Origin: Alphaproteobacteria bacterium SO-S41
GTDB lineage: Bacteria > Pseudomonadota > Alphaproteobacteria > Micropepsales > Micropepsaceae
Direction: 5' to 3'
DNA: 64,000 nucleotides
Assembly (NCBI GenBank): GCA_019670725.1
Contig: AP024629.1
Location: 1,612,001-1,676,000, forward strand
Shown here piece after piece: positions 1 through 64,000 of the stretch. Both the position numbers and the translations under genes were made by a program. Position 1 is the stretch's first letter. Each line of letters starts with the position of its first letter. The notes beneath the pieces are model-generated. The model saw only the letters and a program-made list of their open reading frames with translations, was not told the DNA's origin and did no database searches.

Positions 1-2330
1 TTACCGGCGAGACGCTGAAGGAGCTGCGGGTCAACAACGTGCAGGACCTTTCGACAGTCGCGCCGAGCTTCAGCGTGTCGCGGTCGTATCAAGGCGTGCC
101 GATCTTCACGCTGCGCGGCATCGGCTTCAACACGATCAATCTCGCGGCGACCTCGACGGTCGGCACCTATTACGACGAGGTCGCGTATGCGTTCCCGTTC
201 ATGCTGACCGGCCCGATCTTCGACCTGCAGCGCGTCGAGGTGCTGAAGGGGCCGCAGGGCACGCTCTATGGCCGCAACACGACGGGCGGCCTGATCGACT
301 TCATCACCAACAAGCCGAGCGACGAGGCGGCTGGCTCGCTGACCGCGGAGGTCGGCAATTTCGGAACGTATAACGCAGAGGGCTATGTCACCGGCGCGCT
401 GGCCGACAACCTGCAGGGGCGGCTGTCGTTCCGCACCGAGGATTCGACGGAAGGCTGGCAGGAGAGCAGCACGCGGCCCGGCGACAAGCTGGGCGAGGTG
501 CATCGCTACGGCGCGCGGGGCGAACTCGCGTGGCAGGCGAGCGACAAGCTGACCTTCGACTTCTCGCTCTCGGGCTGGATCAACAAGTCGGACAGCCTCG
601 CGGGACAGGCAATCGGCTTCACGCCGGCGACCAATCCGGCGAATGGCGGGGCGACGAGCCTCTTCAACGCGCCGGGGATTCCGGCCTTCATCGCGGGGCA
701 TAATCCGGGGGCGGATGGTCTGGGTGATGCGAACTGGAACAATCGCACCGCGGACTGGGCGCCCTATGCGGTGCGGGCGACCGACATTGGGACGGGTCTT
801 GGCCTGCCCGGGCCGCTGCGCGAGGATAATCGCTTCTGGGCGGCGTCGCTGACCACGCGGTATGACATTTCCGACACGCTGCGCTTCGTCGCGCTGACCG
901 GCTATCAGGACCTGACACGCGACGCGTTGTTCGACTGGAGCGGCGCGCCGGCCAATATCCTGGCGCAGGATGCGCACGGCACCGTGCGGTCGTTCTCGCA
1001 GGAAATTCGGTTCGAGGGCGAGTCGGGCGCCGTGAACTGGCTGGTCGGCGCCTATTACGGCAACGACAAGGTGCTGGATTCCAACCGCACGCTGCTGGGC
1101 GACAACGCCAATTCGAATCTGCTGAGCACCATCACCTATCTATTGCAGATCGGCGCGGCACCGGCGCCGTTCAATATCGGCTTTCCCTTCAATCCCGGCG
1201 GCTACACGCCGGCGCAGTCGCTGGCGGCATTCCGCACCTATGAGGATATCGGCAATCTCGACGCCGATACGTGGAGCGTGTTCGGCAATGCCGACTGGCA
1301 GATCAGCGATCAGTTCAAGGTGACCGCGGGCCTGCGCTACACCGAGGACAGCCACGATTTCAACGGCTGCTCGCGCGACTTCAACGGCAACATGTTGCCG
1401 AACGTGAACACGTTCAACCAGCTCGCCTTCCTGCTGTCGCAGGGCAAGCCGCTGGACCTCATCTCGCAGGGCGAGTGCGTCACCTTCCACCCGGATACGG
1501 CCACGTTCGGCGAGGTGCGCCACACGCTGACCGAGGACAATGTCGCCTGGCGCGTGGTTGCGAACTGGACGCCGGAGGAGGGCATCCTCGTCTATGCCTC
1601 GATTTCGCAAGGCGCGAAGGTGGGTACGACGCCGATCAATGCGGCGAACGTCTCGACGCAGGAACTGCCGGCGAAGCAGGAAATCCTGCTGGCCTATGAA
1701 GCGGGCGTGAAGGCGAAGCTGGCCGGCGGCAAGGTGCAGCTCAATGCGTCGGTCTTCTACTACGACTACACCGACAAGCAGTTGAGCGTGTACTTCAAGG
1801 ACCCGATCTACACGGCGCTGGCGCGGCTGGACAATATTCCGGAATCGAACGCCTGGGGCATCGATGCGGACCTGACGTGGCGCATCACCGACGGGCTGAC
1901 AGCGATCGCTTCGGCGACGTACCTGAACACCGAGATCGTCGGTTACAACGGCATCAACGCGGCGGGGCAGAACCAGCTCTATGACGGCGTGTCGTTCCCG
2001 TTCAGCCCGAAATGGCAGAGCAGCCTGACGCTGACCTACAACACGCCGATCAACGAGACTCTGGGTTTCCAGATGGCGATCAACGGTCGGTATCAGTCGA
2101 AGTCGGCCTCGGATCTCGGCGACGATCCGCGGTTCGGGATCAAGGCCTATGGCCTGCTCAACGCCAGCGTCGGGGTCTACGCGCTGGACGACAAATGGCG
2201 CTTCTCGGTGTGGGGGCGGAACCTGACCGACGAGTATTACTGGTCGTCGGTGTCCAGCAACGCGAACCTGGTGGTGCGCTTCCCCGGCATGCCGCGGACC
2301 TATGGCGCGTCGCTGACGTTCAACTTCTGA
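1..2330 (+). CDS. TonB-dependent outer-membrane receptor, 5' end missing
   Basis: The open frame is already running at base 3 (in-frame residues TGETLKELRVNN precede the first possible start at 39), so the signal peptide, any TonB box and part of the plug lie outside the window. The visible plug holds the family signature DLQRVEVLKGPQGTLYGRN and is followed by a long beta-barrel domain ending in YGASLTFNF, a typical aromatic outer-membrane terminus. Family members import iron chelates, vitamins, sugars or other large ligands across the outer membrane using TonB energy. The ligand cannot be told from the sequence. The AraC-type regulator that follows in the same direction is a plausible local regulator. 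Confidence 0.93.
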   Translation, partial: TGETLKELRVNNVQDLSTVAPSFSVSRSYQGVPIFTLRGIGFNTINLAATSTVGTYYDEVAYAFPFMLTGPIFDLQRVEVLKGPQGTLYGRNTTGGLIDFITNKPSDEAAGSLTAEVGNFGTYNAEGYVTGALADNLQGRLSFRTEDSTEGWQESSTRPGDKLGEVHRYGARGELAWQASDKLTFDFSLSGWINKSDSLAGQAIGFTPATNPANGGATSLFNAPGIPAFIAGHNPGADGLGDANWNNRTADWAPYAVRATDIGTGLGLPGPLREDNRFWAASLTTRYDISDTLRFVALTGYQDLTRDALFDWSGAPANILAQDAHGTVRSFSQEIRFEGESGAVNWLVGAYYGNDKVLDSNRTLLGDNANSNLLSTITYLLQIGAAPAPFNIGFPFNPGGYTPAQSLAAFRTYEDIGNLDADTWSVFGNADWQISDQFKVTAGLRYTEDSHDFNGCSRDFNGNMLPNVNTFNQLAFLLSQGKPLDLISQGECVTFHPDTATFGEVRHTLTEDNVAWRVVANWTPEEGILVYASISQGAKVGTTPINAANVSTQELPAKQEILLAYEAGVKAKLAGGKVQLNASVFYYDYTDKQLSVYFKDPIYTALARLDNIPESNAWGIDADLTWRITDGLTAIASATYLNTEIVGYNGINAAGQNQLYDGVSFPFSPKWQSSLTLTYNTPINETLGFQMAINGRYQSKSASDLGDDPRFGIKAYGLLNASVGVYALDDKWRFSVWGRNLTDEYYWSSVSSNANLVVRFPGMPRTYGASLTFNF

Positions 2331-2439
2331 GTGCGGTCGGGCGCGCCGGCGAGTGGCGCGCCCGGCTTGCCGACGCTTGGAGCGAGTGCATAGTGCGGCC
2401 GCGCCGCGGCGAGGCGTCTGTCAGGTGAGCGTACGAACG

Positions 2440-3528
2440 ATGACCCAGCGCGGCGAGGGCACAGCCCGGCAGATCGCGGTCGACGATTTTCACGTGCCGC
2501 GCGCCTATCTCGGTCTGCTGATCGGCGCGGATGCGGCAGCTCGGATTCTGGCGCGCGGTGACGGCCAGCATGGCGCCGCGGCGGGCGACGTTCATCTGCA
2601 GTCCGTGCGCTTCCTTAATGCCTGCCTGGAACAGATGCAGACATTGGCGGACGAGAGTTATGGCGTCGCGCCGCGTCCGGTGCCGCTGGGAACATTCGGG
2701 CTGCTGACGGCCGCGGCGGCACAGGCGGACGATTTCGAGGGTGCGCTGACGCGCTTCGTGGATGCGGCGCGCATTCTCAGGCCCGATATCGTGATGCAGG
2801 CGTCGCGCAATCGCAACGGATTGAGCCTGTCGCTGCGCTATCGCGGGAAACGGACGGCGCGGTCAGAGCTGCTGGTCGAATGCTTCGCGATGACGGCGCA
2901 TTGCGCGTTCCGCTGGCTGACCGGGCAGCGGCTGCGGCTGGTGCAGATTCGGGTCGGGACGCCGCTGCCGGGGTTCGAGCGCAGCATGCTGCACAAGGTG
3001 ATGGGTTGTCCGGTGAGCCAGCAGGCCGCCGGCACGATGCTGCGTTATGCGCCGGAGACGGCGGCGGCGCCGTTGGCGGCGGTGAAGTACCAGAACTGGG
3101 CGGCGCAGGAGCTGGGGGAGTTCATGCGGCTGCTGGGCGAGGCGGCGGACGAGATGAACGCGGCGGCCTCGCGCGCGGTCGCCGACATCGTGCGGCGCGT
3201 GCGGCAGGCGATCGCCGGCGGGGCGCGCAGCGAGATCGCGACCTCGCAGACGCTGGGCATGAGCCCGGCGACGCTGCGGCGGCGCCTGGCTGAAGTGGGA
3301 CAGTCGTTCCGCGCGATCCTGGCGGACACGCAGCGCAATGCCGTCGAGAGCCTCTTTGTCACCGACAAGCCGCTGGAGGATATCGCGGCGGAGATCGGCT
3401 ATTCCGACGTCCGGAGCCTGAGGCGCGCGTGCCAGCGCTGGTTCGGGGTGACGCCGACCGCGTATCGTCACGGCCGCCGCCGGGCGCGGTCAGGGCATGG
3501 TGCCGCCGGGGCGACGCTGCGCGCGTGA
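2440..3528 (+). CDS. AraC-family transcriptional regulator with arabinose-binding-like N-terminal domain
   Basis: About 362 residues. The C-terminal third is a two-helix AraC DNA-binding domain (IATSQTLGMSPATLRRRLAE, then PLEDIAAEIGYSDVRSLRRA and FGVTPTAYR). The N-terminal 200 residues have the length and character of the OruR/ArgR-type ligand-binding half. I place the start at ATG 2440 because AGGTGAG lies about nine bases upstream; an in-frame GTG at 2425 and an upstream start at 2353 are possible but less well supported. The gene lies 110 bases after the TonB receptor, an arrangement that often means the regulator controls the receptor. The effector is unknown. Confidence 0.85.
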   Translation: MTQRGEGTARQIAVDDFHVPRAYLGLLIGADAAARILARGDGQHGAAAGDVHLQSVRFLNACLEQMQTLADESYGVAPRPVPLGTFGLLTAAAAQADDFEGALTRFVDAARILRPDIVMQASRNRNGLSLSLRYRGKRTARSELLVECFAMTAHCAFRWLTGQRLRLVQIRVGTPLPGFERSMLHKVMGCPVSQQAAGTMLRYAPETAAAPLAAVKYQNWAAQELGEFMRLLGEAADEMNAAASRAVADIVRRVRQAIAGGARSEIATSQTLGMSPATLRRRLAEVGQSFRAILADTQRNAVESLFVTDKPLEDIAAEIGYSDVRSLRRACQRWFGVTPTAYRHGRRRARSGHGAAGATLRA

Positions 3529-3567
3529 CGGCTTCTCTTTAAGCGCCGTTGCGGCGATCATGGCGGC

Positions 3568-4362
3568 GTGACCCAGATTTTCGGCATTCTCAACGTCACC
3601 GCGGATTCGTTTTCCGATGGCGGGCGCTATCTCGATCCCGCTGCGGCGATCGCGCAGGCGCGCGCGCTGGCGGACGGCGGCGCCGACGTGATCGATATTG
3701 GGGCGGCGTCATCCAATCCGGATGCGGCGGCGGTGGGCGCGGAGATGGAGATTGCGCGGCTGAGCGCCGTGGTGCCGGCGCTGCACGAAGCGGGGATTGC
3801 GCTATCGGTCGACAGTTTCGAGCGCGAGGTGCAGGTCTGGGCGCTGGCGCAGGGCGTTCGTTGGCTGAACGATATTCAGGGCTTTCCGGATGCGACGCTG
3901 CACCCGCAGCTCGCGGACAGCGATGCCGGGTTGATCGTCATGCACGCCGTGCAGGGGCGTGGGAAGGCGGCGCGGATCGATGTGCCGCCGGCAGAGATCA
4001 TGGGGCGGATGTTCGCGTTCTTCGATGCGCGGGTCGCGGCGCTTGAGCAGGCGGGTGTGGCGCGGGGGCGGATCGTGCTCGATCCCGGCATGGGGTTTTT
4101 CCTCGGGACCGATCCGGAGACGTCGCTGGAGGCGCTGCGGCGCACTGGCGCTTTGAAGGCGCGCTATGGCCTGCCGGTGCTGATCAGCGTGTCGCGCAAG
4201 TCCTTCATCCGCGCCATCGCGGGCCGCAGCGCACAGGAGGCCGGCGCGGCGACGCTAGCGGCGGAACTGTTCGCGGTGAGCGCGGGGGCGGCGATGATCC
4301 GCACGCATGATCCCCGCGCGCTCAGCGATGCGCTGAAGGTGACGGCGGCGTTGCGGACTTAG
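3568..4362 (+). CDS. folP: Dihydropteroate synthase
   Basis: 264 residues, the usual length. The enzyme joins p-aminobenzoate to 6-hydroxymethyl-7,8-dihydropterin diphosphate in folate synthesis and is the sulfonamide target. Visible family motifs are GILNVTADSFSDGGRY at the N terminus, ADVIDIGAASSNPDA, SVDSFEREV, and the phosphate/pterin-binding region LDPGMGF and LISVSRKSFIRAI. The start is GTG at 3568, directly before TQIFGILNVT. Its stop overlaps the stop of the convergent secreted-protein gene by a few bases. No folK or folB is adjacent. The sulfur-binding region shows GAAS where many homologs have GGES, a normal variation in this family as far as I can tell. Confidence 0.92.
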   Translation: MTQIFGILNVTADSFSDGGRYLDPAAAIAQARALADGGADVIDIGAASSNPDAAAVGAEMEIARLSAVVPALHEAGIALSVDSFEREVQVWALAQGVRWLNDIQGFPDATLHPQLADSDAGLIVMHAVQGRGKAARIDVPPAEIMGRMFAFFDARVAALEQAGVARGRIVLDPGMGFFLGTDPETSLEALRRTGALKARYGLPVLISVSRKSFIRAIAGRSAQEAGAATLAAELFAVSAGAAMIRTHDPRALSDALKVTAALRT

Positions 4363-4961
4363 TCCGCCTTCCACTCCTTGTCGCAGAGGCCGCCTTTGGC
4401 GTCGCTAAGAAGGAAGGAGTCCTGGTCGTCCTTGGGGTCGATCTGTTCGTAGCCCTCGTCGGGTTCGTCATCGGTCTTGGAGGGGTAGGCGACGGTGAAG
4501 CCGGTGGGGTTGTCGATGCGGAACTTCCCGTCCGCCTTCGCCGTCAGCGTGAAGCTGCCGCCATCGCCGTCAATGCCGCAATTGAGGACGTCGGCCTTGG
4601 GACCGGCCTTGCAATAGGCGCTGCCGAAGCCGGTGCGCTTCTCGTTCCTGAAGGTCACGACCATCATGGCGGAGAAAGCGGGGGTGTCGGCGTACTGGTC
4701 CCACATCGGAATTTCCTGGCCCTCGGAGGTCTGGGTGGGCTGGTAGGAGAAGGCGATGGCGGTCACTTTCTGTTTCGGATGCGCAACCATGTGGGCTTTG
4801 TCGTATTCGCGAACGTAGCAATGGGGCTTCGCAGCGTCGAAAAAGCCTATGACCGGCGCGGTTGTACGGGCCGCGGGTTCCGGCAGGGCATCCGCCAGCG
4901 CCGGGGCGCCGCCGAGGGCCAGGCAACCGAGGGTAAGTTTCGCGAAGCTGAGCTTCTTCAT
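4359..4961 (-). CDS. Secreted protein of unknown function
   Basis: 200 residues starting at [18 protein letters not shown], a clear Sec-type signal peptide with predicted cleavage near [11 protein letters not shown]. The mature part is rich in Asp, Lys and Gly, has four cysteines (CYVREY, YCKAG, NCGID, GLCDKEW) that could form two disulfides, and ends in an acidic segment. I recognise no domain. A longer in-frame start upstream exists, but it would run into the glmM coding region and would hide the signal peptide, so 4961 is preferred. It faces glmM divergently across 40 bases and converges on folP. Confidence 0.7.
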
Positions 4962-5001
4962 GCTAGAACGACTCCAATTGGGCGCGACAGATGAGGGTAG
5001 C

Positions 5002-6345
5002 GTGACGCGCAGCTTCTTTGGAACAGACGGCATTCGTGGAACCGCCAATCGCGGCAATATGACCGTCGACGTAGCGGTAAAGGTCGGCCAGGCCGTCGGC
5101 CGGGTGTTCAAGCGGACCGACGGCGTGCACCGCGTGGTGATCGGCAAGGACACGCGCCTGTCGGGCTACATGATCGAGAACGCACTGACGGCGGGCTTCA
5201 CCTCGGTGGGGATGGACGTCTTCCTGTTCGGACCGCTCCCGACGCCGGCCGTGGCGATGCTGACGCGCAGCCTGCGCGCCGATCTTGGCGTGATGATCTC
5301 GGCCTCGCACAATCCCTACCACGACAACGGCATCAAGCTGTTCGGGCCGGACGGCTACAAGCTGTCGGACGCGGTGGAAAAGGAGATCGAGGCGGGGATC
5401 ACCGGCGATCTGACCGACGCATTGGCCGAGCCGACCAAGATCGGACGGGCGAAGCGTATCGACGACAGCCAGGCGCGCTATATCGAATTCGCCAAGCGCA
5501 CCTTCCCGCGCAACCTCCGGCTCGATGGCCTTCGCATCGTCGTCGATTGCGCGAACGGCGCGGCCTACAAGGTGGCGCCGAGCGTGTTCTGGGAACTGGG
5601 CGCCGAGGTCATCTCGATCGGTGTGTCGCCCGATGGCTTCAACATCAACGAGGATTGCGGGTCGACCGCGCCGGAAGCGCTGCAGGCGAAGGTGCGCGAG
5701 GCGCGGGCCGATCTTGGTGTGGCGCTGGACGGCGACGCGGACCGGGTGGTGATCGTCGACGAGAAGGGGCGCGTGGTCGATGGCGACCAGATCCTCGGCC
5801 TCATCGGCAAGCGCTGGGCGGAGCAGGGCCGGCTAAAGGGCGGCGGCCTGGTCGCGACCATCATGTCCAATCTGGGCCTCGAGCGGACGCTGGGTGCGGC
5901 GGGTGTGGAGATGGTACGCGCGGGCGTCGGCGACCGCTATGTTATGGAGCAGATGAAGGCGCGGGGCATGAACCTCGGCGGCGAACAGTCCGGCCATATC
6001 ATCCTCAGCGATTTCTCGACGACGGGCGACGGGCTGATCGCGGCGCTGCAGGTGTGCGCGGCGCTGGTCGAGACCGGTAAGCGGGCGAGCGAGGTATGCC
6101 ACGCCTTCGAGCCGCTGCCGCAGCTTCTGAAGAACGTGCGTTATCACAACGGCTCGCCGCTCGACATTCCGCATGTCAAATCCGAGATCGAGCGGATCGA
6201 GAAGGAACTGGGCGCCAAGGGCCGCGTCGTCATCCGCAAGTCGGGCACCGAGCCGGTGATCCGCGTGATGGCGGAAGGCGATGACGAGAAGCTGGTGAAG
6301 AGCGTGGTCGGGTCGATCGTCTCGGTGATCGAGAAGGCGGCCTGA
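5002..6345 (+). CDS. glmM: Phosphoglucosamine mutase
   Basis: 447 residues, normal for the family. It interconverts glucosamine-6-phosphate and glucosamine-1-phosphate on the path to UDP-GlcNAc for peptidoglycan and LPS. Seen: N-terminal [12 protein letters not shown], the phosphoserine loop [20 protein letters not shown] with the serine at residue 102 (the family position), the Mg-binding DGDADR, the sugar-binding GGEQSGH, and the C-terminal [15 protein letters not shown] phosphate site. The start is GTG 5002, with GAGG eight bases upstream; upstream in-frame ATGs would add a tail the family lacks. thiD follows after two bases. In many bacteria glmM follows ftsH-folP; here folP is near but separated by one reversed gene. 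Confidence 0.95.
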
Positions 6346-6347
6346 TC

Positions 6348-7151
6348 ATGCGCCGTTTGTTGATCGTCGCCGGATCGGATTCCGGCGGCGGCGCGGGTAT
6401 CCAGGCCGACATCAAAACGGCGACCGCCTATGGCGTCTATGCCGCGACCGCGATCACCGCGATCACCGTGCAGGATACGCTGGGCGTGCATGGCGTCCAT
6501 GCGGTGCCCGACGAGACGATCGCGGCGCAGCTGCGCGTGGTGCTGGACGATATCGGCGCGGATGCGGTGAAGACCGGGATGTTGGCGAGCGCAGCGGTGA
6601 TTGCGCTGGTGGCCGCTGGCTTGGAGAAACACGCGCCGGGCGTGCCGCTGGTGGTCGACCCTGTCATGGTCGCCAAAGGCGGGGCGCGATTGATTGACGA
6701 GGGCGCGGTCGCGGCGTTGAAGGATCTGCTGATTCCACGGGCGACGTTGCTGACGCCGAATGCACCGGAGGCGGCGGCGCTGCTGGGCGTCGCGGAATTG
6801 AATTCGGTGGACGACCTGCTGATCGCCGGGCGCGAGCTGAAGGCGATGGGCGCCAGTGCCGTGCTGATGAAGGGCGGGCATATCCAGGGCGAGACCGTCG
6901 CGGACGTGCTGATCAGCGATGACGGCGAGGACGTGTTCTCGCATGCGCGCATCCACACCCAGCATACGCACGGTACGGGCTGCACACTGGCCTCGGCGAT
7001 TGCGTCGGGCCTGGCGCTGGGCTGGACGCTGCGAGATGCGGTGGAGACGGCGCGCGCCTATGTCATAAAGGCGATCGAGACGGCGCCAGGCTTCGGCGAA
7101 GGCCATGGGCCGCTCAATCATATGCACGGGATCGGACGGTCATGGACCTGA
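6348..7151 (+). CDS. thiD: Hydroxymethylpyrimidine / phosphomethylpyrimidine kinase
   Basis: 267 residues. A ribokinase-fold kinase that phosphorylates HMP and then HMP-P in thiamine biosynthesis. Signatures: IVAGSDSGGGAGIQADIKT at the N terminus, VKTGML, VDPVMVAKGG, LTPNAPEAAALLG, LMKGGH and the ATP/anion-hole motif HGTGCTLASAIASG. It starts two bases after glmM and overlaps the next gene by ten bases, so translational coupling is likely. No other thi genes are in the window, so a salvage role is possible. Confidence 0.94.
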   Translation: MRRLLIVAGSDSGGGAGIQADIKTATAYGVYAATAITAITVQDTLGVHGVHAVPDETIAAQLRVVLDDIGADAVKTGMLASAAVIALVAAGLEKHAPGVPLVVDPVMVAKGGARLIDEGAVAALKDLLIPRATLLTPNAPEAAALLGVAELNSVDDLLIAGRELKAMGASAVLMKGGHIQGETVADVLISDDGEDVFSHARIHTQHTHGTGCTLASAIASGLALGWTLRDAVETARAYVIKAIETAPGFGEGHGPLNHMHGIGRSWT

Positions 7152-7966
7152 AGCAGTGGACGATCGACGCGTTCGCGACGCAGACCTTTGAAGGCAATCC
7201 CGCGGCCGTCGTGCCGTTGCTGGAGTGGCTGGATACCGGCCTGATGCAGGCGATCGCCGAGGAGAACAATCTGTCGGAGACGGCGTTCTTCGTGGAAAGC
7301 GCGCCAGGCCGTTATGGCCTGCGCTGGTTCACGCCGCAGATGGAGGTCGATCTCTGCGGCCATGCCACGCTCGCTTCGGCCTTCGTGCTGTTCAGCCATG
7401 TCGCGCCGGCGTTGAACGAGGTGACGTTCGATACGCGCTCGGGGCCGCTGACGGTGGTGCGCGGCGCGGGCGGGTTGCTGGTGATGGATTTCCCGGCGAT
7501 ATCAGCCAGCGTGCCCGTTGATGCGCCGGGGATCGGGCGGCGACTGGCGGAGACGATGGGCTGTCCGGTGCCGGCCGAAGTGTTCGCGGCGCCCGACCTC
7601 ATGGCGGTGTTCGAGAATGCCGACGCGGTGCGGGCGCTGTCGCCCAAGGGCGCGCTGGGACAGTTGCTGAGCGATCTCGGCATGCGCGGGTTGATCGCCA
7701 CGGCGCCGTCGGACGACGGCAAGTATGATTTCGTGTCGCGCTTCTTCGCGCCCAATCACGGCATTCCCGAAGATCCCGTGACGGGATCGGCGCATTGCAA
7801 GCTGGCGCCGTATTGGGCGAAGCGGCTCAGCAAGACGCGGCTGAACGCGCGGCAGATCAGCCCGCGTGGCGGCACGGTGATCTGCGAGCTGGTTGGGGAC
7901 CGCGTGAAACTGTCGGGCACCTGCGTCGCCTTCGCGCAGGGCGTCATCCATTTGCCGGGAGCGTGA
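7142..7966 (+). CDS. PhzF-family isomerase/epimerase
   Basis: 274 residues with the two-lobed PhzF/diaminopimelate-epimerase fold signatures: DAFATQTFEGNPAAVV near the N terminus, the catalytic glutamate in NNLSETAFF (Glu46), the second-lobe-type motif VDLCGHATLAS, and the C-terminal EDPVTGSAHC. Outside phenazine clusters such proteins are usually housekeeping isomerases of unknown substrate, so I do not assign phenazine synthesis. It overlaps the end of thiD and is followed two bases later by map. Confidence 0.88.
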   Translation: MDLKQWTIDAFATQTFEGNPAAVVPLLEWLDTGLMQAIAEENNLSETAFFVESAPGRYGLRWFTPQMEVDLCGHATLASAFVLFSHVAPALNEVTFDTRSGPLTVVRGAGGLLVMDFPAISASVPVDAPGIGRRLAETMGCPVPAEVFAAPDLMAVFENADAVRALSPKGALGQLLSDLGMRGLIATAPSDDGKYDFVSRFFAPNHGIPEDPVTGSAHCKLAPYWAKRLSKTRLNARQISPRGGTVICELVGDRVKLSGTCVAFAQGVIHLPGA

Positions 7967-7967
7967 C

Positions 7968-8717
7968 ATGACGATTTCGAGCGAAGAAGAACTGGCGAAG
8001 CTGCGCGAGATCAGCCGCATCGTCGCCAATACGCTGCGCGACATGCAGGCGGCTATGCGGCCCGGCATGACGACGGGCGAACTGGATGCGATCGGCGCGG
8101 CGATGCTGAAAGCCGCCGGCGCGGAGTCGGCGCCGCAGCTGACCTATGACTTCCCCGGCGCGACCTGCATCAGCGTCAACGAGGAGATCGCGCACGGCAT
8201 CCCCGGCGACCGGGTGATTGCCGAGGGCGACCTCGTGAATATCGACGTGTCCGCCGCGAAGGACGGGTTCTTTGGCGATACCGGCGCGAGCAGCGTGGTG
8301 GGACAGCCGAACGCGATGCAGGAGCGGCTGCTGCGCGACGGCAAGCGGGCGCTGTGGACGGGGATCGGGCAGGTGAAGACCGGCGCGAAGCTGAACGCCA
8401 TCGGCGAGGCGATTGAGAAGTTCGCGAAGAAGAACCGCTATACGCTGGTGCGCAATCTCGCGAGCCACGGGGTGGGGCGCGCGCTGCACGAGGAGCCCGA
8501 GCAGATCCCGACCTGGCACGAGCCGGGCGACCGCCGGGTGCTGCATGAGGGGCTGGTCTTCACGATCGAGCCGTTCCTGTCGATGGGCGCGAACTGGGCG
8601 GCGGAGATGGGCGACGGCTGGACGCTGGTCTCCGAGCCGCGTGCGCCGACGGTGCAGTTCGAGCACACGATGGTGGTGACCAAGCGCGGCGCGATGGTGC
8701 TGACACAGCCCGGCTAG
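7968..8717 (+). CDS. map: Methionine aminopeptidase, type I
   Basis: 249 residues. Removes the N-terminal Met from nascent proteins. All five metal ligands of the pita-bread fold are visible: Asp93 (NIDVSA), Asp104 (FFGDTG), the His in SHGVGRALHEEP, the Glu in FTIEPFL and the Glu in QFEHTMVV. There is no N-terminal zinc-finger extension, as expected of bacterial type I. It ends a four-gene run (glmM, thiD, PhzF-like, map) with gaps of two bases or overlaps, so one transcript is likely. Confidence 0.94.
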   Translation: MTISSEEELAKLREISRIVANTLRDMQAAMRPGMTTGELDAIGAAMLKAAGAESAPQLTYDFPGATCISVNEEIAHGIPGDRVIAEGDLVNIDVSAAKDGFFGDTGASSVVGQPNAMQERLLRDGKRALWTGIGQVKTGAKLNAIGEAIEKFAKKNRYTLVRNLASHGVGRALHEEPEQIPTWHEPGDRRVLHEGLVFTIEPFLSMGANWAAEMGDGWTLVSEPRAPTVQFEHTMVVTKRGAMVLTQPG

Positions 8718-8782
8718 AACGAAAGATTGTTGCGCAGTTCCTGCTTGTCGGGATTCCGGGACAGGCATATACGCGTCGGCGG

Positions 8783-8823
8783 GCCACACCTCCCCAACGG
8801 GGTGCTTTGATCTGGAAGGATCA
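8783..8823 (+). promoter_or_regulatory. Candidate serC leader RNA with hairpin over the ribosome-binding site
   Basis: Two hairpins lie directly before serC. The first has CCCC (8792-8795) pairing GGGG (8799-8802) around AAC, extendable by outer pairs. The second has TGATC (8808-8812) pairing GATCA (8819-8823) around the loop TGGAAG, so the Shine-Dalgarno AAGGA sits in its loop and 3' arm, five bases before ATG 8829. Position and gene match the alphaproteobacterial serC leader motif known from comparative genomics (Rfam serC). That identity is from memory and was not tested with a covariance model. Confidence 0.55.
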
Positions 8824-8828
8824 CAGAG

Positions 8829-9986
8829 ATGACCGCTACACCCGCTCCAGCTGTGCGTCCCGCACGGCCTTTTTTTTCGTCCGGACCCTGTGCCAAGCGG
8901 CCGGGTTGGACCCCTGAAAATCTCAAAGCTGCTGTCCTGGGACGCTCGCACCGCTCGAAGCCGGGCAAGGCGAAGCTGCAGGAAGCGATCAATCGCACGC
9001 GCGCCGTCCTGAGCGTGCCGGCGGATTATCGCATTGGCATCGTGCCCGCGTCGGATACCGGCGCCGTGGAAATGGCGCTGTGGTCGCTGCTGGGGCCTAA
9101 GCCCGTCACGATGATTGCGTGGGAGAGTTTCGGCAAGGACTGGATCACCGATGTGGTGAAGCAGTTGAAGCTGGACGCGAAACAACTGACCGCGCCGTAC
9201 GGCAAGCTGCCCGATCTCGCGAGCGTCGATTTCGCCACCGATGTCGTCTTCACCTGGAACGGCACGACCTCGGGCGTGCGGGTGCCGAATGCGGACTGGA
9301 TCGCGGGGACCCGCGAAGGGCTGACGATCTGCGATGCTACCTCGGCGGCGTTCGCGCAGCGGCTGGACTGGGCGAAGCTCGATGTCGTGACGTTCTCTTG
9401 GCAGAAGGCGCTGGGCGGCGAGGGCGCGCACGGGATGCTGATCCTGTCGCCCCGCGCGGTAGAGCGGCTGGAGAGCTATGTGCCGGCGTGGCCGCTCCCG
9501 AAGATTTTCCGCATGACGAGCAACGGGAAGATCTCGGAAGGCATCTTCAAGGGCGAGACGATCAACACGCCGTCGATGCTGTGCGTTGAGGATTATCTCG
9601 ATGCGCTGGGCTGGGCGGAGAGCATTGGCGGGCTGGATGCGCTGGTCGGGCGGGCGGATGCGAGCCTGCGCGTGATCGAGCGGCATGTGAACCAGTCGGA
9701 CGTGTTCGGCTTCCTGGCTGAGGACGCGGCGTCGCGGTCGAATACCAGCGTGTGCCTCGTCATCAAGGATAAAGACGTCGCGTCGAAATCGGCGGACGAT
9801 CAGGCAGCCTTCGCCAAAAAGGTGGCCGACGTGCTGGAGAAGGAAGGCGTGGCGCTGGACATCGGTGGCTACCGCGATGCGCCGGCGGGCCTGCGTATCT
9901 GGTGCGGCGCGACGGTCGATACGGCCGATATCGAGGCGCTGATGCCGTGGCTCGACTGGGCCGTGGCGAAGGCCAAGGCGTCCTAA
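8829..9986 (+). CDS. serC: Phosphoserine aminotransferase
   Basis: 385 residues. A PLP enzyme converting 3-phosphohydroxypyruvate plus glutamate to phosphoserine in serine synthesis; it can also act in vitamin B6 synthesis. The protein starts with the alphaproteobacterial-type [17 protein letters not shown], carries substrate-binding [10 protein letters not shown], and has the PLP lysine in [14 protein letters not shown] (Lys193). It is followed by serA after 80 bases, forming the usual alphaproteobacterial serC-serA pair. Its translation may be controlled by the upstream leader hairpins. Confidence 0.95.
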
Positions 9987-10008
9987 CCCTTTTTCACTTG
10001 CCCCCTCT

Positions 10009-10048
10009 GCCCGCTTAGCGGGCGGTCTCCCCCCGCAAGCGGGGGGAG
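10009..10048 (+). repeat. Two consecutive GC-rich palindromes between serC and serA
   Basis: GCCCGC (10009-10014) pairs with GCGGGC (10018-10023) around TTA. Three bases on, a perfect inverted repeat of 10-base arms runs 10027-10048 (CTCCCCCCGC and its complement, only AA between). There is no T-tract, so it is not a standard terminator. It may set the serC/serA ratio or be a dispersed intergenic palindrome; a similar GC-rich pair lies before 28408. The serA ribosome site GGACGGAG is just downstream and outside the stems. Confidence 0.7.
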
Positions 10049-10066
10049 CAACGGACGGAGTAATCC

Positions 10067-11644
10067 ATGCCCAAAGTTTTGATTTCCGACGCGCTGTCGC
10101 CCGCTGCCGTGCAGATTTTCAAGGATCGCGGTGTCGAGGTGGATGTGAAGCCCGGCCTGACCAAGGACGAGCTGCTGAAGATCATCGATCAGTATGATGG
10201 CCTCGCGATCCGCTCGAACACCAAGGTGACGGCCGAGGTGTTGAAGGCGGCGACGAATTTGAAGGTCGTCGGGCGAGCCGGGATCGGCGTCGATAATGTC
10301 GATATTCCCGCTGCGACCGCGCGCGGCATCATCGTCATGAACACGCCGTTCGGCAATTCGATCACGACGGCGGAGCATGCGATCGCGCTGATCTTCGCGC
10401 TGGCCCGTGACGTGCCGGCGGCGAATGCCTCGACCCATGCCGGCAAGTGGGAGAAGAACCGCTTCATGGGTGTCGAGCTGTACGGCAAGACGCTGGGCCT
10501 GATCGGCTGCGGCAATATCGGGTCGATCGTGGCGGACCGCGCGCTGGGCCTGAAGATGAAGGTCATCGCGTTCGATCCGTTTCTGAGCGCCGAGCGGGCG
10601 CAGGAGCTGGGCGTCGAAAAGGTCGAGCTGTCGGAGCTGTTGCCGCGCGCGGACTTCATCACCCTGCACACGCCGATGACGCCGCAGACCAAGAACATCC
10701 TGTCGGCGGAAGCGCTGGCGAAGACGAAGCCGGGCGTGCGCATCGTGAATTGCGCGCGCGGCGGGTTGATCGACGAGACCGCGCTGAAGGGCGGGCTCGA
10801 CAGCGGGCATATCGCGGGCGCGGCGCTGGACGTGTTCGAAACCGAGCCGGCGAAGGAGCACATCCTGTTCGGCCACGAGAAGGTCGTGGCGACGCCGCAT
10901 CTGGGCGCCTCGACCAACGAGGCGCAGGAGAATGTGGCGCTGCAGGTGGCTGAGCAGATCAGCGACTACCTGCTGACCGGCGCGGTGACGAATGCGATGA
11001 ACATGCCCTCGATCAGTGCGGCCGATGCGGCGGTGATGAAGCCCTGGATTTCGCTGGCCGAGAAGCTTGGCGCGTTTGCGGGCCAGTTGACCGAGACCAG
11101 CATCGAGCGGGTCGAGATCGTCTATGAGGGTACGGTTGCCAAGCTGAACCTGCGCGCGCTGACGCAGGCGGCGCTGGCCGGGCTGCTGAAGCCCGCGCTG
11201 CCGGACGTCAACATGGTCAACGCGCCGGTCGTCGCGAAGGAACGCGGCATCGTCATCACGGAGTCGCGGCGCGAGCAGCTTGGTACCTACGACGCGCAGA
11301 TCACGGTCAGCGTCACGACGGGCGAGTTCACGCGCGAGGTGACGGGCACGGTCTACGCGAACGGCGTGCCGCGGATCGTGGACGTGAAGGGCATCGTGAT
11401 GGAGGCGGCGTTCGCGCCGCACCTCCTCTACGTCACGAACGAGGACAAGCCGGGCTTCATCGGCAAGCTCGGCACGTTGCTGGGCGATGCGAAGGTGAAC
11501 ATCGCGAACTTCAACCTGGGCCGCGCCGGGGCGGGCAGCGATGCCATCGCGCTGGTCGAGGTGGACGGCGCGGTGCCGGATGCGGTGCTGGCGGCGATCC
11601 GCGCGATCCCGATGGTGAAGCAGGCGAAGGCGCTGGCGTTCTAG
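10067..11644 (+). CDS. serA: D-3-phosphoglycerate dehydrogenase
   Basis: 525 residues, the long bacterial form: catalytic and Rossmann domains, an intervening domain, and a C-terminal ACT domain (starting near HLLYVTNEDKPGFIGKLG) that usually gives serine feedback. First step of serine synthesis from 3-phosphoglycerate. Seen: NAD-binding GLIGCGNIGSIVADRA, the catalytic Arg region NCARGGLIDE, and the His-Glu pair region ATPHLGAST. It ends four bases inside the stop of the convergent GFA gene. Confidence 0.95.
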   Translation: MPKVLISDALSPAAVQIFKDRGVEVDVKPGLTKDELLKIIDQYDGLAIRSNTKVTAEVLKAATNLKVVGRAGIGVDNVDIPAATARGIIVMNTPFGNSITTAEHAIALIFALARDVPAANASTHAGKWEKNRFMGVELYGKTLGLIGCGNIGSIVADRALGLKMKVIAFDPFLSAERAQELGVEKVELSELLPRADFITLHTPMTPQTKNILSAEALAKTKPGVRIVNCARGGLIDETALKGGLDSGHIAGAALDVFETEPAKEHILFGHEKVVATPHLGASTNEAQENVALQVAEQISDYLLTGAVTNAMNMPSISAADAAVMKPWISLAEKLGAFAGQLTETSIERVEIVYEGTVAKLNLRALTQAALAGLLKPALPDVNMVNAPVVAKERGIVITESRREQLGTYDAQITVSVTTGEFTREVTGTVYANGVPRIVDVKGIVMEAAFAPHLLYVTNEDKPGFIGKLGTLLGDAKVNIANFNLGRAGAGSDAIALVEVDGAVPDAVLAAIRAIPMVKQAKALAF

Positions 11645-12045
11645 AGCGCCAGCGGCGTCTCTGCGAAGCGCGGTTTGGAAAGGTCGTCCTCGCACCAGGG
11701 GGCGGCCTCGGACAGCCAGATCGCGCCGGCTGAGCGGAGGCCGGGGTCATCGTCCAGGGTGGCGACGCTGAGCGTGTAGCTGTCCTGACCGTCGCGATGG
11801 GCGATGACGTGGCTGCCGCAGCGTGAGCAGAAGCGGCGGGTTTTCTCGGCACTGGAACGATAGCCGGTGAGGAGCTCCTCGCCGCGCAGCCAGCGCAAGG
11901 CGTCGACCTTGACCCGGGCGTTGGGCTTGGACGCCGCAGCGTGCGTCTTGCGGCAGGTCACGCAGAAGCAGTGGCCGATGGGCGTGGCGAGGTTGTCGAT
12001 CTCATAGGCGACGGCGCCGCAATGGCAGCTTCCCTTGAAGGGCAT
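11641..12045 (-). CDS. GFA/CENP-V-type zinc-binding protein
   Basis: 134 residues starting MPFKGSCHCGAVAYE. The zinc-binding cysteine pattern of the GFA (DUF636) fold is complete: CHCG, HCFCVTCRK, and RFCSRCGSHV. The founding member spontaneously condenses glutathione and formaldehyde, but most homologs have no proved function. The start at 12045 gives the standard N terminus; a longer in-frame extension reaches back across the purA leader and is rejected. It stands alone on this strand between serA and purA. Confidence 0.85.
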   Translation of the reverse strand: MPFKGSCHCGAVAYEIDNLATPIGHCFCVTCRKTHAAASKPNARVKVDALRWLRGEELLTGYRSSAEKTRRFCSRCGSHVIAHRDGQDSYTLSVATLDDDPGLRSAGAIWLSEAAPWCEDDLSKPRFAETPLAL

Positions 12046-12133
12046 GAGTGCTCTCCCCGCGATGTTTTTCTGAAGTGCCACGCGCAAGTGTGCTGGTCGA
12101 GTCCCCGGCGCATCGCTATAAGGCGTCGGAACT

Positions 12134-12166
12134 AGCCCCCGCGGGATCGTTCCGCGGGGGCTTTTT
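12134..12166 (+). terminator. Strong intrinsic-terminator-like hairpin just upstream of purA
   Basis: AGCCCCCGCGG (12134-12144) pairs perfectly with CCGCGGGGGCT (12152-12162); the last T begins a run of five T (12162-12166). It works only in the plus direction and ends 24 bases before the purA start. It could stop readthrough from serA, or act as an attenuator if a promoter lies in 12046-12130, where a TATAAG at 12117-12122 is the only weak candidate I see. Confidence 0.8.
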
Positions 12167-12190
12167 CGTGCGTGAAAGGGAGTAGGCCGG

Positions 12191-13483
<1,293 letters not shown>

Positions 13484-13486
13484 GGC

Positions 13487-16006
<2,520 letters not shown>

Positions 16007-16014
16007 GCGCGGCG

Positions 16015-17232
16015 TCAGACGACGACGCTGTCCAGCATCATCCAGTGATAAGTGAGGAAGCCGAGCTTCGCGTGGGCTTTCTCGGACGGCTCGCCGATGG
16101 GCGCGAGGCGCTCGGCGGCGATGTGCGTGTAGCCGGCCGGCGCCGGGGGATTGTCCTTGCCGGGCGCCCATTGCGAAATCCAGCGCGCCCGTGCGCCGGT
16201 GGTGCGGAACCAGGGTTTCGTGCGCTCGGGGATGATCCATTTGCTGTCGAGATCGAGCGTTTCGCGGATGAGGTTGGTGCCGGCGAGCTGGGCGGTGAAC
16301 ATCTTCATGAAGCCGAGGCCGGAGCTGAAGCTGGTGACGCCGAGCTCGGCGATCTGATGCGGCCGCGCAGGCGGCACGATGGGCAGGTGCTTCGCCATTT
16401 CGCGATGGGTCGCCGTCACGATGGCGTTCAGCGTCTCGACCGGGCGGGTGGCAAAAACGTTGAAGGCCGAGTTCGCGTGATAGGCCGGACTCGGCATGAA
16501 TGGCACGATCAGCAGCATCGGCCGGATGGCGGCGAGCTGAAGGCCTATGGAGGGCAGGTAGCGGTAGAGGCGATCCTGCCAGCCGCCGGCGAAGGTCGGG
16601 TAATCCTGCTCGCGCGCGACCGGGCCGCCGGGCTGGTTCGGGTTGGGGTGGAAGTAAATCTGGGCCTTGGTGAAGTTGGTGGTGAGCGGCGGCGCGGCGA
16701 CGCCGACCCAATAGATGTGGCCGTCCTTCTCGATCTTGAAGAGCAAGGGAAACAGCATCGTTCGTGCCGTGAAGATGACGAGCGGCATTTTCGGAAAGAC
16801 AGGCAAAAGCGCAGGGCCGCTCATCGACTCGCGCATCTGGCCGCGAGCGCTGCGATTCATCTGGGTGATCGTCATGCCGTTGATCATGTCGGGATCGGTG
16901 CCGCCAGGGCCGATCGGCGTCGCGCCGGGGCCGGCCAGGGCGTCGAGCTTGGTCAGCGTCTTCCCCGCGGGATCGACGACGCCGTCGGCCTGCCTGATGT
17001 CGCCCTTGGGCGCGAGCCAACGGAGCTGGAAGGCCTTGATGGCCGTTGCGAGGCGAAGCGGGCACTTGCGATCAGCGCCCGGCTGGACGGGGGCTCCGGC
17101 GCCGTTCTGGCCGCCGTCCGCGCTGCCGATCCGATTGAGCAGCGCTGCGATCTTGGCCTGATCTCGGGCCGAACTGGCGACCGGGGTGGTACCGTAGCGC
17201 AGACCGACCGGCCCATCTTCCAATATCGTCAT
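16015..17232 (-). CDS. Uncharacterised protein, paralog of the 18231-19421 product
   Basis: 405 residues with no signal peptide seen. Near residues 60-100 it has AIKAFQ...ADGVVDPAGKT, which resembles a peptidoglycan-binding (PG_binding_1-like) repeat. The rest matches its paralog in blocks: DGPVGLR at the N terminus, YWVGV..PPLTT.FT, VFATRP..TLNAI, ELGVTSFSSG, LIRETLDLDSKWI and, at the C terminus, GARARWISQ...HIAAERLAPIG...KLGFLTYHWMM. I know no characterised family with this arrangement. The two paralogs are on the same strand and are separated by gdx and a DUF2214 gene on the opposite strand. Confidence 0.75.
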   Translation of the reverse strand: MTILEDGPVGLRYGTTPVASSARDQAKIAALLNRIGSADGGQNGAGAPVQPGADRKCPLRLATAIKAFQLRWLAPKGDIRQADGVVDPAGKTLTKLDALAGPGATPIGPGGTDPDMINGMTITQMNRSARGQMRESMSGPALLPVFPKMPLVIFTARTMLFPLLFKIEKDGHIYWVGVAAPPLTTNFTKAQIYFHPNPNQPGGPVAREQDYPTFAGGWQDRLYRYLPSIGLQLAAIRPMLLIVPFMPSPAYHANSAFNVFATRPVETLNAIVTATHREMAKHLPIVPPARPHQIAELGVTSFSSGLGFMKMFTAQLAGTNLIRETLDLDSKWIIPERTKPWFRTTGARARWISQWAPGKDNPPAPAGYTHIAAERLAPIGEPSEKAHAKLGFLTYHWMMLDSVVV

Positions 17233-17357
17233 GGCATATCCGTTTGCCGTTGTTCCGGCGCGCCGGGCGCCTCACAACCGGAAAACGCAAAAGACCGGGA
17301 GATCCGGCCAGCGCGACGACGGCTTGACCGGGCCGTGGTCTGTCCCATTTAAGACGA

Positions 17358-17412
17358 GCGGGGACGACCCCGCCCGCCTTTGCGGAACACAGACGGGACG
17401 GCCCGGACGGAG
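17358..17412 (+). promoter_or_regulatory. Guanidine-II (mini-ykkC) riboswitch
   Basis: Two hairpins with ACGR tetraloops: GCGGGG-ACGA-CCCCGC (17358-17373) and CGGG-ACGG-CCCG (17394-17405), joined by a 20-base linker. This is the defining architecture of the guanidine-II class. The second stem abuts the ribosome-binding sequence GGAG (17409-17412), seven bases before ATG 17420, which fits translational control with guanidine exposing the site. The downstream gene is the exporter this class normally controls, so sequence and context agree. Confidence 0.88.
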
Positions 17413-17419
17413 ATGCGTC

Positions 17420-17737
17420 ATGGCCTGGCTCTATCTGTTTATCGCGGGACTTCTCGAAATCGGGTGGGCGATCGGCCTGAAATACACCGAGGGCTTTACG
17501 CGGCCCCTGGCCTCGACGCTGACCGTGCTGAGCATGGTGGCGAGCGTCCTCCTGCTGGGGCTGGCGCTGAAGACGCTGCCGGTGGGCACGGGCTATGCGG
17601 TGTGGACGGGCATCGGGACCGTCGGCACGGCGATCCTGGGCATGGCGCTGTTCGCCGAGCCCGCGACCGCGTTGCGGATCGGTTGCATTGGGCTGATCGT
17701 CGCGGGCATTCTGGGCCTCAAATTCCTGTCGCCCTGA
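17420..17737 (+). CDS. sugE: Small multidrug resistance-family guanidinium exporter (Gdx/SugE)
   Basis: 105 residues and four predicted membrane helices, the SMR size. Starts MAWLYLFIAGLLEIGWAIGLKYTEGF, with the essential membrane glutamate (Glu13) in LLEIGWA, and contains the SugE/Gdx-type segment GTGYAVWTGIGTVGTAILG rather than the EmrE pattern. Gdx proteins are dual-topology dimers exchanging guanidinium for protons. ATG 17420 is chosen because the upstream in-frame extension would be the riboswitch itself. Confidence 0.92.
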   Translation: MAWLYLFIAGLLEIGWAIGLKYTEGFTRPLASTLTVLSMVASVLLLGLALKTLPVGTGYAVWTGIGTVGTAILGMALFAEPATALRIGCIGLIVAGILGLKFLSP

Positions 17738-17756
17738 GCGGCAGGCAGGAGGGGCA

Positions 17757-18218
17757 ATGTCGGAACTCTGGCTCGATTTCACGCTCGCGGCGGTCCACCA
17801 CGTGCTGGTGTTCTCGCTGTTCGCGATCCTGGCGATCGAACTCGTCTATGCGAAGCCGGGCATGGATGCGCCGACCGTGCGGCGGCTCGCGGCGATCGAT
17901 GCCATGTACGGGCTGTTCGCCACACTGGTCATCGTCGTCGGCTTCTCGCGCGCGATCTGGGGCCTCAAGGGGTGGGATTACTACCTCACCAATCCGCTGT
18001 TCTGGACCAAGGTCGGTCTCTTCCTGGCCGTCGGCGCGTTGAGTGCGCCGCCGACGATCAAGTTCCTGCAATGGAAGGGGCGGTTGAAAGCCGATGCCGC
18101 CTATCTGCCGCCGGCCGCCGAGGTGAAGGCGAACCGCAAGTGGCTGCATATGGAGATGGGTCTGCTGATCCTTATCCCCATCGTCGCGGCGGCTTTGGCG
18201 CGCGGGCTTGCAGACTAA
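17757..18218 (+). CDS. DUF2214-family integral membrane protein
   Basis: 153 residues with four hydrophobic segments (about 8-30, 45-65, 80-100 and 130-150). The opening LDFTLAAVHHVLVFSLFAILAIE and the motif GFSRAIWGLKGWDYYLTNPLFWTKVGLF are typical of DUF2214. The paired histidines in the first helix are notable and could bind a cofactor, but function is unknown. It lies 19 bases after gdx and is probably co-transcribed, so its level may also follow the guanidine riboswitch transcript. Confidence 0.8.
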   Translation: MSELWLDFTLAAVHHVLVFSLFAILAIELVYAKPGMDAPTVRRLAAIDAMYGLFATLVIVVGFSRAIWGLKGWDYYLTNPLFWTKVGLFLAVGALSAPPTIKFLQWKGRLKADAAYLPPAAEVKANRKWLHMEMGLLILIPIVAAALARGLAD

Positions 18219-18230
18219 GGTCGCCGGCCC

Positions 18231-19421
18231 TTAGCGGACGACTGCGTCGCGCATCATCCAGTTATAGGTCATGAAGCCGAGCTTGGAGTGCGGCAGCTCC
18301 GTGCGGTCGCCGATTTGCGCGAGCCGTTCGGCCGAGATGTGGAAGTAGCCGGGCGGCGCGTTGGGCAATGGGCTTTGCGAGACCCAGCGGGCGCGGGCGC
18401 CCTCGGCGCGGACCAGCGGCTTCTTGTGCTCGGAGGTGATGAAACGGCTGTCGAGATCGAGCGTCTCGCGGATGAGGCCGGTCGAATTGAACTGCGTGAT
18501 GAAGGCGCGCAGGAAGCTGACGCCCGAGCTGTAGCTCGTCACGCCGATCTCGCGCACCCGGTGCGTGCCAGCCGCCGACATGATGGGAATGCGGCGCGCC
18601 AGTTGAAGATGCGCGGCGGTGGCGATGGCGTTCAGCGTCGCATGCGGGCGTGTCGCGAAGACGCTCTTGTTCGAGGTCGCATTGGTGCAGGCGTCGCGGT
18701 TGAAGGGCACGACCATGATCATCGGGCGGAGGGCGGCGAGCTGGGTCCCCTGGATCGGCATGTAGCGGTAGACCTTGCGCCAGCCGCCCTTGAAGGCCGG
18801 GAAGTCGCCGTCCGACGCGATGACGAACCCGTTCTGGGTCGGCGTCGGGTGCAGAAAGACCTGCAGCCTAGTGAAATCGGTCGTCAAAGGCGGGACGCTG
18901 ACGCCGACCCAGTAGGTCTGGTTGTCCTTCTCGACCTTGAAGAGGAAGCGCCAGAACATGCCGCTGATATTGGTGGTCGCGAGACGGCCGACCGGCGGCG
19001 GAGGCGCCAGCACGAGACGTGGGAGGACGCCGAGCGCCTCCTCGTCGGGCGGGTTCATTTCGGTGAACTTGATGCCGTCGATCGTGTCGACCGCCTGCAG
19101 ACCGTCGGGAACGATCAGCAGCTTGTTGCCGCGGTCGTCCATGACGCGGATCGTCGCGCCGATCGGATCGACGACGCCGTCGGCAGATTTAATGGAGCCT
19201 TCCTTGATGAGCTGTTTCTGGAACGCGAGGATAGCCGCGGCCAAAGCGGGCGGGCAGACGCCGTCGGGACCAGGAAAAGGCGGGATCCAGGCGCCCTTCT
19301 GGCCGCCGTCCACGGGACGAATATTGCTGAGCAGACCGATGATCTTGATCTGATCGGCGGTGGTGCTCTTGACGGGAATCCTGCCGTTGCGAAGGCCGAC
19401 TGGCCCATCGAGCGTCGTCAT
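18231..19421 (-). CDS. Uncharacterised protein, paralog of the 16015-17232 product
   Basis: 396 residues from ATG 19421, which has GGAGGAG about nine bases upstream; a longer in-frame start is less likely. Shares with its paralog the N-terminal DGPVGLRNGRIPV, a peptidoglycan-binding-like stretch (AILAFQKQL...ADGVVDPIGAT), YWVGVSVPPLTTDFT, VFATRPHATLNAI, EIGVTSYSSGVSF, LIRETLDLDSRFI and the C-terminal block GARARWVSQ...HISAERLAQIG...KLGFMTYNWMMRDAVV. Conservation is highest in the C-terminal half, suggesting that is the functional core. No known domain is recognised there. No signal peptide. Confidence 0.75.
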   Translation of the reverse strand: MTTLDGPVGLRNGRIPVKSTTADQIKIIGLLSNIRPVDGGQKGAWIPPFPGPDGVCPPALAAAILAFQKQLIKEGSIKSADGVVDPIGATIRVMDDRGNKLLIVPDGLQAVDTIDGIKFTEMNPPDEEALGVLPRLVLAPPPPVGRLATTNISGMFWRFLFKVEKDNQTYWVGVSVPPLTTDFTRLQVFLHPTPTQNGFVIASDGDFPAFKGGWRKVYRYMPIQGTQLAALRPMIMVVPFNRDACTNATSNKSVFATRPHATLNAIATAAHLQLARRIPIMSAAGTHRVREIGVTSYSSGVSFLRAFITQFNSTGLIRETLDLDSRFITSEHKKPLVRAEGARARWVSQSPLPNAPPGYFHISAERLAQIGDRTELPHSKLGFMTYNWMMRDAVVR

Positions 19422-19487
19422 GTGTCCACTCCTCCACCGCAATTTCGGTAGCATAACGCCACTCGGCATCGGGCAGGCCAAAGCGCC

Positions 19488-19518
19488 GCATGCCGAACCC
19501 GTGTAGGGCTCGGCATGC
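19488..19518. terminator. Hairpin after rpoH, possible bidirectional terminator
   Basis: GCATGCCGA (19488-19496) pairs perfectly with TCGGCATGC (19510-19518), and the inner CCC/GGG can extend the stem. It lies 22 bases past the rpoH stop on the minus strand. There is no strong T-run on either side, so termination strength is uncertain. Confidence 0.5.
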
Positions 19519-19540
19519 AAACGTTGAGGTAGTAGTCGGT

Positions 19541-20449
19541 TTAGTGGGCGGCGGCAGCGACCGCGCCGGCAGCGTCGGAGCGCAGGCGGCCGAGGCCGGC
19601 CTTCATCGCCTTCTGCAGCTTCTCGAAAGCACGCACCTCGATCTGGCGCACGCGTTCGCGGCTGACGCCGAACTGCGAGGAGAGCTCCTCGAGCGTCGCG
19701 GGCTCTTCCTTCAGGCGGCGGGCCTGAATGATCGCCTGCTCGCGATCGGTGAGTTCACCCAGCGCGTCCTTCAGCAGCGACTGGCGCTCGTCCATCTCGT
19801 CGCGTTCGGCGAGGATGGTTTCCTGGTCGGCGCTGTCGTCGGTCAGCCAATCCTGCCATTCGCCGTCGCTGTCGGCGCGCAGCGGCGCGTTCAGCGAGGA
19901 ATCCGGCGCGGACATCCGGCGGTTCATCGAGATGACCTCGTTCTCGGTGACGCCGAGCTTGGTGGCGATCGTCGTGACGTTTTCGGGTCGCAAATCGCCT
20001 TCTTCCAGGGCCTTCATCTGGCCCTTCACCTTGCGCAGGTTGAAGAACAGCTTCTTCTGCGCGGCGGTGGTGCCCATCTTCACGAGGCTCCACGAGCGCA
20101 GGATGTATTCCTGGATCGAGGCGCGGATCCACCACATCGCGTAGGTCGCGAGGCGGAAGCCCTTTTCCGGATCGAACTTCTTCACCGACTGCATCAGGCC
20201 GACATTGCCCTCGGAGATCACTTCGCCGAGCGGCAGGCCGTAGCCGCGATAGCCCATGGCGATCTTGGCGACGAGACGCAGGTGTGACGTGACGAGCTTT
20301 TCGGCCGCCTCGGCGTCGCCGTGTTCGGCGAAACGCTTGGCAAGCATGTATTCCTCGCTCTGCTCCAGCATCGGAAACTTGCGGATCTCCGTGAGGTAGC
20401 GCGAGAGCGAGCCTTCGGGTGACAGAGCGGTTAGTGCGCGAGCAGCCAT
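19541..20449 (-). CDS. rpoH: RNA polymerase sigma-32 factor
   Basis: 302 residues. Directs heat-shock transcription. Region 2 (LRLVAKIAMGYRGYGLPLGEVISEGN, with the -10 recognition stretch FRLATYAMWWIRASIQEYI), the RpoH box QKKLFFNLRKVK at about residues 131-142, and the region 4 helix-turn-helix TLEELSSQFGVSRERVRQIE are all present. The start has an AAGGGG ribosome site. A stem of about 11 pairs in the 5' leader (20467-20492) could affect heat-responsive translation. Many alphaproteobacteria have more than one rpoH; which this is cannot be told. Confidence 0.96.
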   Translation of the reverse strand: MAARALTALSPEGSLSRYLTEIRKFPMLEQSEEYMLAKRFAEHGDAEAAEKLVTSHLRLVAKIAMGYRGYGLPLGEVISEGNVGLMQSVKKFDPEKGFRLATYAMWWIRASIQEYILRSWSLVKMGTTAAQKKLFFNLRKVKGQMKALEEGDLRPENVTTIATKLGVTENEVISMNRRMSAPDSSLNAPLRADSDGEWQDWLTDDSADQETILAERDEMDERQSLLKDALGELTDREQAIIQARRLKEEPATLEELSSQFGVSRERVRQIEVRAFEKLQKAMKAGLGRLRSDAAGAVAAAAH

Positions 20450-20735
20450 TTTTTCCCCTTCCGTCAGACCCTTGGGACCTTCCCGAGGGGTCTAACTCCG
20501 CGAAGGGTGGGATGGACCCAAATCCCCCCGGCGGTCCGGCAAATCATATAGGCACTGATGGTGTTACATTTAAGAGGTGGGCCTGTCGAGAATTGCGTTC
20601 GTGACGATCATCACGGTTTCGGGAATGGACGTTGGAGATTGAACGCAAAAGCTCCGGAAATCCGACGCTCCAAGCAGCACTTGCGCGAGATTCGGGGTTT
20701 CGTCATAAGGCGCGCTTGCACGAGGGGGCGTCGCC
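20450..20735. other. Intergenic region upstream of rpoH
   Basis: 286 bases between rpoH (minus) and the small plus-strand gene. It is less GC-rich around 20540-20580 (AATCATATAGG, GTTACATTTAAG), the likely rpoH promoter zone, but I cannot fix -35/-10 boxes. Near rpoH an imperfect hairpin spans 20467-20492 (GACCCTTGGGA against TCCCGAGGGGTC with one bulge and a G-T pair). No other coding frame is convincing. Confidence 0.4.
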
Positions 20736-20930
20736 ATGGGCCGGGATTGGCTGACCGAGTTGTCGCGTCTGATGCCGCTGGCCGTGGGCGTCGGCTTTCT
20801 CGCGCCGCTGATTGGCGACATCCTGGCGCATTACGGTGAAACCCCCTTGGGTGCGCCGCCGATCGTCACGGGTCTCATCTTCGGGACGGCGCTAGGCGGC
20901 TTTGTCAGCTGGAAGCGCTGGCTCGCCTAG
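20736..20930 (+). CDS. Small membrane protein of unknown function
   Basis: 64 residues with two hydrophobic stretches (about 11-32 and 41-58) and a charged C terminus (SWKRWLA). ATG 20736 has GAGGGG about six bases upstream. It precedes the antiporter by under 30 bases and may be co-transcribed with it. I do not recognise a family; the ribosome site and membrane pattern are the only support. Confidence 0.5.
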   Translation: MGRDWLTELSRLMPLAVGVGFLAPLIGDILAHYGETPLGAPPIVTGLIFGTALGGFVSWKRWLA

Positions 20931-20957
20931 CTAGACTGGCGCCAGGTTCATGGGCGC

Positions 20958-22562
20958 GTGGGGCGAACGCTGATGCATGGGGTTGAGGCGTTCGAACTAG
21001 TTCTGGCGCTGCTGGCGCTGATCGTTGCGCTCCACTGGGCGGCGCTCAAGCTGAGACTGCCGCCGTCTACCGCGCTCCTGGTCGGCGGGGGCGCGCTGGC
21101 TTTCACGCCGGGCCTGCCGGCTTTCGCGCTCGATCCGGACCTAGTGCTGGTCCTGTTCCTGCCGCCGCTGTTGATGGACGGCGCCTATTCGACGGCTCAT
21201 GGGCGCTTCAAGCGCTTCCTGCCGGGCATCCTGTCGCTGGCGGCGGGCGCGGTGGTCTTCACGACGCTGATCGTCGGCGTGGTGGTGCACTGGATGGTGC
21301 CGGAGCTGCCCTGGGCGGCGTGTTTTGCACTGGGAGCCATCGTCTCGCCGCCGGACGCGGTCTCGGCGCGTGCCGTGCTGCAGGGCGTGAAGCTGCCGCG
21401 GCGGGTGACGGCGCTGCTGGAGGGCGAAAGCCTGCTCAATGACGCGACCGGGCTAATCCTCTTCCGCTTCGCGGTGGCGGCGACGCTGAGCGGGGCCTTC
21501 AGCCTGGGCGAGGCGGTGCAGAGCTTCGTGATCGTGGCGGTAGGCGGAGCGGCCGTCGGTCTCGCGGTCGGCTTTGCCTGGGTGTTTGCGATCAAGCGCA
21601 TGGGTGACCGGACGCTGGTCGTCGTCACCACGGCACTGCTCGGCTGGGCTGCCTATCTGGCGGGCGAGGCCGTGCACGTGTCGGGTGTGATCTCGACCGT
21701 GGTGGCGGGCCTGGTGCTCGGCTGGCATCAGCACACGGTGTTTTCGGCGAGCGTGCGCCTGCTCGGCAATTCGTTCTGGCATGTGCTGACCTTCGTGCTG
21801 GAGACGATGGTCTTCATCCTGATCGGCTTCTCGTTGCGCGGCGTGGTGGAGCGCATGGGTGGCGAAGCGATCCTGGGTCCCCTTGTGCTGGTCGTGCTGG
21901 CGGTCGTTGCGACGGTGGTCGTCGCACGCTTCGTGTGGGTGTTCGGCAGCGATTGGTTGCTTGCCGCGCTGCATGGCGCGGGGCTGAAGCGGGCGCGCCC
22001 GCTCGGCTGGCGGCAGGCGACCGTGGTCGGCTGGGCAGGCATGCGGGGCGTGGTGACGCTGGCGGTGCCGCTGACATTGCCGCTGGAAACGCCGGGGCGT
22101 GACCTGATGCTCCTTTGTGCGTTCGCTGTGATCTTCGCAACCGTCGTGCTGCAGGGCTCGACGCTGGGCTGGATCATCCGGACGGCGCGTCCGATCGACG
22201 AGGAGCCGCCGCCGAAAATGCTGTTGCCCGCGGCCGAGGCGGCGATGGCCCGGGCGCGCCTCGCGAGGATCGAGAAGCTGGCCTATGCCGAAGACGGGAC
22301 GCTGATCCATCCCATGATGCTGGAGGAACAGCGCAAGCGCATGGGCTTCATGGAGCGTTATGAGCGCGAGCCGGCCGCCGCGATGGAAAAGCTGCGGCCG
22401 CATTTCGACGTGCTGATCGCCGCGCTGTCGTCGGGCCGCGCGGAGCTGATCCGGCTGCACCGCACGGGGATGATCGAGGACGAGGTGCTGCAGGAGCTGG
22501 AACGCGACATCGACGTCGAGGAGATGGGCATGATGTTCCAGCGCGGCGATACGGAAAGCTGA
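20958..22562 (+). CDS. CPA1-family sodium/proton antiporter
   Basis: About 534 residues with a dozen hydrophobic segments and a cytoplasmic C-terminal tail of roughly 130 residues. CPA1 hallmarks: LFLPPLLMDGAYSTAHGRF, SPPDAVSARAVLQG, and LEGESLLNDATGLILFRFAV with the Asn-Asp pair of electroneutral exchangers. It probably exports Na+ or K+ for H+ and helps pH and salt balance. GTG 20958 gives the longest frame; ATG 20973 (MHGVEAFEL) is equally possible. It sits between rpoH and rluD, genes often adjacent in relatives. Confidence 0.88.
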   Translation: MGRTLMHGVEAFELVLALLALIVALHWAALKLRLPPSTALLVGGGALAFTPGLPAFALDPDLVLVLFLPPLLMDGAYSTAHGRFKRFLPGILSLAAGAVVFTTLIVGVVVHWMVPELPWAACFALGAIVSPPDAVSARAVLQGVKLPRRVTALLEGESLLNDATGLILFRFAVAATLSGAFSLGEAVQSFVIVAVGGAAVGLAVGFAWVFAIKRMGDRTLVVVTTALLGWAAYLAGEAVHVSGVISTVVAGLVLGWHQHTVFSASVRLLGNSFWHVLTFVLETMVFILIGFSLRGVVERMGGEAILGPLVLVVLAVVATVVVARFVWVFGSDWLLAALHGAGLKRARPLGWRQATVVGWAGMRGVVTLAVPLTLPLETPGRDLMLLCAFAVIFATVVLQGSTLGWIIRTARPIDEEPPPKMLLPAAEAAMARARLARIEKLAYAEDGTLIHPMMLEEQRKRMGFMERYEREPAAAMEKLRPHFDVLIAALSSGRAELIRLHRTGMIEDEVLQELERDIDVEEMGMMFQRGDTES

Positions 22563-22569
22563 CGCTTTC

Positions 22570-23571
22570 TCAGCCGGCGGCGAGCGCGGCTTCCAATTTC
22601 TGCATGTCGTCGGGCAGCGGGCTTTCGAAGCGGACCGTCTTGTGGGTCGTGGGGTGCTGGAAGCCAAGTACCGCCGCGTGAAGGGCCTGGCGCGGGAAGG
22701 CGTCGAGGACGGCGAGGGTTTCGGCGCTGAGGGTCTTGCGGGCGGCCGCGGCGGTGCGGGCGCGGCCATAGGCGGGATCGCCGATCAGCGGGTGGCCGAT
22801 ATGGGTCATGTGGACGCGGATCTGGTGGGTGCGGCCGGTTTCGAGGCGACACTGGATCTTGGCGGCGACGGGATTCAGCGTCGTGCCGTATTTCTGGAGC
22901 ACCTCGTAATGGGTGACGGCGTGCTTGCCGCCGGGGCGGACGACCATCTTGGTGCGCTCGAAATGCGAGCGGCCAATGTCGCCTTCGATGCGGCCGTCCT
23001 TCTTGAACGGCGCGCCCCAGACGAAGGCGATGTATTTGCGGTCGATCGCGTGGGCCGCGAACTGCTTGCCGAGGCTGGTGAGGGCCTTTTCGGTTTTGGC
23101 GGCGACGAGCAGGCCGGACGTGTCCTTGTCGATACGGTGGACGATGCCGGGGCGGATTTCGCCGCCGATGCCCGCGAGCTGGCCCTTGCAGTGAAAAAGC
23201 AGCGCGTTGACCAGCGTGCCGTCGGCATTGCCGGCGGCGGGGTGGACGACGAGGCCGGCGGGCTTGTTGACGATGATGAGGGTGTCGTCCTCGAAGACGA
23301 CGTTGAGGGGGATGTCCTGGGCCTGAGGCGTCGCGGAGACCGGGACGGGGATGCGGATGGTGAATTCCTCGCCCGCTTTGACGCGCCGGGCGGCGTCGCC
23401 TATCACGCCCTCCGGGCCGCTGACCGCGCCCTCGTCGATGAGCTGCTGGATGCGCGAGCGTGAAAGCTCCGCCCCCGCGCCGCGCACGAGGACACGGTCG
23501 AGCCGTTCGCCGGTATCGCCGGGGAGGCCGGTGACGGCCAGAATGCGGTCTGAGGTTTGAGGAGATGCCAT
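22570..23571 (-). CDS. rluD: 23S rRNA pseudouridine synthase, RluD type
   Basis: 333 residues: N-terminal S4 RNA-binding domain (SRSRIQQLIDEGAV), then the RluA-type catalytic domain with the active aspartate in HRIDKDTSGLLV (Asp148), VNKPAGLVVHPA, and RLETGRTHQIRVHM. RluD modifies helix 69 of 23S rRNA; the assignment over RluA/RluC rests on the S4 domain and length. Its ATG (complement of 23569-23571) overlaps the ATG of the divergent neighbour by two bases, and no ribosome site precedes it, so the mRNA may be leaderless. Confidence 0.9.
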   Translation of the reverse strand: MASPQTSDRILAVTGLPGDTGERLDRVLVRGAGAELSRSRIQQLIDEGAVSGPEGVIGDAARRVKAGEEFTIRIPVPVSATPQAQDIPLNVVFEDDTLIIVNKPAGLVVHPAAGNADGTLVNALLFHCKGQLAGIGGEIRPGIVHRIDKDTSGLLVAAKTEKALTSLGKQFAAHAIDRKYIAFVWGAPFKKDGRIEGDIGRSHFERTKMVVRPGGKHAVTHYEVLQKYGTTLNPVAAKIQCRLETGRTHQIRVHMTHIGHPLIGDPAYGRARTAAAARKTLSAETLAVLDAFPRQALHAAVLGFQHPTTHKTVRFESPLPDDMQKLEAALAAG

Positions 23572-23980
23572 GAGCCAAGCGGGCCATACGCCGAACGGGG
23601 ACGCGCCTCAAGCCGTACCGGCGGGCCGGGGCATCCGGATCCTGGTCTGGGTGATGGGTGCGGGCATCCTGGTCATGACGGCGCTGCTGATCCTCGGCCT
23701 GTCGCTAGGCTGGCACCGGAAGAACAACCCGTCGGTTGCGCCGGACCCGACCACCGCCGCCGCGCCGGTGCCGGCGGGCGAGGTCGTGCCGATCGAGGTG
23801 ACGACAGCGCCGGAGTCGCGGCTCTATACGCTTGCCGGGGACGGGGCGCGGATCGCGTTGCACGTGGCGGCCCCGACCGGGGACGAGATCATCGTGATCG
23901 ACACGGTGCACAACCGGGTGATCTCGCGCATTCTGCTGAAGCCGTCGGGCGGGACGGCGGGGGCGCCGCGCCAGCCCTGA
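23570..23980 (+). CDS. Single-pass membrane protein of unknown function, divergent from rluD
   Basis: 136 residues: a cytoplasmic head, one hydrophobic helix at about 23-47 (ILVWVMGAGILVMTALLILG), a Pro/Ala-rich linker and a C-terminal domain with two short beta-like motifs (YTLAGDGARIALHV and DEIIVIDTVHNRVISRI). Alphaproteobacterial rluD genes often face a short membrane protein like this; I am not certain of the Pfam number. AGGAG six bases before the ATG supports the start. It ends 51 bases before the tRNA. Confidence 0.7.
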   Translation: MSQAGHTPNGDAPQAVPAGRGIRILVWVMGAGILVMTALLILGLSLGWHRKNNPSVAPDPTTAAAPVPAGEVVPIEVTTAPESRLYTLAGDGARIALHVAAPTGDEIIVIDTVHNRVISRILLKPSGGTAGAPRQP

Positions 23981-24031
23981 CGGGCAGCTTGATTGCCGGG
24001 CACGGCTTCTCTATAGACGCCCGTCCGGCAG

Positions 24032-24106
24032 GGGGCCTTCGTCTATCGGTTAGGACGGCAGCCTCTCACGTTGCAAAGACGGGTTCGATTCCCGTAGGCC
24101 CCGCCA
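24032..24106 (+). tRNA. tRNA-Glu (anticodon CTC)
   Basis: Complete cloverleaf. Acceptor GGGGCCT (24032-24038) pairs with AGGCCCC (24096-24102); D-arm contains GGTTAGGAC; the anticodon loop is CTCTCAC with anticodon CTC (reads GAG, Glu); T-arm GGGTTCGATTCCC; encoded CCA at 24104-24106. Anticodon stem GCAGC/GTTGC includes one G-T pair. Confidence 0.95.
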
Positions 24107-24131
24107 CCCTGCTGCCGCCCTTAGCGACGTC

Positions 24132-24710
24132 CTAGGCCGCGTCTTGGGCGTCGTCATCCTCATAGTCCGGCTCGCCCGCATAGTTCGTGAACTCTTCGTC
24201 GTATTTGACGGAGAGCTTTTCGTTCTGCTCATCGCTGGCTTTTTCGGCGAGCGTCGGGAACAGATCGCGCTCTTCCTCCATCATGTGGTGCGCGACAGCG
24301 AGACGGATTTCCTCGAGCTTTTCGAGATAGTCCTTGCTCATCTTGACGGGGATTTCGTCGAGCTTGACCATTTCCATCTTGGCCATCGCCTGCTCGCCAT
24401 AGGCATGCTTGGCCCCTGACGCTTCGCCGACGATCGCCATCATCGGATAGACGATCGCCTCTTCGGCGTTCGCATGGGCCGTCAGCAGAAACGCAAGAAT
24501 CTGCTGGGCTTCGGCGCGGCTGGATTCATCCGCTGCTTCCTTGACGTTGGCAAAGGCTTCCTCCAGCTCGATATGGTGCTCGAGTATGGTCGAGAACCAC
24601 GGCACATCGGCGGCGATATCCATCGCCTCTGCACGCACCTTGGCACGCTCTTCGGGGGTGTAGGTCGGCGTCATGCCGATGGCTTCTTGCAGTTTTTCGA
24701 CAATGGTCAC
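24132..24710 (-). CDS. Hemerythrin HHE-domain protein
   Basis: 192 residues. The histidine/glutamate pattern of a four-helix HHE bundle is visible: LEHHIELEEAF, LTAHANAEEAIVYP, AVAHHMMEEERDLFP. Such proteins bind a di-iron centre and are linked to oxygen or NO/redox sensing and to iron-sulfur repair. An acidic tail (EPDYEDDDAQDAA) ends the protein. GTG 24710 is chosen because GAGGAAG lies about eight bases upstream. It is monocistronic on this strand. Confidence 0.85.
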   Translation of the reverse strand: MTIVEKLQEAIGMTPTYTPEERAKVRAEAMDIAADVPWFSTILEHHIELEEAFANVKEAADESSRAEAQQILAFLLTAHANAEEAIVYPMMAIVGEASGAKHAYGEQAMAKMEMVKLDEIPVKMSKDYLEKLEEIRLAVAHHMMEEERDLFPTLAEKASDEQNEKLSVKYDEEFTNYAGEPDYEDDDAQDAA

Positions 24711-24794
24711 GGCGCACTTCCTCGGTTGATGTGCCGAGTGAACTCGCACCTATCGGGCACGTTCCACCTGCGATGCACTCTCACAGAGCCGACT

Positions 24795-27305
24795 TCACTC
24801 CTGCTCGCCCGGGCGTTTCGCTCGGGCGGTTGGTTGCGCCGCGAGTGGGTCGTCGGGCCAGCGGTGTTTGGGGTAGCGGCCTTTCAGGTCTTTCTTCACG
24901 TCGAGATAGGAGCGCGCCCAGAAGCCGGCGAGGTCCTTGGTGACCTGAACCGGGCGGCGGGCGGGCGAGAGGAGATGCAGCGTCACGGGCATGCGGCCGC
25001 GCGCAACGGTGGGGGTCGCGGTCGCGCCGAACATCTCCTGGAGACGGACGGCGAGGACGGGTTCCCCGCTGGTGTAGTCGAGCGGGAGGCGCGAGCCGGT
25101 GGGGACGGTGAGGTGGGTGGGGGTTTCGGCGTCGATTTTTTTTTGGGTTTCCCAGTCGAAACAAGATCTTAGAGCGAAATCGAGGGGGAATCGGGGCAGC
25201 TGCGACGCCCGGGTGACGCCGGTCAGGTGGGGGCCGAGCCAGTCATCCAGGGTGGCAAGCAGGGTGGCGTCGGAGAGGTCGGGGATCGCGCTGTCGGGGC
25301 CGTCGAGGCGGCGCAGGAGGGCGGCGCGGGCCTGGAGTTGACGGAGATCGTCCGTCCACGGAAGATTTTCGAGGCCGAGCTGGCGGATGCCGTCGAGCAT
25401 CGCCGCGGTGGCGGCTTCGGGTGTGGCGTCGAGCTTGCGTTCTTCGAGGATGAGGGCGCCGAGGCGTCTCATGCGGCGGGCGGCAACAGCTTCGGCGCGG
25501 GCGTCCCAGAGGATTTCGTCCCGGGTCTCGATCTGGCCGGCGAAGAGGCGTTCGAGGTCGGCGAGCTTCAAGGGCGCGGCGAGGAAGATGCGGGCGTTCT
25601 CGGCGCGCTGGTCGATGCTGCCGATGGCGAGGAACGCCTCGCCCGCGAGCGCGTCGGTCTCCGGCAGGGAGGCGCCGCGACCGTTGCGCAGGCGGAAGGC
25701 GCCACGCGGGCCGCGGCGTTGGGCGATGCGGTCGGGATAGGCGAGGGCGAGCAGCGGGCCGGCTTCGTCGGCGTCGATACCGCCGCGCGGGATTTTCGTC
25801 TGGCGCGCCCATTGTTTCGCGTTCTCGCGGGCGCGGGCGAGCGCGCCGCGATCGGCCTGCGCGCCGTGCTGGGCGGCGTCACCGGCGAAGACGTGGAGGC
25901 GGGCGCGGAGATCGGCGTCGGGCCGGTCGCGATCGAGGCGCAGGATGTCCCGTTCGGAGATAAGGCCCGCGATGGCGGCGGCGGTCTGGCCGTGGCCGAG
26001 GGTGCCGGCGCGGAGGATCATGTGCGCGAGGCGCGGGTGCATGCCGAGGGCGTTGATGGCGCGGCCGTGTGGGGTGATGCGGCCGGCGGCGTCGAGCGCG
26101 TCGAGGTCGCGGAGGAGATCGAGCGCCTGGGCGTAGGCCGCGACGGGCGGCCGATCGAGCAGGGCATAGGCGGCGGGATTGGCATCGCCCCAGGCCGCGA
26201 GGTCGAGGGCGAGGGGCGCGAGATCGGCATTGGCGATTTCCGGCGGTGCGAAGGCGGGAAGCGCGCGGTGGGATTCCTCGCTCCAGAGACGATAGCAGGT
26301 GCCCGGTGCGACGCGCCCGGCGCGGCCGCGGCGCTGGTCGGCGGAGGCGAGGGCGAGGCGCGTGGTGACGAGGCGCGTCATGCCGGTCGCGGGATCGAAG
26401 CGGGGCTGGCGGGCAAGGCCGCTATCCACGACGACGCGGATGTCGGGAATGGTGAGACTGGTTTCGGCGATCGAGGTCGCGAGGACGATCTTGCGCGTGC
26501 CCGATGGCGCGGGCGCGATGGCGGCGGCCTGGGCCTCGAAGGCGAGGTTGCCGTAGAGCGGGGCGACGATGACGCCGGTCGGAAGCTGAGACTCGCGCAG
26601 GGTGCGTTCGGCGCTGCGGATTTCCGCTTCGCCGGGCAGGAAAGCGAGAATGCCGCCTTCGGTTTCGCGCAGCGCGCGGCGGATGGCGGCGGCGACGGGG
26701 GCGCCGCTATCGCGGGTTTCGGCAGTGGGTGCGTAGATCGTCTCGACCGGGAAGATGCGGCCTTCGGAGCGGATGACCGGCGCGTTGCCGAGCAGCGCGG
26801 CAACGCGGGCGCCGTCGAGCGTCGCGGACATGACGAGAAGGCGGAGGTCCGGGTTCAGCGCGCCTTGGGTTTCCAGCGCGAGGGCGAGGCCGAGATCGGC
26901 GTCGAGGCTGCGCTCGTGGAACTCGTCGAAGATGACGAGGCCGACGCCGTCGAGACCTGGATCATGCTGGAGGCGGCGGGTGAGGAGGGCTTCGGTGAGG
27001 ACCTCGATGCGGGTGCGGGCGGAGACCCTGGCGTCCTGGCGGACGCGGTAGCCGACGGTCTCGCCGGCCGCCTCGCCGAGCATCTCGGCCATGCGGTGCG
27101 CGGCGGCGCGGGCGGCGATGCGGCGGGGTTCCAGCATCAGGATGGTCCTGCCCGCCAGCCACGACTCGTCCTTCAGGGCGAGGGGCACGAGGGTCGTCTT
27201 GCCGGCGCCGGGCGGGGCCTCGAGCACGGCGGCGCGGCCGCCCGCGAGGGCGGATTTCAGCGCGGGAAGCGCCTCGCGGACTGGCAGATCATGCCCTAAC
27301 GTCAT
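24795..27305 (-). CDS. hrpB: ATP-dependent helicase HrpB
   Basis: 836 residues. A DEAH/RHA-type helicase: Walker A APPGAGKTTLVPLAL near residue 35, MLEPRRIAARAAA, the box II motif DEFHERSLDADLGLAL, MSATLDG, then helicase C with ATSIAETSLTIPDIRVVVDSG and QRRGRAGRVAPG, and the C-terminal HrpB domain. The II motif is DEFH rather than DEAH, as usual for HrpB. The cellular role is poorly known. It is divergent from secF across 76 bases. Confidence 0.92.
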   Translation of the reverse strand: MTLGHDLPVREALPALKSALAGGRAAVLEAPPGAGKTTLVPLALKDESWLAGRTILMLEPRRIAARAAAHRMAEMLGEAAGETVGYRVRQDARVSARTRIEVLTEALLTRRLQHDPGLDGVGLVIFDEFHERSLDADLGLALALETQGALNPDLRLLVMSATLDGARVAALLGNAPVIRSEGRIFPVETIYAPTAETRDSGAPVAAAIRRALRETEGGILAFLPGEAEIRSAERTLRESQLPTGVIVAPLYGNLAFEAQAAAIAPAPSGTRKIVLATSIAETSLTIPDIRVVVDSGLARQPRFDPATGMTRLVTTRLALASADQRRGRAGRVAPGTCYRLWSEESHRALPAFAPPEIANADLAPLALDLAAWGDANPAAYALLDRPPVAAYAQALDLLRDLDALDAAGRITPHGRAINALGMHPRLAHMILRAGTLGHGQTAAAIAGLISERDILRLDRDRPDADLRARLHVFAGDAAQHGAQADRGALARARENAKQWARQTKIPRGGIDADEAGPLLALAYPDRIAQRRGPRGAFRLRNGRGASLPETDALAGEAFLAIGSIDQRAENARIFLAAPLKLADLERLFAGQIETRDEILWDARAEAVAARRMRRLGALILEERKLDATPEAATAAMLDGIRQLGLENLPWTDDLRQLQARAALLRRLDGPDSAIPDLSDATLLATLDDWLGPHLTGVTRASQLPRFPLDFALRSCFDWETQKKIDAETPTHLTVPTGSRLPLDYTSGEPVLAVRLQEMFGATATPTVARGRMPVTLHLLSPARRPVQVTKDLAGFWARSYLDVKKDLKGRYPKHRWPDDPLAAQPTARAKRPGEQE

Positions 27306-27381
27306 CCTTGCTCTTGCGCCGCCCCTTGGGGTCCTCTATCCCGAGCCGCCCAATTCGGGCCCGCCCAGAGCGATTTACCGT

Positions 27382-28326
27382 ATGCGCCATCTGCATCTTG
27401 TTCCCAAGAATACCAAGATCGATTTTGTCCGCCTGAAATGGCTGGGCTTTGCCGTCACCGGCATCACCATGTTGATCACGATTTTCGCGATCACGTTCTG
27501 GGGCTTCAACGAGGGCATCGATTTCACCGGCGGCGTCGTCGTCGAGGCGCGCAAGACGGACGGGGCGGTCGATTTCGACGCGCTGCGCACCGAGCTGGAG
27601 GCGAAGGATTTCGGCGAGATCACGCTGCAGCAGATTGGCACCGCCGGCAACGAAGTGCTGATCCGCGTGAAGCCGTCTGACGCGATGGCGGGGCGCGAGC
27701 AGGAAGTGTCCGACCAGGTGAAAGTGGCGCTCGGCAGTGCGTTCACCGTGACCAAGGTCGATGTCGTCGGCCCGAAAGTGTCGGACGAGCTGTTCACCAA
27801 CGGCGTCTATGCCTGCCTGCTGTCCGTGCTGGTCATCGCGATCTACGTGGCGTTCCGGTTCGAATGGCAGTTCGGGGTCGCGGCGTTCATCGCGACGTTC
27901 CACGACGTGCTGGTGACGGCGGGCCTCTTCGCCGTGACGCAGATGGATTTCGATCTGAACGCCGTCGCGGCGCTGCTGACGTTGGCGGGCTATTCCATCA
28001 ACGACACCGTCGTCATCTTCGACCGCATTCGCGAAAACCGGCGCAAGTACAAGAAGATGCCGCTGGGCGAACTCATCAACCTTTCGACCAACCAGACGCT
28101 GTCGCGCACGGTGATGACCTCGGTCTGTACCGCGCTGTCGGTCATTCCGCTGGTGATCTTCGGCGGGCCGGCGCTGTGGGAGTTCTCGATCGCGATCCTG
28201 TTCGGCATCGCCATCGGCACCTATTCCTCGATCTATGTCGCGTCCGCGCTGCTGCTCTACATGCCGCCGATCGGCTCGATGGAGAAGGCGGCGCCGTCGA
28301 ACGATCCGCAGGCCGCGCGCCCGTGA
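27382..28326 (+). CDS. secF: Protein translocase subunit SecF
   Basis: 314 residues, six predicted membrane helices. Works with SecD to use the proton gradient in the last steps of Sec export. Seen: first periplasmic signature FNEGIDFTGGVVVEA, and the helix 4-5 motif LAGYSINDTVVIFDRIREN followed by NQTLSRTVMTS. The start ATG 27382 begins RHLHLVPKNTKIDFVR, the standard SecF N terminus. secD is normally directly upstream; here the upstream gene is hrpB on the other strand, so SecD must be encoded elsewhere. Confidence 0.93.
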   Translation: MRHLHLVPKNTKIDFVRLKWLGFAVTGITMLITIFAITFWGFNEGIDFTGGVVVEARKTDGAVDFDALRTELEAKDFGEITLQQIGTAGNEVLIRVKPSDAMAGREQEVSDQVKVALGSAFTVTKVDVVGPKVSDELFTNGVYACLLSVLVIAIYVAFRFEWQFGVAAFIATFHDVLVTAGLFAVTQMDFDLNAVAALLTLAGYSINDTVVIFDRIRENRRKYKKMPLGELINLSTNQTLSRTVMTSVCTALSVIPLVIFGGPALWEFSIAILFGIAIGTYSSIYVASALLLYMPPIGSMEKAAPSNDPQAARP

Positions 28327-28331
28327 CGCAC

Positions 28332-28404
28332 CCTCTCCCCATCCGGGGAGGTTCGAGGCTTTTGCCGCTTTGCTAACGCTCCCCTCGTCTCAAGGACGGG
28401 GAGC
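28332..28404 (+). promoter_or_regulatory. Two hairpins before the autotransporter gene, the second holding its ribosome site
   Basis: First hairpin: CCTC (28332-28335) with GAGG (28348-28351), inner CCC/GGG. Second: GCTCCCC (28378-28384) with GGGGAGC (28398-28404), with inner GTC/GAC pairing. The Shine-Dalgarno-like GGGGAG (28398-28403) forms the 3' arm of the second stem, a few bases before ATG 28408, so folding would hinder initiation. The first stem could end secF transcription but lacks a T-run. Confidence 0.5.
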
Positions 28405-28407
28405 AGG

Positions 28408-30030
28408 ATGCGGCGCAGCGATTTTCTTTCTGGTTTGGTTTGTTCCGTCGCGGTGTCGGCGCTCGTCGCGCCGGCGGCGGCGGACGTTGGGGGCGGCGGC
28501 AGCGTCATCACGACCAAGGACGCAACGATCCGGGTGCAGACCGTCAGGACGCAAACGACCAATGTGGCCGTTGCGAATTTCCTGACGCGGCTGATCGGGC
28601 GGCTGAACACCGGGCAGGTCGTGTTCGACCAGAGCTATGGCGCGGCCTTCGGGAGCGCTGGCGTGCAGGGCGCGCTGAGCGCGGCGCGCACGGCTATCAC
28701 CTCGGCGGGCGGACCTGGAGTCGTGATCCTCAGTCCGGTGAGGACCATGAGCCAATCGACGAACGCGCCGAGCAGCGTGAGCAGCGACCTGACGACCAGC
28801 ACGCTGCTGCAACCCTATACCCGCATCACCTTTGGTCCAGATACGATCCGGATCGGCGATTATGGCATTTGCGCGACGACGGGCGGTATCGTGAACGGCC
28901 TCTACGTACCGCCGACCGGGTGCTCGCTGCCCGGGACGTCCTATGACCTGGCGATTGGCGAGACCAATTTCACGACCTATTCCGTCACCGCCGACGACAT
29001 TCTGCGCACGACGACCATCACCACCACGACGGTGCTGAACGAGACCTATGAGCTGGTCGGCGTGGTGACGCCAGTGGGTGCAGTGCATGGCGCGCTGGTG
29101 CGCGAGGCGGGGCTGGCGGGCGAGCGCTTCGTCACGCGCCTGATCGGCGGGCCGGATGGCTTTCCGCCCGTGCCGGAGGGTGACGGCGAGCCGCTTTTCA
29201 ATCGCGTGTGGCTGGGGACCTGGGGGGCCTGGGGCGCTCTGGACGGGTCGGGCGACTTTGCGCCGGGCTATGACAGTGATGTCTACGGCGTGTCGGCGGG
29301 GCTGGGCACCGAAGTCGCCGATGGGTTGACGCTATCGGCGGGCGTCGATGTGTCGTGGACGGATACAACAATGGCGCTGCCGGGTGGGTTCGCTGAAAGG
29401 GGCAAGGCGCAGATCACGCAGATCGGGCTGGCGCTGCATCAGGATTGGGGCGCGGCGGAAGCCGGCCTCGCTATCAGCTATGGCTGGGGCGATTTTGACA
29501 CGGCGTCGGGCACGGCGGCGTTGGGCGGGGTTTCGCTGGCGTCGTCGGAGGTGGTGCTGCGGAGCGTGGAGGGTGCGTTCGGCTATCGGCTTGCGCTCGG
29601 CAGCGGCACGCTGACGCCCAACGCTGGGTTCATCTGGGTGGTCGTCGATCCCGGCGATGCGACGGGGTCGGGCTCGGCGTTCGATCTGTTCGTGTCGGGC
29701 GAGGACACCACCTCGTTCCAGATGTTCGCGGGGCTCGACTATGGGGAGCGCTTCATCGTGGGTCAGGGCGACCTGACCATAAAGCTCTCGGCGCGGGTGC
29801 TGCAGGAGCTGGGCGACGAGACGATCGCGCTGCAGGCCGCGTTCGCGACGACGCCCTCCGCAGCGCTGCCGCTGGCGCTGGGCGAGGCGGGCGAGACGGC
29901 GGGTGAGGTCGGCGTGGCGCTGAGCTTCGCGTTCGACGACGCGGTCAGCGTCCATGCCGGCTATGACGGGCGGTTCTCGGAGGGCACGGATATCCACCAA
30001 GCAAAGGCGGGGATCACGATCCGGTTCTAG
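28408..30030 (+). CDS. Autotransporter-like outer-membrane protein
   Basis: 540 residues with a signal peptide (FLSGLVCSVAVSALVAPAAA). The first 260 residues are a Thr/Ser-rich passenger-like region with one cysteine pair. The last 270 are an autotransporter beta-barrel: WGTWGAWG start, alternating strands such as GVSAGLGTEVADGLTLSAG, and an outer-membrane C terminus KAGITIRF. Probably surface-displayed. The passenger is too short for a known toxin or protease and shows no catalytic motif; adhesion or surface structure is a guess. The LuxR-type gene follows after 70 bases. Confidence 0.75.
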   Translation: MRRSDFLSGLVCSVAVSALVAPAAADVGGGGSVITTKDATIRVQTVRTQTTNVAVANFLTRLIGRLNTGQVVFDQSYGAAFGSAGVQGALSAARTAITSAGGPGVVILSPVRTMSQSTNAPSSVSSDLTTSTLLQPYTRITFGPDTIRIGDYGICATTGGIVNGLYVPPTGCSLPGTSYDLAIGETNFTTYSVTADDILRTTTITTTTVLNETYELVGVVTPVGAVHGALVREAGLAGERFVTRLIGGPDGFPPVPEGDGEPLFNRVWLGTWGAWGALDGSGDFAPGYDSDVYGVSAGLGTEVADGLTLSAGVDVSWTDTTMALPGGFAERGKAQITQIGLALHQDWGAAEAGLAISYGWGDFDTASGTAALGGVSLASSEVVLRSVEGAFGYRLALGSGTLTPNAGFIWVVVDPGDATGSGSAFDLFVSGEDTTSFQMFAGLDYGERFIVGQGDLTIKLSARVLQELGDETIALQAAFATTPSAALPLALGEAGETAGEVGVALSFAFDDAVSVHAGYDGRFSEGTDIHQAKAGITIRF

Positions 30031-30099
30031 AACGCGAGAGCTCCCCCTATAAAATGGTGCAGTGCATGATAGGCTCGGTGCGTTCCGGAGCCTTTTCAC

Positions 30100-30804
30100 G
30101 TGAGCCTGGCTGAAGATTTCATCGATGCCGTCGCGGCGTGCAAAACCATCGATGCGGTCGGCGTGCTGATGGCGCGCGAAATCGCACGGCATGGCTATAC
30201 GTCGTCCATCTGCAACATCCAGCGCTCGGTAACCGGGGAGCGCGGTCACGTCCATTTCCGCAACTGGACGCAGGACTGGATCGACCATGCAGCGACGAGC
30301 AAGGTGATGGCGCACAGCCCGATCATTACCGCTGTGCGCGTGCAGACGCGGCCCTTTTCCTGGCGCTCCGTGCGCGAGGGTGCCGGCCTGTCAGCGGAGG
30401 GCGTAGCGGCGTTTCGCGAGGCCGCTGATTTCGGGTGGATCGATGGGCTGGTCGTGCCGATCCACGTCAAGGGCGGAAGACCGGGCGCGGTTTCCATGGC
30501 GACGCAGGAGCGCGACGTGGATATCAGCGCGCACGCGGAGCGGCGGCTGGCGTCGATCGGCTATCTCGCATTCCAGCGTTGCGAAGAGCTGGACGCGCCG
30601 CCGACGGACAGCGTCGCGCTGACGGGGCGCGAGCTGGAGTGTTTCCGCTGGGTGGCGATGGGAAAGACCGATTACGAGATCGGGATGATCCTGGGCATCT
30701 CAAAGGAAACGGTGAAGTTCCACCTCGAGCGCGGGCGGGGCCGCCTCAACGCCGCGACGCGGGCGCATGGCATCGCGAAGCTGGCGCTGGCAGGGCTGCT
30801 CTAG
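30100..30804 (+). CDS. LuxR-type regulator with autoinducer-binding domain, no LuxI partner in the window
   Basis: 234 residues: autoinducer-binding fold in residues 1-165 and a LuxR helix-turn-helix at the C terminus (LTGRELECFRWVAMGKTDYEIGMILGISKETVKFHL). Aligning to TraR with an offset of three, Trp57, Pro71 and Trp85 are kept (Trp60, Pro74, Trp88) but Tyr61 becomes Ala64 and Asp70 becomes Ser73. Asp70 normally bonds the acyl-homoserine lactone amide, so the ligand may differ. GTG is used as start at 30100. No synthase gene is nearby, so it is a LuxR solo. Confidence 0.85.
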   Translation: MSLAEDFIDAVAACKTIDAVGVLMAREIARHGYTSSICNIQRSVTGERGHVHFRNWTQDWIDHAATSKVMAHSPIITAVRVQTRPFSWRSVREGAGLSAEGVAAFREAADFGWIDGLVVPIHVKGGRPGAVSMATQERDVDISAHAERRLASIGYLAFQRCEELDAPPTDSVALTGRELECFRWVAMGKTDYEIGMILGISKETVKFHLERGRGRLNAATRAHGIAKLALAGLL

Positions 30805-30822
30805 TCAGGCAAGGGCGAGGCG

Positions 30823-31482
30823 CTAGAGCGGCACCCATTCGCGTTCGCGGGTGATGTTGAGATAGCCGATGCTGACGCCGGCGCGGACGCCGACGCCGGT
30901 GCGCATGGGGGCGAGCGTGACGCCGCCGCTGCGCAGATAGTTCACGCCGATGCCGGCGATGAAGTAGTAGCTGCCCTCGGCGCTGGGGAAGCGGCCGAAC
31001 AGGTCTTCCAGTTCATGCAGGTCGTAGACGAGGGTGAAGACCTTGGCGGCGTTGGCGCCGAGGTCGAAGCCGACCGACGGGCCGGTCCAGTAGATGTGCA
31101 GCGGTTCGGCGCGGCGGCGGTAGAGCCAGCCTTCGCCGTAGCGCAGGCCCACGGCGACGGCGGCGCCGGCTTCCTCGCCCGCGATATAGGCGGTGGGGCG
31201 GCCGAGATCGCCGAAGATGCGCTCGACGACTTCGGCGGAGGCCTGCGAGGTGACGCCAAAGAAGTTTTCCACCGCGCCGGTGATTTCTTCCTGGCGGTAT
31301 TCATCGGTGACCGGCTCGTCAGCGGGATAGCCGGAACGGCCGTCGCGGGTGTCGACATTGCGCGGGCTGGTGCCGCTGGCGGGCGCGCCGGTGGACGAGG
31401 AGGTGCAGGCAGTGGCGGCCAGCGCCGCCGCGCCCGTGAGCAGATTGCGGCGCGAGGTCAGACGCCGAAGCAGATCGTCCAT
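30823..31482 (-). CDS. DUF1134-family secreted or lipoprotein-like protein
   Basis: 219 residues from ATG 31482. The N terminus RRLTSRRNLLTGAAALAATACTSSS looks like a twin-arginine/lipobox hybrid (Cys after ALAATA). The mature part has the DUF1134 core: VENFFGVTSQASAEVVERIFGDLGRPTAYIAGEE, YWTGPSVGFDLGANAAKVFTLVYDL and YYFIAGIGVNYLRSGGV. The family is widespread in alphaproteobacteria with no known function. A longer in-frame start would add an unlikely N-terminal region. Confidence 0.8.
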   Translation of the reverse strand: MDDLLRRLTSRRNLLTGAAALAATACTSSSTGAPASGTSPRNVDTRDGRSGYPADEPVTDEYRQEEITGAVENFFGVTSQASAEVVERIFGDLGRPTAYIAGEEAGAAVAVGLRYGEGWLYRRRAEPLHIYWTGPSVGFDLGANAAKVFTLVYDLHELEDLFGRFPSAEGSYYFIAGIGVNYLRSGGVTLAPMRTGVGVRAGVSIGYLNITREREWVPL

Positions 31483-31735
31483 GTGGTTTTCCGTTCGATT
31501 CGAAGCATCCCGGAGGCGATTCACTCTAGGGCCTATCGCGGGCGGAGGGAATCCGGGGCGATCGCAGGCCTCTGATCGGGCGGCATCTTTCGGCGGGAAC
31601 GCTGTATGGCGGCTGAACGGCGGCGCCCCGTGGAAATACAAGTCTTCTCATAGTCGCCGTTTCGACGCATTTTGAGGGTGTTCTAGCGCCGCGGTTGCTT
31701 TCAGCCGCGTGGCGCCTCTTGGGGAGGATCGGTTC

Positions 31736-32752
31736 GTGCAGGAAGAGTATATCTTCTACATCGTCATCGCCGTGCTGGCGCTCATCGTCGTCTTCAGCTT
31801 CGTGAAGACCGTGCCGCAGGGCCAGGAATGGACCGTCGAGCGGTTCGGCCGCTACACGCGGACGCTGCAACCGGGCCTCAACCTGATCGTGCCCATCTAT
31901 GACCGGATCGGCCAGAAGCTGACCATGATGGAGCAGGTGCTGGAAATTCCGCGCCAGGACGTGATCACCAAGGACAACGCCATGGTGACGACGGACGGTA
32001 TCGCCTTCTACCAGGTGATCGACGCGGCGCGGGCGGCCTATGAGGTGAAGGACCTGCAGCGCGCGGTCGCGAACCTGACGCTGACCAATATCCGCACCGT
32101 GATCGGCTCGATGGACCTCGACGAGGTGCTCTCGAAGCGCGACGAGATCAACGAGCGGCTGCTGCGCATCATGGACGCCGCGACGGGTCCGTGGGGCATC
32201 AAGATCATGCGCATCGAGATCAAGGACCTGACGCCGCCGAGCGATATCACCGACTCGATGGCGCGCCAGATGAAAGCGGAACGCGAACGCCGCGCCGAGG
32301 TCATCACGGCGGAAGGCGAGAAGCAGGCCGCGGTGTTGCGCGCCGAAGGGCAGAAGCAGTCGCAGATCCTCGAAGCCGAAGGCCGCCGCGAGGCCGCATT
32401 CCGTGACGCCGAAGCGCGCGAGCGTTCGGCGGAAGCAGAAGGCAAGGCGACCGAAGTCGTGTCGAAGGCGATCGCCGAGGGCGACGTGCAGGCGATCAAC
32501 TACTTCATCGCGCAGAAATACGTCGAGGCCTTCAAGGCGCTGGCGCAGGCGCCGAACCAGAAGTTCGTCATCGTGCCGAGCGAGATGTCAGGCCTGGTCG
32601 GCACGATCGCCGGCATCGGCGAACTCGCCAAGGCGGCGCTGGGCGGTGGTGATACACCGCAAGGCACGCCGCCGACGGGTAATCGGCAGCAGCGCGGCCG
32701 CGTGCAGTGGGCGTCCGGCGACAGCAGCGGCAGCGTGCCGACGAGCAGCTAG
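31736..32752 (+). CDS. qmcA: SPFH/stomatin-like membrane protease partner (QmcA type)
   Basis: 338 residues: one N-terminal membrane helix (IFYIVIAVLALIVVFSFV), a band-7 domain (VPQGQEWTVERFGRYTRTLQPGLNLIVP ... NIRTVIGSMDLDEVLSKRDEIN), and a long Ala/Glu/Arg coiled coil (about 190-240). GTG 31736 has GGGGAGG about nine bases upstream; an upstream GTG adds a non-hydrophobic tail. The following nfeD gene is its classic partner, and together they are thought to organise membrane microdomains and quality control with FtsH. Confidence 0.88.
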   Translation: MQEEYIFYIVIAVLALIVVFSFVKTVPQGQEWTVERFGRYTRTLQPGLNLIVPIYDRIGQKLTMMEQVLEIPRQDVITKDNAMVTTDGIAFYQVIDAARAAYEVKDLQRAVANLTLTNIRTVIGSMDLDEVLSKRDEINERLLRIMDAATGPWGIKIMRIEIKDLTPPSDITDSMARQMKAERERRAEVITAEGEKQAAVLRAEGQKQSQILEAEGRREAAFRDAEARERSAEAEGKATEVVSKAIAEGDVQAINYFIAQKYVEAFKALAQAPNQKFVIVPSEMSGLVGTIAGIGELAKAALGGGDTPQGTPPTGNRQQRGRVQWASGDSSGSVPTSS

Positions 32753-32763
32753 AGGGCAATCCG

Positions 32764-33234
32764 ATGGAGCAAGTCGTCACCTTCCTGGCGGGCATGACCT
32801 ACTGGCACTGGCTGGCGCTCGGCGCGGTGCTGGTGATCCTGGAGATCCTGACGCCCACTTTTTATCTGATCTGGCCGGGCATCGCGGCGGTGCTGGTGGG
32901 CGTGCTGCACATCTTCATTCCCGATCTCGGCTGGCAGGCGAGCCTGACGATCTTCGGGGTGGTCGCGGTCGGCGCGACCGTGGTGTGGCACATGATCTAC
33001 AAGAAGGGCCGCAGCGCGACCTATGAGGATGGGCGCGGGCTGAACCAGCGCGTCCAGGGTTATCTCGGACGCCGCGCGACGGTGGCGGTCGCGTTCCGCA
33101 ACGGGCGCGGGCCGATCCTGCTGGACGATTCGCGATGGGAAGCCATCAGCGAAGGCGGCTCGGATTTCGCGCCGGGCTCGACGGTCGAGATCATCGGCTT
33201 TGAAGGGTCGACGCTTCGGGTGCGCGCGGCCTGA
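32764..33234 (+). CDS. NfeD-family membrane protein
   Basis: 156 residues: two to three hydrophobic segments in the first 85 residues (WLALGAVLVILEILTPTFYLIWPGIAAVLVGVL and ASLTIFGVVAVGATVVW), then a small OB-fold domain (GYLGRRATVAVAFRNGRGPILLDDSRWEA ... PGSTVEIIGFEGSTLRVR). Short NfeD proteins of this kind lack the ClpP-like protease domain and partner with stomatins. ATG 32764 is 11 bases after qmcA, so they form an operon. Confidence 0.88.
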   Translation: MEQVVTFLAGMTYWHWLALGAVLVILEILTPTFYLIWPGIAAVLVGVLHIFIPDLGWQASLTIFGVVAVGATVVWHMIYKKGRSATYEDGRGLNQRVQGYLGRRATVAVAFRNGRGPILLDDSRWEAISEGGSDFAPGSTVEIIGFEGSTLRVRAA

Positions 33235-33252
33235 GAGTCGCGCGTTTCTTCG

Positions 33253-34092
33253 TCAGTGGCTGAAGAGCACCGGGATCGTCGCGGTGTCGAGCAGATCGCG
33301 GGTGACGCCGCCGAATACCCATTCGCGCATCCGGCTGTGACCGAACGCGCCGGCGACCAACAGGTCGGCATTCACGCGCTGGGCGACACGGAGCAGCGCG
33401 GCGGCAGGGCGGCCGTCGGCGATCGCTTCGGTCAGCGGCTTGGCGGGCACGCCGTGGCGCGTGAGGAACGCGGCGACATCGGGGACATCAGCGGGCGCGT
33501 TCTCGTCGCCGACGCCGGTGACGAAGACCTCTTCGGCCAGCTTCAGGAACGGCAATGAGTCGGTGAGGGCGCGGCGGGCTTCGCGCGTGTCCTTCCAGGC
33601 GAGCACGATGCGCTTGCCGGAGAGGCGTTCGACGCCCGGCGGGACGACGAGGACGGGGCGGCCGGCGGTCATCACGATGTCGCTGGGCGCGAGGCCGAGC
33701 GCAGCGTCGGGCACCTCGTCCTTCTCAAGCCGGCCGACCACGACGAGGTCGGCGGCGCGGGCCTGTTCGGCGAGGAAGTCGACGGGCTCGCTGGTATCCG
33801 AATACCGCCACTCGATCTCGCTGCGCACGCCGGCGGCGGCGCGGAACGCTTCATGGGCGGCTTCGATCTGGTGCTTCACCTGGTCGCGCGCGGCATCGAC
33901 GATCTCGGGCTGCATCGCGACGAAACCTTCGCCGAACGGGGCGTAGACGGGGACGACGAACTGTCCCGCTGCGCAGCCGACGAGCCGGGCGCCGAACGTG
34001 TCGGCGAGCGCGCCGGCCAGCGCGATGCGCTTCGCCGCGCCGGGCGCGCCATCGACATGGACGAGAATGGCCGAGAGTTGCGGGGATGCCAT
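33253..34092 (-). CDS. Universal stress protein with two Usp domains
   Basis: 279 residues. Two Usp units: the first begins LSAILVHVDGAPGAAKRIALAGALAD, ends with DLVVVGRLE..., the second begins GKRIVLAWKDTREARRALTDSLP and ends DLLVAGAFGHSRMREWVFGGVTRDLL, the usual G-x2-G-x9-GS/T-like nucleotide loop. Tandem UspA proteins act as stress-related dimers in one chain. It converges on nfeD. Confidence 0.88.
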   Translation of the reverse strand: MASPQLSAILVHVDGAPGAAKRIALAGALADTFGARLVGCAAGQFVVPVYAPFGEGFVAMQPEIVDAARDQVKHQIEAAHEAFRAAAGVRSEIEWRYSDTSEPVDFLAEQARAADLVVVGRLEKDEVPDAALGLAPSDIVMTAGRPVLVVPPGVERLSGKRIVLAWKDTREARRALTDSLPFLKLAEEVFVTGVGDENAPADVPDVAAFLTRHGVPAKPLTEAIADGRPAAALLRVAQRVNADLLVAGAFGHSRMREWVFGGVTRDLLDTATIPVLFSH

Positions 34093-34117
34093 GACTGCCT
34101 CCTCTAAAGCGGCGGCG

Positions 34118-34234
34118 CTACGTCCGGGCGGCGGGGTCGAAAGCCGTCCAGGCGATTACGCCGGCGAGCGTCAGGCCGAAGGCGCTGAACGCCGCAATGA
34201 CACAACTTACCACAATAATTGTTTGTTCCGGCAT
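34118..34234 (-). CDS. Possible 38-residue membrane peptide
   Basis: MPEQTIIVVSCVIAAFSAFG continues with a second hydrophobic stretch and ends FDPAART: a single helix with short polar ends. GAGGG lies six bases before the ATG. It lies alone between the stress-protein gene and cysQ. The ribosome site and strongly hydrophobic composition are the only support; no family is recognised. Confidence 0.45.
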   Translation of the reverse strand: MPEQTIIVVSCVIAAFSAFGLTLAGVIAWTAFDPAART

Positions 34235-34313
34235 AGCGCCCTCGCTGAGTTGACGAGGGGCGTTATCGGCCTGGCGCTGGCGGAGCGCCTTGATGTGGAT
34301 CAAAGCGCCGGGA

Positions 34314-35105
34314 TCAGCGGCCGCGCGCGACGAAGGACGGATTTTTGAAGCGGTCGGCGACCTTGCCGTAGCCGAGCGGCTTGCCGAAGAGATCGCGCAC
34401 CGAACCGCCCGCCGCTTCCAGCACGGCCTGTCCGGCGGCAGTGTCCCATTCCATCGTGGGTCCATGGCGGGGATAGAGGTCGCCTTCACCCGCGGCGATC
34501 AGGCAGAATTTCAGCGACGAGCCGATCATGCGTGAGGCCTCGACGCCGTAGAGGTCGCGATATTCCTGGGCGCGATGCAGGTCGTGCGTGCGGCTCCACA
34601 GGCCGACGGGATGAGCTGGTGCGGGGCGCGCGGCGATCGCGGTCGCGGCGGCGAGGTCGATGGCGTCGCCGGGGTCTTTGGACACCGGCCACTGGATCTC
34701 CACCGCGCCGCCAAGGTCGCCGCCGAACAGGCGGGCGAAGGCGGGGGCGTAGACGATACCGAGCACCGGGCGGCCGCTCTCGATGAGCGCGATATTGACG
34801 GTGAACTCGCCGTTGCGGGCGAGGAATTCCTTGGTGCCGTCGAGCGGATCGACGAGGAAGAAGGCGTCGGCGACTTCGGGGATATGACCGCCGGCGGCGG
34901 CTTCCTCCGAGACGGCGGGGATCCCGGGTGCGATGGTCGCGAGGCCCGCGAGGATGAGATGTTCGGCCTCCTCGTCGGCGTCGGTCACCGGGCTGCTATC
35001 GGCCTTGTCGCGGCCGAGCGTGCCAGCCTCGTAGTGGCGCATGATGAGCGCGCCGGCATGGACGGAGAGAGCCGCGAGGCGGGCGAGCAGAGCGTGGCCG
35101 CTCAT
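34314..35105 (-). CDS. cysQ: 3'(2'),5'-bisphosphate nucleotidase (CysQ, inositol-monophosphatase fold)
   Basis: 263 residues. Li-sensitive, Mg-dependent phosphatase clearing PAP produced in sulfate assimilation. Metal motifs visible: PAVSEEAAAGG, DPLDGTKEFLARNGEFTVNIALI, and GPTMEWDTAAGQAVLEAAGG at the C-terminal site. KADSSPVTDADEEAE near residue 35 is the family substrate loop. Its start overlaps the stop of the DUF3553 gene (ATGA), so the two are translated together. Confidence 0.92.
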   Translation of the reverse strand: MSGHALLARLAALSVHAGALIMRHYEAGTLGRDKADSSPVTDADEEAEHLILAGLATIAPGIPAVSEEAAAGGHIPEVADAFFLVDPLDGTKEFLARNGEFTVNIALIESGRPVLGIVYAPAFARLFGGDLGGAVEIQWPVSKDPGDAIDLAAATAIAARPAPAHPVGLWSRTHDLHRAQEYRDLYGVEASRMIGSSLKFCLIAAGEGDLYPRHGPTMEWDTAAGQAVLEAAGGSVRDLFGKPLGYGKVADRFKNPSFVARGR

Positions 35106-35272
35106 GGGCGGGTCAATTCGAGCGCGACGTGGCGGACGTCGATGAGGCGCTTGCCGGCATGTTCGAAATTCACGGTGACACGGTCGCCGATGGCGGACTG
35201 AACCTGGCCGAGACCCCAGTCGGGCTGGGCGGGGTGACGCACCCAGGCGCCGGGTTCGTAGGGCTGATACAT
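35102..35272 (-). CDS. DUF3553-family small protein
   Basis: 56 residues: MYQPYEPGAWVRHPAQPDWG ... GQVQSAIGDRVTVNFEHAGKRLID, ending ALELTRP. This is the DUF3553 pattern: a small SH3-like fold also seen at the ends of helicases and in free-standing alphaproteobacterial proteins; function unknown. It is coupled to cysQ by a stop-start overlap. The CtrA box at 35303 lies about 30 bases upstream and could also serve this direction. Confidence 0.8.
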   Translation of the reverse strand: MYQPYEPGAWVRHPAQPDWGLGQVQSAIGDRVTVNFEHAGKRLIDVRHVALELTRP

Positions 35273-35302
35273 CTCAATTCTGCGTAGATTGCGGAGCCGC
35301 GT

Positions 35303-35317
35303 TTAAGTTTTCTTTAA
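35303..35317. promoter_or_regulatory. CtrA box between DUF3553-cysQ and chpT
   Basis: TTAA-GTTTTCT-TTAA, a perfect TTAA-N7-TTAA CtrA site in GC-rich DNA. It lies 82 bases before the chpT start and about 30 bases before the DUF3553 start on the other strand. A GANTC site (GAGTC, 35363-35367), the CcrM methylation target, lies between the box and chpT. Confidence 0.75.
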
Positions 35318-35398
35318 GCCGAGGCGATACCTTGTTAACCGTGATGTACGCGGCGCGCCAGCGAGTCCGGCGAAAGACCGCCCGAAAGGTAAGCCAAA

Positions 35399-36052
35399 GT
35401 GAAAGACATTGAACTTGCCTCGCTGCTGGTCAGCCGGGTCTGCCACGATCTTATCAGCCCGGTGGGCGCGCTCTCGAACGGCGTCGAGGTGCTGGCGGAT
35501 GAAAACGATCCGGTCATGCGCGACCACGCGATCGCGCTGATCGCCAAGAGCGCCGAGCAGGCCGCCGCGAAGCTGAAGCTCTGCCGCCTTGCCTATGGCT
35601 CGATGGGCTCGGCCGGCGACCAGGTGAGCCTTGGTGAAGCGCGCGATGCGCTGGAGGGCTTCCTGAAGGACTCCAAGACCAAGCTCGACTGGCGCGCGCC
35701 GGCGATGCTGATCGCCAAGGACACGGTGAAGCTGACCATCAATCTGGCGCTCGCGGCGCTGGATACGATCCCGCGCGGCGGCATCCTGCGCGTCACCGCC
35801 GAGGATACGCCCGACGGCACGACGCTGACCGCCAGCGGTGACGGCCCGATGTCGCGTCTGACCGACGATCTGAGAACGGCGCTGGCCGGCGGGTTCGAAT
35901 TCGCCGATCTCGACGGCCGCCGCATCCAGCCCTTCCTGACGGGCATGATCGCCCGCGGTCTCGGCGGCGAGGTGACGCTGTCGCAGGATGGCGCGATCGT
36001 GACGTTGTCGGCGGCCGTGCCGCACAGCGAAACCAAGGCCGCGGCCGCCTGA
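35399..36052 (+). CDS. chpT: Histidine phosphotransferase ChpT
   Basis: 217 residues. ChpT passes phosphate from CckA to CtrA and CpdR. The phosphorylated histidine is His16 in SRVCHDLISPVGALSNGVE, in a DHp-like helical hairpin, followed by a degenerate HATPase-like domain (GLGGEVTLSQDGAIVTLSAAVP) without ATP-binding boxes, as expected. GTG start with AAAGG about eight bases upstream. A CtrA box upstream suggests feedback. The next gene is a receiver 13 bases on. Confidence 0.9.
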   Translation: MKDIELASLLVSRVCHDLISPVGALSNGVEVLADENDPVMRDHAIALIAKSAEQAAAKLKLCRLAYGSMGSAGDQVSLGEARDALEGFLKDSKTKLDWRAPAMLIAKDTVKLTINLALAALDTIPRGGILRVTAEDTPDGTTLTASGDGPMSRLTDDLRTALAGGFEFADLDGRRIQPFLTGMIARGLGGEVTLSQDGAIVTLSAAVPHSETKAAAA

Positions 36053-36065
36053 GGCCGGGAGTACG

Positions 36066-36437
36066 ATGACAACCTGTCTGGTGATCGACGACAGCCGCGT
36101 GATCCGCAAGGTCGCGCGGCGTCTGCTTGAGGATATGGGTTTCGCGGTCGAGGAAGCCGAGGACGGCGCCGCGGCCCTGGAAGCCTGCCGCACCGCGATG
36201 CCGGACGCGATCCTGGTCGATTCGGCGATGCCGAACATGGACGGGGTCACCTTCATGAAGGCGCTGCGCCGCGAGGCGATCGGCGCGCTGCCGGCGATCA
36301 TCTACTGCACCACCGAGAACGACGAGCCGCATGTCGTCTCCGCGCGCGCGGCCGGCGCGGCGCGGGTGCTGATGAAACCGTTCGACAAGGAAACGCTGGA
36401 AGCGAGCCTGACGGGCGTCGGGGTCGTGCCGCACTAG
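36066..36437 (+). CDS. Single-domain response regulator (CheY-like receiver)
   Basis: 123 residues, a receiver with no output domain. Phospho-acceptor Asp52 in ILVDSAMPNMDG, acidic pair Asp8-Asp9, the switch Thr in IIYCTTEND and Lys104 in VLMKPFD are all present, so it should be phosphorylatable. It sits in an apparent operon with chpT, so phosphate exchange with the CckA-ChpT relay is a plausible inference; it does not closely resemble DivK or CpdR in what I can see. Confidence 0.85.
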   Translation: MTTCLVIDDSRVIRKVARRLLEDMGFAVEEAEDGAAALEACRTAMPDAILVDSAMPNMDGVTFMKALRREAIGALPAIIYCTTENDEPHVVSARAAGAARVLMKPFDKETLEASLTGVGVVPH

Positions 36438-36456
36438 CGGCGCGTTCGCCCGGTGG

Positions 36457-36573
36457 CCGTCATGGTGAGGTGCGCAGCGCGACAGCGCGGCGCCTCGAAC
36501 CACGCACATTGATGCAGCCTGCGTCCTTCGAGACACCCGGTCGCTTTGCGCGACCGGGTTCCTCAGGATGACG
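36457..36573. repeat. Intergenic palindromic repeat element
   Basis: Ends form an imperfect inverted repeat (CGTCATGGTGAGG at the left, CCTCAGGATGACG at the right). Inside are a GC-rich stretch and a perfect 9-base hairpin (CCCGGTCGC 36536-36544, GCGACCGGG 36550-36558). This layout, including the inner CGTCCTTCGAGAC, is the dispersed intergenic repeat seen in many alphaproteobacteria. It fills the gap between the receiver gene and the convergent P450 and could also help end transcription. Confidence 0.7.
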
Positions 36574-36586
36574 AAGGCCTGCGCGG

Positions 36587-37921
36587 TTACTTCAGCTTGT
36601 AGCGGACCGGCAGGGTTTTCAGGCCGCTGACGAAGTTGGCGACGGTGTTGCGCGGTTCGCCGTCCAGCTCGATCGACTCCAGGCGCGGCAGGAGCTCGTT
36701 GAACAGCGCCTTGATCTCCATGCGGGCCAGATGCATGCCGAGGCAGAGATGGACGCCGTGGCCGAAGGCGACCTGCTTGGCGACCTGGCGATCGGCCTTG
36801 AAGACATCGGCGTCCTCGAACACCTCTTCGTCGCGATTGCCCGAGGGGTAGTGGAGGGTGAGGCCTTCGCCCTTCTTGATCGTCGTGCCGCGGATCGTGA
36901 AGTCCTCAGTCGCGGTGCGCATGAAGTGCTTCACCGGGGTCACCCAGCGGATCATCTCCTCGACCGCATTGGACATCAGCGCGGGATTGTCCTTCAGCTT
37001 CTTCATCTCGGCGGGGTTCTTGATGAGTTCAAGCAGGCCGCCCGACGCGGTCGACGACGTGGTGTCGTGGCCGGCGGTCGCGACGATGATGTAGTAGCTC
37101 ATCGCTTCGCGGTCGCCGATCGGCTGGCCATCGATCTTGCCGTTGGCGATGACGGAGCAGAGATCGTCGGTCGGGTTGGCACGGCGGTTGACGGTGATCT
37201 TGCCGAAATATTCAAAGAGCTGCATCGCGGTCTTGAAGAGATCGACGCTGCCGTCCTCGCCGCCGGTCGCGCCGGTGCCGTCGGACTTGTTGGCGGTCTC
37301 GCGCGCGACATCCGGGTCGCCGGGGCCGAAGATTTCCTGCGTCATCTTCATCAGGAAGTTCTCGTCCTCGCGGCCGATGCCCATGATCATCATGAGGACG
37401 CGCAGCGGGTACCAGAGCGCGACCTCCTTCACGAAGTCGCATTTGCCGCCGAGCGAGGCCATGTGGTCGACATGCTCCTTGGCGAGCGCGGCGACGCGGG
37501 CTTCGAGCTTTTTCAGGTTCGGCGGCATGAAGAAGCCCTGCGTCAAGGCGCGCAGCTTCATGTGCACGGGATCGTCGAGATCGACGAGGGTGCGGAAGAG
37601 GTGCGTGTCGCCGGTCATGGCCTTCACCTTCTCCTCGCCCTCGATGGGGGAGAGATAGGTGCGCAGGCCGTTGACGAAGATGTCGTTGCGCTTCTCGATC
37701 TCGAGAATGTCGGCGTGCTTCACGATCGAATAGAATGGGCGATAGCCGCGCGGCCGCATCAGCTTGATGGTCGGCTCATGGCGCAGCTTGGTGAAGACGG
37801 CTTCGATCTCGCCGGTCGCATAGAGCGCGGGGTTGACGACTTCGTCGTCGATGCGGCCACGGGAATAGCCGGGAAAGGGGACGGCGGGTTCGCCGAGGGC
37901 GTCAAGGGCAAGCGCGGTCAT
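36587..37921 (-). CDS. Cytochrome P450
   Basis: 444 residues. A bacterial soluble P450: I-helix oxygen-binding AGHDTTSST, K-helix ExxR in EEMIRW, and the heme loop FGHGVHLCLGMHLARME with axial Cys393. No membrane anchor or fused reductase, so it needs separate ferredoxin and reductase, not found in this window. The substrate is unknown; relatives in aerobic alphaproteobacteria hydroxylate terpenoid, steroid or fatty substrates. It is alone on this strand. Confidence 0.92.
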   Translation of the reverse strand: MTALALDALGEPAVPFPGYSRGRIDDEVVNPALYATGEIEAVFTKLRHEPTIKLMRPRGYRPFYSIVKHADILEIEKRNDIFVNGLRTYLSPIEGEEKVKAMTGDTHLFRTLVDLDDPVHMKLRALTQGFFMPPNLKKLEARVAALAKEHVDHMASLGGKCDFVKEVALWYPLRVLMMIMGIGREDENFLMKMTQEIFGPGDPDVARETANKSDGTGATGGEDGSVDLFKTAMQLFEYFGKITVNRRANPTDDLCSVIANGKIDGQPIGDREAMSYYIIVATAGHDTTSSTASGGLLELIKNPAEMKKLKDNPALMSNAVEEMIRWVTPVKHFMRTATEDFTIRGTTIKKGEGLTLHYPSGNRDEEVFEDADVFKADRQVAKQVAFGHGVHLCLGMHLARMEIKALFNELLPRLESIELDGEPRNTVANFVSGLKTLPVRYKLK

Positions 37922-38099
37922 GGGATCCTCCGGGGGACGCTCTGGCGGCGTCTTGTTTTGAAAATGACGGGTGCGTCAGATTGCTGCGGACCCGGGCCGG
38001 ACGCAAGAGCGTTCACCATGGGCGCATTTGGGCTCTCGTCCCCAGGATTAAGATGCCGTAACCATGCCGCCAACTGTGCCGCCTCGGAGGACTAGCCCC

Positions 38100-38783
38100 A
38101 TGACCCGTTTTCTCGCCGCGCTGGCGCTCGCCGCCGCTGCCCTGTTTTCGACGGGAGCCGCCGAGGCCCGGCCGGCCGCGCTGCCTGAGGGCTCGTATCT
38201 CGACAGCTGCCGCGACCTCTATGTCGAGGGCTCGACGCTGTACGGCGAGTGCCAGAACAATGCCGGCAAGTGGAAGAAGACCTGGATTTCGAACTACGGC
38301 TATTGCGACGGCGACATCTACAACAATAACGGCGTGCTGGATTGCCGCGGCGGCCGTCTGCCGGAACAGGCCGCGCCGTCGAAGCCTTCGGGCGGTCTGC
38401 CCGCCGGTCCGTGGACCAAGACCTGCCGCGATCCGGCGCTGGACGGCTCGATTCTGCGCGCCAACTGCAAGGACAATCGCGGCACGTGGCGTCCGACCTG
38501 GATCGACCTGCGCCAGTGCTCCAGCCGAACGATCGGCAACGATGACGGTCTGCTCGTCTGCCTCGCCGCCGCCGAGCCGCCGGCCCCCGTACTGGTGCCG
38601 ATGCGCGACACGCTGCCCAAGGGCAGCTGGGTCGACTCCTGCCGCTCGGGCGTCGTGAAGCAGTACCAGATGCGCGCCGAGTGCTATCGCGCGACGGACG
38701 GCAAGTGGCTGATCAGCGACGTGAACCTCAAGACCTGCAAGCGCGGCGTCGGCAACCGCGACGGCAATCTGGCCTGCGAATAG
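38100..38783 (+). CDS. Secreted protein with three CVNH-like repeats
   Basis: 227 residues with a signal peptide (cleavage near AAEA-RPAA). Three tandem repeats of about 54 residues (29-82, 101-154, 173-226) each start P-x-G-x-W/Y-x-x-(S/T)-C-R and each hold four cysteines with spacing 14, 17-18, 13-14 (Cys37/51/69/82, 109/123/140/154, 181/195/213/226). The pattern fits cyanovirin-N homology (CVNH) domains, which bind high-mannose or other glycans; here disulfides would be periplasmic or extracellular. ATG 38100 is preceded by GGAGG. Sugar binding is inferred. Confidence 0.8.
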   Translation: MTRFLAALALAAAALFSTGAAEARPAALPEGSYLDSCRDLYVEGSTLYGECQNNAGKWKKTWISNYGYCDGDIYNNNGVLDCRGGRLPEQAAPSKPSGGLPAGPWTKTCRDPALDGSILRANCKDNRGTWRPTWIDLRQCSSRTIGNDDGLLVCLAAAEPPAPVLVPMRDTLPKGSWVDSCRSGVVKQYQMRAECYRATDGKWLISDVNLKTCKRGVGNRDGNLACE

Positions 38784-38792
38784 GCTGAACCG

Positions 38793-38821
38793 GACCAGTT
38801 GCGAGTAAATCGCAACTGGTC
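38793..38821. promoter_or_regulatory. Perfect 12-base inverted repeat, likely operator for the PPOX gene
   Basis: GACCAGTTGCGA (38793-38804) and its exact complement (38810-38821) around GTAAA, 12 bases before ATG 38834. The core TTGCGA-N5-TCGCAA resembles the half-site layout reported for Fur-type operators of alphaproteobacteria. It could also be an RNA hairpin over the gene start or a terminator of the CVNH gene (no T-run). Confidence 0.6.
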
Positions 38822-38833
38822 TAGCCTTCGGGC

Positions 38834-39838
38834 ATGACCGAGACGATCGCGACCATCGAAGAGCTTGAAGCCTGCGTCGGCACGGCCGCCCTGGGCACCA
38901 AGATGAAGATCATCGATCACCTGGATGCAGGGGCGGAGCGCTGGATAGGCGCTTCGCCCATCGCGTTTGTGGGGGTCTCGGGTGACGGCGCGCCAAGGGC
39001 GACGCTGGCCGGCGGCGCGCCGGGCTTCGCCGTCGTGAAGGACAAGACCCATCTCAGCCTGCCGCGAGCGTCGCTGGACGATGCCGACATCGCGACGGTG
39101 GGGCAGGGCGCGGGCGTCTTGTTCCTGGCGCCGGGCGTCGGCGAGACGCTGCGCGCCAATGGCCGGGTCAGCGCGGTGAGCGCCGATGCCGTCGTGTTCG
39201 AGATCAATGAGTGCTTCATCCACTGCGCCAAGGCGCTGATCCGTTCGGACTTCTGGGCGGCGGCGCCGCTGGGCGAGGCGCCGGACGACGCGGAAGGGTT
39301 TCTCTTCGCCAGCCGCTTCCTTGCCTTGGCGACGGCCGATGCGGACGGGCGCACGGATGTGAGCCCCAAGGGCGATCCGGCGGGGTCTTTGGTGCGGCTG
39401 CAGGACGGGGTCGCGACGCTGGCGGAGCGGCCGGGCAACAAGCTCGCCTTCGGCTATCACAACATGATCGCGCATCCCGCCGTGGCGGCGATCGCGGTGC
39501 TGCCGGGCTCGACCAAGATCGCGGTGATCACGGGATCGGCGCGGCTTTCGACCGACGAGACGGTGCGCAATGCCTTCATCGTGGAAGGCAAGGCGCCGAT
39601 CCTCGCGACGATGATCGGCGATGTGGCGCCGGAGATCCGCGAGAGCGCGGCGCTGAAGCGCGCGGCGTTGTGGCCGGCGAAGGCGGAAACGCCGGCGATC
39701 GACCCGGCCGCCGTGCTGGTGGCGCATGTGAAGCTGAACAAGTCGAAGGGTCTCGCCGCCATGGCGATCCGCACGGCGATTTCGAAGACCGTCGTCGCGA
39801 AGGGCCTGGATGCGGCCTACAAGCACACGCTGTATTAG
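38834..39838 (+). CDS. PPOX-type flavoprotein with two split-barrel domains
   Basis: 334 residues. Two pyridoxamine-phosphate-oxidase-like FMN split barrels: the first around WIGASPIAFVGVSGDGAPRATLAGG, the second around RFLALATADADGRTDVSPKGDPAGSLVRL and NKLAFGYHNMIAHPAVAAIAVLPG. The fold binds FMN, F420 or heme; the family is of unknown substrate. A strong inverted repeat directly before the start points to tight transcriptional control. Confidence 0.75.
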   Translation: MTETIATIEELEACVGTAALGTKMKIIDHLDAGAERWIGASPIAFVGVSGDGAPRATLAGGAPGFAVVKDKTHLSLPRASLDDADIATVGQGAGVLFLAPGVGETLRANGRVSAVSADAVVFEINECFIHCAKALIRSDFWAAAPLGEAPDDAEGFLFASRFLALATADADGRTDVSPKGDPAGSLVRLQDGVATLAERPGNKLAFGYHNMIAHPAVAAIAVLPGSTKIAVITGSARLSTDETVRNAFIVEGKAPILATMIGDVAPEIRESAALKRAALWPAKAETPAIDPAAVLVAHVKLNKSKGLAAMAIRTAISKTVVAKGLDAAYKHTLY

Positions 39839-39950
39839 GCCGGGCGTTCAGCGGCTGCGCGATTAAATGCCTAGGTCTTGGGCGACGTTTCGGGCATCTT
39901 TTTGAAAGCCATCGGTGATCGGACGGGTGGCTTCAACCCGGGACGATGCG

Positions 39951-40589
39951 ATGCCGAAATCTGGCTTCAGGCAGCGATTGGATCGCATGGCGTATTCCAG
40001 CCCCATGCTCGCGCGCGTCCTGGGGATGGGCGGGCGTAAACGGCGGCGCACGGAGCTTTCCCAGTCGGGCTGGGACAAGGAGCATATCGAGGGCGGCTGG
40101 GACCGGCTCGCCGATCTCGATGAACTCGCGCATCACGCTGTTGTCGCCGGCTATGCCTCGCGGCTGGCGCGGGGCGGCCATTTTCTCGATATCGGGTGCG
40201 GCGCGGGGGTGACGGAGCAGCTGCTGCGTCCCTGGTATGCCGGGTATCACGGCGTCGATTTCTCGGACAACGCGATCGAGAAAGCGCGGATCGGCGCGCC
40301 CGAGAGCGCAACCTTTTCCGCCGGCGATGCGCGCACCTTCGTGCCCGCGCGGCAATACGACCTCATCATCATGTGCGAAGTGCTGGAATATTTTCCGGAC
40401 ATCGAAGAGCAGATGCGCCGTTACGCGGCCTATCTCGCGCCGGGGGGCGCCTTCATCCTGTCGATGTGGGCGAGCCGGCGCAGCCATCCGAGCTGGGCCG
40501 CCGTCGAGCGTGTGCTGAAGGTCAGGGATACGACCCTGATGTGGAACGGCCGCGGGGTGGGCTGGGCGGTCAAGGCGCTGACGCCGTGA
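39951..40589 (+). CDS. Class I SAM-dependent methyltransferase
   Basis: About 212 residues from ATG 39951; a start at 39915 (GTG) would add twelve. The SAM-binding glycine loop is HFLDIGCGAGVTEQLL, the acidic ribose contact GVDFSDNAIEKA, motif II ATFSAGDARTF and the post-II YDLIIMCEVLEYFPDIEEQM. Substrate unknown. The N terminus is basic (GGRKRRRTELSQ). It converges on ctrA. Confidence 0.82.
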   Translation: MPKSGFRQRLDRMAYSSPMLARVLGMGGRKRRRTELSQSGWDKEHIEGGWDRLADLDELAHHAVVAGYASRLARGGHFLDIGCGAGVTEQLLRPWYAGYHGVDFSDNAIEKARIGAPESATFSAGDARTFVPARQYDLIIMCEVLEYFPDIEEQMRRYAAYLAPGGAFILSMWASRRSHPSWAAVERVLKVRDTTLMWNGRGVGWAVKALTP

Positions 40590-40617
40590 CGGCAGCAGGT
40601 TAGCGCCCAAAAGCGAA

Positions 40618-40641
40618 AGGGCGCCGGTTGCCCGACGCCCT
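40618..40641 (-). terminator. Hairpin after ctrA
   Basis: AGGGCG (40618-40623) pairs with CGCCCT (40636-40641). Read on the minus strand the stem is followed by TTCGCTTTTGG, a weak T-rich tail, 25 bases past the ctrA stop. Probably the ctrA terminator. Confidence 0.5.
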
Positions 40642-40665
40642 TCACCGTCCCCCGACTGTCTTACG

Positions 40666-41367
40666 TCAGGCGGCCTTTTCGGCAGCGCCCGCCGGCGGAT
40701 CGCGCAGCACGTAGCCGCGACCCCAGACCGTTTCGATGTAGTTGTCGCCCTCGGTCGCCATCGCCAGCTTCTTGCGCAGCTTGCAGATGAAGACGTCGAT
40801 GATCTTGAGTTCGGGCTCGTCCATGCCGCCGTAGAGGTGGTTCAGGAACATTTCCTTGGTGAGGGTCGTGCCCTTGCGGAGCGAGAGGAGCTCCAGCATC
40901 TGGTATTCCTTGCCGGTCAAGTGGACGCGGCTGCCCTGGACTTCGACGGTCTTGGTGTCGAGGTTCACGGTGAGCTTGCCGGTCAGGATGACTGACTGGC
41001 TATGGCCCTTGGAGCGGCGGACGATCGCATGGATGCGGGCGACCAGTTCGTCCTTGTGGAAGGGCTTGGTGAGATAGTCGTCGGCGCCGACGCCGAGGCC
41101 CTTCACCTTGTTCTCGATCGTGGACGTGCCCGAGAGAATGAGGATCGGGGTCTGCACCTTGGCGACCCGCAGGTGCTTCAGGACCTCAAAACCGCTCATA
41201 TCCGGCAGATTCAGGTCGAGAAGGATAATGTCGTAGTCGTACAGCTTGCCAAGGTCGACGCCCTCCTCCCCCAAATCGGTGGAGTAGACGTTAAAGCCTT
41301 CTGACTTGAGCATCAGGTCGATGCTCTGTGCCATGGCGCTGTCGTCTTCGATCAACAAGACTCGCAT
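40666..41367 (-). CDS. ctrA: Cell-cycle master response regulator CtrA
   Basis: 233 residues, OmpR family. Receiver with Asp51 in [20 protein letters not shown], Lys in [20 protein letters not shown], then a winged-helix domain ([52 protein letters not shown]) almost unchanged from Caulobacter CtrA. The C terminus ends AGAAEKAA; the terminal Ala-Ala fits the ClpXP degradation signal of CtrA. ATG 41367 gives the standard N terminus MRVLLIEDD. Divergent from fliI. Confidence 0.97.
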
Positions 41368-41451
41368 CGTATCGCTGCCCCCCGGCAAGCGCTTTCGCGC
41401 CAGGCCACGTTCAGTGGTTAACGGCTCATCAGTGACGCTACGGGCAAAGGG

Positions 41452-41535
41452 TTAACAAAAACTAAGCTGCCCGCAAGTCCGAAACTTCATATGCCGAGTC
41501 AAAGGGTTAGAGGCTTATCCTTAACGTGCTCTTAA
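41452..41535. promoter_or_regulatory. ctrA-fliI divergent control region: CtrA boxes and GANTC site
   Basis: A perfect CtrA box TTAA-CGTGCTC-TTAA spans 41521-41535, 78 bases before fliI. A weaker one (TTAA-N7-TAAG, 41452-41466) lies 85 bases before ctrA and fits autoregulation. A CcrM site GAGTC (41496-41500) lies between. The layout resembles the Caulobacter ctrA promoter region, where methylation state and CtrA itself time expression. Confidence 0.7.
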
Positions 41536-41612
41536 ACCTGCCGAACGACAGTGCGGACAGACCCACCCGCCGAACCGGGGCCTGACGGCCCTTTGCGCTC
41601 AACCGAGGCCGT

Positions 41613-42950
41613 TTGTCAGCCCTGATCGACACCATCCGCGCCATCCCGGAACACACGGTCTTCGGCCGGGTGACGGGGATTCAGGGCCTGACGGTCGAAA
41701 TGTCGTTCGGCCTGCCGTCGCTGGCGGTCGGCTCGCGGGTGATGATCGAGGGCATGCATAACGAGCGCGTGCCGGCGGAGGTCGTGGGGTTTCGCAACGG
41801 CAAGGCGCTTTGCCTGCCTTTTGCGCCGCTGGACGGGGTGCGCATGGGCTGCCGCGCCACGATGGAAGAGGGCGCCCAGTTCGTTTTCCCGAGCGCCGGC
41901 TGGCTCGGCCGGGTGATCGACGGGTTCGCACGGCCGATCGACGAGGCCGGCTCGCTGCCCCAGGGCGACGAGGCGCGGGCCCTGCGCGCCGCGCCGCCGC
42001 CGGCCCATGCCCGCAGCCGCGTCGGCGACCGGCTGGATCTGGGCGTCCGGGTCATCAATGCCTTCACGACGACCTGCGTCGGGCAGCGCATGGGCATTTT
42101 CGCGGGCTCGGGCGTCGGCAAGTCGGTGCTGCTGTCGATGATGGCGCGCTACACCTCGGCCGACGTGGTGGTGATTGGCCTCGTCGGCGAACGCGGTCGC
42201 GAGGTGAAGGAATTCATCGAGGAAGATCTGGGGCCCGAGGGCCTGAAGCGCAGCGTGGTGATCGTCGCGACCTCGGACGAGGCGGCGCTGATGCGGCGGC
42301 AGGCGGCGTACCTCACGCTGGCGACGGCGGAATATTTCCGCGACCAGGGGCTGAACGTCCTCTGCCTGATGGATTCCGTGACGCGCTTCGCGATGGCGCA
42401 GCGCGAGATCGGCCTCTCCTCCGGCGAGCCGCCGGCGGCCAAGGGCTATACGCCGACCGTGTTCTCCGAACTGCCGCGCCTGCTGGAGCGGGCGGGGCCG
42501 GGGACGGTGGGCAAGGGGACGATCACGGGGCTGTTCACCGTGCTGGTCGAGGGCGACGACCATAACGAGCCGATCGCCGACGCGGTGCGTGGCATCCTGG
42601 ACGGGCATATCGTGCTGGACCGGCGGATCGCCGAGCGCGGGCGGTTTCCGGCGGTCAACGTGCTGCGCTCGGTCTCGCGCACCATGCCGGCCTGTAACCC
42701 GGCGGCGGAGCAGAAACTGATCGTCGAGGCGCGGCGGTCTATGGCGCTTTACGAGGATATGGCCGAACTGGTGCGGCTCGGCGCCTACAAGCAGGGCTCG
42801 GACCCCGAGCTGGACCATGCGATAAGGCTGCAGCCGGCGCTAGAAAGCTTCATGGCGCAGGACCGATTTGAACCAGCGGACCTTGGCACGTCGTTTGCTG
42901 AACTTGGACACGTTCTCAAATCGGGCCAAGTTGAGGGGCAACGCCGATGA
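41613..42950 (+). CDS. fliI: Flagellar export ATPase FliI
   Basis: 445 residues. Hexameric ATPase of the flagellar type III export gate. Walker [40 protein letters not shown], Walker B region [22 protein letters not shown] and [24 protein letters not shown] are all present. The start is TTG at 41613 with GAGG about eight bases upstream ([14 protein letters not shown]). A CtrA box upstream suggests class II (early) expression. Overlaps fliJ by four bases. Confidence 0.95.
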
Positions 42951-43375
42951 AATCGCGTGATACCCTGATCAAACTGCACCGCTTCCGCGCCGACGAGGCG
43001 AAGTCGAAGCTGGCGGGGCTGGAGTCGATTCGTTCCGATCTCGAGCGCAAGACCAGCGAACTCGACAGCCATCTCAGCGAAGAGGCGCGCCGGGCGACCG
43101 AAAACGATATCGGCCGCTTCGCCTATCCCTCGTTCGCGCGCTCGATCCGCGAGAGGAAGGACAATATCGCCCAGTCGATCGCCGAGATCGAACGCTCGAT
43201 CGCCGAAGCGCGCATCCATGTGCAGGAAGCGTTTCAGGAGCTGAAGAAGTTCGAGCTGGCCGAGGAAGCGCGGGTGAAGCGCGAGAGCGACCATCAGGAA
43301 CTCGCCGAGCGCACCGAGACCGACGAGCGCAATATCCAGCGCTTCGCGCGCGCCCGGGCGACTGAGCGGCTGTAA
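42947..43375 (+). CDS. fliJ: Flagellar export chaperone FliJ
   Basis: 142 residues, almost entirely charged coiled coil ([24 protein letters not shown] ... [22 protein letters not shown]). FliJ sits in the FliI hexamer and escorts chaperones. Assigned by position (ATGA overlap with fliI), size and coiled-coil content; sequence alone is weakly diagnostic. Its stop touches the stop of the convergent DUF2207 gene with no gap. Confidence 0.88.
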
Positions 43376-45094
43376 CTACCAGCCGCGACCGCCGCCGCCG
43401 CCGCCACCGCCGCCCGAGAAACCGCCGCCGCCGAAGCCGGAGCTCTTGCCGGGCGGTGAGGATGACGACGAGATCGCGCTCGACATGGCGTTCGAGATCG
43501 AGTGGCTGAGCGCACCGGCGCCGATGCCGCCGAAGTTGCGGCCCGAATACCAGTTCGGCTGATAGCTGTAGCTGCCGCTCGGATCGTGGATGCGCATCTC
43601 GCGTTCGAAGGTCTGGCTCCAGGTGTGGTCGACATCCAGCGCGAGCGCGTAGGGCAGGTATTTCTCGAAGAGCTGCGGCGTCATGTCGGGCGGGTTCAGG
43701 ACCTCCCAGCGTTCCTTCTCGGCGGTGTCGAGGAACATGCGGAAGCCGTCGATGCGATCGCGCATCGCCTGGCCGGCGACGGTGGGAGCCTTCATCCAGT
43801 TCGCGAACAGGATGGCGAGAACGACGCCGGCCGCGATCGCGGCACCGCCGACGAAGGGCGCGATGCCGTTGCCGGCGGTCGCCCAGATGCCGAGGCCGGC
43901 GAGGATGAGGATGCCGATGCCTCCGAAGACCGAGCCGGTATTCTCGGTGAAGTTCTTGCCGACATGGGCGAGCTGGAGGCGGGCCTTCACGGAGTCGTTG
44001 GCGGCCTTGATGCGCTGCCAGTTCTTCTGTTCCAGCTCGATCTCGTCGCTGCCCTGGAAGAGCTGGTCGTAGGCGGCGCGTTCCATGGGCGAGAGCAGCT
44101 CGGCGCCGGCACCGGTGCGCTGCAGCTTGAAGGTCTTGGAGAACCAGCCGGGATCTTCCGCGATCTTCACCGCGCCCTTGACCGCCATGGAGACGATGGC
44201 GGCAGCGAAGATCTTGTTGTCGTAGCCCATGTCGTGGAGGAAGCGGGCTTCGGCCGGCTCCATGTTATCGGGCGGTGAGAAGAGCGGAATGATCGTGCCG
44301 CGCGGCGGGTCGCGGCCCCATTTGGTCCACGCCCAGTAGAGGAAGCTGCCCGAGCCGAGGAGGCCGATCAGGCCGAAGAGGGCGGAGATATTATCGGTCA
44401 GCCAGCGCCAGGCGACAGCGCCGCTGCTGGGCTTGTCGACGAAGCCGGTGGGCCATTCGACGACAACGGTGAGGCCTTCATGCGAGCCGAGCTTCTGCGT
44501 CGTGCGGGCGACGACGACGCCGGGCGAGGTCTCGGCGATGGTCGCGTCGGTGTCCTTGGACTTGAAGGCGCCGGTATAGACGGCGAGGCGCGTGGTGCGC
44601 GCGCCGGCGGGCAGGCGAACGGTCGCGGACGCCTTGTCGATGGGGAAGACCCAGCCATTGCCCGTGACGTTGAAGAAGAGCTGGTCGCCTTCAGGGAAAT
44701 AGCCGAGCTGGAAGGTCGTGCGGTAGGTGATGACGTAGGTGTGGATGCCGTCGTTCAGCAGCACGTCGGGGTCGCCGATGCGGACCTCGACGCCGTTCGA
44801 GACCTGATCGACCTGCCAGGGTTCGTCGCGGCCGTCGCGCTTCACCGAGACGACCTCGAAACCGACATCCACGTCGTCGCCGCGCTCGTCCTGATAGCGC
44901 GTGGGGAATTCGCGGATGATGCCGCGGCGGATGTCGATGCCCTCGACATTCACCGTGATGGTCTCGGCGATGGTGAGGCTGGAATCCTTGTTGACGGTGA
45001 TGTCGCTGTCGAACGAGCGGATGCGCTCATCCGCGCGGACCGGCGTAATCAGCGCGAAGAGGAAGGCGAAAGCGAGAAGCGCGGCAGTCTTCAT
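43376..45094 (-). CDS. DUF2207-domain membrane protein, long form
   Basis: 572 residues: signal peptide (LLAFAFLFALITPVRA), an extracytoplasmic DUF2207 domain (IRSFDSDITVNKDSSLTIAETITVNVEGIDIRRGIIREFPT ...), a membrane helix around 245-265, further hydrophobic pairs near 395-430, and a Gly-rich C terminus of phenylalanine-spaced glycines (GGGGFSGGGGGGGGG). The last feature is typical of DUF2207 proteins. Function unknown; commonly paired with LemA. It overlaps its short paralog by four bases. Confidence 0.85.
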   Translation of the reverse strand: MKTAALLAFAFLFALITPVRADERIRSFDSDITVNKDSSLTIAETITVNVEGIDIRRGIIREFPTRYQDERGDDVDVGFEVVSVKRDGRDEPWQVDQVSNGVEVRIGDPDVLLNDGIHTYVITYRTTFQLGYFPEGDQLFFNVTGNGWVFPIDKASATVRLPAGARTTRLAVYTGAFKSKDTDATIAETSPGVVVARTTQKLGSHEGLTVVVEWPTGFVDKPSSGAVAWRWLTDNISALFGLIGLLGSGSFLYWAWTKWGRDPPRGTIIPLFSPPDNMEPAEARFLHDMGYDNKIFAAAIVSMAVKGAVKIAEDPGWFSKTFKLQRTGAGAELLSPMERAAYDQLFQGSDEIELEQKNWQRIKAANDSVKARLQLAHVGKNFTENTGSVFGGIGILILAGLGIWATAGNGIAPFVGGAAIAAGVVLAILFANWMKAPTVAGQAMRDRIDGFRMFLDTAEKERWEVLNPPDMTPQLFEKYLPYALALDVDHTWSQTFEREMRIHDPSGSYSYQPNWYSGRNFGGIGAGALSHSISNAMSSAISSSSSPPGKSSGFGGGGFSGGGGGGGGGRGW

Positions 45095-45753
45095 GGCGCC
45101 GCGGCCCAGGTGACGGCGACGGCGAGGCCCTGGCCGGGTTCGAGCGGCTTTGGCATCGCCGCGACAATCCGGCCGGGTGAGGCTTCGGAGATCGTGGCCT
45201 GGCCGGTATCGGCGCCGCGCGCGCCGGCGCTGGCGGCGACGGTGGCGGAGCCACTGCCGGCGGGGAGGTAGATGCGGGCCGCGCTGTTCTCGATCGGGAG
45301 CGTCCAGTCATAGCCCGTGACGAACCAGGCGAGCCGGCGGGCCGCGGCGTCGCCGGTAATCGCGCCGGTCACGGTATAGCTGATGGTGTAGATGTGGTCG
45401 CCATTGCCGAGCTTCACGTCCGGCTTGCCGATGCGGATGTTGACCGCGTCCTTGCCTTCCGTGATTTCGACGCCATCGGCATAGCCGTCGCGCGCGACGA
45501 CGATATTGGAAATCTTGACCGGCACGGCCTTGCCGGTCGCATCGATAACGGTGGCTGGGATCGCGCGCGTGATGCCGCGCACGATCTTGTTGCCCTCGCT
45601 ATGTACGCCGATCTTTTCGACTACGGTGAGGGTGTTGGTGGCATCGACCGTAAGGTCGGCGCTGAACGACAGGACGCTTTCCGTCGCCGCCGCCGCGATC
45701 GGGGCGAGTAGGAGAGTGAGGATGGCGGCTGCGGCGCGAAGAAATCCGGTCAT
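45091..45753 (-). CDS. Short DUF2207-like periplasmic protein
   Basis: 220 residues: signal peptide then only the DUF2207 N-terminal domain (VLSFSADLTVDATNTLTVVEKIGVHSEGNKIVRGITRAIP ... DHIYTISYTVTGAITG ... ARRLAWFVTGYDWTLPIENSAARIYLPAG). It parallels the long protein next to it over the first 200 residues and lacks all membrane helices and the Gly tail. Looks like a tandem duplicate reduced to the outer domain, or a soluble partner of it. Confidence 0.8.
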   Translation of the reverse strand: MTGFLRAAAAILTLLLAPIAAAATESVLSFSADLTVDATNTLTVVEKIGVHSEGNKIVRGITRAIPATVIDATGKAVPVKISNIVVARDGYADGVEITEGKDAVNIRIGKPDVKLGNGDHIYTISYTVTGAITGDAAARRLAWFVTGYDWTLPIENSAARIYLPAGSGSATVAASAGARGADTGQATISEASPGRIVAAMPKPLEPGQGLAVAVTWAAAP

Positions 45754-45800
45754 GCGATTGTCCTTGCGATCAGGTGCGCTTGTCTGGTCAAGGGCGGTGG

Positions 45801-45820
45801 GCGGCGGCTCTCGCCGCCGC
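45801..45820. repeat. Hairpin between lemA and the DUF2207 pair
   Basis: GCGGCGGC (45801-45808) and GCCGCCGC (45813-45820) around TCTC, a perfect stem six bases past the lemA stop. No T-run, so it may set lemA against downstream expression rather than fully terminate. Confidence 0.55.
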
Positions 45821-45825
45821 TACGC

Positions 45826-46386
45826 TCAGCCGAAGGAAACCTTCGGCGCGGCGCGGTCGGCGGGGTCTTCGATCTCGAAATATTCGGCGGCGCGGAAATT
45901 GGTGACCCCGGCGATGATGTTCGAGGGCACGGTCTGGATCGCCGTGTTGTAGTTGCGGACGGCGCCATTGTAGTAGCGGCGCGACAGGTTCACCTGCTCC
46001 TCGACATTCGACAGCTCGCGCTGCAGTTCGAGGAAGTTGGTGTTGGCCTTCAGCTCCGGATAGGCCTCGGCGATCGCGACGATCTTGCCGAGCAGCGCGC
46101 CGACCTGGCCTTCCGCCCTGGCGCGCTCTTCGGGGGTCGTGGCGGCGGTGGCGGCGGCGCGGGCGGCGGTGACGGCCTCGAACGTGCCCTTTTCGTGCGT
46201 CGCGTAACCCTTCACCGTCTCGACGATGTTGGGGATGAGATCGGACCGGCGCTTCAGCTGGGTCTCGATGCCGCTCCAGCCTTCCTTGACGAGGTTGAGG
46301 AGCCGGATGAGGCCGTTATAGACGCTGACGCCCCACAGGACGATCACGACAACGACGCCGAGAACGATCAGCCACGTGTAATCCAT
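45826..46386 (-). CDS. LemA-family protein
   Basis: 186 residues: one N-terminal membrane helix (YTWLIVLGVVVVIVLWGVSVYNGLI), then the LemA helical domain (LVKEGWSGIETQLKRRSDLIPNIVETVKGYATHEKGTFEAV ... FLELQRELSNVEEQVNLSRRYYNGAVRNYNTAIQTVPSNIIA), ending FEIEDPADRAAPKVSFG. LemA proteins are often paired with DUF2207 proteins, as here. ATG 46386 gives the standard N terminus. Function unknown; links to cell-envelope stress are reported for some. Confidence 0.9.
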   Translation of the reverse strand: MDYTWLIVLGVVVVIVLWGVSVYNGLIRLLNLVKEGWSGIETQLKRRSDLIPNIVETVKGYATHEKGTFEAVTAARAAATAATTPEERARAEGQVGALLGKIVAIAEAYPELKANTNFLELQRELSNVEEQVNLSRRYYNGAVRNYNTAIQTVPSNIIAGVTNFRAAEYFEIEDPADRAAPKVSFG

Positions 46387-46481
46387 GAGAAGTCCCCCAA
46401 TGGCGCGGCCACTCAACGAAGCGGCCGCGGCTTAGGCGGCGACTTTAGACGGGCAAATGCGGCTGCGCCAAGGCCGGTGCG

Positions 46482-47282
46482 CTACTTGACTTGCGCCAAA
46501 GCGAGCGCGGCGGCACGCGGGGCGAACACCGCATCGATCGCCGCGGCGAGCTTCTCGATGTCCTGCGTGGTGGCGCCGGAGGGGCAGCGGGTGAGATACG
46601 GCGTCTGTGCGCGGATGGCGTCGCGGACCCTGGCATCGCGCCGGACGATGCCGGCGAGCGGGGGCTTCAGGCCAAGGAAGCGCTCGGTGGCGCGGGTGAG
46701 GGCGCCGTAGACGCGGCGTCCTTCGGTCTCGTCGGACGCCATGTTGACGACGACGGCGACGACCGGTGGGCGGGTCCGCTGCATCATCACCTTGATGAGC
46801 GCATAGGCGTCGGTCAGCGAGGTCGGCTCGTCGGTCAGCACGACGAGCGCGCGATCGCAGAGCGAGGCAAGATCGAGCACCGCGGTGTCCAGGCCGGCGC
46901 CGAGATCGACGACGGTGCGGTCGTAGGCGGCGGAGACGAGTTTGAGGCTCTGGCCGAGCAGCGCGAGTTCGCGTTCGGGCAGTCCGCGCAGGGCGCCGGA
47001 ACCGGACTGGCCGGCGAGGACGTCGAAGCCGCCGAGGACGTCGGCGCCGCCGCCCCAGGGCGAGACGGCGTCTTCCATGCTCATCTCGCCGGCGACGATC
47101 TCCATGAGGTCGCCCTTGGGCTGAAGCCCCAACTGCACGTCGATATTGGCTAGGCCGATATCGCCGTCGAACAGCAACGTGCGCTCGCCGCGCTTGGCGA
47201 AGGATTGCGCCAAAGCGATCGACAGGACCGTCTTGCCGACACCGCCTTTGCCGGACGCGACGGCGAAGAGAGGCACGGTCAT
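46482..47282 (-). CDS. flhG: Flagellar number/placement ATPase FlhG (MinD/ParA family)
   Basis: 266 residues. Deviant Walker A FAVASGKGGVGKTVLSIALAQ, DGDIGLANIDVQLGL (Walker A'-like), and VVDLGAGLDTAVLDLA (Walker B). FlhG regulates FlhF and the number of flagella; the position directly after flhF on the same transcript supports it over other ParA types. Its start overlaps flhF by four bases. The usual C-terminal helix LALAQVK is short but present. Confidence 0.88.
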   Translation of the reverse strand: MTVPLFAVASGKGGVGKTVLSIALAQSFAKRGERTLLFDGDIGLANIDVQLGLQPKGDLMEIVAGEMSMEDAVSPWGGGADVLGGFDVLAGQSGSGALRGLPERELALLGQSLKLVSAAYDRTVVDLGAGLDTAVLDLASLCDRALVVLTDEPTSLTDAYALIKVMMQRTRPPVVAVVVNMASDETEGRRVYGALTRATERFLGLKPPLAGIVRRDARVRDAIRAQTPYLTRCPSGATTQDIEKLAAAIDAVFAPRAAALALAQVK

Positions 47283-48331
47283 GACGGCGCTCCGGCCTGG
47301 AGGGGTTCGGCCGCACCGGTGAGGAGGCGGCGGGCGAGGGAGAAGGGATTCAACGGTTCGAGCGTCTCGGCGATGTAGGGGCTCGCGGCGCCCTGCGCGA
47401 AGGCGAGGCCGGAGACGGTGGCGGCCTGGAGGAGACCGCCGAGGCGGCGGGCGATGTCGAGGCGCGTGACGATGAGGCGCTTCGGTCCGAGCGCGGTGAA
47501 CATCATGGCGCAGTCTTCCATGTCGGCGCCGCCGAGGGCGGGCGTGACGAGGATGGGCTCGGCCTCGGCGGCTTCCACGAGATCGCGGAGATGCGCCATT
47601 TCGGGCGGGTCGAAGGGATTGATGCCGGCAGTATCGACGATGATGGCGCGGTCGGGATCTTCGGTGCGCAGGCGGTCGATGACGGCGGCGAGGGCGCGGG
47701 GCGTTTCGGCGCTTTCCACGCGCATGCGGATGAGATCGGCGAAGGCTTCGATCTGGTTCGCTGCGCCGGCGCTGGTGTCGGCGGTGATCAGGGTCGCGGC
47801 GCGGCCGGCGAGGACCGAGCGGACGGCGAGCTTGGCGGCGCAGGCGGTCTTGCCCGCGCCGGGCGGGCCGACGAGGACGATGGGGCGTTCGAGGCTGGGC
47901 GGCAGCGGCTGGAAGGAGAGATGGGCGTCGAGCGCTTGGCCGAGCCAGGCGGGGCCAGGCTCGCCGCCGAGTTTTTCAGCGGTGCGGATCAGCTTGGCGA
48001 TCAGGGGAATGGGCAGCTCGTGGAAGGCGAGGCGGGCAGCGATGGCGTCCGACGTCCAGGTCTCGGGCGCGGCGCGGGGCGCGGCGATGCGCGGTTCGGC
48101 GACGGCGGCGACGAGGCGGCGCTCCAGCTCGGCTTCGAGCGCGGCGAGGCGGCCATAGACGCTGTCGATGTTCTCCAGCGTCTGCGCCGGCTTGCGCTCG
48201 GCCGCCGCCTTGACCTCGACGCCGCGCTTGGAGCGCTGGGACGACAGGATGACGGCATCCTCGCCCATCTCGGCGCGAACCTGCGCCATCGCGTCGGGCA
48301 TGGTCGTCGCGGTGAAGGTGCGAACGCGCAT
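47279..48331 (-). CDS. flhF: Flagellar SRP-like GTPase FlhF
   Basis: 350 residues: N-terminal MRVRTFTATTMPDAMAQVRAEMGEDAVILS (the FlhF B-like region), N domain, and an SRP GTPase G domain with VLVGPPGAGKTACAAKLAV, the DTAGINPFDPPEM switch and the TRLDIARRLGGLLQ NKxD-like position (TRLD). Places the flagellum at the pole in many bacteria. Coupled to flhG by overlap and follows flhA by three bases. Confidence 0.92.
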   Translation of the reverse strand: MRVRTFTATTMPDAMAQVRAEMGEDAVILSSQRSKRGVEVKAAAERKPAQTLENIDSVYGRLAALEAELERRLVAAVAEPRIAAPRAAPETWTSDAIAARLAFHELPIPLIAKLIRTAEKLGGEPGPAWLGQALDAHLSFQPLPPSLERPIVLVGPPGAGKTACAAKLAVRSVLAGRAATLITADTSAGAANQIEAFADLIRMRVESAETPRALAAVIDRLRTEDPDRAIIVDTAGINPFDPPEMAHLRDLVEAAEAEPILVTPALGGADMEDCAMMFTALGPKRLIVTRLDIARRLGGLLQAATVSGLAFAQGAASPYIAETLEPLNPFSLARRLLTGAAEPLQAGAPS

Positions 48332-48334
48332 GGG

Positions 48335-50443
48335 CTAGACCTGACCCATCGATTTGAGCTTGGCGCTGGGGTGCACTTCGGCCTGGCTCATCACCACGGT
48401 CTGCGGCCGGAAGCGCTCGATGATCGAGCGCACGAACGGCCGGACCGAGGGGCTGGTCAGCAGGACCGGCGTCTCACCGTCGAAGGCCGCGCCGTCGAAC
48501 TGGCGGCGGACGGTCTGGATGAATTCCTGCAGCTTGGATGGCGCCATGGCGAGCTGGCGTTCTTCGCCCTGGCCGATGATGGATTCGGAGAAGGCCTGTT
48601 CCCATTGCGGTGAGAGCGCGATGAGCGGCATGACGCCGGTGCCGTTCGAAGCCGCGCGGCTGAGCTGGCGCGCGAGGCGGGCGCGGACATGTTCGCCCAT
48701 CTGCATCGTCGTATTGGACCGGCCGGCCATTTCCGCGATGCCTTCCAGGATGGTCGGCAGGTCGCGGATCGAAACGCGCTCGGCGAGCAGGCCCTGCAGC
48801 ACGCGCTGCACTGTCGGCAGCGAGACCTGCTGGGGAATGAGGTCGTCGGCGAGCTTCTTGGTGTCGGCGGGCAGGTCGTCGATGAGCTTCTTGGTCTCCG
48901 CGTAGGAGAGCAGCTCGGGCATGTGCTCTTTCAGGACTTCCGTGAGGTGCGTCGTCAGCACGGTCGCGGGATCGACGATGGTGAAGCCGCGGAACGAAGC
49001 TTCCTCGCGGTGGTCTTCGTCGATCCAGGCGGCGGGGAGACCGAAGGCGGGCTCCTTGGTCTGGGTGCCCGGCAGGTCGATCGGCGCGCCGCGGGGATCC
49101 ATGACGAGAAGATGGCCGGGCATCAGCTCACCACGGCCGGCTTCGACCTCCTTCACGGAGATGCGGTACTCGTTGGCGTCGAGCTGCATGTTGTCGAGGA
49201 TGCGGATCGACGGCATGACGAAGCCGAGATCGCCGGCGATCTGGCGGCGCAGGGCCTTGATCTGGTCGGTCAGGCGATAGCCGCGGGCATCGTTGATCAG
49301 CGGCAGCAGGCCGTAGCCGAGCTCGATCTTGAGTTGGTCGAGCGCGAGGGCGGTGCTGATCGGCTCTTCGACCGGCGGCTTGACCGCATCGGCGCGGACG
49401 GTTTCGGCGGCGGCGGCAGCGATCTTCTTGCGGGTCTGGCCGGCGATGAAGGCGGCGTAGCCGGTGACGCCGGAAATGCTGAGGAAGATGATGGTCGGGA
49501 TGCCCGGCAGGAACGCCATGACGCCGATCATGAACGAGGCCATGCCGAGCGCCTGGGGGTAGAACGACAACTGGCCGAACATCGCCTTGTCGGCGGCGCC
49601 GTCGATGCCGGCCTTGGAGACCATGAGGCCGGCAGCGGTCGAGACGACGAGCGCGGGGATCTGGGTGACGAGGCCGTCGCCGACGGTGAGCAGCGTGTAG
49701 GTCTGGAAGGCCTCGCCGAACGGCATGCCTTCCTGCGCGACGCCGATGACGAGGCCGCCGAGGATGTTGATGATGGTGATCAACAGGCCGGCGATCGCAT
49801 CGCCGCGAACGAATTTCGAGGCGCCATCCATGGCGCCGAAGAAGTTGCTTTCTTCTTCCAGCTTCTTGCGGCGAACGCGGGCGTCTTTCTCGTCGATGAG
49901 GCCGGCGGAGAGATCGGCGTCGATCGCCATCTGCTTGCCAGGCATGGCATCGAGGGTGAAGCGCGCGCTGACTTCAGCGATGCGGCCCGAACCCTTGGTG
50001 ATGACGACGAAGTTCACGATCACCAGGATCGCGAAGACGATGATGCCGATGACGAAATTGCCCTGCATCAGCAGGCTGCCGAACGCCTCGATGACATGAC
50101 CCGCAGCGTCGGTGCCGTTATGGCCCTCGCTGAGGATGAGGCGGGTCGAGGCCATGTTGAGCGAGAGGCGCAACATGGTGGAAATGACGAGAATGGTCGG
50201 GAACGCGCTGAATTCCAGCGGCTGGCGGATGAAGAGCACCGTCATCAGGATCAGCACGGAGAAGGTGATCGACAGCGCCAGTGCGGCGTCGAGCAGCACG
50301 GTCGGCAGCGGAATCAGCAGGACCCCGAGGATCGCGAGGATGCCGAACGGCAGCAGCAGTTCGCCGCCGCGCAGTGACGCGAGGATCGAGTCTGCCGCTT
50401 GTCCGCCGCCGGACCGCGTCGTCGGGGTGGTGGTGTCGGTCAC
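48335..50443 (-). CDS. flhA: Flagellar export gate protein FlhA
   Basis: 702 residues: eight membrane helices in the first 330 residues (ILAILGVLLIPLPTVLLDAALAL ... MASFMIGVMAFLPGIPTIIFLSI), the FHIPEP-type loop (here GKQMAIDADLSAGLIDEKDARVRRKKLEEESNFFGAMDGASKFVRGDAIAGLLITI), then a cytoplasmic domain ending SAKLKSMGQV. The FlhA cytoplasmic domain binds late chaperone-substrate complexes. It lies between flbD and flhF. Confidence 0.96.
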   Translation of the reverse strand: MTDTTTPTTRSGGGQAADSILASLRGGELLLPFGILAILGVLLIPLPTVLLDAALALSITFSVLILMTVLFIRQPLEFSAFPTILVISTMLRLSLNMASTRLILSEGHNGTDAAGHVIEAFGSLLMQGNFVIGIIVFAILVIVNFVVITKGSGRIAEVSARFTLDAMPGKQMAIDADLSAGLIDEKDARVRRKKLEEESNFFGAMDGASKFVRGDAIAGLLITIINILGGLVIGVAQEGMPFGEAFQTYTLLTVGDGLVTQIPALVVSTAAGLMVSKAGIDGAADKAMFGQLSFYPQALGMASFMIGVMAFLPGIPTIIFLSISGVTGYAAFIAGQTRKKIAAAAAETVRADAVKPPVEEPISTALALDQLKIELGYGLLPLINDARGYRLTDQIKALRRQIAGDLGFVMPSIRILDNMQLDANEYRISVKEVEAGRGELMPGHLLVMDPRGAPIDLPGTQTKEPAFGLPAAWIDEDHREEASFRGFTIVDPATVLTTHLTEVLKEHMPELLSYAETKKLIDDLPADTKKLADDLIPQQVSLPTVQRVLQGLLAERVSIRDLPTILEGIAEMAGRSNTTMQMGEHVRARLARQLSRAASNGTGVMPLIALSPQWEQAFSESIIGQGEERQLAMAPSKLQEFIQTVRRQFDGAAFDGETPVLLTSPSVRPFVRSIIERFRPQTVVMSQAEVHPSAKLKSMGQV

Positions 50444-50451
50444 TTAACCCT

Positions 50452-51831
50452 TCAGACCGCGACGCGCATTTCATTCGCGCCGGGCGGAGGCACCTTCACG
50501 CCGGCGTCGGTGTATTCCTTCAGCTTGTTGCGCAGCGTGCGGATCGAGATGCCGAGGATGTTGGCGGCATGGGTGCGGTTGCCGAGGCAGTGCGAGAGCG
50601 TCTCGATGATGAGGTCGCGCTCCATGTCGGACACGGTGCGGCCGACGAAGGAGCGCGTGATGCTCTCCGCCGTCTGCGCGGCGCGAGTGGCGGCCGGGTC
50701 GCCCATGACAGCGATGCCGTCCTCGACGCGGCTGCCGTCCGGCATGCGGATGGCATCCTCGGTGATCTCGGGGCCGCGCGCGAGGAGAACGGCGCGATGG
50801 ATGGTGTTCTCCAGTTCGCGCACATTGCCGCGCCAGGGATGCGAGAGCAGGGCGGCCCGGGCGGTCGCATCGAAGGCGCGGTCGGGCACGCCATTGGCGG
50901 CCGAATATTTTTTCGAGAAGTGCTTGGCCAGCGCGACGATGTCGGCCTTGCGCTCGCGCAAAGCGGGCAGACGGAGGTTCACGACGTTGAGGCGATAGAG
51001 CAGGTCTTCACGGAAGGCGCCGGCCTTCACCGCCGCCTGGAGGTCGCGGTTCGAGGTGGCGATGACGCGGATGTTGACCTTGACCGGCTTGCCGCCACCG
51101 ACGCGATCGATCTCGCGCTCCTGAAGGGCGCGCAGGAGCTTCGCCTGAAGCCGCACGTCCATCTCGCTGATTTCGTCGAGCAGCAGCGTGCCGCCGTCGG
51201 CTTCTTCGAACTTGCCGACGCGGCGCGCGACGGCGCCGGTGAACGAGCCCTTCTCGTGGCCGAAGAGTTCGGATTCCAGCAGGTTCTCGGGGATCGCGGC
51301 GCAGTTGACCGAGATGAACGGCTTGTCGGAGCGCGCCGACTTGCGGTGGACGAAGCGGGCGAGGACTTCCTTACCCGTGCCGCTCTCGCCGGTGATGAGA
51401 ATGGAGGCCTCGCTGGGTGCGACCTGCTCGGCGAAGGCGATGACCTGCTCCATGGAGCGGTCTTCGAAGATGAGCTGGTGGCTTTCGTCGGCGACCGCCT
51501 CGAGCACCGCAGCGATCAGCGTCGCGTCGGGCGGCAGGGGGACATATTCCTTGGCGCCGGAGCGAATCGCGTCCACCGCAGCGCGGGCGTCGGTGCCGAT
51601 GCCGCAGGCGACGATGGGAACGTGGATGCGTTCCGCGTTCAGCATCTTCACCAGTTCGGAGATGGGCTGACTGACCTCCACCATCAGGAGGTCGGCGCCG
51701 CGTCCCGCGCGCAACTCGGCCATCGCCTGGTGGACGTTAGAGGCGTTCACCACCTTGGCGCCGCGATCGAGCGCGATCTTGGTGGCGGCGCCAAGCTGTC
51801 CGTTCAGGCTTCCGACGATCATCAGCCGCAT
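50452..51831 (-). CDS. flbD: Sigma-54-dependent flagellar regulator FlbD
   Basis: 459 residues: N-terminal receiver-like domain, AAA+ domain with Walker A GESGTGKE (148-155), GSFTGA (195-200, a GAFTGA variant contacting sigma-54), LLLDEISEMD, and a Fis-type C-terminal helix-turn-helix (CLGNRTHAANILGISIRTLRNKLKEY). The receiver lacks the phospho-aspartate: Glu52 occupies that place, so it is not controlled by ordinary phosphorylation, as known for FlbD. In Caulobacter FlbD activates late hook/filament genes and represses fliF. Confidence 0.93.
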   Translation of the reverse strand: MRLMIVGSLNGQLGAATKIALDRGAKVVNASNVHQAMAELRAGRGADLLMVEVSQPISELVKMLNAERIHVPIVACGIGTDARAAVDAIRSGAKEYVPLPPDATLIAAVLEAVADESHQLIFEDRSMEQVIAFAEQVAPSEASILITGESGTGKEVLARFVHRKSARSDKPFISVNCAAIPENLLESELFGHEKGSFTGAVARRVGKFEEADGGTLLLDEISEMDVRLQAKLLRALQEREIDRVGGGKPVKVNIRVIATSNRDLQAAVKAGAFREDLLYRLNVVNLRLPALRERKADIVALAKHFSKKYSAANGVPDRAFDATARAALLSHPWRGNVRELENTIHRAVLLARGPEITEDAIRMPDGSRVEDGIAVMGDPAATRAAQTAESITRSFVGRTVSDMERDLIIETLSHCLGNRTHAANILGISIRTLRNKLKEYTDAGVKVPPPGANEMRVAV

Positions 51832-51857
51832 GGCTTCACTCCTTCACGCTCAGGCCC

Positions 51858-52196
51858 TCAGGCCTGACCGCCCTTCACGATTTCAGTCATGGTGATGCCG
51901 AGCCGGTCTTCGACCAGCACCACTTCGCCGCGCGCGACCAGGCGGTCGTTCACGTAAATATCGATGGCTTCGCCGACCTTGCGGTCGAGTTCGACGACGG
52001 CGCCGCGGGCGAGCTTCAGGAGCTGGCTCACTTCCATGGCGGTCTTGCCAAGCACGGCGGAGACGCTGACGGGGACGTCGAAGACGGCCTCCAGCTCACC
52101 CGCCGAGCGGGTTTGGCCTTCATCGTCGTCATCGCCCGTATCAATTGTGATGCTGGGCGTCAGGTCGTTCAGTTCGACGTCGTCGGTCGAGGGCAT
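51858..52196 (-). CDS. fliN: Flagellar motor switch protein FliN
   Basis: 112 residues. The SpoA/FliN domain is clear: VFDVPVSVSAVLGKTAMEVSQLLKLARGAVVELDRKVGEAIDIYVNDRLVARGEVVLVEDRLGITMTEIV. ATG 52196 gives a protein starting MPSTDDVELNDL; a longer in-frame start overlaps fliH and has no support. FliN forms the C-ring bottom with FliG and FliM. fliM is not in the window. Confidence 0.93.
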   Translation of the reverse strand: MPSTDDVELNDLTPSITIDTGDDDDEGQTRSAGELEAVFDVPVSVSAVLGKTAMEVSQLLKLARGAVVELDRKVGEAIDIYVNDRLVARGEVVLVEDRLGITMTEIVKGGQA

Positions 52197-52201
52197 GACG
52201 G

Positions 52202-52855
52202 TCAGGCTCCGATGGCTTCTGCGGCGCGGCGCGTGTCGGCGTCGATAAAGCGTTCCAGCGCGGTTTCGATTCGGGCGGCGATGGCGGCAGCGTCGCGTTC
52301 GACCCCGCCATCCGTCCATTCAAGGCGGCAGTCCGCCACGCCGTGGCGCGGCTCGACGGTGACGATGAGGCGGCCGGCGAAGCCAATATCGTCGGCGAGC
52401 GCGGCAATGCGGGCCTTCAGCGCATCAGCGACGCGGCTGTCGACCTTGATGACGATGCGCGGTTCATGCGCGGCCTGGGCGAGGCACTGGGCGATCGTGT
52501 CCTCGATCGTGTCGAGCGGGTAGCGGTCGAGCGCCGCGCCGGCGATGCGCTGGGCGGCGACGAGACCGGTGCGTAGCGCCTGCGCCCGCGCTTCGGCGGC
52601 CATCTCGTCGAGGGTGTTCAGCGCCGTCATGGCGGCTTCGGCGATCTGGCCGAGCGCGAGGGTCTGGGACTGGGCGGTGATCGCTTCGAGCGAGCCGCGG
52701 CCGCGCTCGTAGGCCGCGGTCTTTTCGGCTTCCAGTTCTTCCGGCGTGTAGAATTTCTTGACCTTCGGCGCGGCTGCCGCGCGCGCCTGCGCCGGCCCGG
52801 CATCGAAATGCTGGTCGAAGGTGAATTTGCGGGGCTTCTGGGGTTCCGGCTTCAT
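52202..52855 (-). CDS. fliH: Flagellar assembly protein FliH (FlbE-like)
   Basis: 217 residues: N-terminal Pro/Lys region (PEPQKPRKFTFDQHFD), a YTPEELEAEKTAAYERGR motif common in these proteins, a helical middle, and a C-terminal FliH/HrpE-type domain (RIVIKVDSRVADALKARIAAL ... GRLIVTVEPRHGVADCRLEWTDGGVERD). Regulates FliI and tethers it to the C-ring. Starts one base after the fliG stop; the fliN start follows its stop by five bases. Confidence 0.85.
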   Translation of the reverse strand: MKPEPQKPRKFTFDQHFDAGPAQARAAAAPKVKKFYTPEELEAEKTAAYERGRGSLEAITAQSQTLALGQIAEAAMTALNTLDEMAAEARAQALRTGLVAAQRIAGAALDRYPLDTIEDTIAQCLAQAAHEPRIVIKVDSRVADALKARIAALADDIGFAGRLIVTVEPRHGVADCRLEWTDGGVERDAAAIAARIETALERFIDADTRRAAEAIGA

Positions 52856-52856
52856 G

Positions 52857-53879
52857 TCAGTAGACCAGCTCGTCTTCGCCCTTGTTGCCGGCGAGCATGA
52901 TCTCGCCCTTGGCAGCAAGATCCTTGGCGACGTTGACCATCGCCATCTGGGCTTCGTCGACGTCCTTGAGTCGCACGGGGCCCATGGACTCCATGTCTTC
53001 CTTCAGGATCTTGCCGGCGCGTTCGGACATGTTGGAGAAGAAGACGTCGCGCACGGAATCGGACGAGCCTTTCAGCGCGAGGCCCAGCTTGTCCTTTTCG
53101 ATGGCGCGCAGCAGGGTCTGGATCGAGCCGGGGTCGAGCTTGCCGAGATCCTCGAAGGTGAACATCAGCGCCTTGATCTGCTCGGCGCTGTCGCGGCTGC
53201 GCTCTTCGAGGGCGGTGATGAAGCGGCTCTCGGTCTGGCGGTCGAAATTGTTGAAGATCTCGGCCATCATCTCGTGGCTGTCGCGCTTCTGCGTGCGGGC
53301 GAGGTTCGACATGAACTCGACGCGCAGGGTCTGCTCGACCTTGTCGAGGATTTCCTTCTGCACGGATTCCATGCGGAGCATGCGCTGCACGACTTCCAGC
53401 GCGAAATCCTCGGGCAGCGCACCCAGCACGCGGGCGGCGTGTTCGGATTTGATGCGCGACAGGACAACCGCGACGGTCTGGGGATATTCGTTCTTCAGAT
53501 AGTTCGCGAGGACGCTCTCGTTCACGTTGCCGAGCTTGTCCCACATGGTGCGGCCCGCGGGACCGCGGATTTCTTCCATGACGCCGTTGACGCGCTCGGC
53601 CGGCAGGAAGCGGGTGAGCAGGCGCTCGGTCGATTCAAACGTGCCGAGCAGCGTTCCGGTCGTCGACATCTGCGACACGAACTCGACCAGAAGCTTCTCG
53701 ACGACGCTCGCCGAGACCGTGCCCAGATTGGCCATGATCTGGGAGACTTCCTTGATCTCCTCGTCGTCGAACATCTGCCACACCTGCTGGCCGTGCTCGT
53801 CGCCAAGCGACAGCAGCACGATGGCGGCCTTTTCAGGACCGCTGAGGCTGCGCAGATCTTCTTTCGCCGCTTTGGCCAT
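52857..53879 (-). CDS. fliG: Flagellar motor switch protein FliG
   Basis: 340 residues, the standard size. N-terminal [42 protein letters not shown], middle domain EHPQ-like segment with [12 protein letters not shown], and C-terminal charged torque helix [55 protein letters not shown]. Couples stator force to the C-ring and binds FliF. Ends VKDL-type [18 protein letters not shown]. Confidence 0.96.
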
Positions 53880-53888
53880 GCCCGATCC

Positions 53889-55541
53889 CTACGCCGACTC
53901 GTGCAGCCACTGGCGCATGATCGAGACGGCTTCCTCAGGATGCTTGTGGACGATCTCGCCGACTTTCTTGACGGAGGAGGCGCTGACCTGGCCATCGACC
54001 CGAGCGATGTCGATCATCTTTTCCGCGTCGCCGCGCGGCACCGGCAGCGCCGGGAACGAGCCGTCCGGCGCGGGGAGAGCGGGGCTGCCCGGCGGGTTCA
54101 GGGCGGCCATGCCGGGGCCGGCGAGCTGCGGCGTGCCGCCGTTGAAGGAGATCGGCGAGAGCAGGCGCGCCATCAGCGGGCGGAAGACGAGCAGGATGGC
54201 GAGCAGGGCGATGACGATCATCACGGCGAGCTCGATGAGCTTCATGATGTCGGACTTCTCAAGGCCGAGGAACGGCTCTTCCTCGGGCGTCAGGGTCTGC
54301 GCGTCTTCCTGGGCGAACTGGACGTTGACGACCTGGAGCGCGTCGCCGCGCTTTTCGTCAAAGCCGACGGCCGAGCGCACGAGGGACTCGATCTTCTTCA
54401 TGTCATCGTCGGAGCGCGGCGCGTAGGTGCGGGCGCCTTCGCTCGAGGTCGTCCAGACGCCGTCGACGGCGACGGCGACGGAGAGGCGCTTCACGGCGCC
54501 GCCTTCCTGGGTCTCGGTCTCCTTGGTCGAGGAGATTTCGTAGTTCGTGGTTTCGTCGCTCTGGGTGTTGACCTCGCGGCTCTTGTCCTGGCCGTCGGCG
54601 GCGGCGGGGTCCTGCTCGCTCGGGAGGTTCGTCGCCACGCTGACGGCGTTGGCGCCCTCGGAATTGGTGGCGTCGGCGTTGGAGCTGCGGGTCGAGGTCG
54701 AGCGGACGACCTGACCGTCGGGGTCGTAGGTCGTCTTCTCGCGGATGCGGCGGTTGAAATCGAGATCGGCGGACACCTCGACGCGGGTCTGGCCGACGCC
54801 GACGACCGAGGCGACGATGCTTTCGACCTGGCGGCGGATGCGTTCTTCGTACGAGGCCTTGCGGGCATCGAGCGCCGACTGCGTTGCCGCCGTCGAGTTG
54901 TCGCCTTCGCCGCCGGCGAGGAGTTCACCCTTTTCGTCGACCACGCTGACACGCTGGACGGTCAGGCCCTCGACGGCACCGGCCACGAGGTTCTGGATCG
55001 CCTGAACCTGCTCGGGTGCGAGGCGGCCGCCGCGGGTGCGGATGACGATCGACGCGGTCGGCTGAGCCGCGGCATCGGTGAAGAGCTTGCGCTCGGGAAT
55101 GACGAGGTGGACGCGGGCCTGTTCGATGCGGTCGAGCGAGCGGATCGTGCGGGCGAGTTCGCCCTCGAGGGCGCGCAGGCGATTGACGTTCTGCTGGAAG
55201 CTGGTGACGCCGAGCGCGTCCTGATTGTCGAAGATCTCGTAGCCGACGCCGCCGCCGGCGGGGAGGCCGGCGCTCGCCATGGTCATGCGCAGCTTCAGCG
55301 CCTGATCCTGGGGCACGAGAATGGTGGTGCCGTCGCCCTTCAGCTCGTAGGGGACATTGGCGGCGTCGAGGCGCTCCACGACGGCCGCGCTGTCGCGCGG
55401 GTCGAGGCCGCTGAAGAGCAGGCCCATGGGCGTCTTGGTCGCCTGGGTGGCCAGCCAGAACAGCAGGGCAGCCGCGGCCAGCGTCACACCGGCGATCGCC
55501 GCCAGACGCCATCCCATCAAAGACCGTACGAAATCCGGCAC
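53889..55541 (-). CDS. fliF: Flagellar MS-ring protein FliF
   Basis: 550 residues: N-terminal membrane helix (LAAIAGVTLAAAALLFWLATQATKTPMGLLFSGLDPRDSAAVVERLD), ring-building domain (KLRMTMASAGLPAGGGVGYEIFDNQDALGVTSFQQNVNRLRALEGELARTIRSL), long acidic linker, and second membrane helix near 435-455 (LAVMIVIALLAILLVFRPL) plus the FliG-binding tail. First gene of the minus-strand fliF-flhG transcript. No exact CtrA box is seen directly before it, only isolated TTAA half sites at 55624 and 55653. Confidence 0.96.
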   Translation of the reverse strand: MPDFVRSLMGWRLAAIAGVTLAAAALLFWLATQATKTPMGLLFSGLDPRDSAAVVERLDAANVPYELKGDGTTILVPQDQALKLRMTMASAGLPAGGGVGYEIFDNQDALGVTSFQQNVNRLRALEGELARTIRSLDRIEQARVHLVIPERKLFTDAAAQPTASIVIRTRGGRLAPEQVQAIQNLVAGAVEGLTVQRVSVVDEKGELLAGGEGDNSTAATQSALDARKASYEERIRRQVESIVASVVGVGQTRVEVSADLDFNRRIREKTTYDPDGQVVRSTSTRSSNADATNSEGANAVSVATNLPSEQDPAAADGQDKSREVNTQSDETTNYEISSTKETETQEGGAVKRLSVAVAVDGVWTTSSEGARTYAPRSDDDMKKIESLVRSAVGFDEKRGDALQVVNVQFAQEDAQTLTPEEEPFLGLEKSDIMKLIELAVMIVIALLAILLVFRPLMARLLSPISFNGGTPQLAGPGMAALNPPGSPALPAPDGSFPALPVPRGDAEKMIDIARVDGQVSASSVKKVGEIVHKHPEEAVSIMRQWLHESA

Positions 55542-55692
55542 GCTCGCCCCCGCGTCAAACAGGCGGCGCGCGACGCGCCGCTCTGTCGCTAGGCAAGATT
55601 TGCCGGGGCTCGTAAACGCCGCCTTAACGCGGACGCGAAAAAGGGGGTCTTATTAAGAAGTTACACCGAATATCGGCGACCAGACATGAAAA

Positions 55693-55714
55693 CGCCGGGC
55701 CTGTTGGCCCGGCG
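55693..55714 (-). terminator. Intrinsic terminator of sciP
   Basis: CGCCGGGCC (55693-55701) pairs perfectly with GGCCCGGCG (55706-55714) around TGTT. On the minus strand the stem is followed by TTTTCATG. It lies about 20 bases past the sciP stop and separates it from fliF. Confidence 0.75.
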
Positions 55715-55734
55715 CGGACTCGCAGGGCGAGCAA

Positions 55735-56001
55735 TCAGGCGCGATACTGCTGAATACGGGTGGTCCGCAGGCCCGCGAGACCATGACGGTCGATCGCCTT
55801 TTGCCAGGCGAGGAACTCCTCGACCGTCAGCGTGTAACGGTTGCAGGCTTCCTCGAGGCTCAGCAGGCCGCCGCGGACGGCCGCCACAACTTCCGCCTTG
55901 CGGCGGATAACCCAACGCTTCGTGTCAGGGTTCGGAAGGTCGGCCACCGTCAGTGGCGCTCCATCCGGCCCGATCACGTAGGTGATGCGTACATCGCTCA
56001 T
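55735..56001 (-). CDS. sciP: CtrA inhibitor SciP (DUF1153)
   Basis: 88 residues, matching the DUF1153 core: YVIGPDGAPLTVADLPNPDTKRWVIRRKAEVVAAVRGGLLSLEEACNRYTLTVEEFLAWQKAIDRHGLAGLRTTRIQQYR. In Caulobacter SciP binds CtrA and blocks it from recruiting RNA polymerase in swarmer cells, and CtrA drives sciP itself. Here a CtrA box lies 63 bases upstream. The gene sits between the fliF and flgE operons, the same place as in Caulobacter. Confidence 0.93.
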   Translation of the reverse strand: MSDVRITYVIGPDGAPLTVADLPNPDTKRWVIRRKAEVVAAVRGGLLSLEEACNRYTLTVEEFLAWQKAIDRHGLAGLRTTRIQQYRA

Positions 56002-56063
56002 CGCTACCCCATCCGCGCCCGACTGCGGCGCTCTCTTGTAGGGGCATCATAGGCATGGGCCGT

Positions 56064-56078
56064 TTAAGCCCGGTTTAA
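56064..56078. promoter_or_regulatory. CtrA box upstream of sciP
   Basis: TTAA-GCCCGGT-TTAA, a perfect TTAA-N7-TTAA site, 63 bases before the sciP ATG. It fits the known CtrA-to-sciP activation. Confidence 0.75.
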
Positions 56079-56130
56079 GGCGGTGGGTAAAAACGTGTCC
56101 AATTTCAAGCGCTTATGAGGCAAAAAACGA

Positions 56131-56161
56131 GGCGCAGCGTTTCGAAATGAAACGCTGCGCC
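56131..56161 (-). terminator. Intrinsic terminator of the fliK-flgD-flgE operon
   Basis: GGCGCAGCGTTTC (56131-56143) pairs perfectly with GAAACGCTGCGCC (56149-56161), a 13-base stem. On the minus strand it is followed by TCGTTTTTTGCC, a six-T tract, 23 bases past the flgE stop. Confidence 0.85.
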
Positions 56162-56183
56162 CTCAGAGATTAAAGAAAGGGCC

Positions 56184-57485
56184 CTATCTCTTAATGGAGA
56201 GCATTTCCTGCAGCATCGCGTCGGCCGTGGAGATGATGCGCGTCGCGGCGGAATAGGCGCGCTGAGTCGTGATCATGTCCGTGAATTCCTTGGCGAGGTC
56301 CACGGTGGAGGCTTCGAGCCCGTCGGAGGTGATGTCGCCGGCGCCGCCGACATTCGCCTCGTTCAGCGTCACCGGACCCGACTCTTCGCTGATCCGATAC
56401 ACGTTGGAGTTGAGCGCAGTCAGGCCGTCGGGGTTGGTGAAGGTCGCCAGCGGCACCTTGTAGACCTGACGCTGGATGCCGTTGTCGAAGACGGCGGTCA
56501 CATAGCCCTCGGTGTTGATCGTGACGCCCGCCAGGCGGCCGAAGACCGCGCCGTCGATGCTGGTCGGGGTCGCCGTGGACGGGGTCTCGAACTGCGTGGC
56601 GCCGCCGGAGGGGCCGGTCGCGCCGAGGTCGAGGGCGAAGGTCTGCGGCGCGAGGCCCGAGGCTGCGGCCCAGGGAATGGTGATGTTGGGCGCCGTCGCC
56701 GGGGTCAGCAGGTTGCCGTTGGTGTCGAAGGTGATGGTGCCGGTCGCCACCGGGTTGTTGGCCGCGCCACCGATATTGGCGGCATTGCCGTCATAGATGG
56801 CTTCGTAGGACCAGGTGTTCGCCGCGGTCTTGATGAAGGCGAGGCGAACCGGCTGGACGCCGCCCTGGCTGTCATAGACCTCGATCGTGCGCTGGAAGGC
56901 GGGGGTCTGGGTGCCCGCGGCGATGCTGCCCGGGGTGTAGCCGGGCACCGCCGTCGTGCTGGCCTGGAGGTTCAGGGTGAGATCGACATTCGAGGTCGCC
57001 TGCGCCGTGCCGCCGAGCTGGCCGAGGGAGATCGGCGAGAGCGAGGAGGTGTTGGTCGGGATATTCCCGGACGCGTCCAGCTTCCAGCCCATCAGGTAGT
57101 AACCCTGGACGTTGCGCAGGTTGCCGTTCTCGTCGGGCGTGAAGGAGCCGGCGCGGGTGTAGAGCAGGTCGCCATTGCCGGTGGTGGCGGTCGGCGTCTT
57201 GTTGACGGCGAAGAAGCCCTGGCCGCTGATCGAGAGATCGGTGCTCGAATCCGTGTTCTGGATGAGGCCCTGGGTCGTGACGCGCTGCTGCGTCTCGGTC
57301 CGGACGCCGCCGGTCGAGAAGCTGCCCGCGGGTGTGTCGCGCGACAGCAGGGTCTCGAACTGCGCGACCGAGGCCTTGTAGCCGACCGTGTTCACGTTCG
57401 CGATGTTGTTGGACGAAATGCCCAGCGCACGGCTGTTGGCCGCAAGGCTGGAGACGCCCGTGAAGAGCGCGCCATAAAGGCTCAT
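56184..57485 (-). CDS. flgE: Flagellar hook protein FlgE
   Basis: 433 residues. N-terminal LYGALFTGVSSLAANSRALGISSNNIANVNTVGYKAS and the C-terminal DLAKEFTDMITTQRAYSAATRIISTADAMLQEMLSIKR are the axial-protein helical ends; the central variable domain has a Gly/Thr-rich composition. Long-repeat ends ANTVGYK and NGLEASTVDLAKEF are typical of FlgE rather than FlgF/G. Last gene of the minus-strand hook operon. Confidence 0.95.
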   Translation of the reverse strand: MSLYGALFTGVSSLAANSRALGISSNNIANVNTVGYKASVAQFETLLSRDTPAGSFSTGGVRTETQQRVTTQGLIQNTDSSTDLSISGQGFFAVNKTPTATTGNGDLLYTRAGSFTPDENGNLRNVQGYYLMGWKLDASGNIPTNTSSLSPISLGQLGGTAQATSNVDLTLNLQASTTAVPGYTPGSIAAGTQTPAFQRTIEVYDSQGGVQPVRLAFIKTAANTWSYEAIYDGNAANIGGAANNPVATGTITFDTNGNLLTPATAPNITIPWAAASGLAPQTFALDLGATGPSGGATQFETPSTATPTSIDGAVFGRLAGVTINTEGYVTAVFDNGIQRQVYKVPLATFTNPDGLTALNSNVYRISEESGPVTLNEANVGGAGDITSDGLEASTVDLAKEFTDMITTQRAYSAATRIISTADAMLQEMLSIKR

Positions 57486-57587
57486 GATCTAGTACTTCCC
57501 CGTTTGCGAGACCGCCGCGCTTCGCGCATCCGGCTCGCCCCCTGTTGCGATGCGCGCGGCCTTTGGCCGGCGCGCTCTCAAATCATG

Positions 57588-58256
57588 TCAGGCGCTCGGC
57601 GCAGCCACAGGCTGGCGCACGGCGTTGACATCAGACAGTTTCAGTTTCACGCCGCCGACATCGAGGACGACCTGGCCGTCGACGGTTTCGACGCCCGCGA
57701 CGACGCCCGAGAGGCTGAGCGGTGCGGTCATGCTCTCGCCGGCGGAATCAACCGCCTTGACGGTCAGCGTGTAGACGCCGTCCGGCGCGGTGGCGCCGGC
57801 ATTGGTCTTGCCGTCCCAGCCGACCGTATTGGCGCCCGCCTTGAGCGGGCCGGTGCCGGAGAAGACGGTCTTGCCCGACGCATCCGTCACCGTGAGCGAG
57901 ACGCTCGCGGCCGGGCGGGGCAGCGTATAGGTCCATTCGGCGATGCCGTTGCTGAGCGCCGCATCCGGCGAATCCGCCGAGACTTCGCGGCCGATATAGG
58001 AGACTGCCGAACCGAGACCGGCGTTCTGCTGCAGGCCGATCAGCGTTTCGAGGTTCTTGTTGGTGTAGATGTTCTGCTCGACCGACGAGTACTGCACGAG
58101 CTGCTGCGTGAACTGGCTCGTGTCCATCGGCTCCAGCGGATCCTGGTTCTGGAGCTGCGCGGTCAGGAGCTTCAGGAAGGTGTCGAAGTTGCCCGACAGC
58201 GTCTTGCTGGCGCTGCCCGCCTGCGTGGCGGCTGAGGTGGCTGAGGAAACGTCCAT
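57588..58256 (-). CDS. flgD: Flagellar hook cap protein FlgD
   Basis: 222 residues: N-terminal LSGNFDTFLKLLTAQLQNQDPLEPMDTSQFTQQLVQYSSVEQNI, the FlgD signature, then the FLG_D tudor-like and Ig-like domains (TYTLPRPAASVSLTVTDASGKTVFSGTGPLKAGANTVGWDGKTNAGATAPDGVYTLTV). Needed to polymerise hook subunits. The gap to flgE (102 bases) holds a GC-rich inverted repeat but no sigma-54 site that I can see. Confidence 0.94.
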   Translation of the reverse strand: MDVSSATSAATQAGSASKTLSGNFDTFLKLLTAQLQNQDPLEPMDTSQFTQQLVQYSSVEQNIYTNKNLETLIGLQQNAGLGSAVSYIGREVSADSPDAALSNGIAEWTYTLPRPAASVSLTVTDASGKTVFSGTGPLKAGANTVGWDGKTNAGATAPDGVYTLTVKAVDSAGESMTAPLSLSGVVAGVETVDGQVVLDVGGVKLKLSDVNAVRQPVAAPSA

Positions 58257-58273
58257 GATCTGCTGTTCTTTCT

Positions 58274-59461
58274 TCAGACCGAGATATCGAGAGCGCCGGT
58301 GCGCCAGCTGGTTTGCTGGGCGGCGGCGGCGATGAGGGGTTCGGCGGCGGCAGCGTCGCGGCGGACCGAGGCGCCGCCATAGGCAGCCTCGCGCGCATCG
58401 GCGCCGCCAGAGCCGGGGCCCTGGTCGTTGAGCGTGAAGGTGATGGCGTCTTCGCCGAGTTCGACGCCGGCTTCGCGCAGCGCGGATTCGAGCGCGCCGC
58501 TTTCGCGCTTCAGCAGCTCGAAGGATTCACTGTTCTCGGCTGAGAGCACGGCTTTCAGCTTGCCGTCGCTGCCGGTTTCCAACTTGACGTCGACCTGGCC
58601 AAGTTCGACGGGGTCGAGGCGGATCTCGATCGCGCGCGTGGCGCCGTCCTTGGTGTGGACGCGCATCGCGAGAATGGGCGCGGCGATCGCCGTCTGCGCC
58701 GAGGTCTCGCGGGCGAGGGGGATGCGGACCTCGCTGGTGCGCGCGTCGCCGGCGGCCGTGGCGGGCGCGAGCGGATCGGCGGCGGCAGGCGCTGCAGAGG
58801 GCGCGGGACTCAGGATCTCTTCGGCCTTGGCGGTTGCCGAGGCGACATGATCCTGCGGCTTCGCACCGCGTTCGGTGACGGCGGCAACGGCTTCGAGCTT
58901 CGCATCGCCGGTGCGCGCGGCGGCCGCTTCGGCTTTCGCCGAGGTGTCGCCGGTTTCCAGCTTGGCGGCCGCATGGGCGGCGGCGCGCGTGGGTTTGGCT
59001 TTCGATGCGGGCGTGGTGGGGGTGCCCGTCTCCGCCGTTTCGGTGGTCTCGGCGTTCAATGCGGTCGTGGCGATGGTCGCGCCCTGTGCGCCGCCGGCGG
59101 CGAGAGCTGCGAGCAGCGCGGCGGGCAGCGCGGTGTCGGTCGGGACGACGCCCGTCGCGTCCGTCGCTTTGCCCGAGGCTTTGTCGGGGGCGTTCAGGTT
59201 GGTGACGAGCGGGCCGCCGGTGAGAGACGTCCGCGGCAGGCGACCGGTCTTGCCGGTCTTGTCGGCGTCGGTGGAGGCATCGCTGTCGGACGCCTTGGCG
59301 ATGGGCGTCGCGGACTTGCCGCCGGGCTTGTCCGGCTTCGCAGCGGTTTCGCCCGTCAGCAGGGTCAGGAATTCGGCCGCGCCCTTGCCGGGCTCGTCGT
59401 CATTGACGGCGGGCGGCGCGGTGGTCGTCGGCGTGGTCAGCGCTGCGGCGCTGGTTTCCAT
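58274..59461 (-). CDS. fliK: Flagellar hook-length control protein FliK
   Basis: 395 residues: a long low-complexity Ala/Thr/Lys/Asp-rich N-terminal half (the molecular ruler) and a C-terminal Flg_hook domain (AIEIRLDPVELGQVDVKLETGSDGKLKAVLSAENSESFELLKRESGALESALREAGV). Low conservation is normal for FliK; the assignment rests on the C-terminal domain and the position before flgD-flgE. A sigma-54-type site lies 40 bases upstream. Confidence 0.85.
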   Translation of the reverse strand: METSAAALTTPTTTAPPAVNDDEPGKGAAEFLTLLTGETAAKPDKPGGKSATPIAKASDSDASTDADKTGKTGRLPRTSLTGGPLVTNLNAPDKASGKATDATGVVPTDTALPAALLAALAAGGAQGATIATTALNAETTETAETGTPTTPASKAKPTRAAAHAAAKLETGDTSAKAEAAAARTGDAKLEAVAAVTERGAKPQDHVASATAKAEEILSPAPSAAPAAADPLAPATAAGDARTSEVRIPLARETSAQTAIAAPILAMRVHTKDGATRAIEIRLDPVELGQVDVKLETGSDGKLKAVLSAENSESFELLKRESGALESALREAGVELGEDAITFTLNDQGPGSGGADAREAAYGGASVRRDAAAAEPLIAAAAQQTSWRTGALDISV

Positions 59462-59500
59462 TGGAAGCCCTGAAGCTGGCGATACGGTCGGCCTCTCTAA

Positions 59501-59515
59501 GCAAGGGCGAGGCCA
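59501..59515 (-). promoter_or_regulatory. Sigma-54-type promoter of the fliK-flgD-flgE operon
   Basis: On the minus strand TGGCC-N6-TTGC, with the invariant GG (59514-59513) and GC (59502-59501) separated by exactly ten bases. Predicted start about 12 bases further, leaving a leader of roughly 30 bases to fliK. Together with flbD this fits late-class control. Confidence 0.6.
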
Positions 59516-59626
59516 GCGCGAATCAGCCGGAAAGCCGCTGAAATGCTGGCCATAAACGATTCAGAAAGGCGGAAAGAACTGCAGGGCGCGCCGCTTTCTG
59601 CCGGGCAGAGAGGCGGTTTCGCAAAG

Positions 59627-59641
59627 TGGCGCGCGCGTTGC
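59627..59641 (+). promoter_or_regulatory. Sigma-54-type promoter of flgK-flgL
   Basis: TGGCGC-GCGCG-TTGC with GG (59628-59629) and GC (59640-59641) ten bases apart, about 168 bases before flgK. It is divergent from the fliK site. The rest of the 347-base gap 59462-59808 contains no coding frame I can support. Confidence 0.5.
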
Positions 59642-59808
59642 AATTCATCCGGCATGACGAGGTGCACGCCACGACGGCTCCGACGGCACGATGCGGAAAC
59701 CTGCACGCCTCAATGGTGTGCGGGCGTTAGGCGTATCGGCGTGCCCGGCAGATTCGGCCATGCACCGGCAAAAGATTCCGCATCGCAGACAGAAGTGGCG
59801 GGTGCGCC

Positions 59809-61950
59809 ATGTCGATAAACTCGATCCTCAATAGCGGACTGTCCGCGCTGCTGGCCAATCAGGCGGCGCTGCGGACGACGGCGTCGAACATCTCCAACGT
59901 TAACACGCCGGACTATGTGCGCCGGATCGTGCAGTTCCAGAGCCAGACGACAGATGGCGTGCTGGGCGGCGTGGAGCTCGGGTCGGTCAAGCGCGCGGTC
60001 GATCAGTATCTGAACGGCGAACGGCTGGCGGCCTCCTCGACCGCCGGCGAGACGGATGCCGCGGACCGGTTCCTCGACCAGTTGCAGAAGGCGATGGGCG
60101 GCGTGGCGGATGGGCGCGACCCGGCCTCGCGCGTCGCCGCGATGACGGCGGGGCTGGCGCAGCTTGCGACCGATCCAGCGTCGGCCGCGATGAAGGCCGA
60201 TTTCGTCCAGAAGATGAAGGACTTCGCGCAGGGGATCGCCGATCTCGCCGACAAGACGCAGGATCTGCGTGCGCAGGCCGATGCCGAGATCGGCACGACG
60301 ATCACGCGGGTCAACGATCTGACGAAGCGGATCGCGGAACTGAACCTGCCGATCCAGAAGGCGACGATCGCGGGCGACCAGGCCAGCATCCTGCGCGACG
60401 AGCGCGATGCGGCGGTGCGCGAACTTGCGGGGCTGATCGACATCAAGGTCGATGAAGGCGCCTCGGGCCGCGTAAACGTCACGACGACGAGCGGTTACAC
60501 GCTGGTCAGCGAGAACGCGTCGGAAGCGAGCCATATCGAGCTTGGCGCCGTATCTGCGGAGACCGTGTTCCCGGGCCTGACGGTGGTGCGGCGGAACGCC
60601 TCGACCGGCGCCCAGATCGGGCCGGCGGAAGCGTTCGAGAAACACATAACCGGCGGTTCGCTGCGCGGGCTGCTCGATCTGCGCGACACGACGCTGCCCA
60701 ATATCGCCGAACAGATCGGCGCGATGGCGGCAGGCGCGGCCGAGGCGTTCAACGCGGCATCGAATGCGTCCTCGGCCTGGCCGGCGCCGACCTCGCTGAC
60801 CGGGCGCGATACGGGACTGCTGGCGAGCGATGCGCTGGGCTTCACGGGTAAGTCGGCGATCGCGGTCGTCGATGGCCAAGGCAAGCTGGTGCGCCGGGTG
60901 GATGTGGATTTCACGGCCGGCACGCTGTCGGTCGACGGCGGCGCGGCGACGGCGTTCACTAGCACGGTCGGCGGATTCACGACGGCGCTGAACACGGCGC
61001 TGGGTGGTACGGGCAGCGCGAGCTTCACCGACGGCGTGCTGACGCTGAACGGCAGCGGCGGCAACGGCATCGCCGTGCAGCAGGATGCGACCAATCCGTC
61101 CGATCGCGCGGGCCGCGGCTTCTCGCATACGTTCGGACTGAACGATGTGTTCGTGTCGAGCGTGCCGACGAGCTTTGCGACCGGGCTGAAGAGCACGGAC
61201 GCGCACGGCTTCACGGCGGGCCAGCAGGTCCAATTCGGCCTGCGCAGCGCGAGTGGCGCGATCTCGCAGCAATTCACCTACACGGTCAGCGGTTCGACGA
61301 TCGGCGATGTCGTCAACGGACTGAACGCGGCGGCCGGCACCAATGGCAGTTTCGCGCTGGGCGCCGATGGCAGTATCGCGTTCACGCCGACCGGCGGCAG
61401 TGCGCAGCGACTGGAAATCGTGGGCGACTCGACCGAGCGCGGCACGACCGGGGTCTCGCTGACCGAACTCTTCGGCATCGGATCGCGCTACAAGATGGCG
61501 CAGGGCACGGGGCTGAGCGTCAAGCCGTCGCTCGCCGCCAATCCGAATGCCGTTCCGACGGCGCAGCTCGACCTGTCGTCGACGACGGCGATCGGCGATA
61601 TCGTGCTGGCCTCCGCCGACAACAAGGGCGCGCTGGCGCTGCAGGCGGCGGGCGCGAGCGTCAAATTCGCCGCGGCGGGGTTCGCCGGCGCGCAGTCGAC
61701 GTCGCTGTCCACATATGCCTCGTCGCTGGTTGCCGCCATCGGCCAGCGCTCGGCCTCGGCGACCAATGCGGCGAGCGATGCCGCCGCGTTGCGGAAAGAG
61801 GTCGAGGAGCGCGCCGTCAGCCATGAGGGCGTCAATCTGGATGAAGAACTCGCCAACATGATGGTGTTCCAGCAGGCCTATAATGCCGGGGCGCGGCTGA
61901 TCACCACAGCGCAGAAGCTCTATGACGAGCTGCTGCAGCTGATGCGTTAG
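59809..61950 (+). CDS. flgK: Flagellar hook-filament junction protein FlgK
   Basis: 713 residues. N-terminal LNSGLSALLANQAALRTTASNISNVNTPDYVRR and C-terminal GVNLDEELANMMVFQQAYNAGARLITTAQKLYDELLQLM are the axial-family ends of HAP1. The long middle (residues 280-620) has repetitive Ser/Thr/Gly-rich segments, somewhat longer than in enteric FlgK. Followed by flgL after 15 bases. Confidence 0.93.
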   Translation: MSINSILNSGLSALLANQAALRTTASNISNVNTPDYVRRIVQFQSQTTDGVLGGVELGSVKRAVDQYLNGERLAASSTAGETDAADRFLDQLQKAMGGVADGRDPASRVAAMTAGLAQLATDPASAAMKADFVQKMKDFAQGIADLADKTQDLRAQADAEIGTTITRVNDLTKRIAELNLPIQKATIAGDQASILRDERDAAVRELAGLIDIKVDEGASGRVNVTTTSGYTLVSENASEASHIELGAVSAETVFPGLTVVRRNASTGAQIGPAEAFEKHITGGSLRGLLDLRDTTLPNIAEQIGAMAAGAAEAFNAASNASSAWPAPTSLTGRDTGLLASDALGFTGKSAIAVVDGQGKLVRRVDVDFTAGTLSVDGGAATAFTSTVGGFTTALNTALGGTGSASFTDGVLTLNGSGGNGIAVQQDATNPSDRAGRGFSHTFGLNDVFVSSVPTSFATGLKSTDAHGFTAGQQVQFGLRSASGAISQQFTYTVSGSTIGDVVNGLNAAAGTNGSFALGADGSIAFTPTGGSAQRLEIVGDSTERGTTGVSLTELFGIGSRYKMAQGTGLSVKPSLAANPNAVPTAQLDLSSTTAIGDIVLASADNKGALALQAAGASVKFAAAGFAGAQSTSLSTYASSLVAAIGQRSASATNAASDAAALRKEVEERAVSHEGVNLDEELANMMVFQQAYNAGARLITTAQKLYDELLQLMR

Positions 61951-61965
61951 TAAGGGAAGACCGCC

Positions 61966-62895
61966 ATGGAACGCGTCGCCACGCTGATGCACTCGACCGC
62001 CATGCTGAGCGAGCTGACGCGCACGCAGCGCAGCCTGTTCGATGCGCAGGAGCAGGTCTCGACCGGCAAGCGGATCAACGAGTTCTCGGATTCGCCGAGC
62101 GAACTCGGCGCGCTGATGGCGGCGCGGGCGGCGGATGCGAAGACCGCCGACTTCGAGGCCAGCGCCAAGGCGATGCTGGGGCGGCTGGATCTCCAGGACA
62201 CGCATATGGAGGAGATGGCTAGCGTCGTCGACGATCTGAAGCAGAGCGTGCTGGATGCGGTCGCCAATGGCGGCGCCACGGCGCTGATGTCGGAGGTCGA
62301 GGGTTCGGTGAGCCGGATGGTGTCGATCCTCAACACCCAGGTCGACGGCAAGTATATCTATGGCGGGACGCGCCAGGACGTGCCGCCGGTGACGGTGGAT
62401 TCGCTGAATGCGCTGCTGGGGCTCGGCTCGACCGCGCAGGCTTTCCAGAACAACACCGTGCAGCAGACCGGCAAGGTCGACGCCAACCAGAGCGTCGTCT
62501 TCGGGCAGCTGGCGAGCACGCTCGGCCAGCCGCTGTTCGACATCGTGCGGCAGATCGGGGCGTTCAATGCGAGCGCCAGCGGGCCGTTCACCGATACGCT
62601 GAACGAGACGCAGTCCTCGTTCCTGACCTCGCTGATCCCGGGCCTGACCTCGGCCTATAGCGACGCCAACACCGCGCTGGCGCAGAACGGCGTCTCCTAC
62701 AAGGCGACGAAGGACGCGATCGAGCGCCACGGGGATACGCGGGCGACGCTGGCCGGGATGATCAACGATATCGAAGACATCGACATGGCGACCGCGATCA
62801 CCAATCTGAACAACGCCCAGACGGCGATGCAGGCCTCGGCCAAGACGTTCTCGATGGTCCAGAACATGTCGCTGCTGGACTACCTGCCGCTGTAG
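61966..62895 (+). CDS. flgL: Flagellar hook-filament junction protein FlgL
   Basis: 309 residues. N-terminal ERVATLMHSTAMLSELTRTQRSLFDAQEQVSTGKRINEFSDSPSELGALM and C-terminal DIDMATAITNLNNAQTAMQASAKTFSMVQNMSLLDYL show the flagellin-like ends of HAP3, with the position after flgK deciding FlgL over flagellin. Filament cap and flagellin genes are outside the window. Confidence 0.92.
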   Translation: MERVATLMHSTAMLSELTRTQRSLFDAQEQVSTGKRINEFSDSPSELGALMAARAADAKTADFEASAKAMLGRLDLQDTHMEEMASVVDDLKQSVLDAVANGGATALMSEVEGSVSRMVSILNTQVDGKYIYGGTRQDVPPVTVDSLNALLGLGSTAQAFQNNTVQQTGKVDANQSVVFGQLASTLGQPLFDIVRQIGAFNASASGPFTDTLNETQSSFLTSLIPGLTSAYSDANTALAQNGVSYKATKDAIERHGDTRATLAGMINDIEDIDMATAITNLNNAQTAMQASAKTFSMVQNMSLLDYLPL

Positions 62896-62928
62896 CGCCT
62901 GACGGCCGGGGGCTTTATAAGCCCGGCC

Positions 62929-64000
62929 ATGATCGACCTTGGTCTTTCCAAGCCCCGCGCGGAAACCCGCGTCGTCGTCGCCATGTCGGGCGGCGTCGAC
63001 TCGACGGTGACGGCTGCGCTGCTGAAAGAGGCGGGCTACGACACGGTCGGCGTCACGCTGCAGCTCTACGATCACGGCGCGGCGGTGCAGCGCAAGGGCG
63101 CGTGCTGCGCCGGGGCGGATATCCGCGATGCGCGGGCCGCGGCGGCCTCGATCGGCATTCCCCATTATGTGCTGGATTTCGAGGCGAAGTTCCGCGCGGC
63201 GGTGATGGAGAATTTCGCGGACGCCTATCTCAACGGCGAGACGCCGGTGCCGTGCATCACCTGCAACGAGACGGTGAAGTTCACCGATCTGGTGGCGGTG
63301 GCGAAGGATCTGGGCGCCGATGCGATGGCGACGGGACACTATATCCGCCGCGTGATGGGGCCGCAGGGGCCGGAGCTGCATCGCGCGTTCGATGCGAGCC
63401 GGGACCAGAGCTATTTCCTGTTCTCGATGACGCCGGCGCAGCTCGATTTCGTGCACTTCCCGCTGGGCGATCTGCCCAAGAGCGAGACGCGGGCGCTGGC
63501 CGCGAAGTTCGGCCTCGGCGTTGCGGAGAAGCCGGACAGCCAGGATATCTGCTTCGTGCCCGAGGGCCGCTATGGGGACATCGTCAGGCGGATGCGCAGC
63601 GATGCGGCGGCGCCGGGCGAGATCGTCGATCTCGAGGGCCGGGTGCTGGGCACGCATCAGGGGATCGTGAACTACACGGTCGGGCAGCGCCGCGGGCTGG
63701 ATCTCAAGACGGCGGGGCAGGCGCTTTATGTGATCCGGCTGGAGCCGCGGGCGCGGCGCGTGGTCGTGGGACCGCGCGAGGCGCTGGTGGTGCGCGAGCT
63801 GATCATCGACCGGGTCAACTGGCTGGGCGATGCGCCGCTGGCGGCCGAGCCGATGACAGTGCTGGCGCGGGTGCGCTCGACGCGGCCGCCGATGGAGGCG
63901 AGCGTTGTCGGGCTGGGCGCCGGGCGGGCCAGGGTCACGATCTTCGGCGGCGAGGCGGGCGTGGCGCCGGGACAGGCCTGCGTCTTCTATGCGGCGGACG
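62929..64000 (+). CDS. mnmA: tRNA-specific 2-thiouridylase MnmA, 3' end missing
   Basis: 357 codons are visible and the frame is open at the window end. Thiolates U34 of tRNA Lys, Glu and Gln using sulfur from the Isc/Tus relay. Seen: PP-loop [23 protein letters not shown] with the first catalytic Cys, RDQSYFLF, and [12 protein letters not shown] with the second Cys, then [10 protein letters not shown]. Start ATG 62929 lies 33 bases after flgL. A hairpin (GGCCGGG 62904-62910, CCCGGCC 62922-62928) abuts the ATG with no Shine-Dalgarno, and a TATAAG-like -10 in its loop suggests a leaderless start. tRNA-Glu, a substrate class, is encoded at 24032. Confidence 0.92.

Follow-up and report, generated by a model that had tools for sequence, protein, structure and literature searches.

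A serC leader RNA and a putative terminator hairpin inside the serC reading frame: a candidate switch of translation and transcription in Alphaproteobacteria

In pyrBI-type attenuation of E. coli, a ribosome close behind RNA polymerase stops a terminator from forming, and a separate leader peptide is involved. Intrinsic terminators also occur in the 5′ UTRs and ORFs of E. coli genes; for instance, a 3′ end in ispU has a stem of 6 bp followed by eight U, according to passages of PMC7815308. The system closest to the locus described here is the serC motif RNA (RF00517; Corbino et al. 2005). As set out in passages of PMC1273637, this RNA has the same two hairpins as the present leader, with the ribosome site and a GNRA loop in the second, and the same setting of a serC-serA operon in Alphaproteobacteria; the promoter just upstream of the motif has a candidate counterpart here. 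Seven compounds were tested as ligands, and none bound an RNA with its ends at −46 and +11 relative to the start codon; the ligand-binding passage of PMC1273637 concerns the tumefaciens RNA. The motif was still listed as an orphan in 2020 in the relevant passage of PMC7266159, which also credits a 2018 revision (Greenlee et al.) with adding conserved sequence and structure to it. That both sources, in these passages, leave the motif an orphan agrees with an earlier note on the DNA studied here, in which its ligand was called unsettled.

The window (the whole stretch of 64,000 nucleotides that was analyzed) carries one more member of this known family directly upstream of serC (Table 1). The cmscan match covers the full model (positions 1–52) with an E value of 1.5e-10. 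The earlier note had placed a serC leader at 8783–8828, and the Rfam search it called for confirms the family and the end of that span, while the start proves six bases late. Its description of the anatomy holds as well: AAGGA is split between the P2 loop (two bases) and the P2 3′ arm (three bases), five bases separate the end of P2 from the ATG, and P1 precedes P2 just upstream. The same is true of the proposed serC-serA context, with both genes matching NCBIfam models over cut-off. Absent from that note were the promoter-proximal 5′ end and a third hairpin, followed by a run of eight T (T8), inside the serC ORF.

Table 1. Features of the serC-serA locus in the window
Feature	Position	Strand	Basis
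Candidate −35 hexamer TTGTCG	8745–8750	+	Sequence; 17-base spacer to −10
Candidate −10 hexamer TATACG	8768–8773	+	Sequence
serC leader RF00517	8777–8828	+	cmscan, 59.3 bits (gathering score, 35 bits)
Invariant GGG	8781–8783	+	GGG in 131/131 distinct leaders
Hairpin P1, 6 pairs, hexaloop CCCAAC	8787–8804 (stem 8787–8792/8799–8804)	+	Rfam match, fold, covariation
Hairpin P2, 6 pairs, GGAA (GNRA) loop 8814–8817	8808–8823 (stem 8808–8813/8818–8823)	+	Rfam match, fold, covariation
AAGGA, ribosome binding site	8816–8820	+	Sequence
serC, phosphoserine transaminase, 385 aa	8829–9986	+	NF002841 (681 bits) and TIGR01365 (666 bits), both over cut-off
Hairpin P3 inside serC, loop TCC	8850–8868 (stem 8850–8857/8861–8868)	+	Terminator scan; fold
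T8 tract after P3	8870–8877	+	Codons 14–16 (CCT TTT TTT) plus T of TCG
serA, phosphoglycerate dehydrogenase, 525 aa	10067–11644	+	TIGR01327 (689 bits), over cut-off

By its position, serA probably lies in the same operon as serC, and it follows serC on the same strand in 80/80 class loci whose sequence reaches 400 nt or more beyond serC. Between the two genes (9998–10055, + strand) are two adjoining GC-rich palindromes, CCCGCTTAGCGGGCG and CCCCCCGCAAGCGGGGGG; they may be a repeated element or act as an intercistronic stabilizer. Further downstream, a strong hairpin of 13 pairs followed by TTTTCG (12134–12162, + strand) lies 29 bases upstream of purA (12191); it is on the terminator-scan list, and is a candidate terminator before purA or another attenuator. 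The window also contains a Guanidine-II riboswitch (RF01068; 17356–17406, + strand; 38.6 bits, cut-off 32) directly before an ORF for an SMR exporter (start near 17420), which is a familiar pairing. The exporter matches Pfam PF00893 over cut-off, and its best NCBIfam model is SugE (121.5 bits, just below the cut-off of 126).

The candidate promoter of the window, TTGTCG-17-TATACG, sits at the family’s usual distance from the leader, and transcription is expected to start at about 8779–8780, as judged from the usual 6–7 base spacing. A stricter sigma-70 scan of positions 4000–14000 listed no promoter. TTGAC starts 31 or 32 bases upstream of the leader in 163/195 relatives, with the window (TTGTC) among the exceptions, and since the motif lies at this distance, transcription should start at the leader’s first bases. 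A start at the first bases of the leader was likewise inferred by Corbino et al. in the corresponding passage of PMC1273637.

The comparison drew on a sample of 385 genomes of the class and on 96 genomes of the window’s order, the latter comprising one family and seven genera. Matches to RF00517 at an E value of 0.01 or better were found in 117 of the class genomes (111 over cut-off) and in 84/96 genomes of the order. Nearly all class matches (115/117) are serC leaders, 113 being recognized by the N-terminal FSSG motif and two (L091 and L113) by eye; these two loci, missed by the FSSG search, are included in leader counts and excluded from ORF counts. The remaining two, L116 and L117, score below cut-off; their sequences are not those of serC leaders, and they were excluded. 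One locus, L265, overlaps the range of the contig of L120 and is not an independent case. Seven loci scored as leaderless by the fast search show leader-like sequence by pattern; among them, L211 reaches 41.3 bits, L213 and L251 fall just below the cut-off, and L241 scores 19.7 bits. One genome (G436) has two different serC leaders with T8 (L178 and L193); its listed contamination is 6%, and perhaps two organisms are represented. In the window’s own genome, a second RF00517 site (18.7 bits, E 0.19) is far below cut-off and was taken as chance. A search of the same genome for P1-like patterns was uninformative, with 82 matches versus 118 for the reversed pattern, spacing that was off, and the window copy missed.

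Both leader stems covary; the earlier note had named missing covariance among relatives as something that would refute its reading. Among 131 distinct leaders from 195 loci, 99.5% of P1 cells are standard pairs, versus 40–57% in slid registers, and 182 cells are changed on both sides, against a shuffle mean of 47 and with no shuffle of 500 reaching this number. For P2, scored in the 128 leaders that contain a CUGNRAG anchor, both sides are changed in 191 cells, against a shuffle mean of 78 (0/500 as high). The folding energy of the single window leader is no better than that of dinucleotide shuffles (z −0.14); support for P1 and P2 beyond chance is thus comparative, and does not come from folding energy. 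CU-GNRA-G is present in P2 of 111/115 class leaders, and the tetraloop occurs in eight GNRA versions among the distinct leaders.

Other positions hardly vary. GGG (leader positions 5–7) and the CCC of the P1 loop (17–19) are present in 131/131 distinct leaders, and 8781–8783 could pair with 8793–8795 to form a short pseudoknot; the zero variation allows no covariation test of this pairing, and the search model also favors these letters. Leader positions 10 and 29 are A-C in 127 of the 131, G-U in two, A-G in one and G-C in one, which is suggestive of a kept wobble, with too few cases for a claim. A different pattern is seen in four class leaders below cut-off (L113, L114, L115 and L118), which keep GGG and P1 with CCCAAC and have a changed or lost P2. 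L241 resembles them, with GGG and P1 kept and P2 degenerate or different, and all five have G rather than A at leader position 10. These leaders give the impression that sensing lies in P1 and that P2 can be exchanged.

The third hairpin of the window, P3, has 8 pairs, six of them G-C, and is followed by one C, T8 and then CGTCCGG. This is the form of an intrinsic terminator, i.e., a GC-rich stem with a U tract directly after it. The region 8843–8879 folds at −12.6 kcal/mol (z −3.1), and P3–T8 is among 10 sites of a terminator scan of 10 kb, where shuffles gave 5.0 (sd 2.3). Runs of seven or more T occur only twice on the + strand of the window, as T8 at 8870 and as T9 at 25136, and no A run of that length occurs on this strand. 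The P3–T8 stretch uses rare codons: in six neighboring genes of the window, Phe is written 6 times as TTT and 61 times as TTC, and CCT is 1/102 Pro codons.

Such an element is nearly universal among the leader-bearing serC genes of the window’s order. A single terminator rule was used throughout: a stem with 5 or more pairs and a score of 14 or more, and an 8-base stretch with 5 or more T that lies no further than 2 bases from the stem. Expectations come from synonymous resampling, in which the protein stays unchanged and its codons are redrawn from those used in the remainder of the gene. The rule identifies a terminator-like element in 78/80 full-length, leader-bearing serC genes, with 10.9 expected, and in only 4/1360 windows elsewhere in the same genes. 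T8 itself is present in 69/80 of the full-length genes and in 73/84 order loci with a readable N-terminus. For departure from usual codon usage, codons 13, 14, 12, 15 and 16 rank 1, 2, 3, 5 and 8 of 237 columns; for example, the Phe codons at the T8 site are TTT in 69/69 and 77/80, whereas Phe codons elsewhere in these genes number 144 TTT and 654 TTC. Kinship among the genes makes all such counts non-independent. Within the T8 set, the differences in P3 are compatible with G-U pairing, apart from a few terminal pairs that are broken, so the pairing is kept, though no double change is there to prove it. In 64 distinct sequences, a 9-pair stem frame begins 17–32 nt, and T8 ends 46–61 nt, after the A of the ATG.

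The leader and T8 also tend to be missing together. Of the 12 order genomes with no leader match, three hold a complete serC, with no RF00517 there even at an E value of 5, and T8 is missing in all three, the longest T runs being 5, 2 and 3. Of these genes, L200 alone passes the terminator rule, with its hairpin kept and a run of five T; L201 and L202 do not. The three sit among T8 genes in the SerC tree, which forces at least two changes; L202 is on a long branch.

Traces of P3 extend beyond the order into the class. There, 17/107 leader-bearing genes pass the terminator rule (1.74 expected), compared with 3/1884 windows at other places in those genes, and 1/40 leaderless class genes passes (0.73 expected; Fisher P 0.026 against the leader-bearing genes). 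Of 60 loci fetched as leaderless, these 40 were left once 13 without a placeable N-terminus and seven with leader-like sequence had been set aside. A T run following P3 is 5 at most outside the window’s order, and U8 is confined to that one order. With the stem alone scored in the 39 nt before FSS, with or without a T run, a hairpin is found in 52/109 leader-bearing class genes (16.8 expected; mean z 1.15) and in 3/40 leaderless ones (5.8 expected; mean z −0.28), a difference with a Fisher P of 2e-6 when kinship is ignored. The same test finds stems in 79/80 genes of the window’s order, with 32.9 expected.

The 52 class hairpins represent 37 different stems in 26/46 families. At a common place (−27 to −11), L006 has CCGGAC/GTCCGG and L011 of the same family CCGGAG/CTCCGG, with the usual Arg codon becoming Ser; in another family, L053 has CCGGAC/GTCCGG at this place and L058 CCGGCC/GGCCGG. 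In each of these two pairs of loci, both sides of the stem differ and pairing is kept. Other class-wide signals are weaker. In a named, mostly rhizobial set of 79 loci, the stem test is passed by 71 (28.6 expected), yet by 50 internal control windows as well, and no more than 11/79 are individually significant; the count is inflated by composition, and the set therefore adds little. Folding energy at the ORF start is likewise weak across the class (mean z −0.71, versus −0.16 to −0.57 in eight control windows). Finally, the 3′ end of P3 outside the order is at −10 or −11 in 19/52 cases, i.e., often at least 10 bases from a T run. Since class P3 is mostly not beside a T run, it must act otherwise, or by another route, in those genes.

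Taken together, the locus is probably a translation-initiation switch to which this lineage adds an intrinsic terminator within the ORF, firing when no ribosome follows RNA polymerase. The basis for this reading is synonymous-site conservation and association with the leader, from which we infer that P3–U8 would terminate and that ribosomes would prevent termination. Transcription of the serC-serA mRNA would start at the leader’s first bases, and P1 with the 5′ GGG would be the likely sensing part. P2 hides the ribosome site in the anatomy observed, and its formation would lower serC translation. A second gate would be provided by the GC-rich P3, about 20–50 bases into the serC ORF and directly before U8, as an intrinsic terminator. 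RNA polymerase needs a second or two to reach T8. If P2 blocked initiation, there would be no ribosome behind RNA polymerase, P3 would form, and transcription would stop after roughly 100 nt; a ribosome entering in time would cover and melt P3, and the polymerase would continue into serC and serA. One decision at the ribosome site would have both a translational and a transcriptional outcome, and transcription of serC-serA would be spared. Several results weigh against this reading: L200 passes the terminator rule with no leader, P3 of the T8 set shows no double change, P3 is absent from the minimum-energy structure of 20/64 distinct full leaders, the energy signal across the class is weak, and U8 is limited to one order.

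Alternatively, the leader could be an ordinary translational switch, with P3 acting in translation or mRNA stability (as in ribosome pausing or a shielding of the 5′ end), while T8 would be a by-product or have some other use. The distance of at least 10 bases that often separates P3 from a T run outside the order makes no classical terminator, and P3 across the class needs another use. As a by-product, however, T8 would be expected to drift to TTC, whereas in the order it is precisely the codons writing T8 immediately behind the stem that are the least usual, and order genes without the leader lack T8. This account is rather unlikely, albeit one that deserves real weight. Far less credit is due to the notion that the hairpin and T8 are forced by the protein repeat R-P-x-R-P-F-F-S-S, which was already disfavored and is scarcely tenable. 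It is true that RPxRP is encoded by self-complementary, CGGCCG-like stretches, and that resampling alone yields 10.9/80, but 78/80 were observed, and the usual codons would be TTC, CCG and GCC/GCG. In addition, the residue before FSS is Phe only in the 69 T8 genes, with other residues elsewhere, and the leaderless L202 writes Phe-Phe as TTC TTC.

It is also conceivable, if improbable, that the serC promoter yields a free-standing regulatory RNA of about 100 nt which acts in trans and has P3–U8 as its 3′ end. A promoter, a structured body and a terminator would fit such an RNA, and ORF-internal and 5′-derived small RNAs are known in E. coli (passages of PMC7815308). Against it, what is conserved in the leader is its stems and the ribosome site, and long single-stranded stretches of conserved sequence are missing; a trans-acting RNA would, moreover, not exclude attenuation. 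The terminator-backed switch is retained as the preferred reading.

A more doubtful extension of it treats P3 as a third component that belongs to the orphan serC RNA and was left out of the published ligand tests. The 5′ GGG(CC) would then have two partners. Pairing with CCC in the P1 loop would give the pseudoknot, a bound or closed state in which P3 is free and transcription stops; pairing with GGCC(U) at the P3 foot would give an open state, with P3 broken and transcription continuing. In predicted folds of the 64 distinct full leaders, P3 is absent from the minimum-energy structure of 20, and 5′ GGGCC pairs with the foot of P3 instead; forcing P3 costs 0.3 kcal/mol on average and 3.2 at most in the distinct T8 sequences. 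This second pairing needs C at leader position 8, which is C in 69/69 T8 genes versus 2/11 other genes of the order, and the C in T8 genes may reflect one or a few events on the tree. As a speculation, the 5′ GGGCC/P3-foot pairing might be an antiterminator that competes with the pseudoknot.

No report of a terminator or hairpin inside serC was found in the open-licence PMC literature. The leader itself is already known, and the new part may be the ORF-embedded terminator, some of which may be described in the 2018 paper: the revision by Greenlee et al., as summarized in a passage of PMC7266159, may overlap with the ORF hairpin. The probing RNA of 2005, given as −46 to +11 in the passage of PMC1273637, could not contain a hairpin at the place of P3. 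The motif has been without a ligand since 2005, and if the working RNA extends into the ORF, constructs ending at +11 cannot show it. To our knowledge, such attenuators have been little studied in Alphaproteobacteria. If the reading is true, a terminator in the regulated gene’s own codons, with synonymous sites kept, would be a clear natural switch from translation to transcription through ribosome-polymerase coupling.

Compared with the intrinsic terminators of E. coli 5′ UTRs and ORFs, as given in passages of PMC7815308, the element proposed here would share the premature stop early in the transcript, and it differs in its overlap with the codons of the regulated gene, in synonymous-site conservation across an order, and in its link to one named leader family. 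With respect to RF00517, the model ends before the ORF, and P3 and T8 inside serC are features outside it. Finally, a ribosome-prevented terminator would be held in common with pyrBI, a likeness that is one of geometry only at the present locus, whereas in place of a separate leader peptide the ORF here would be serC itself, with ribosome entry set by the serC leader.
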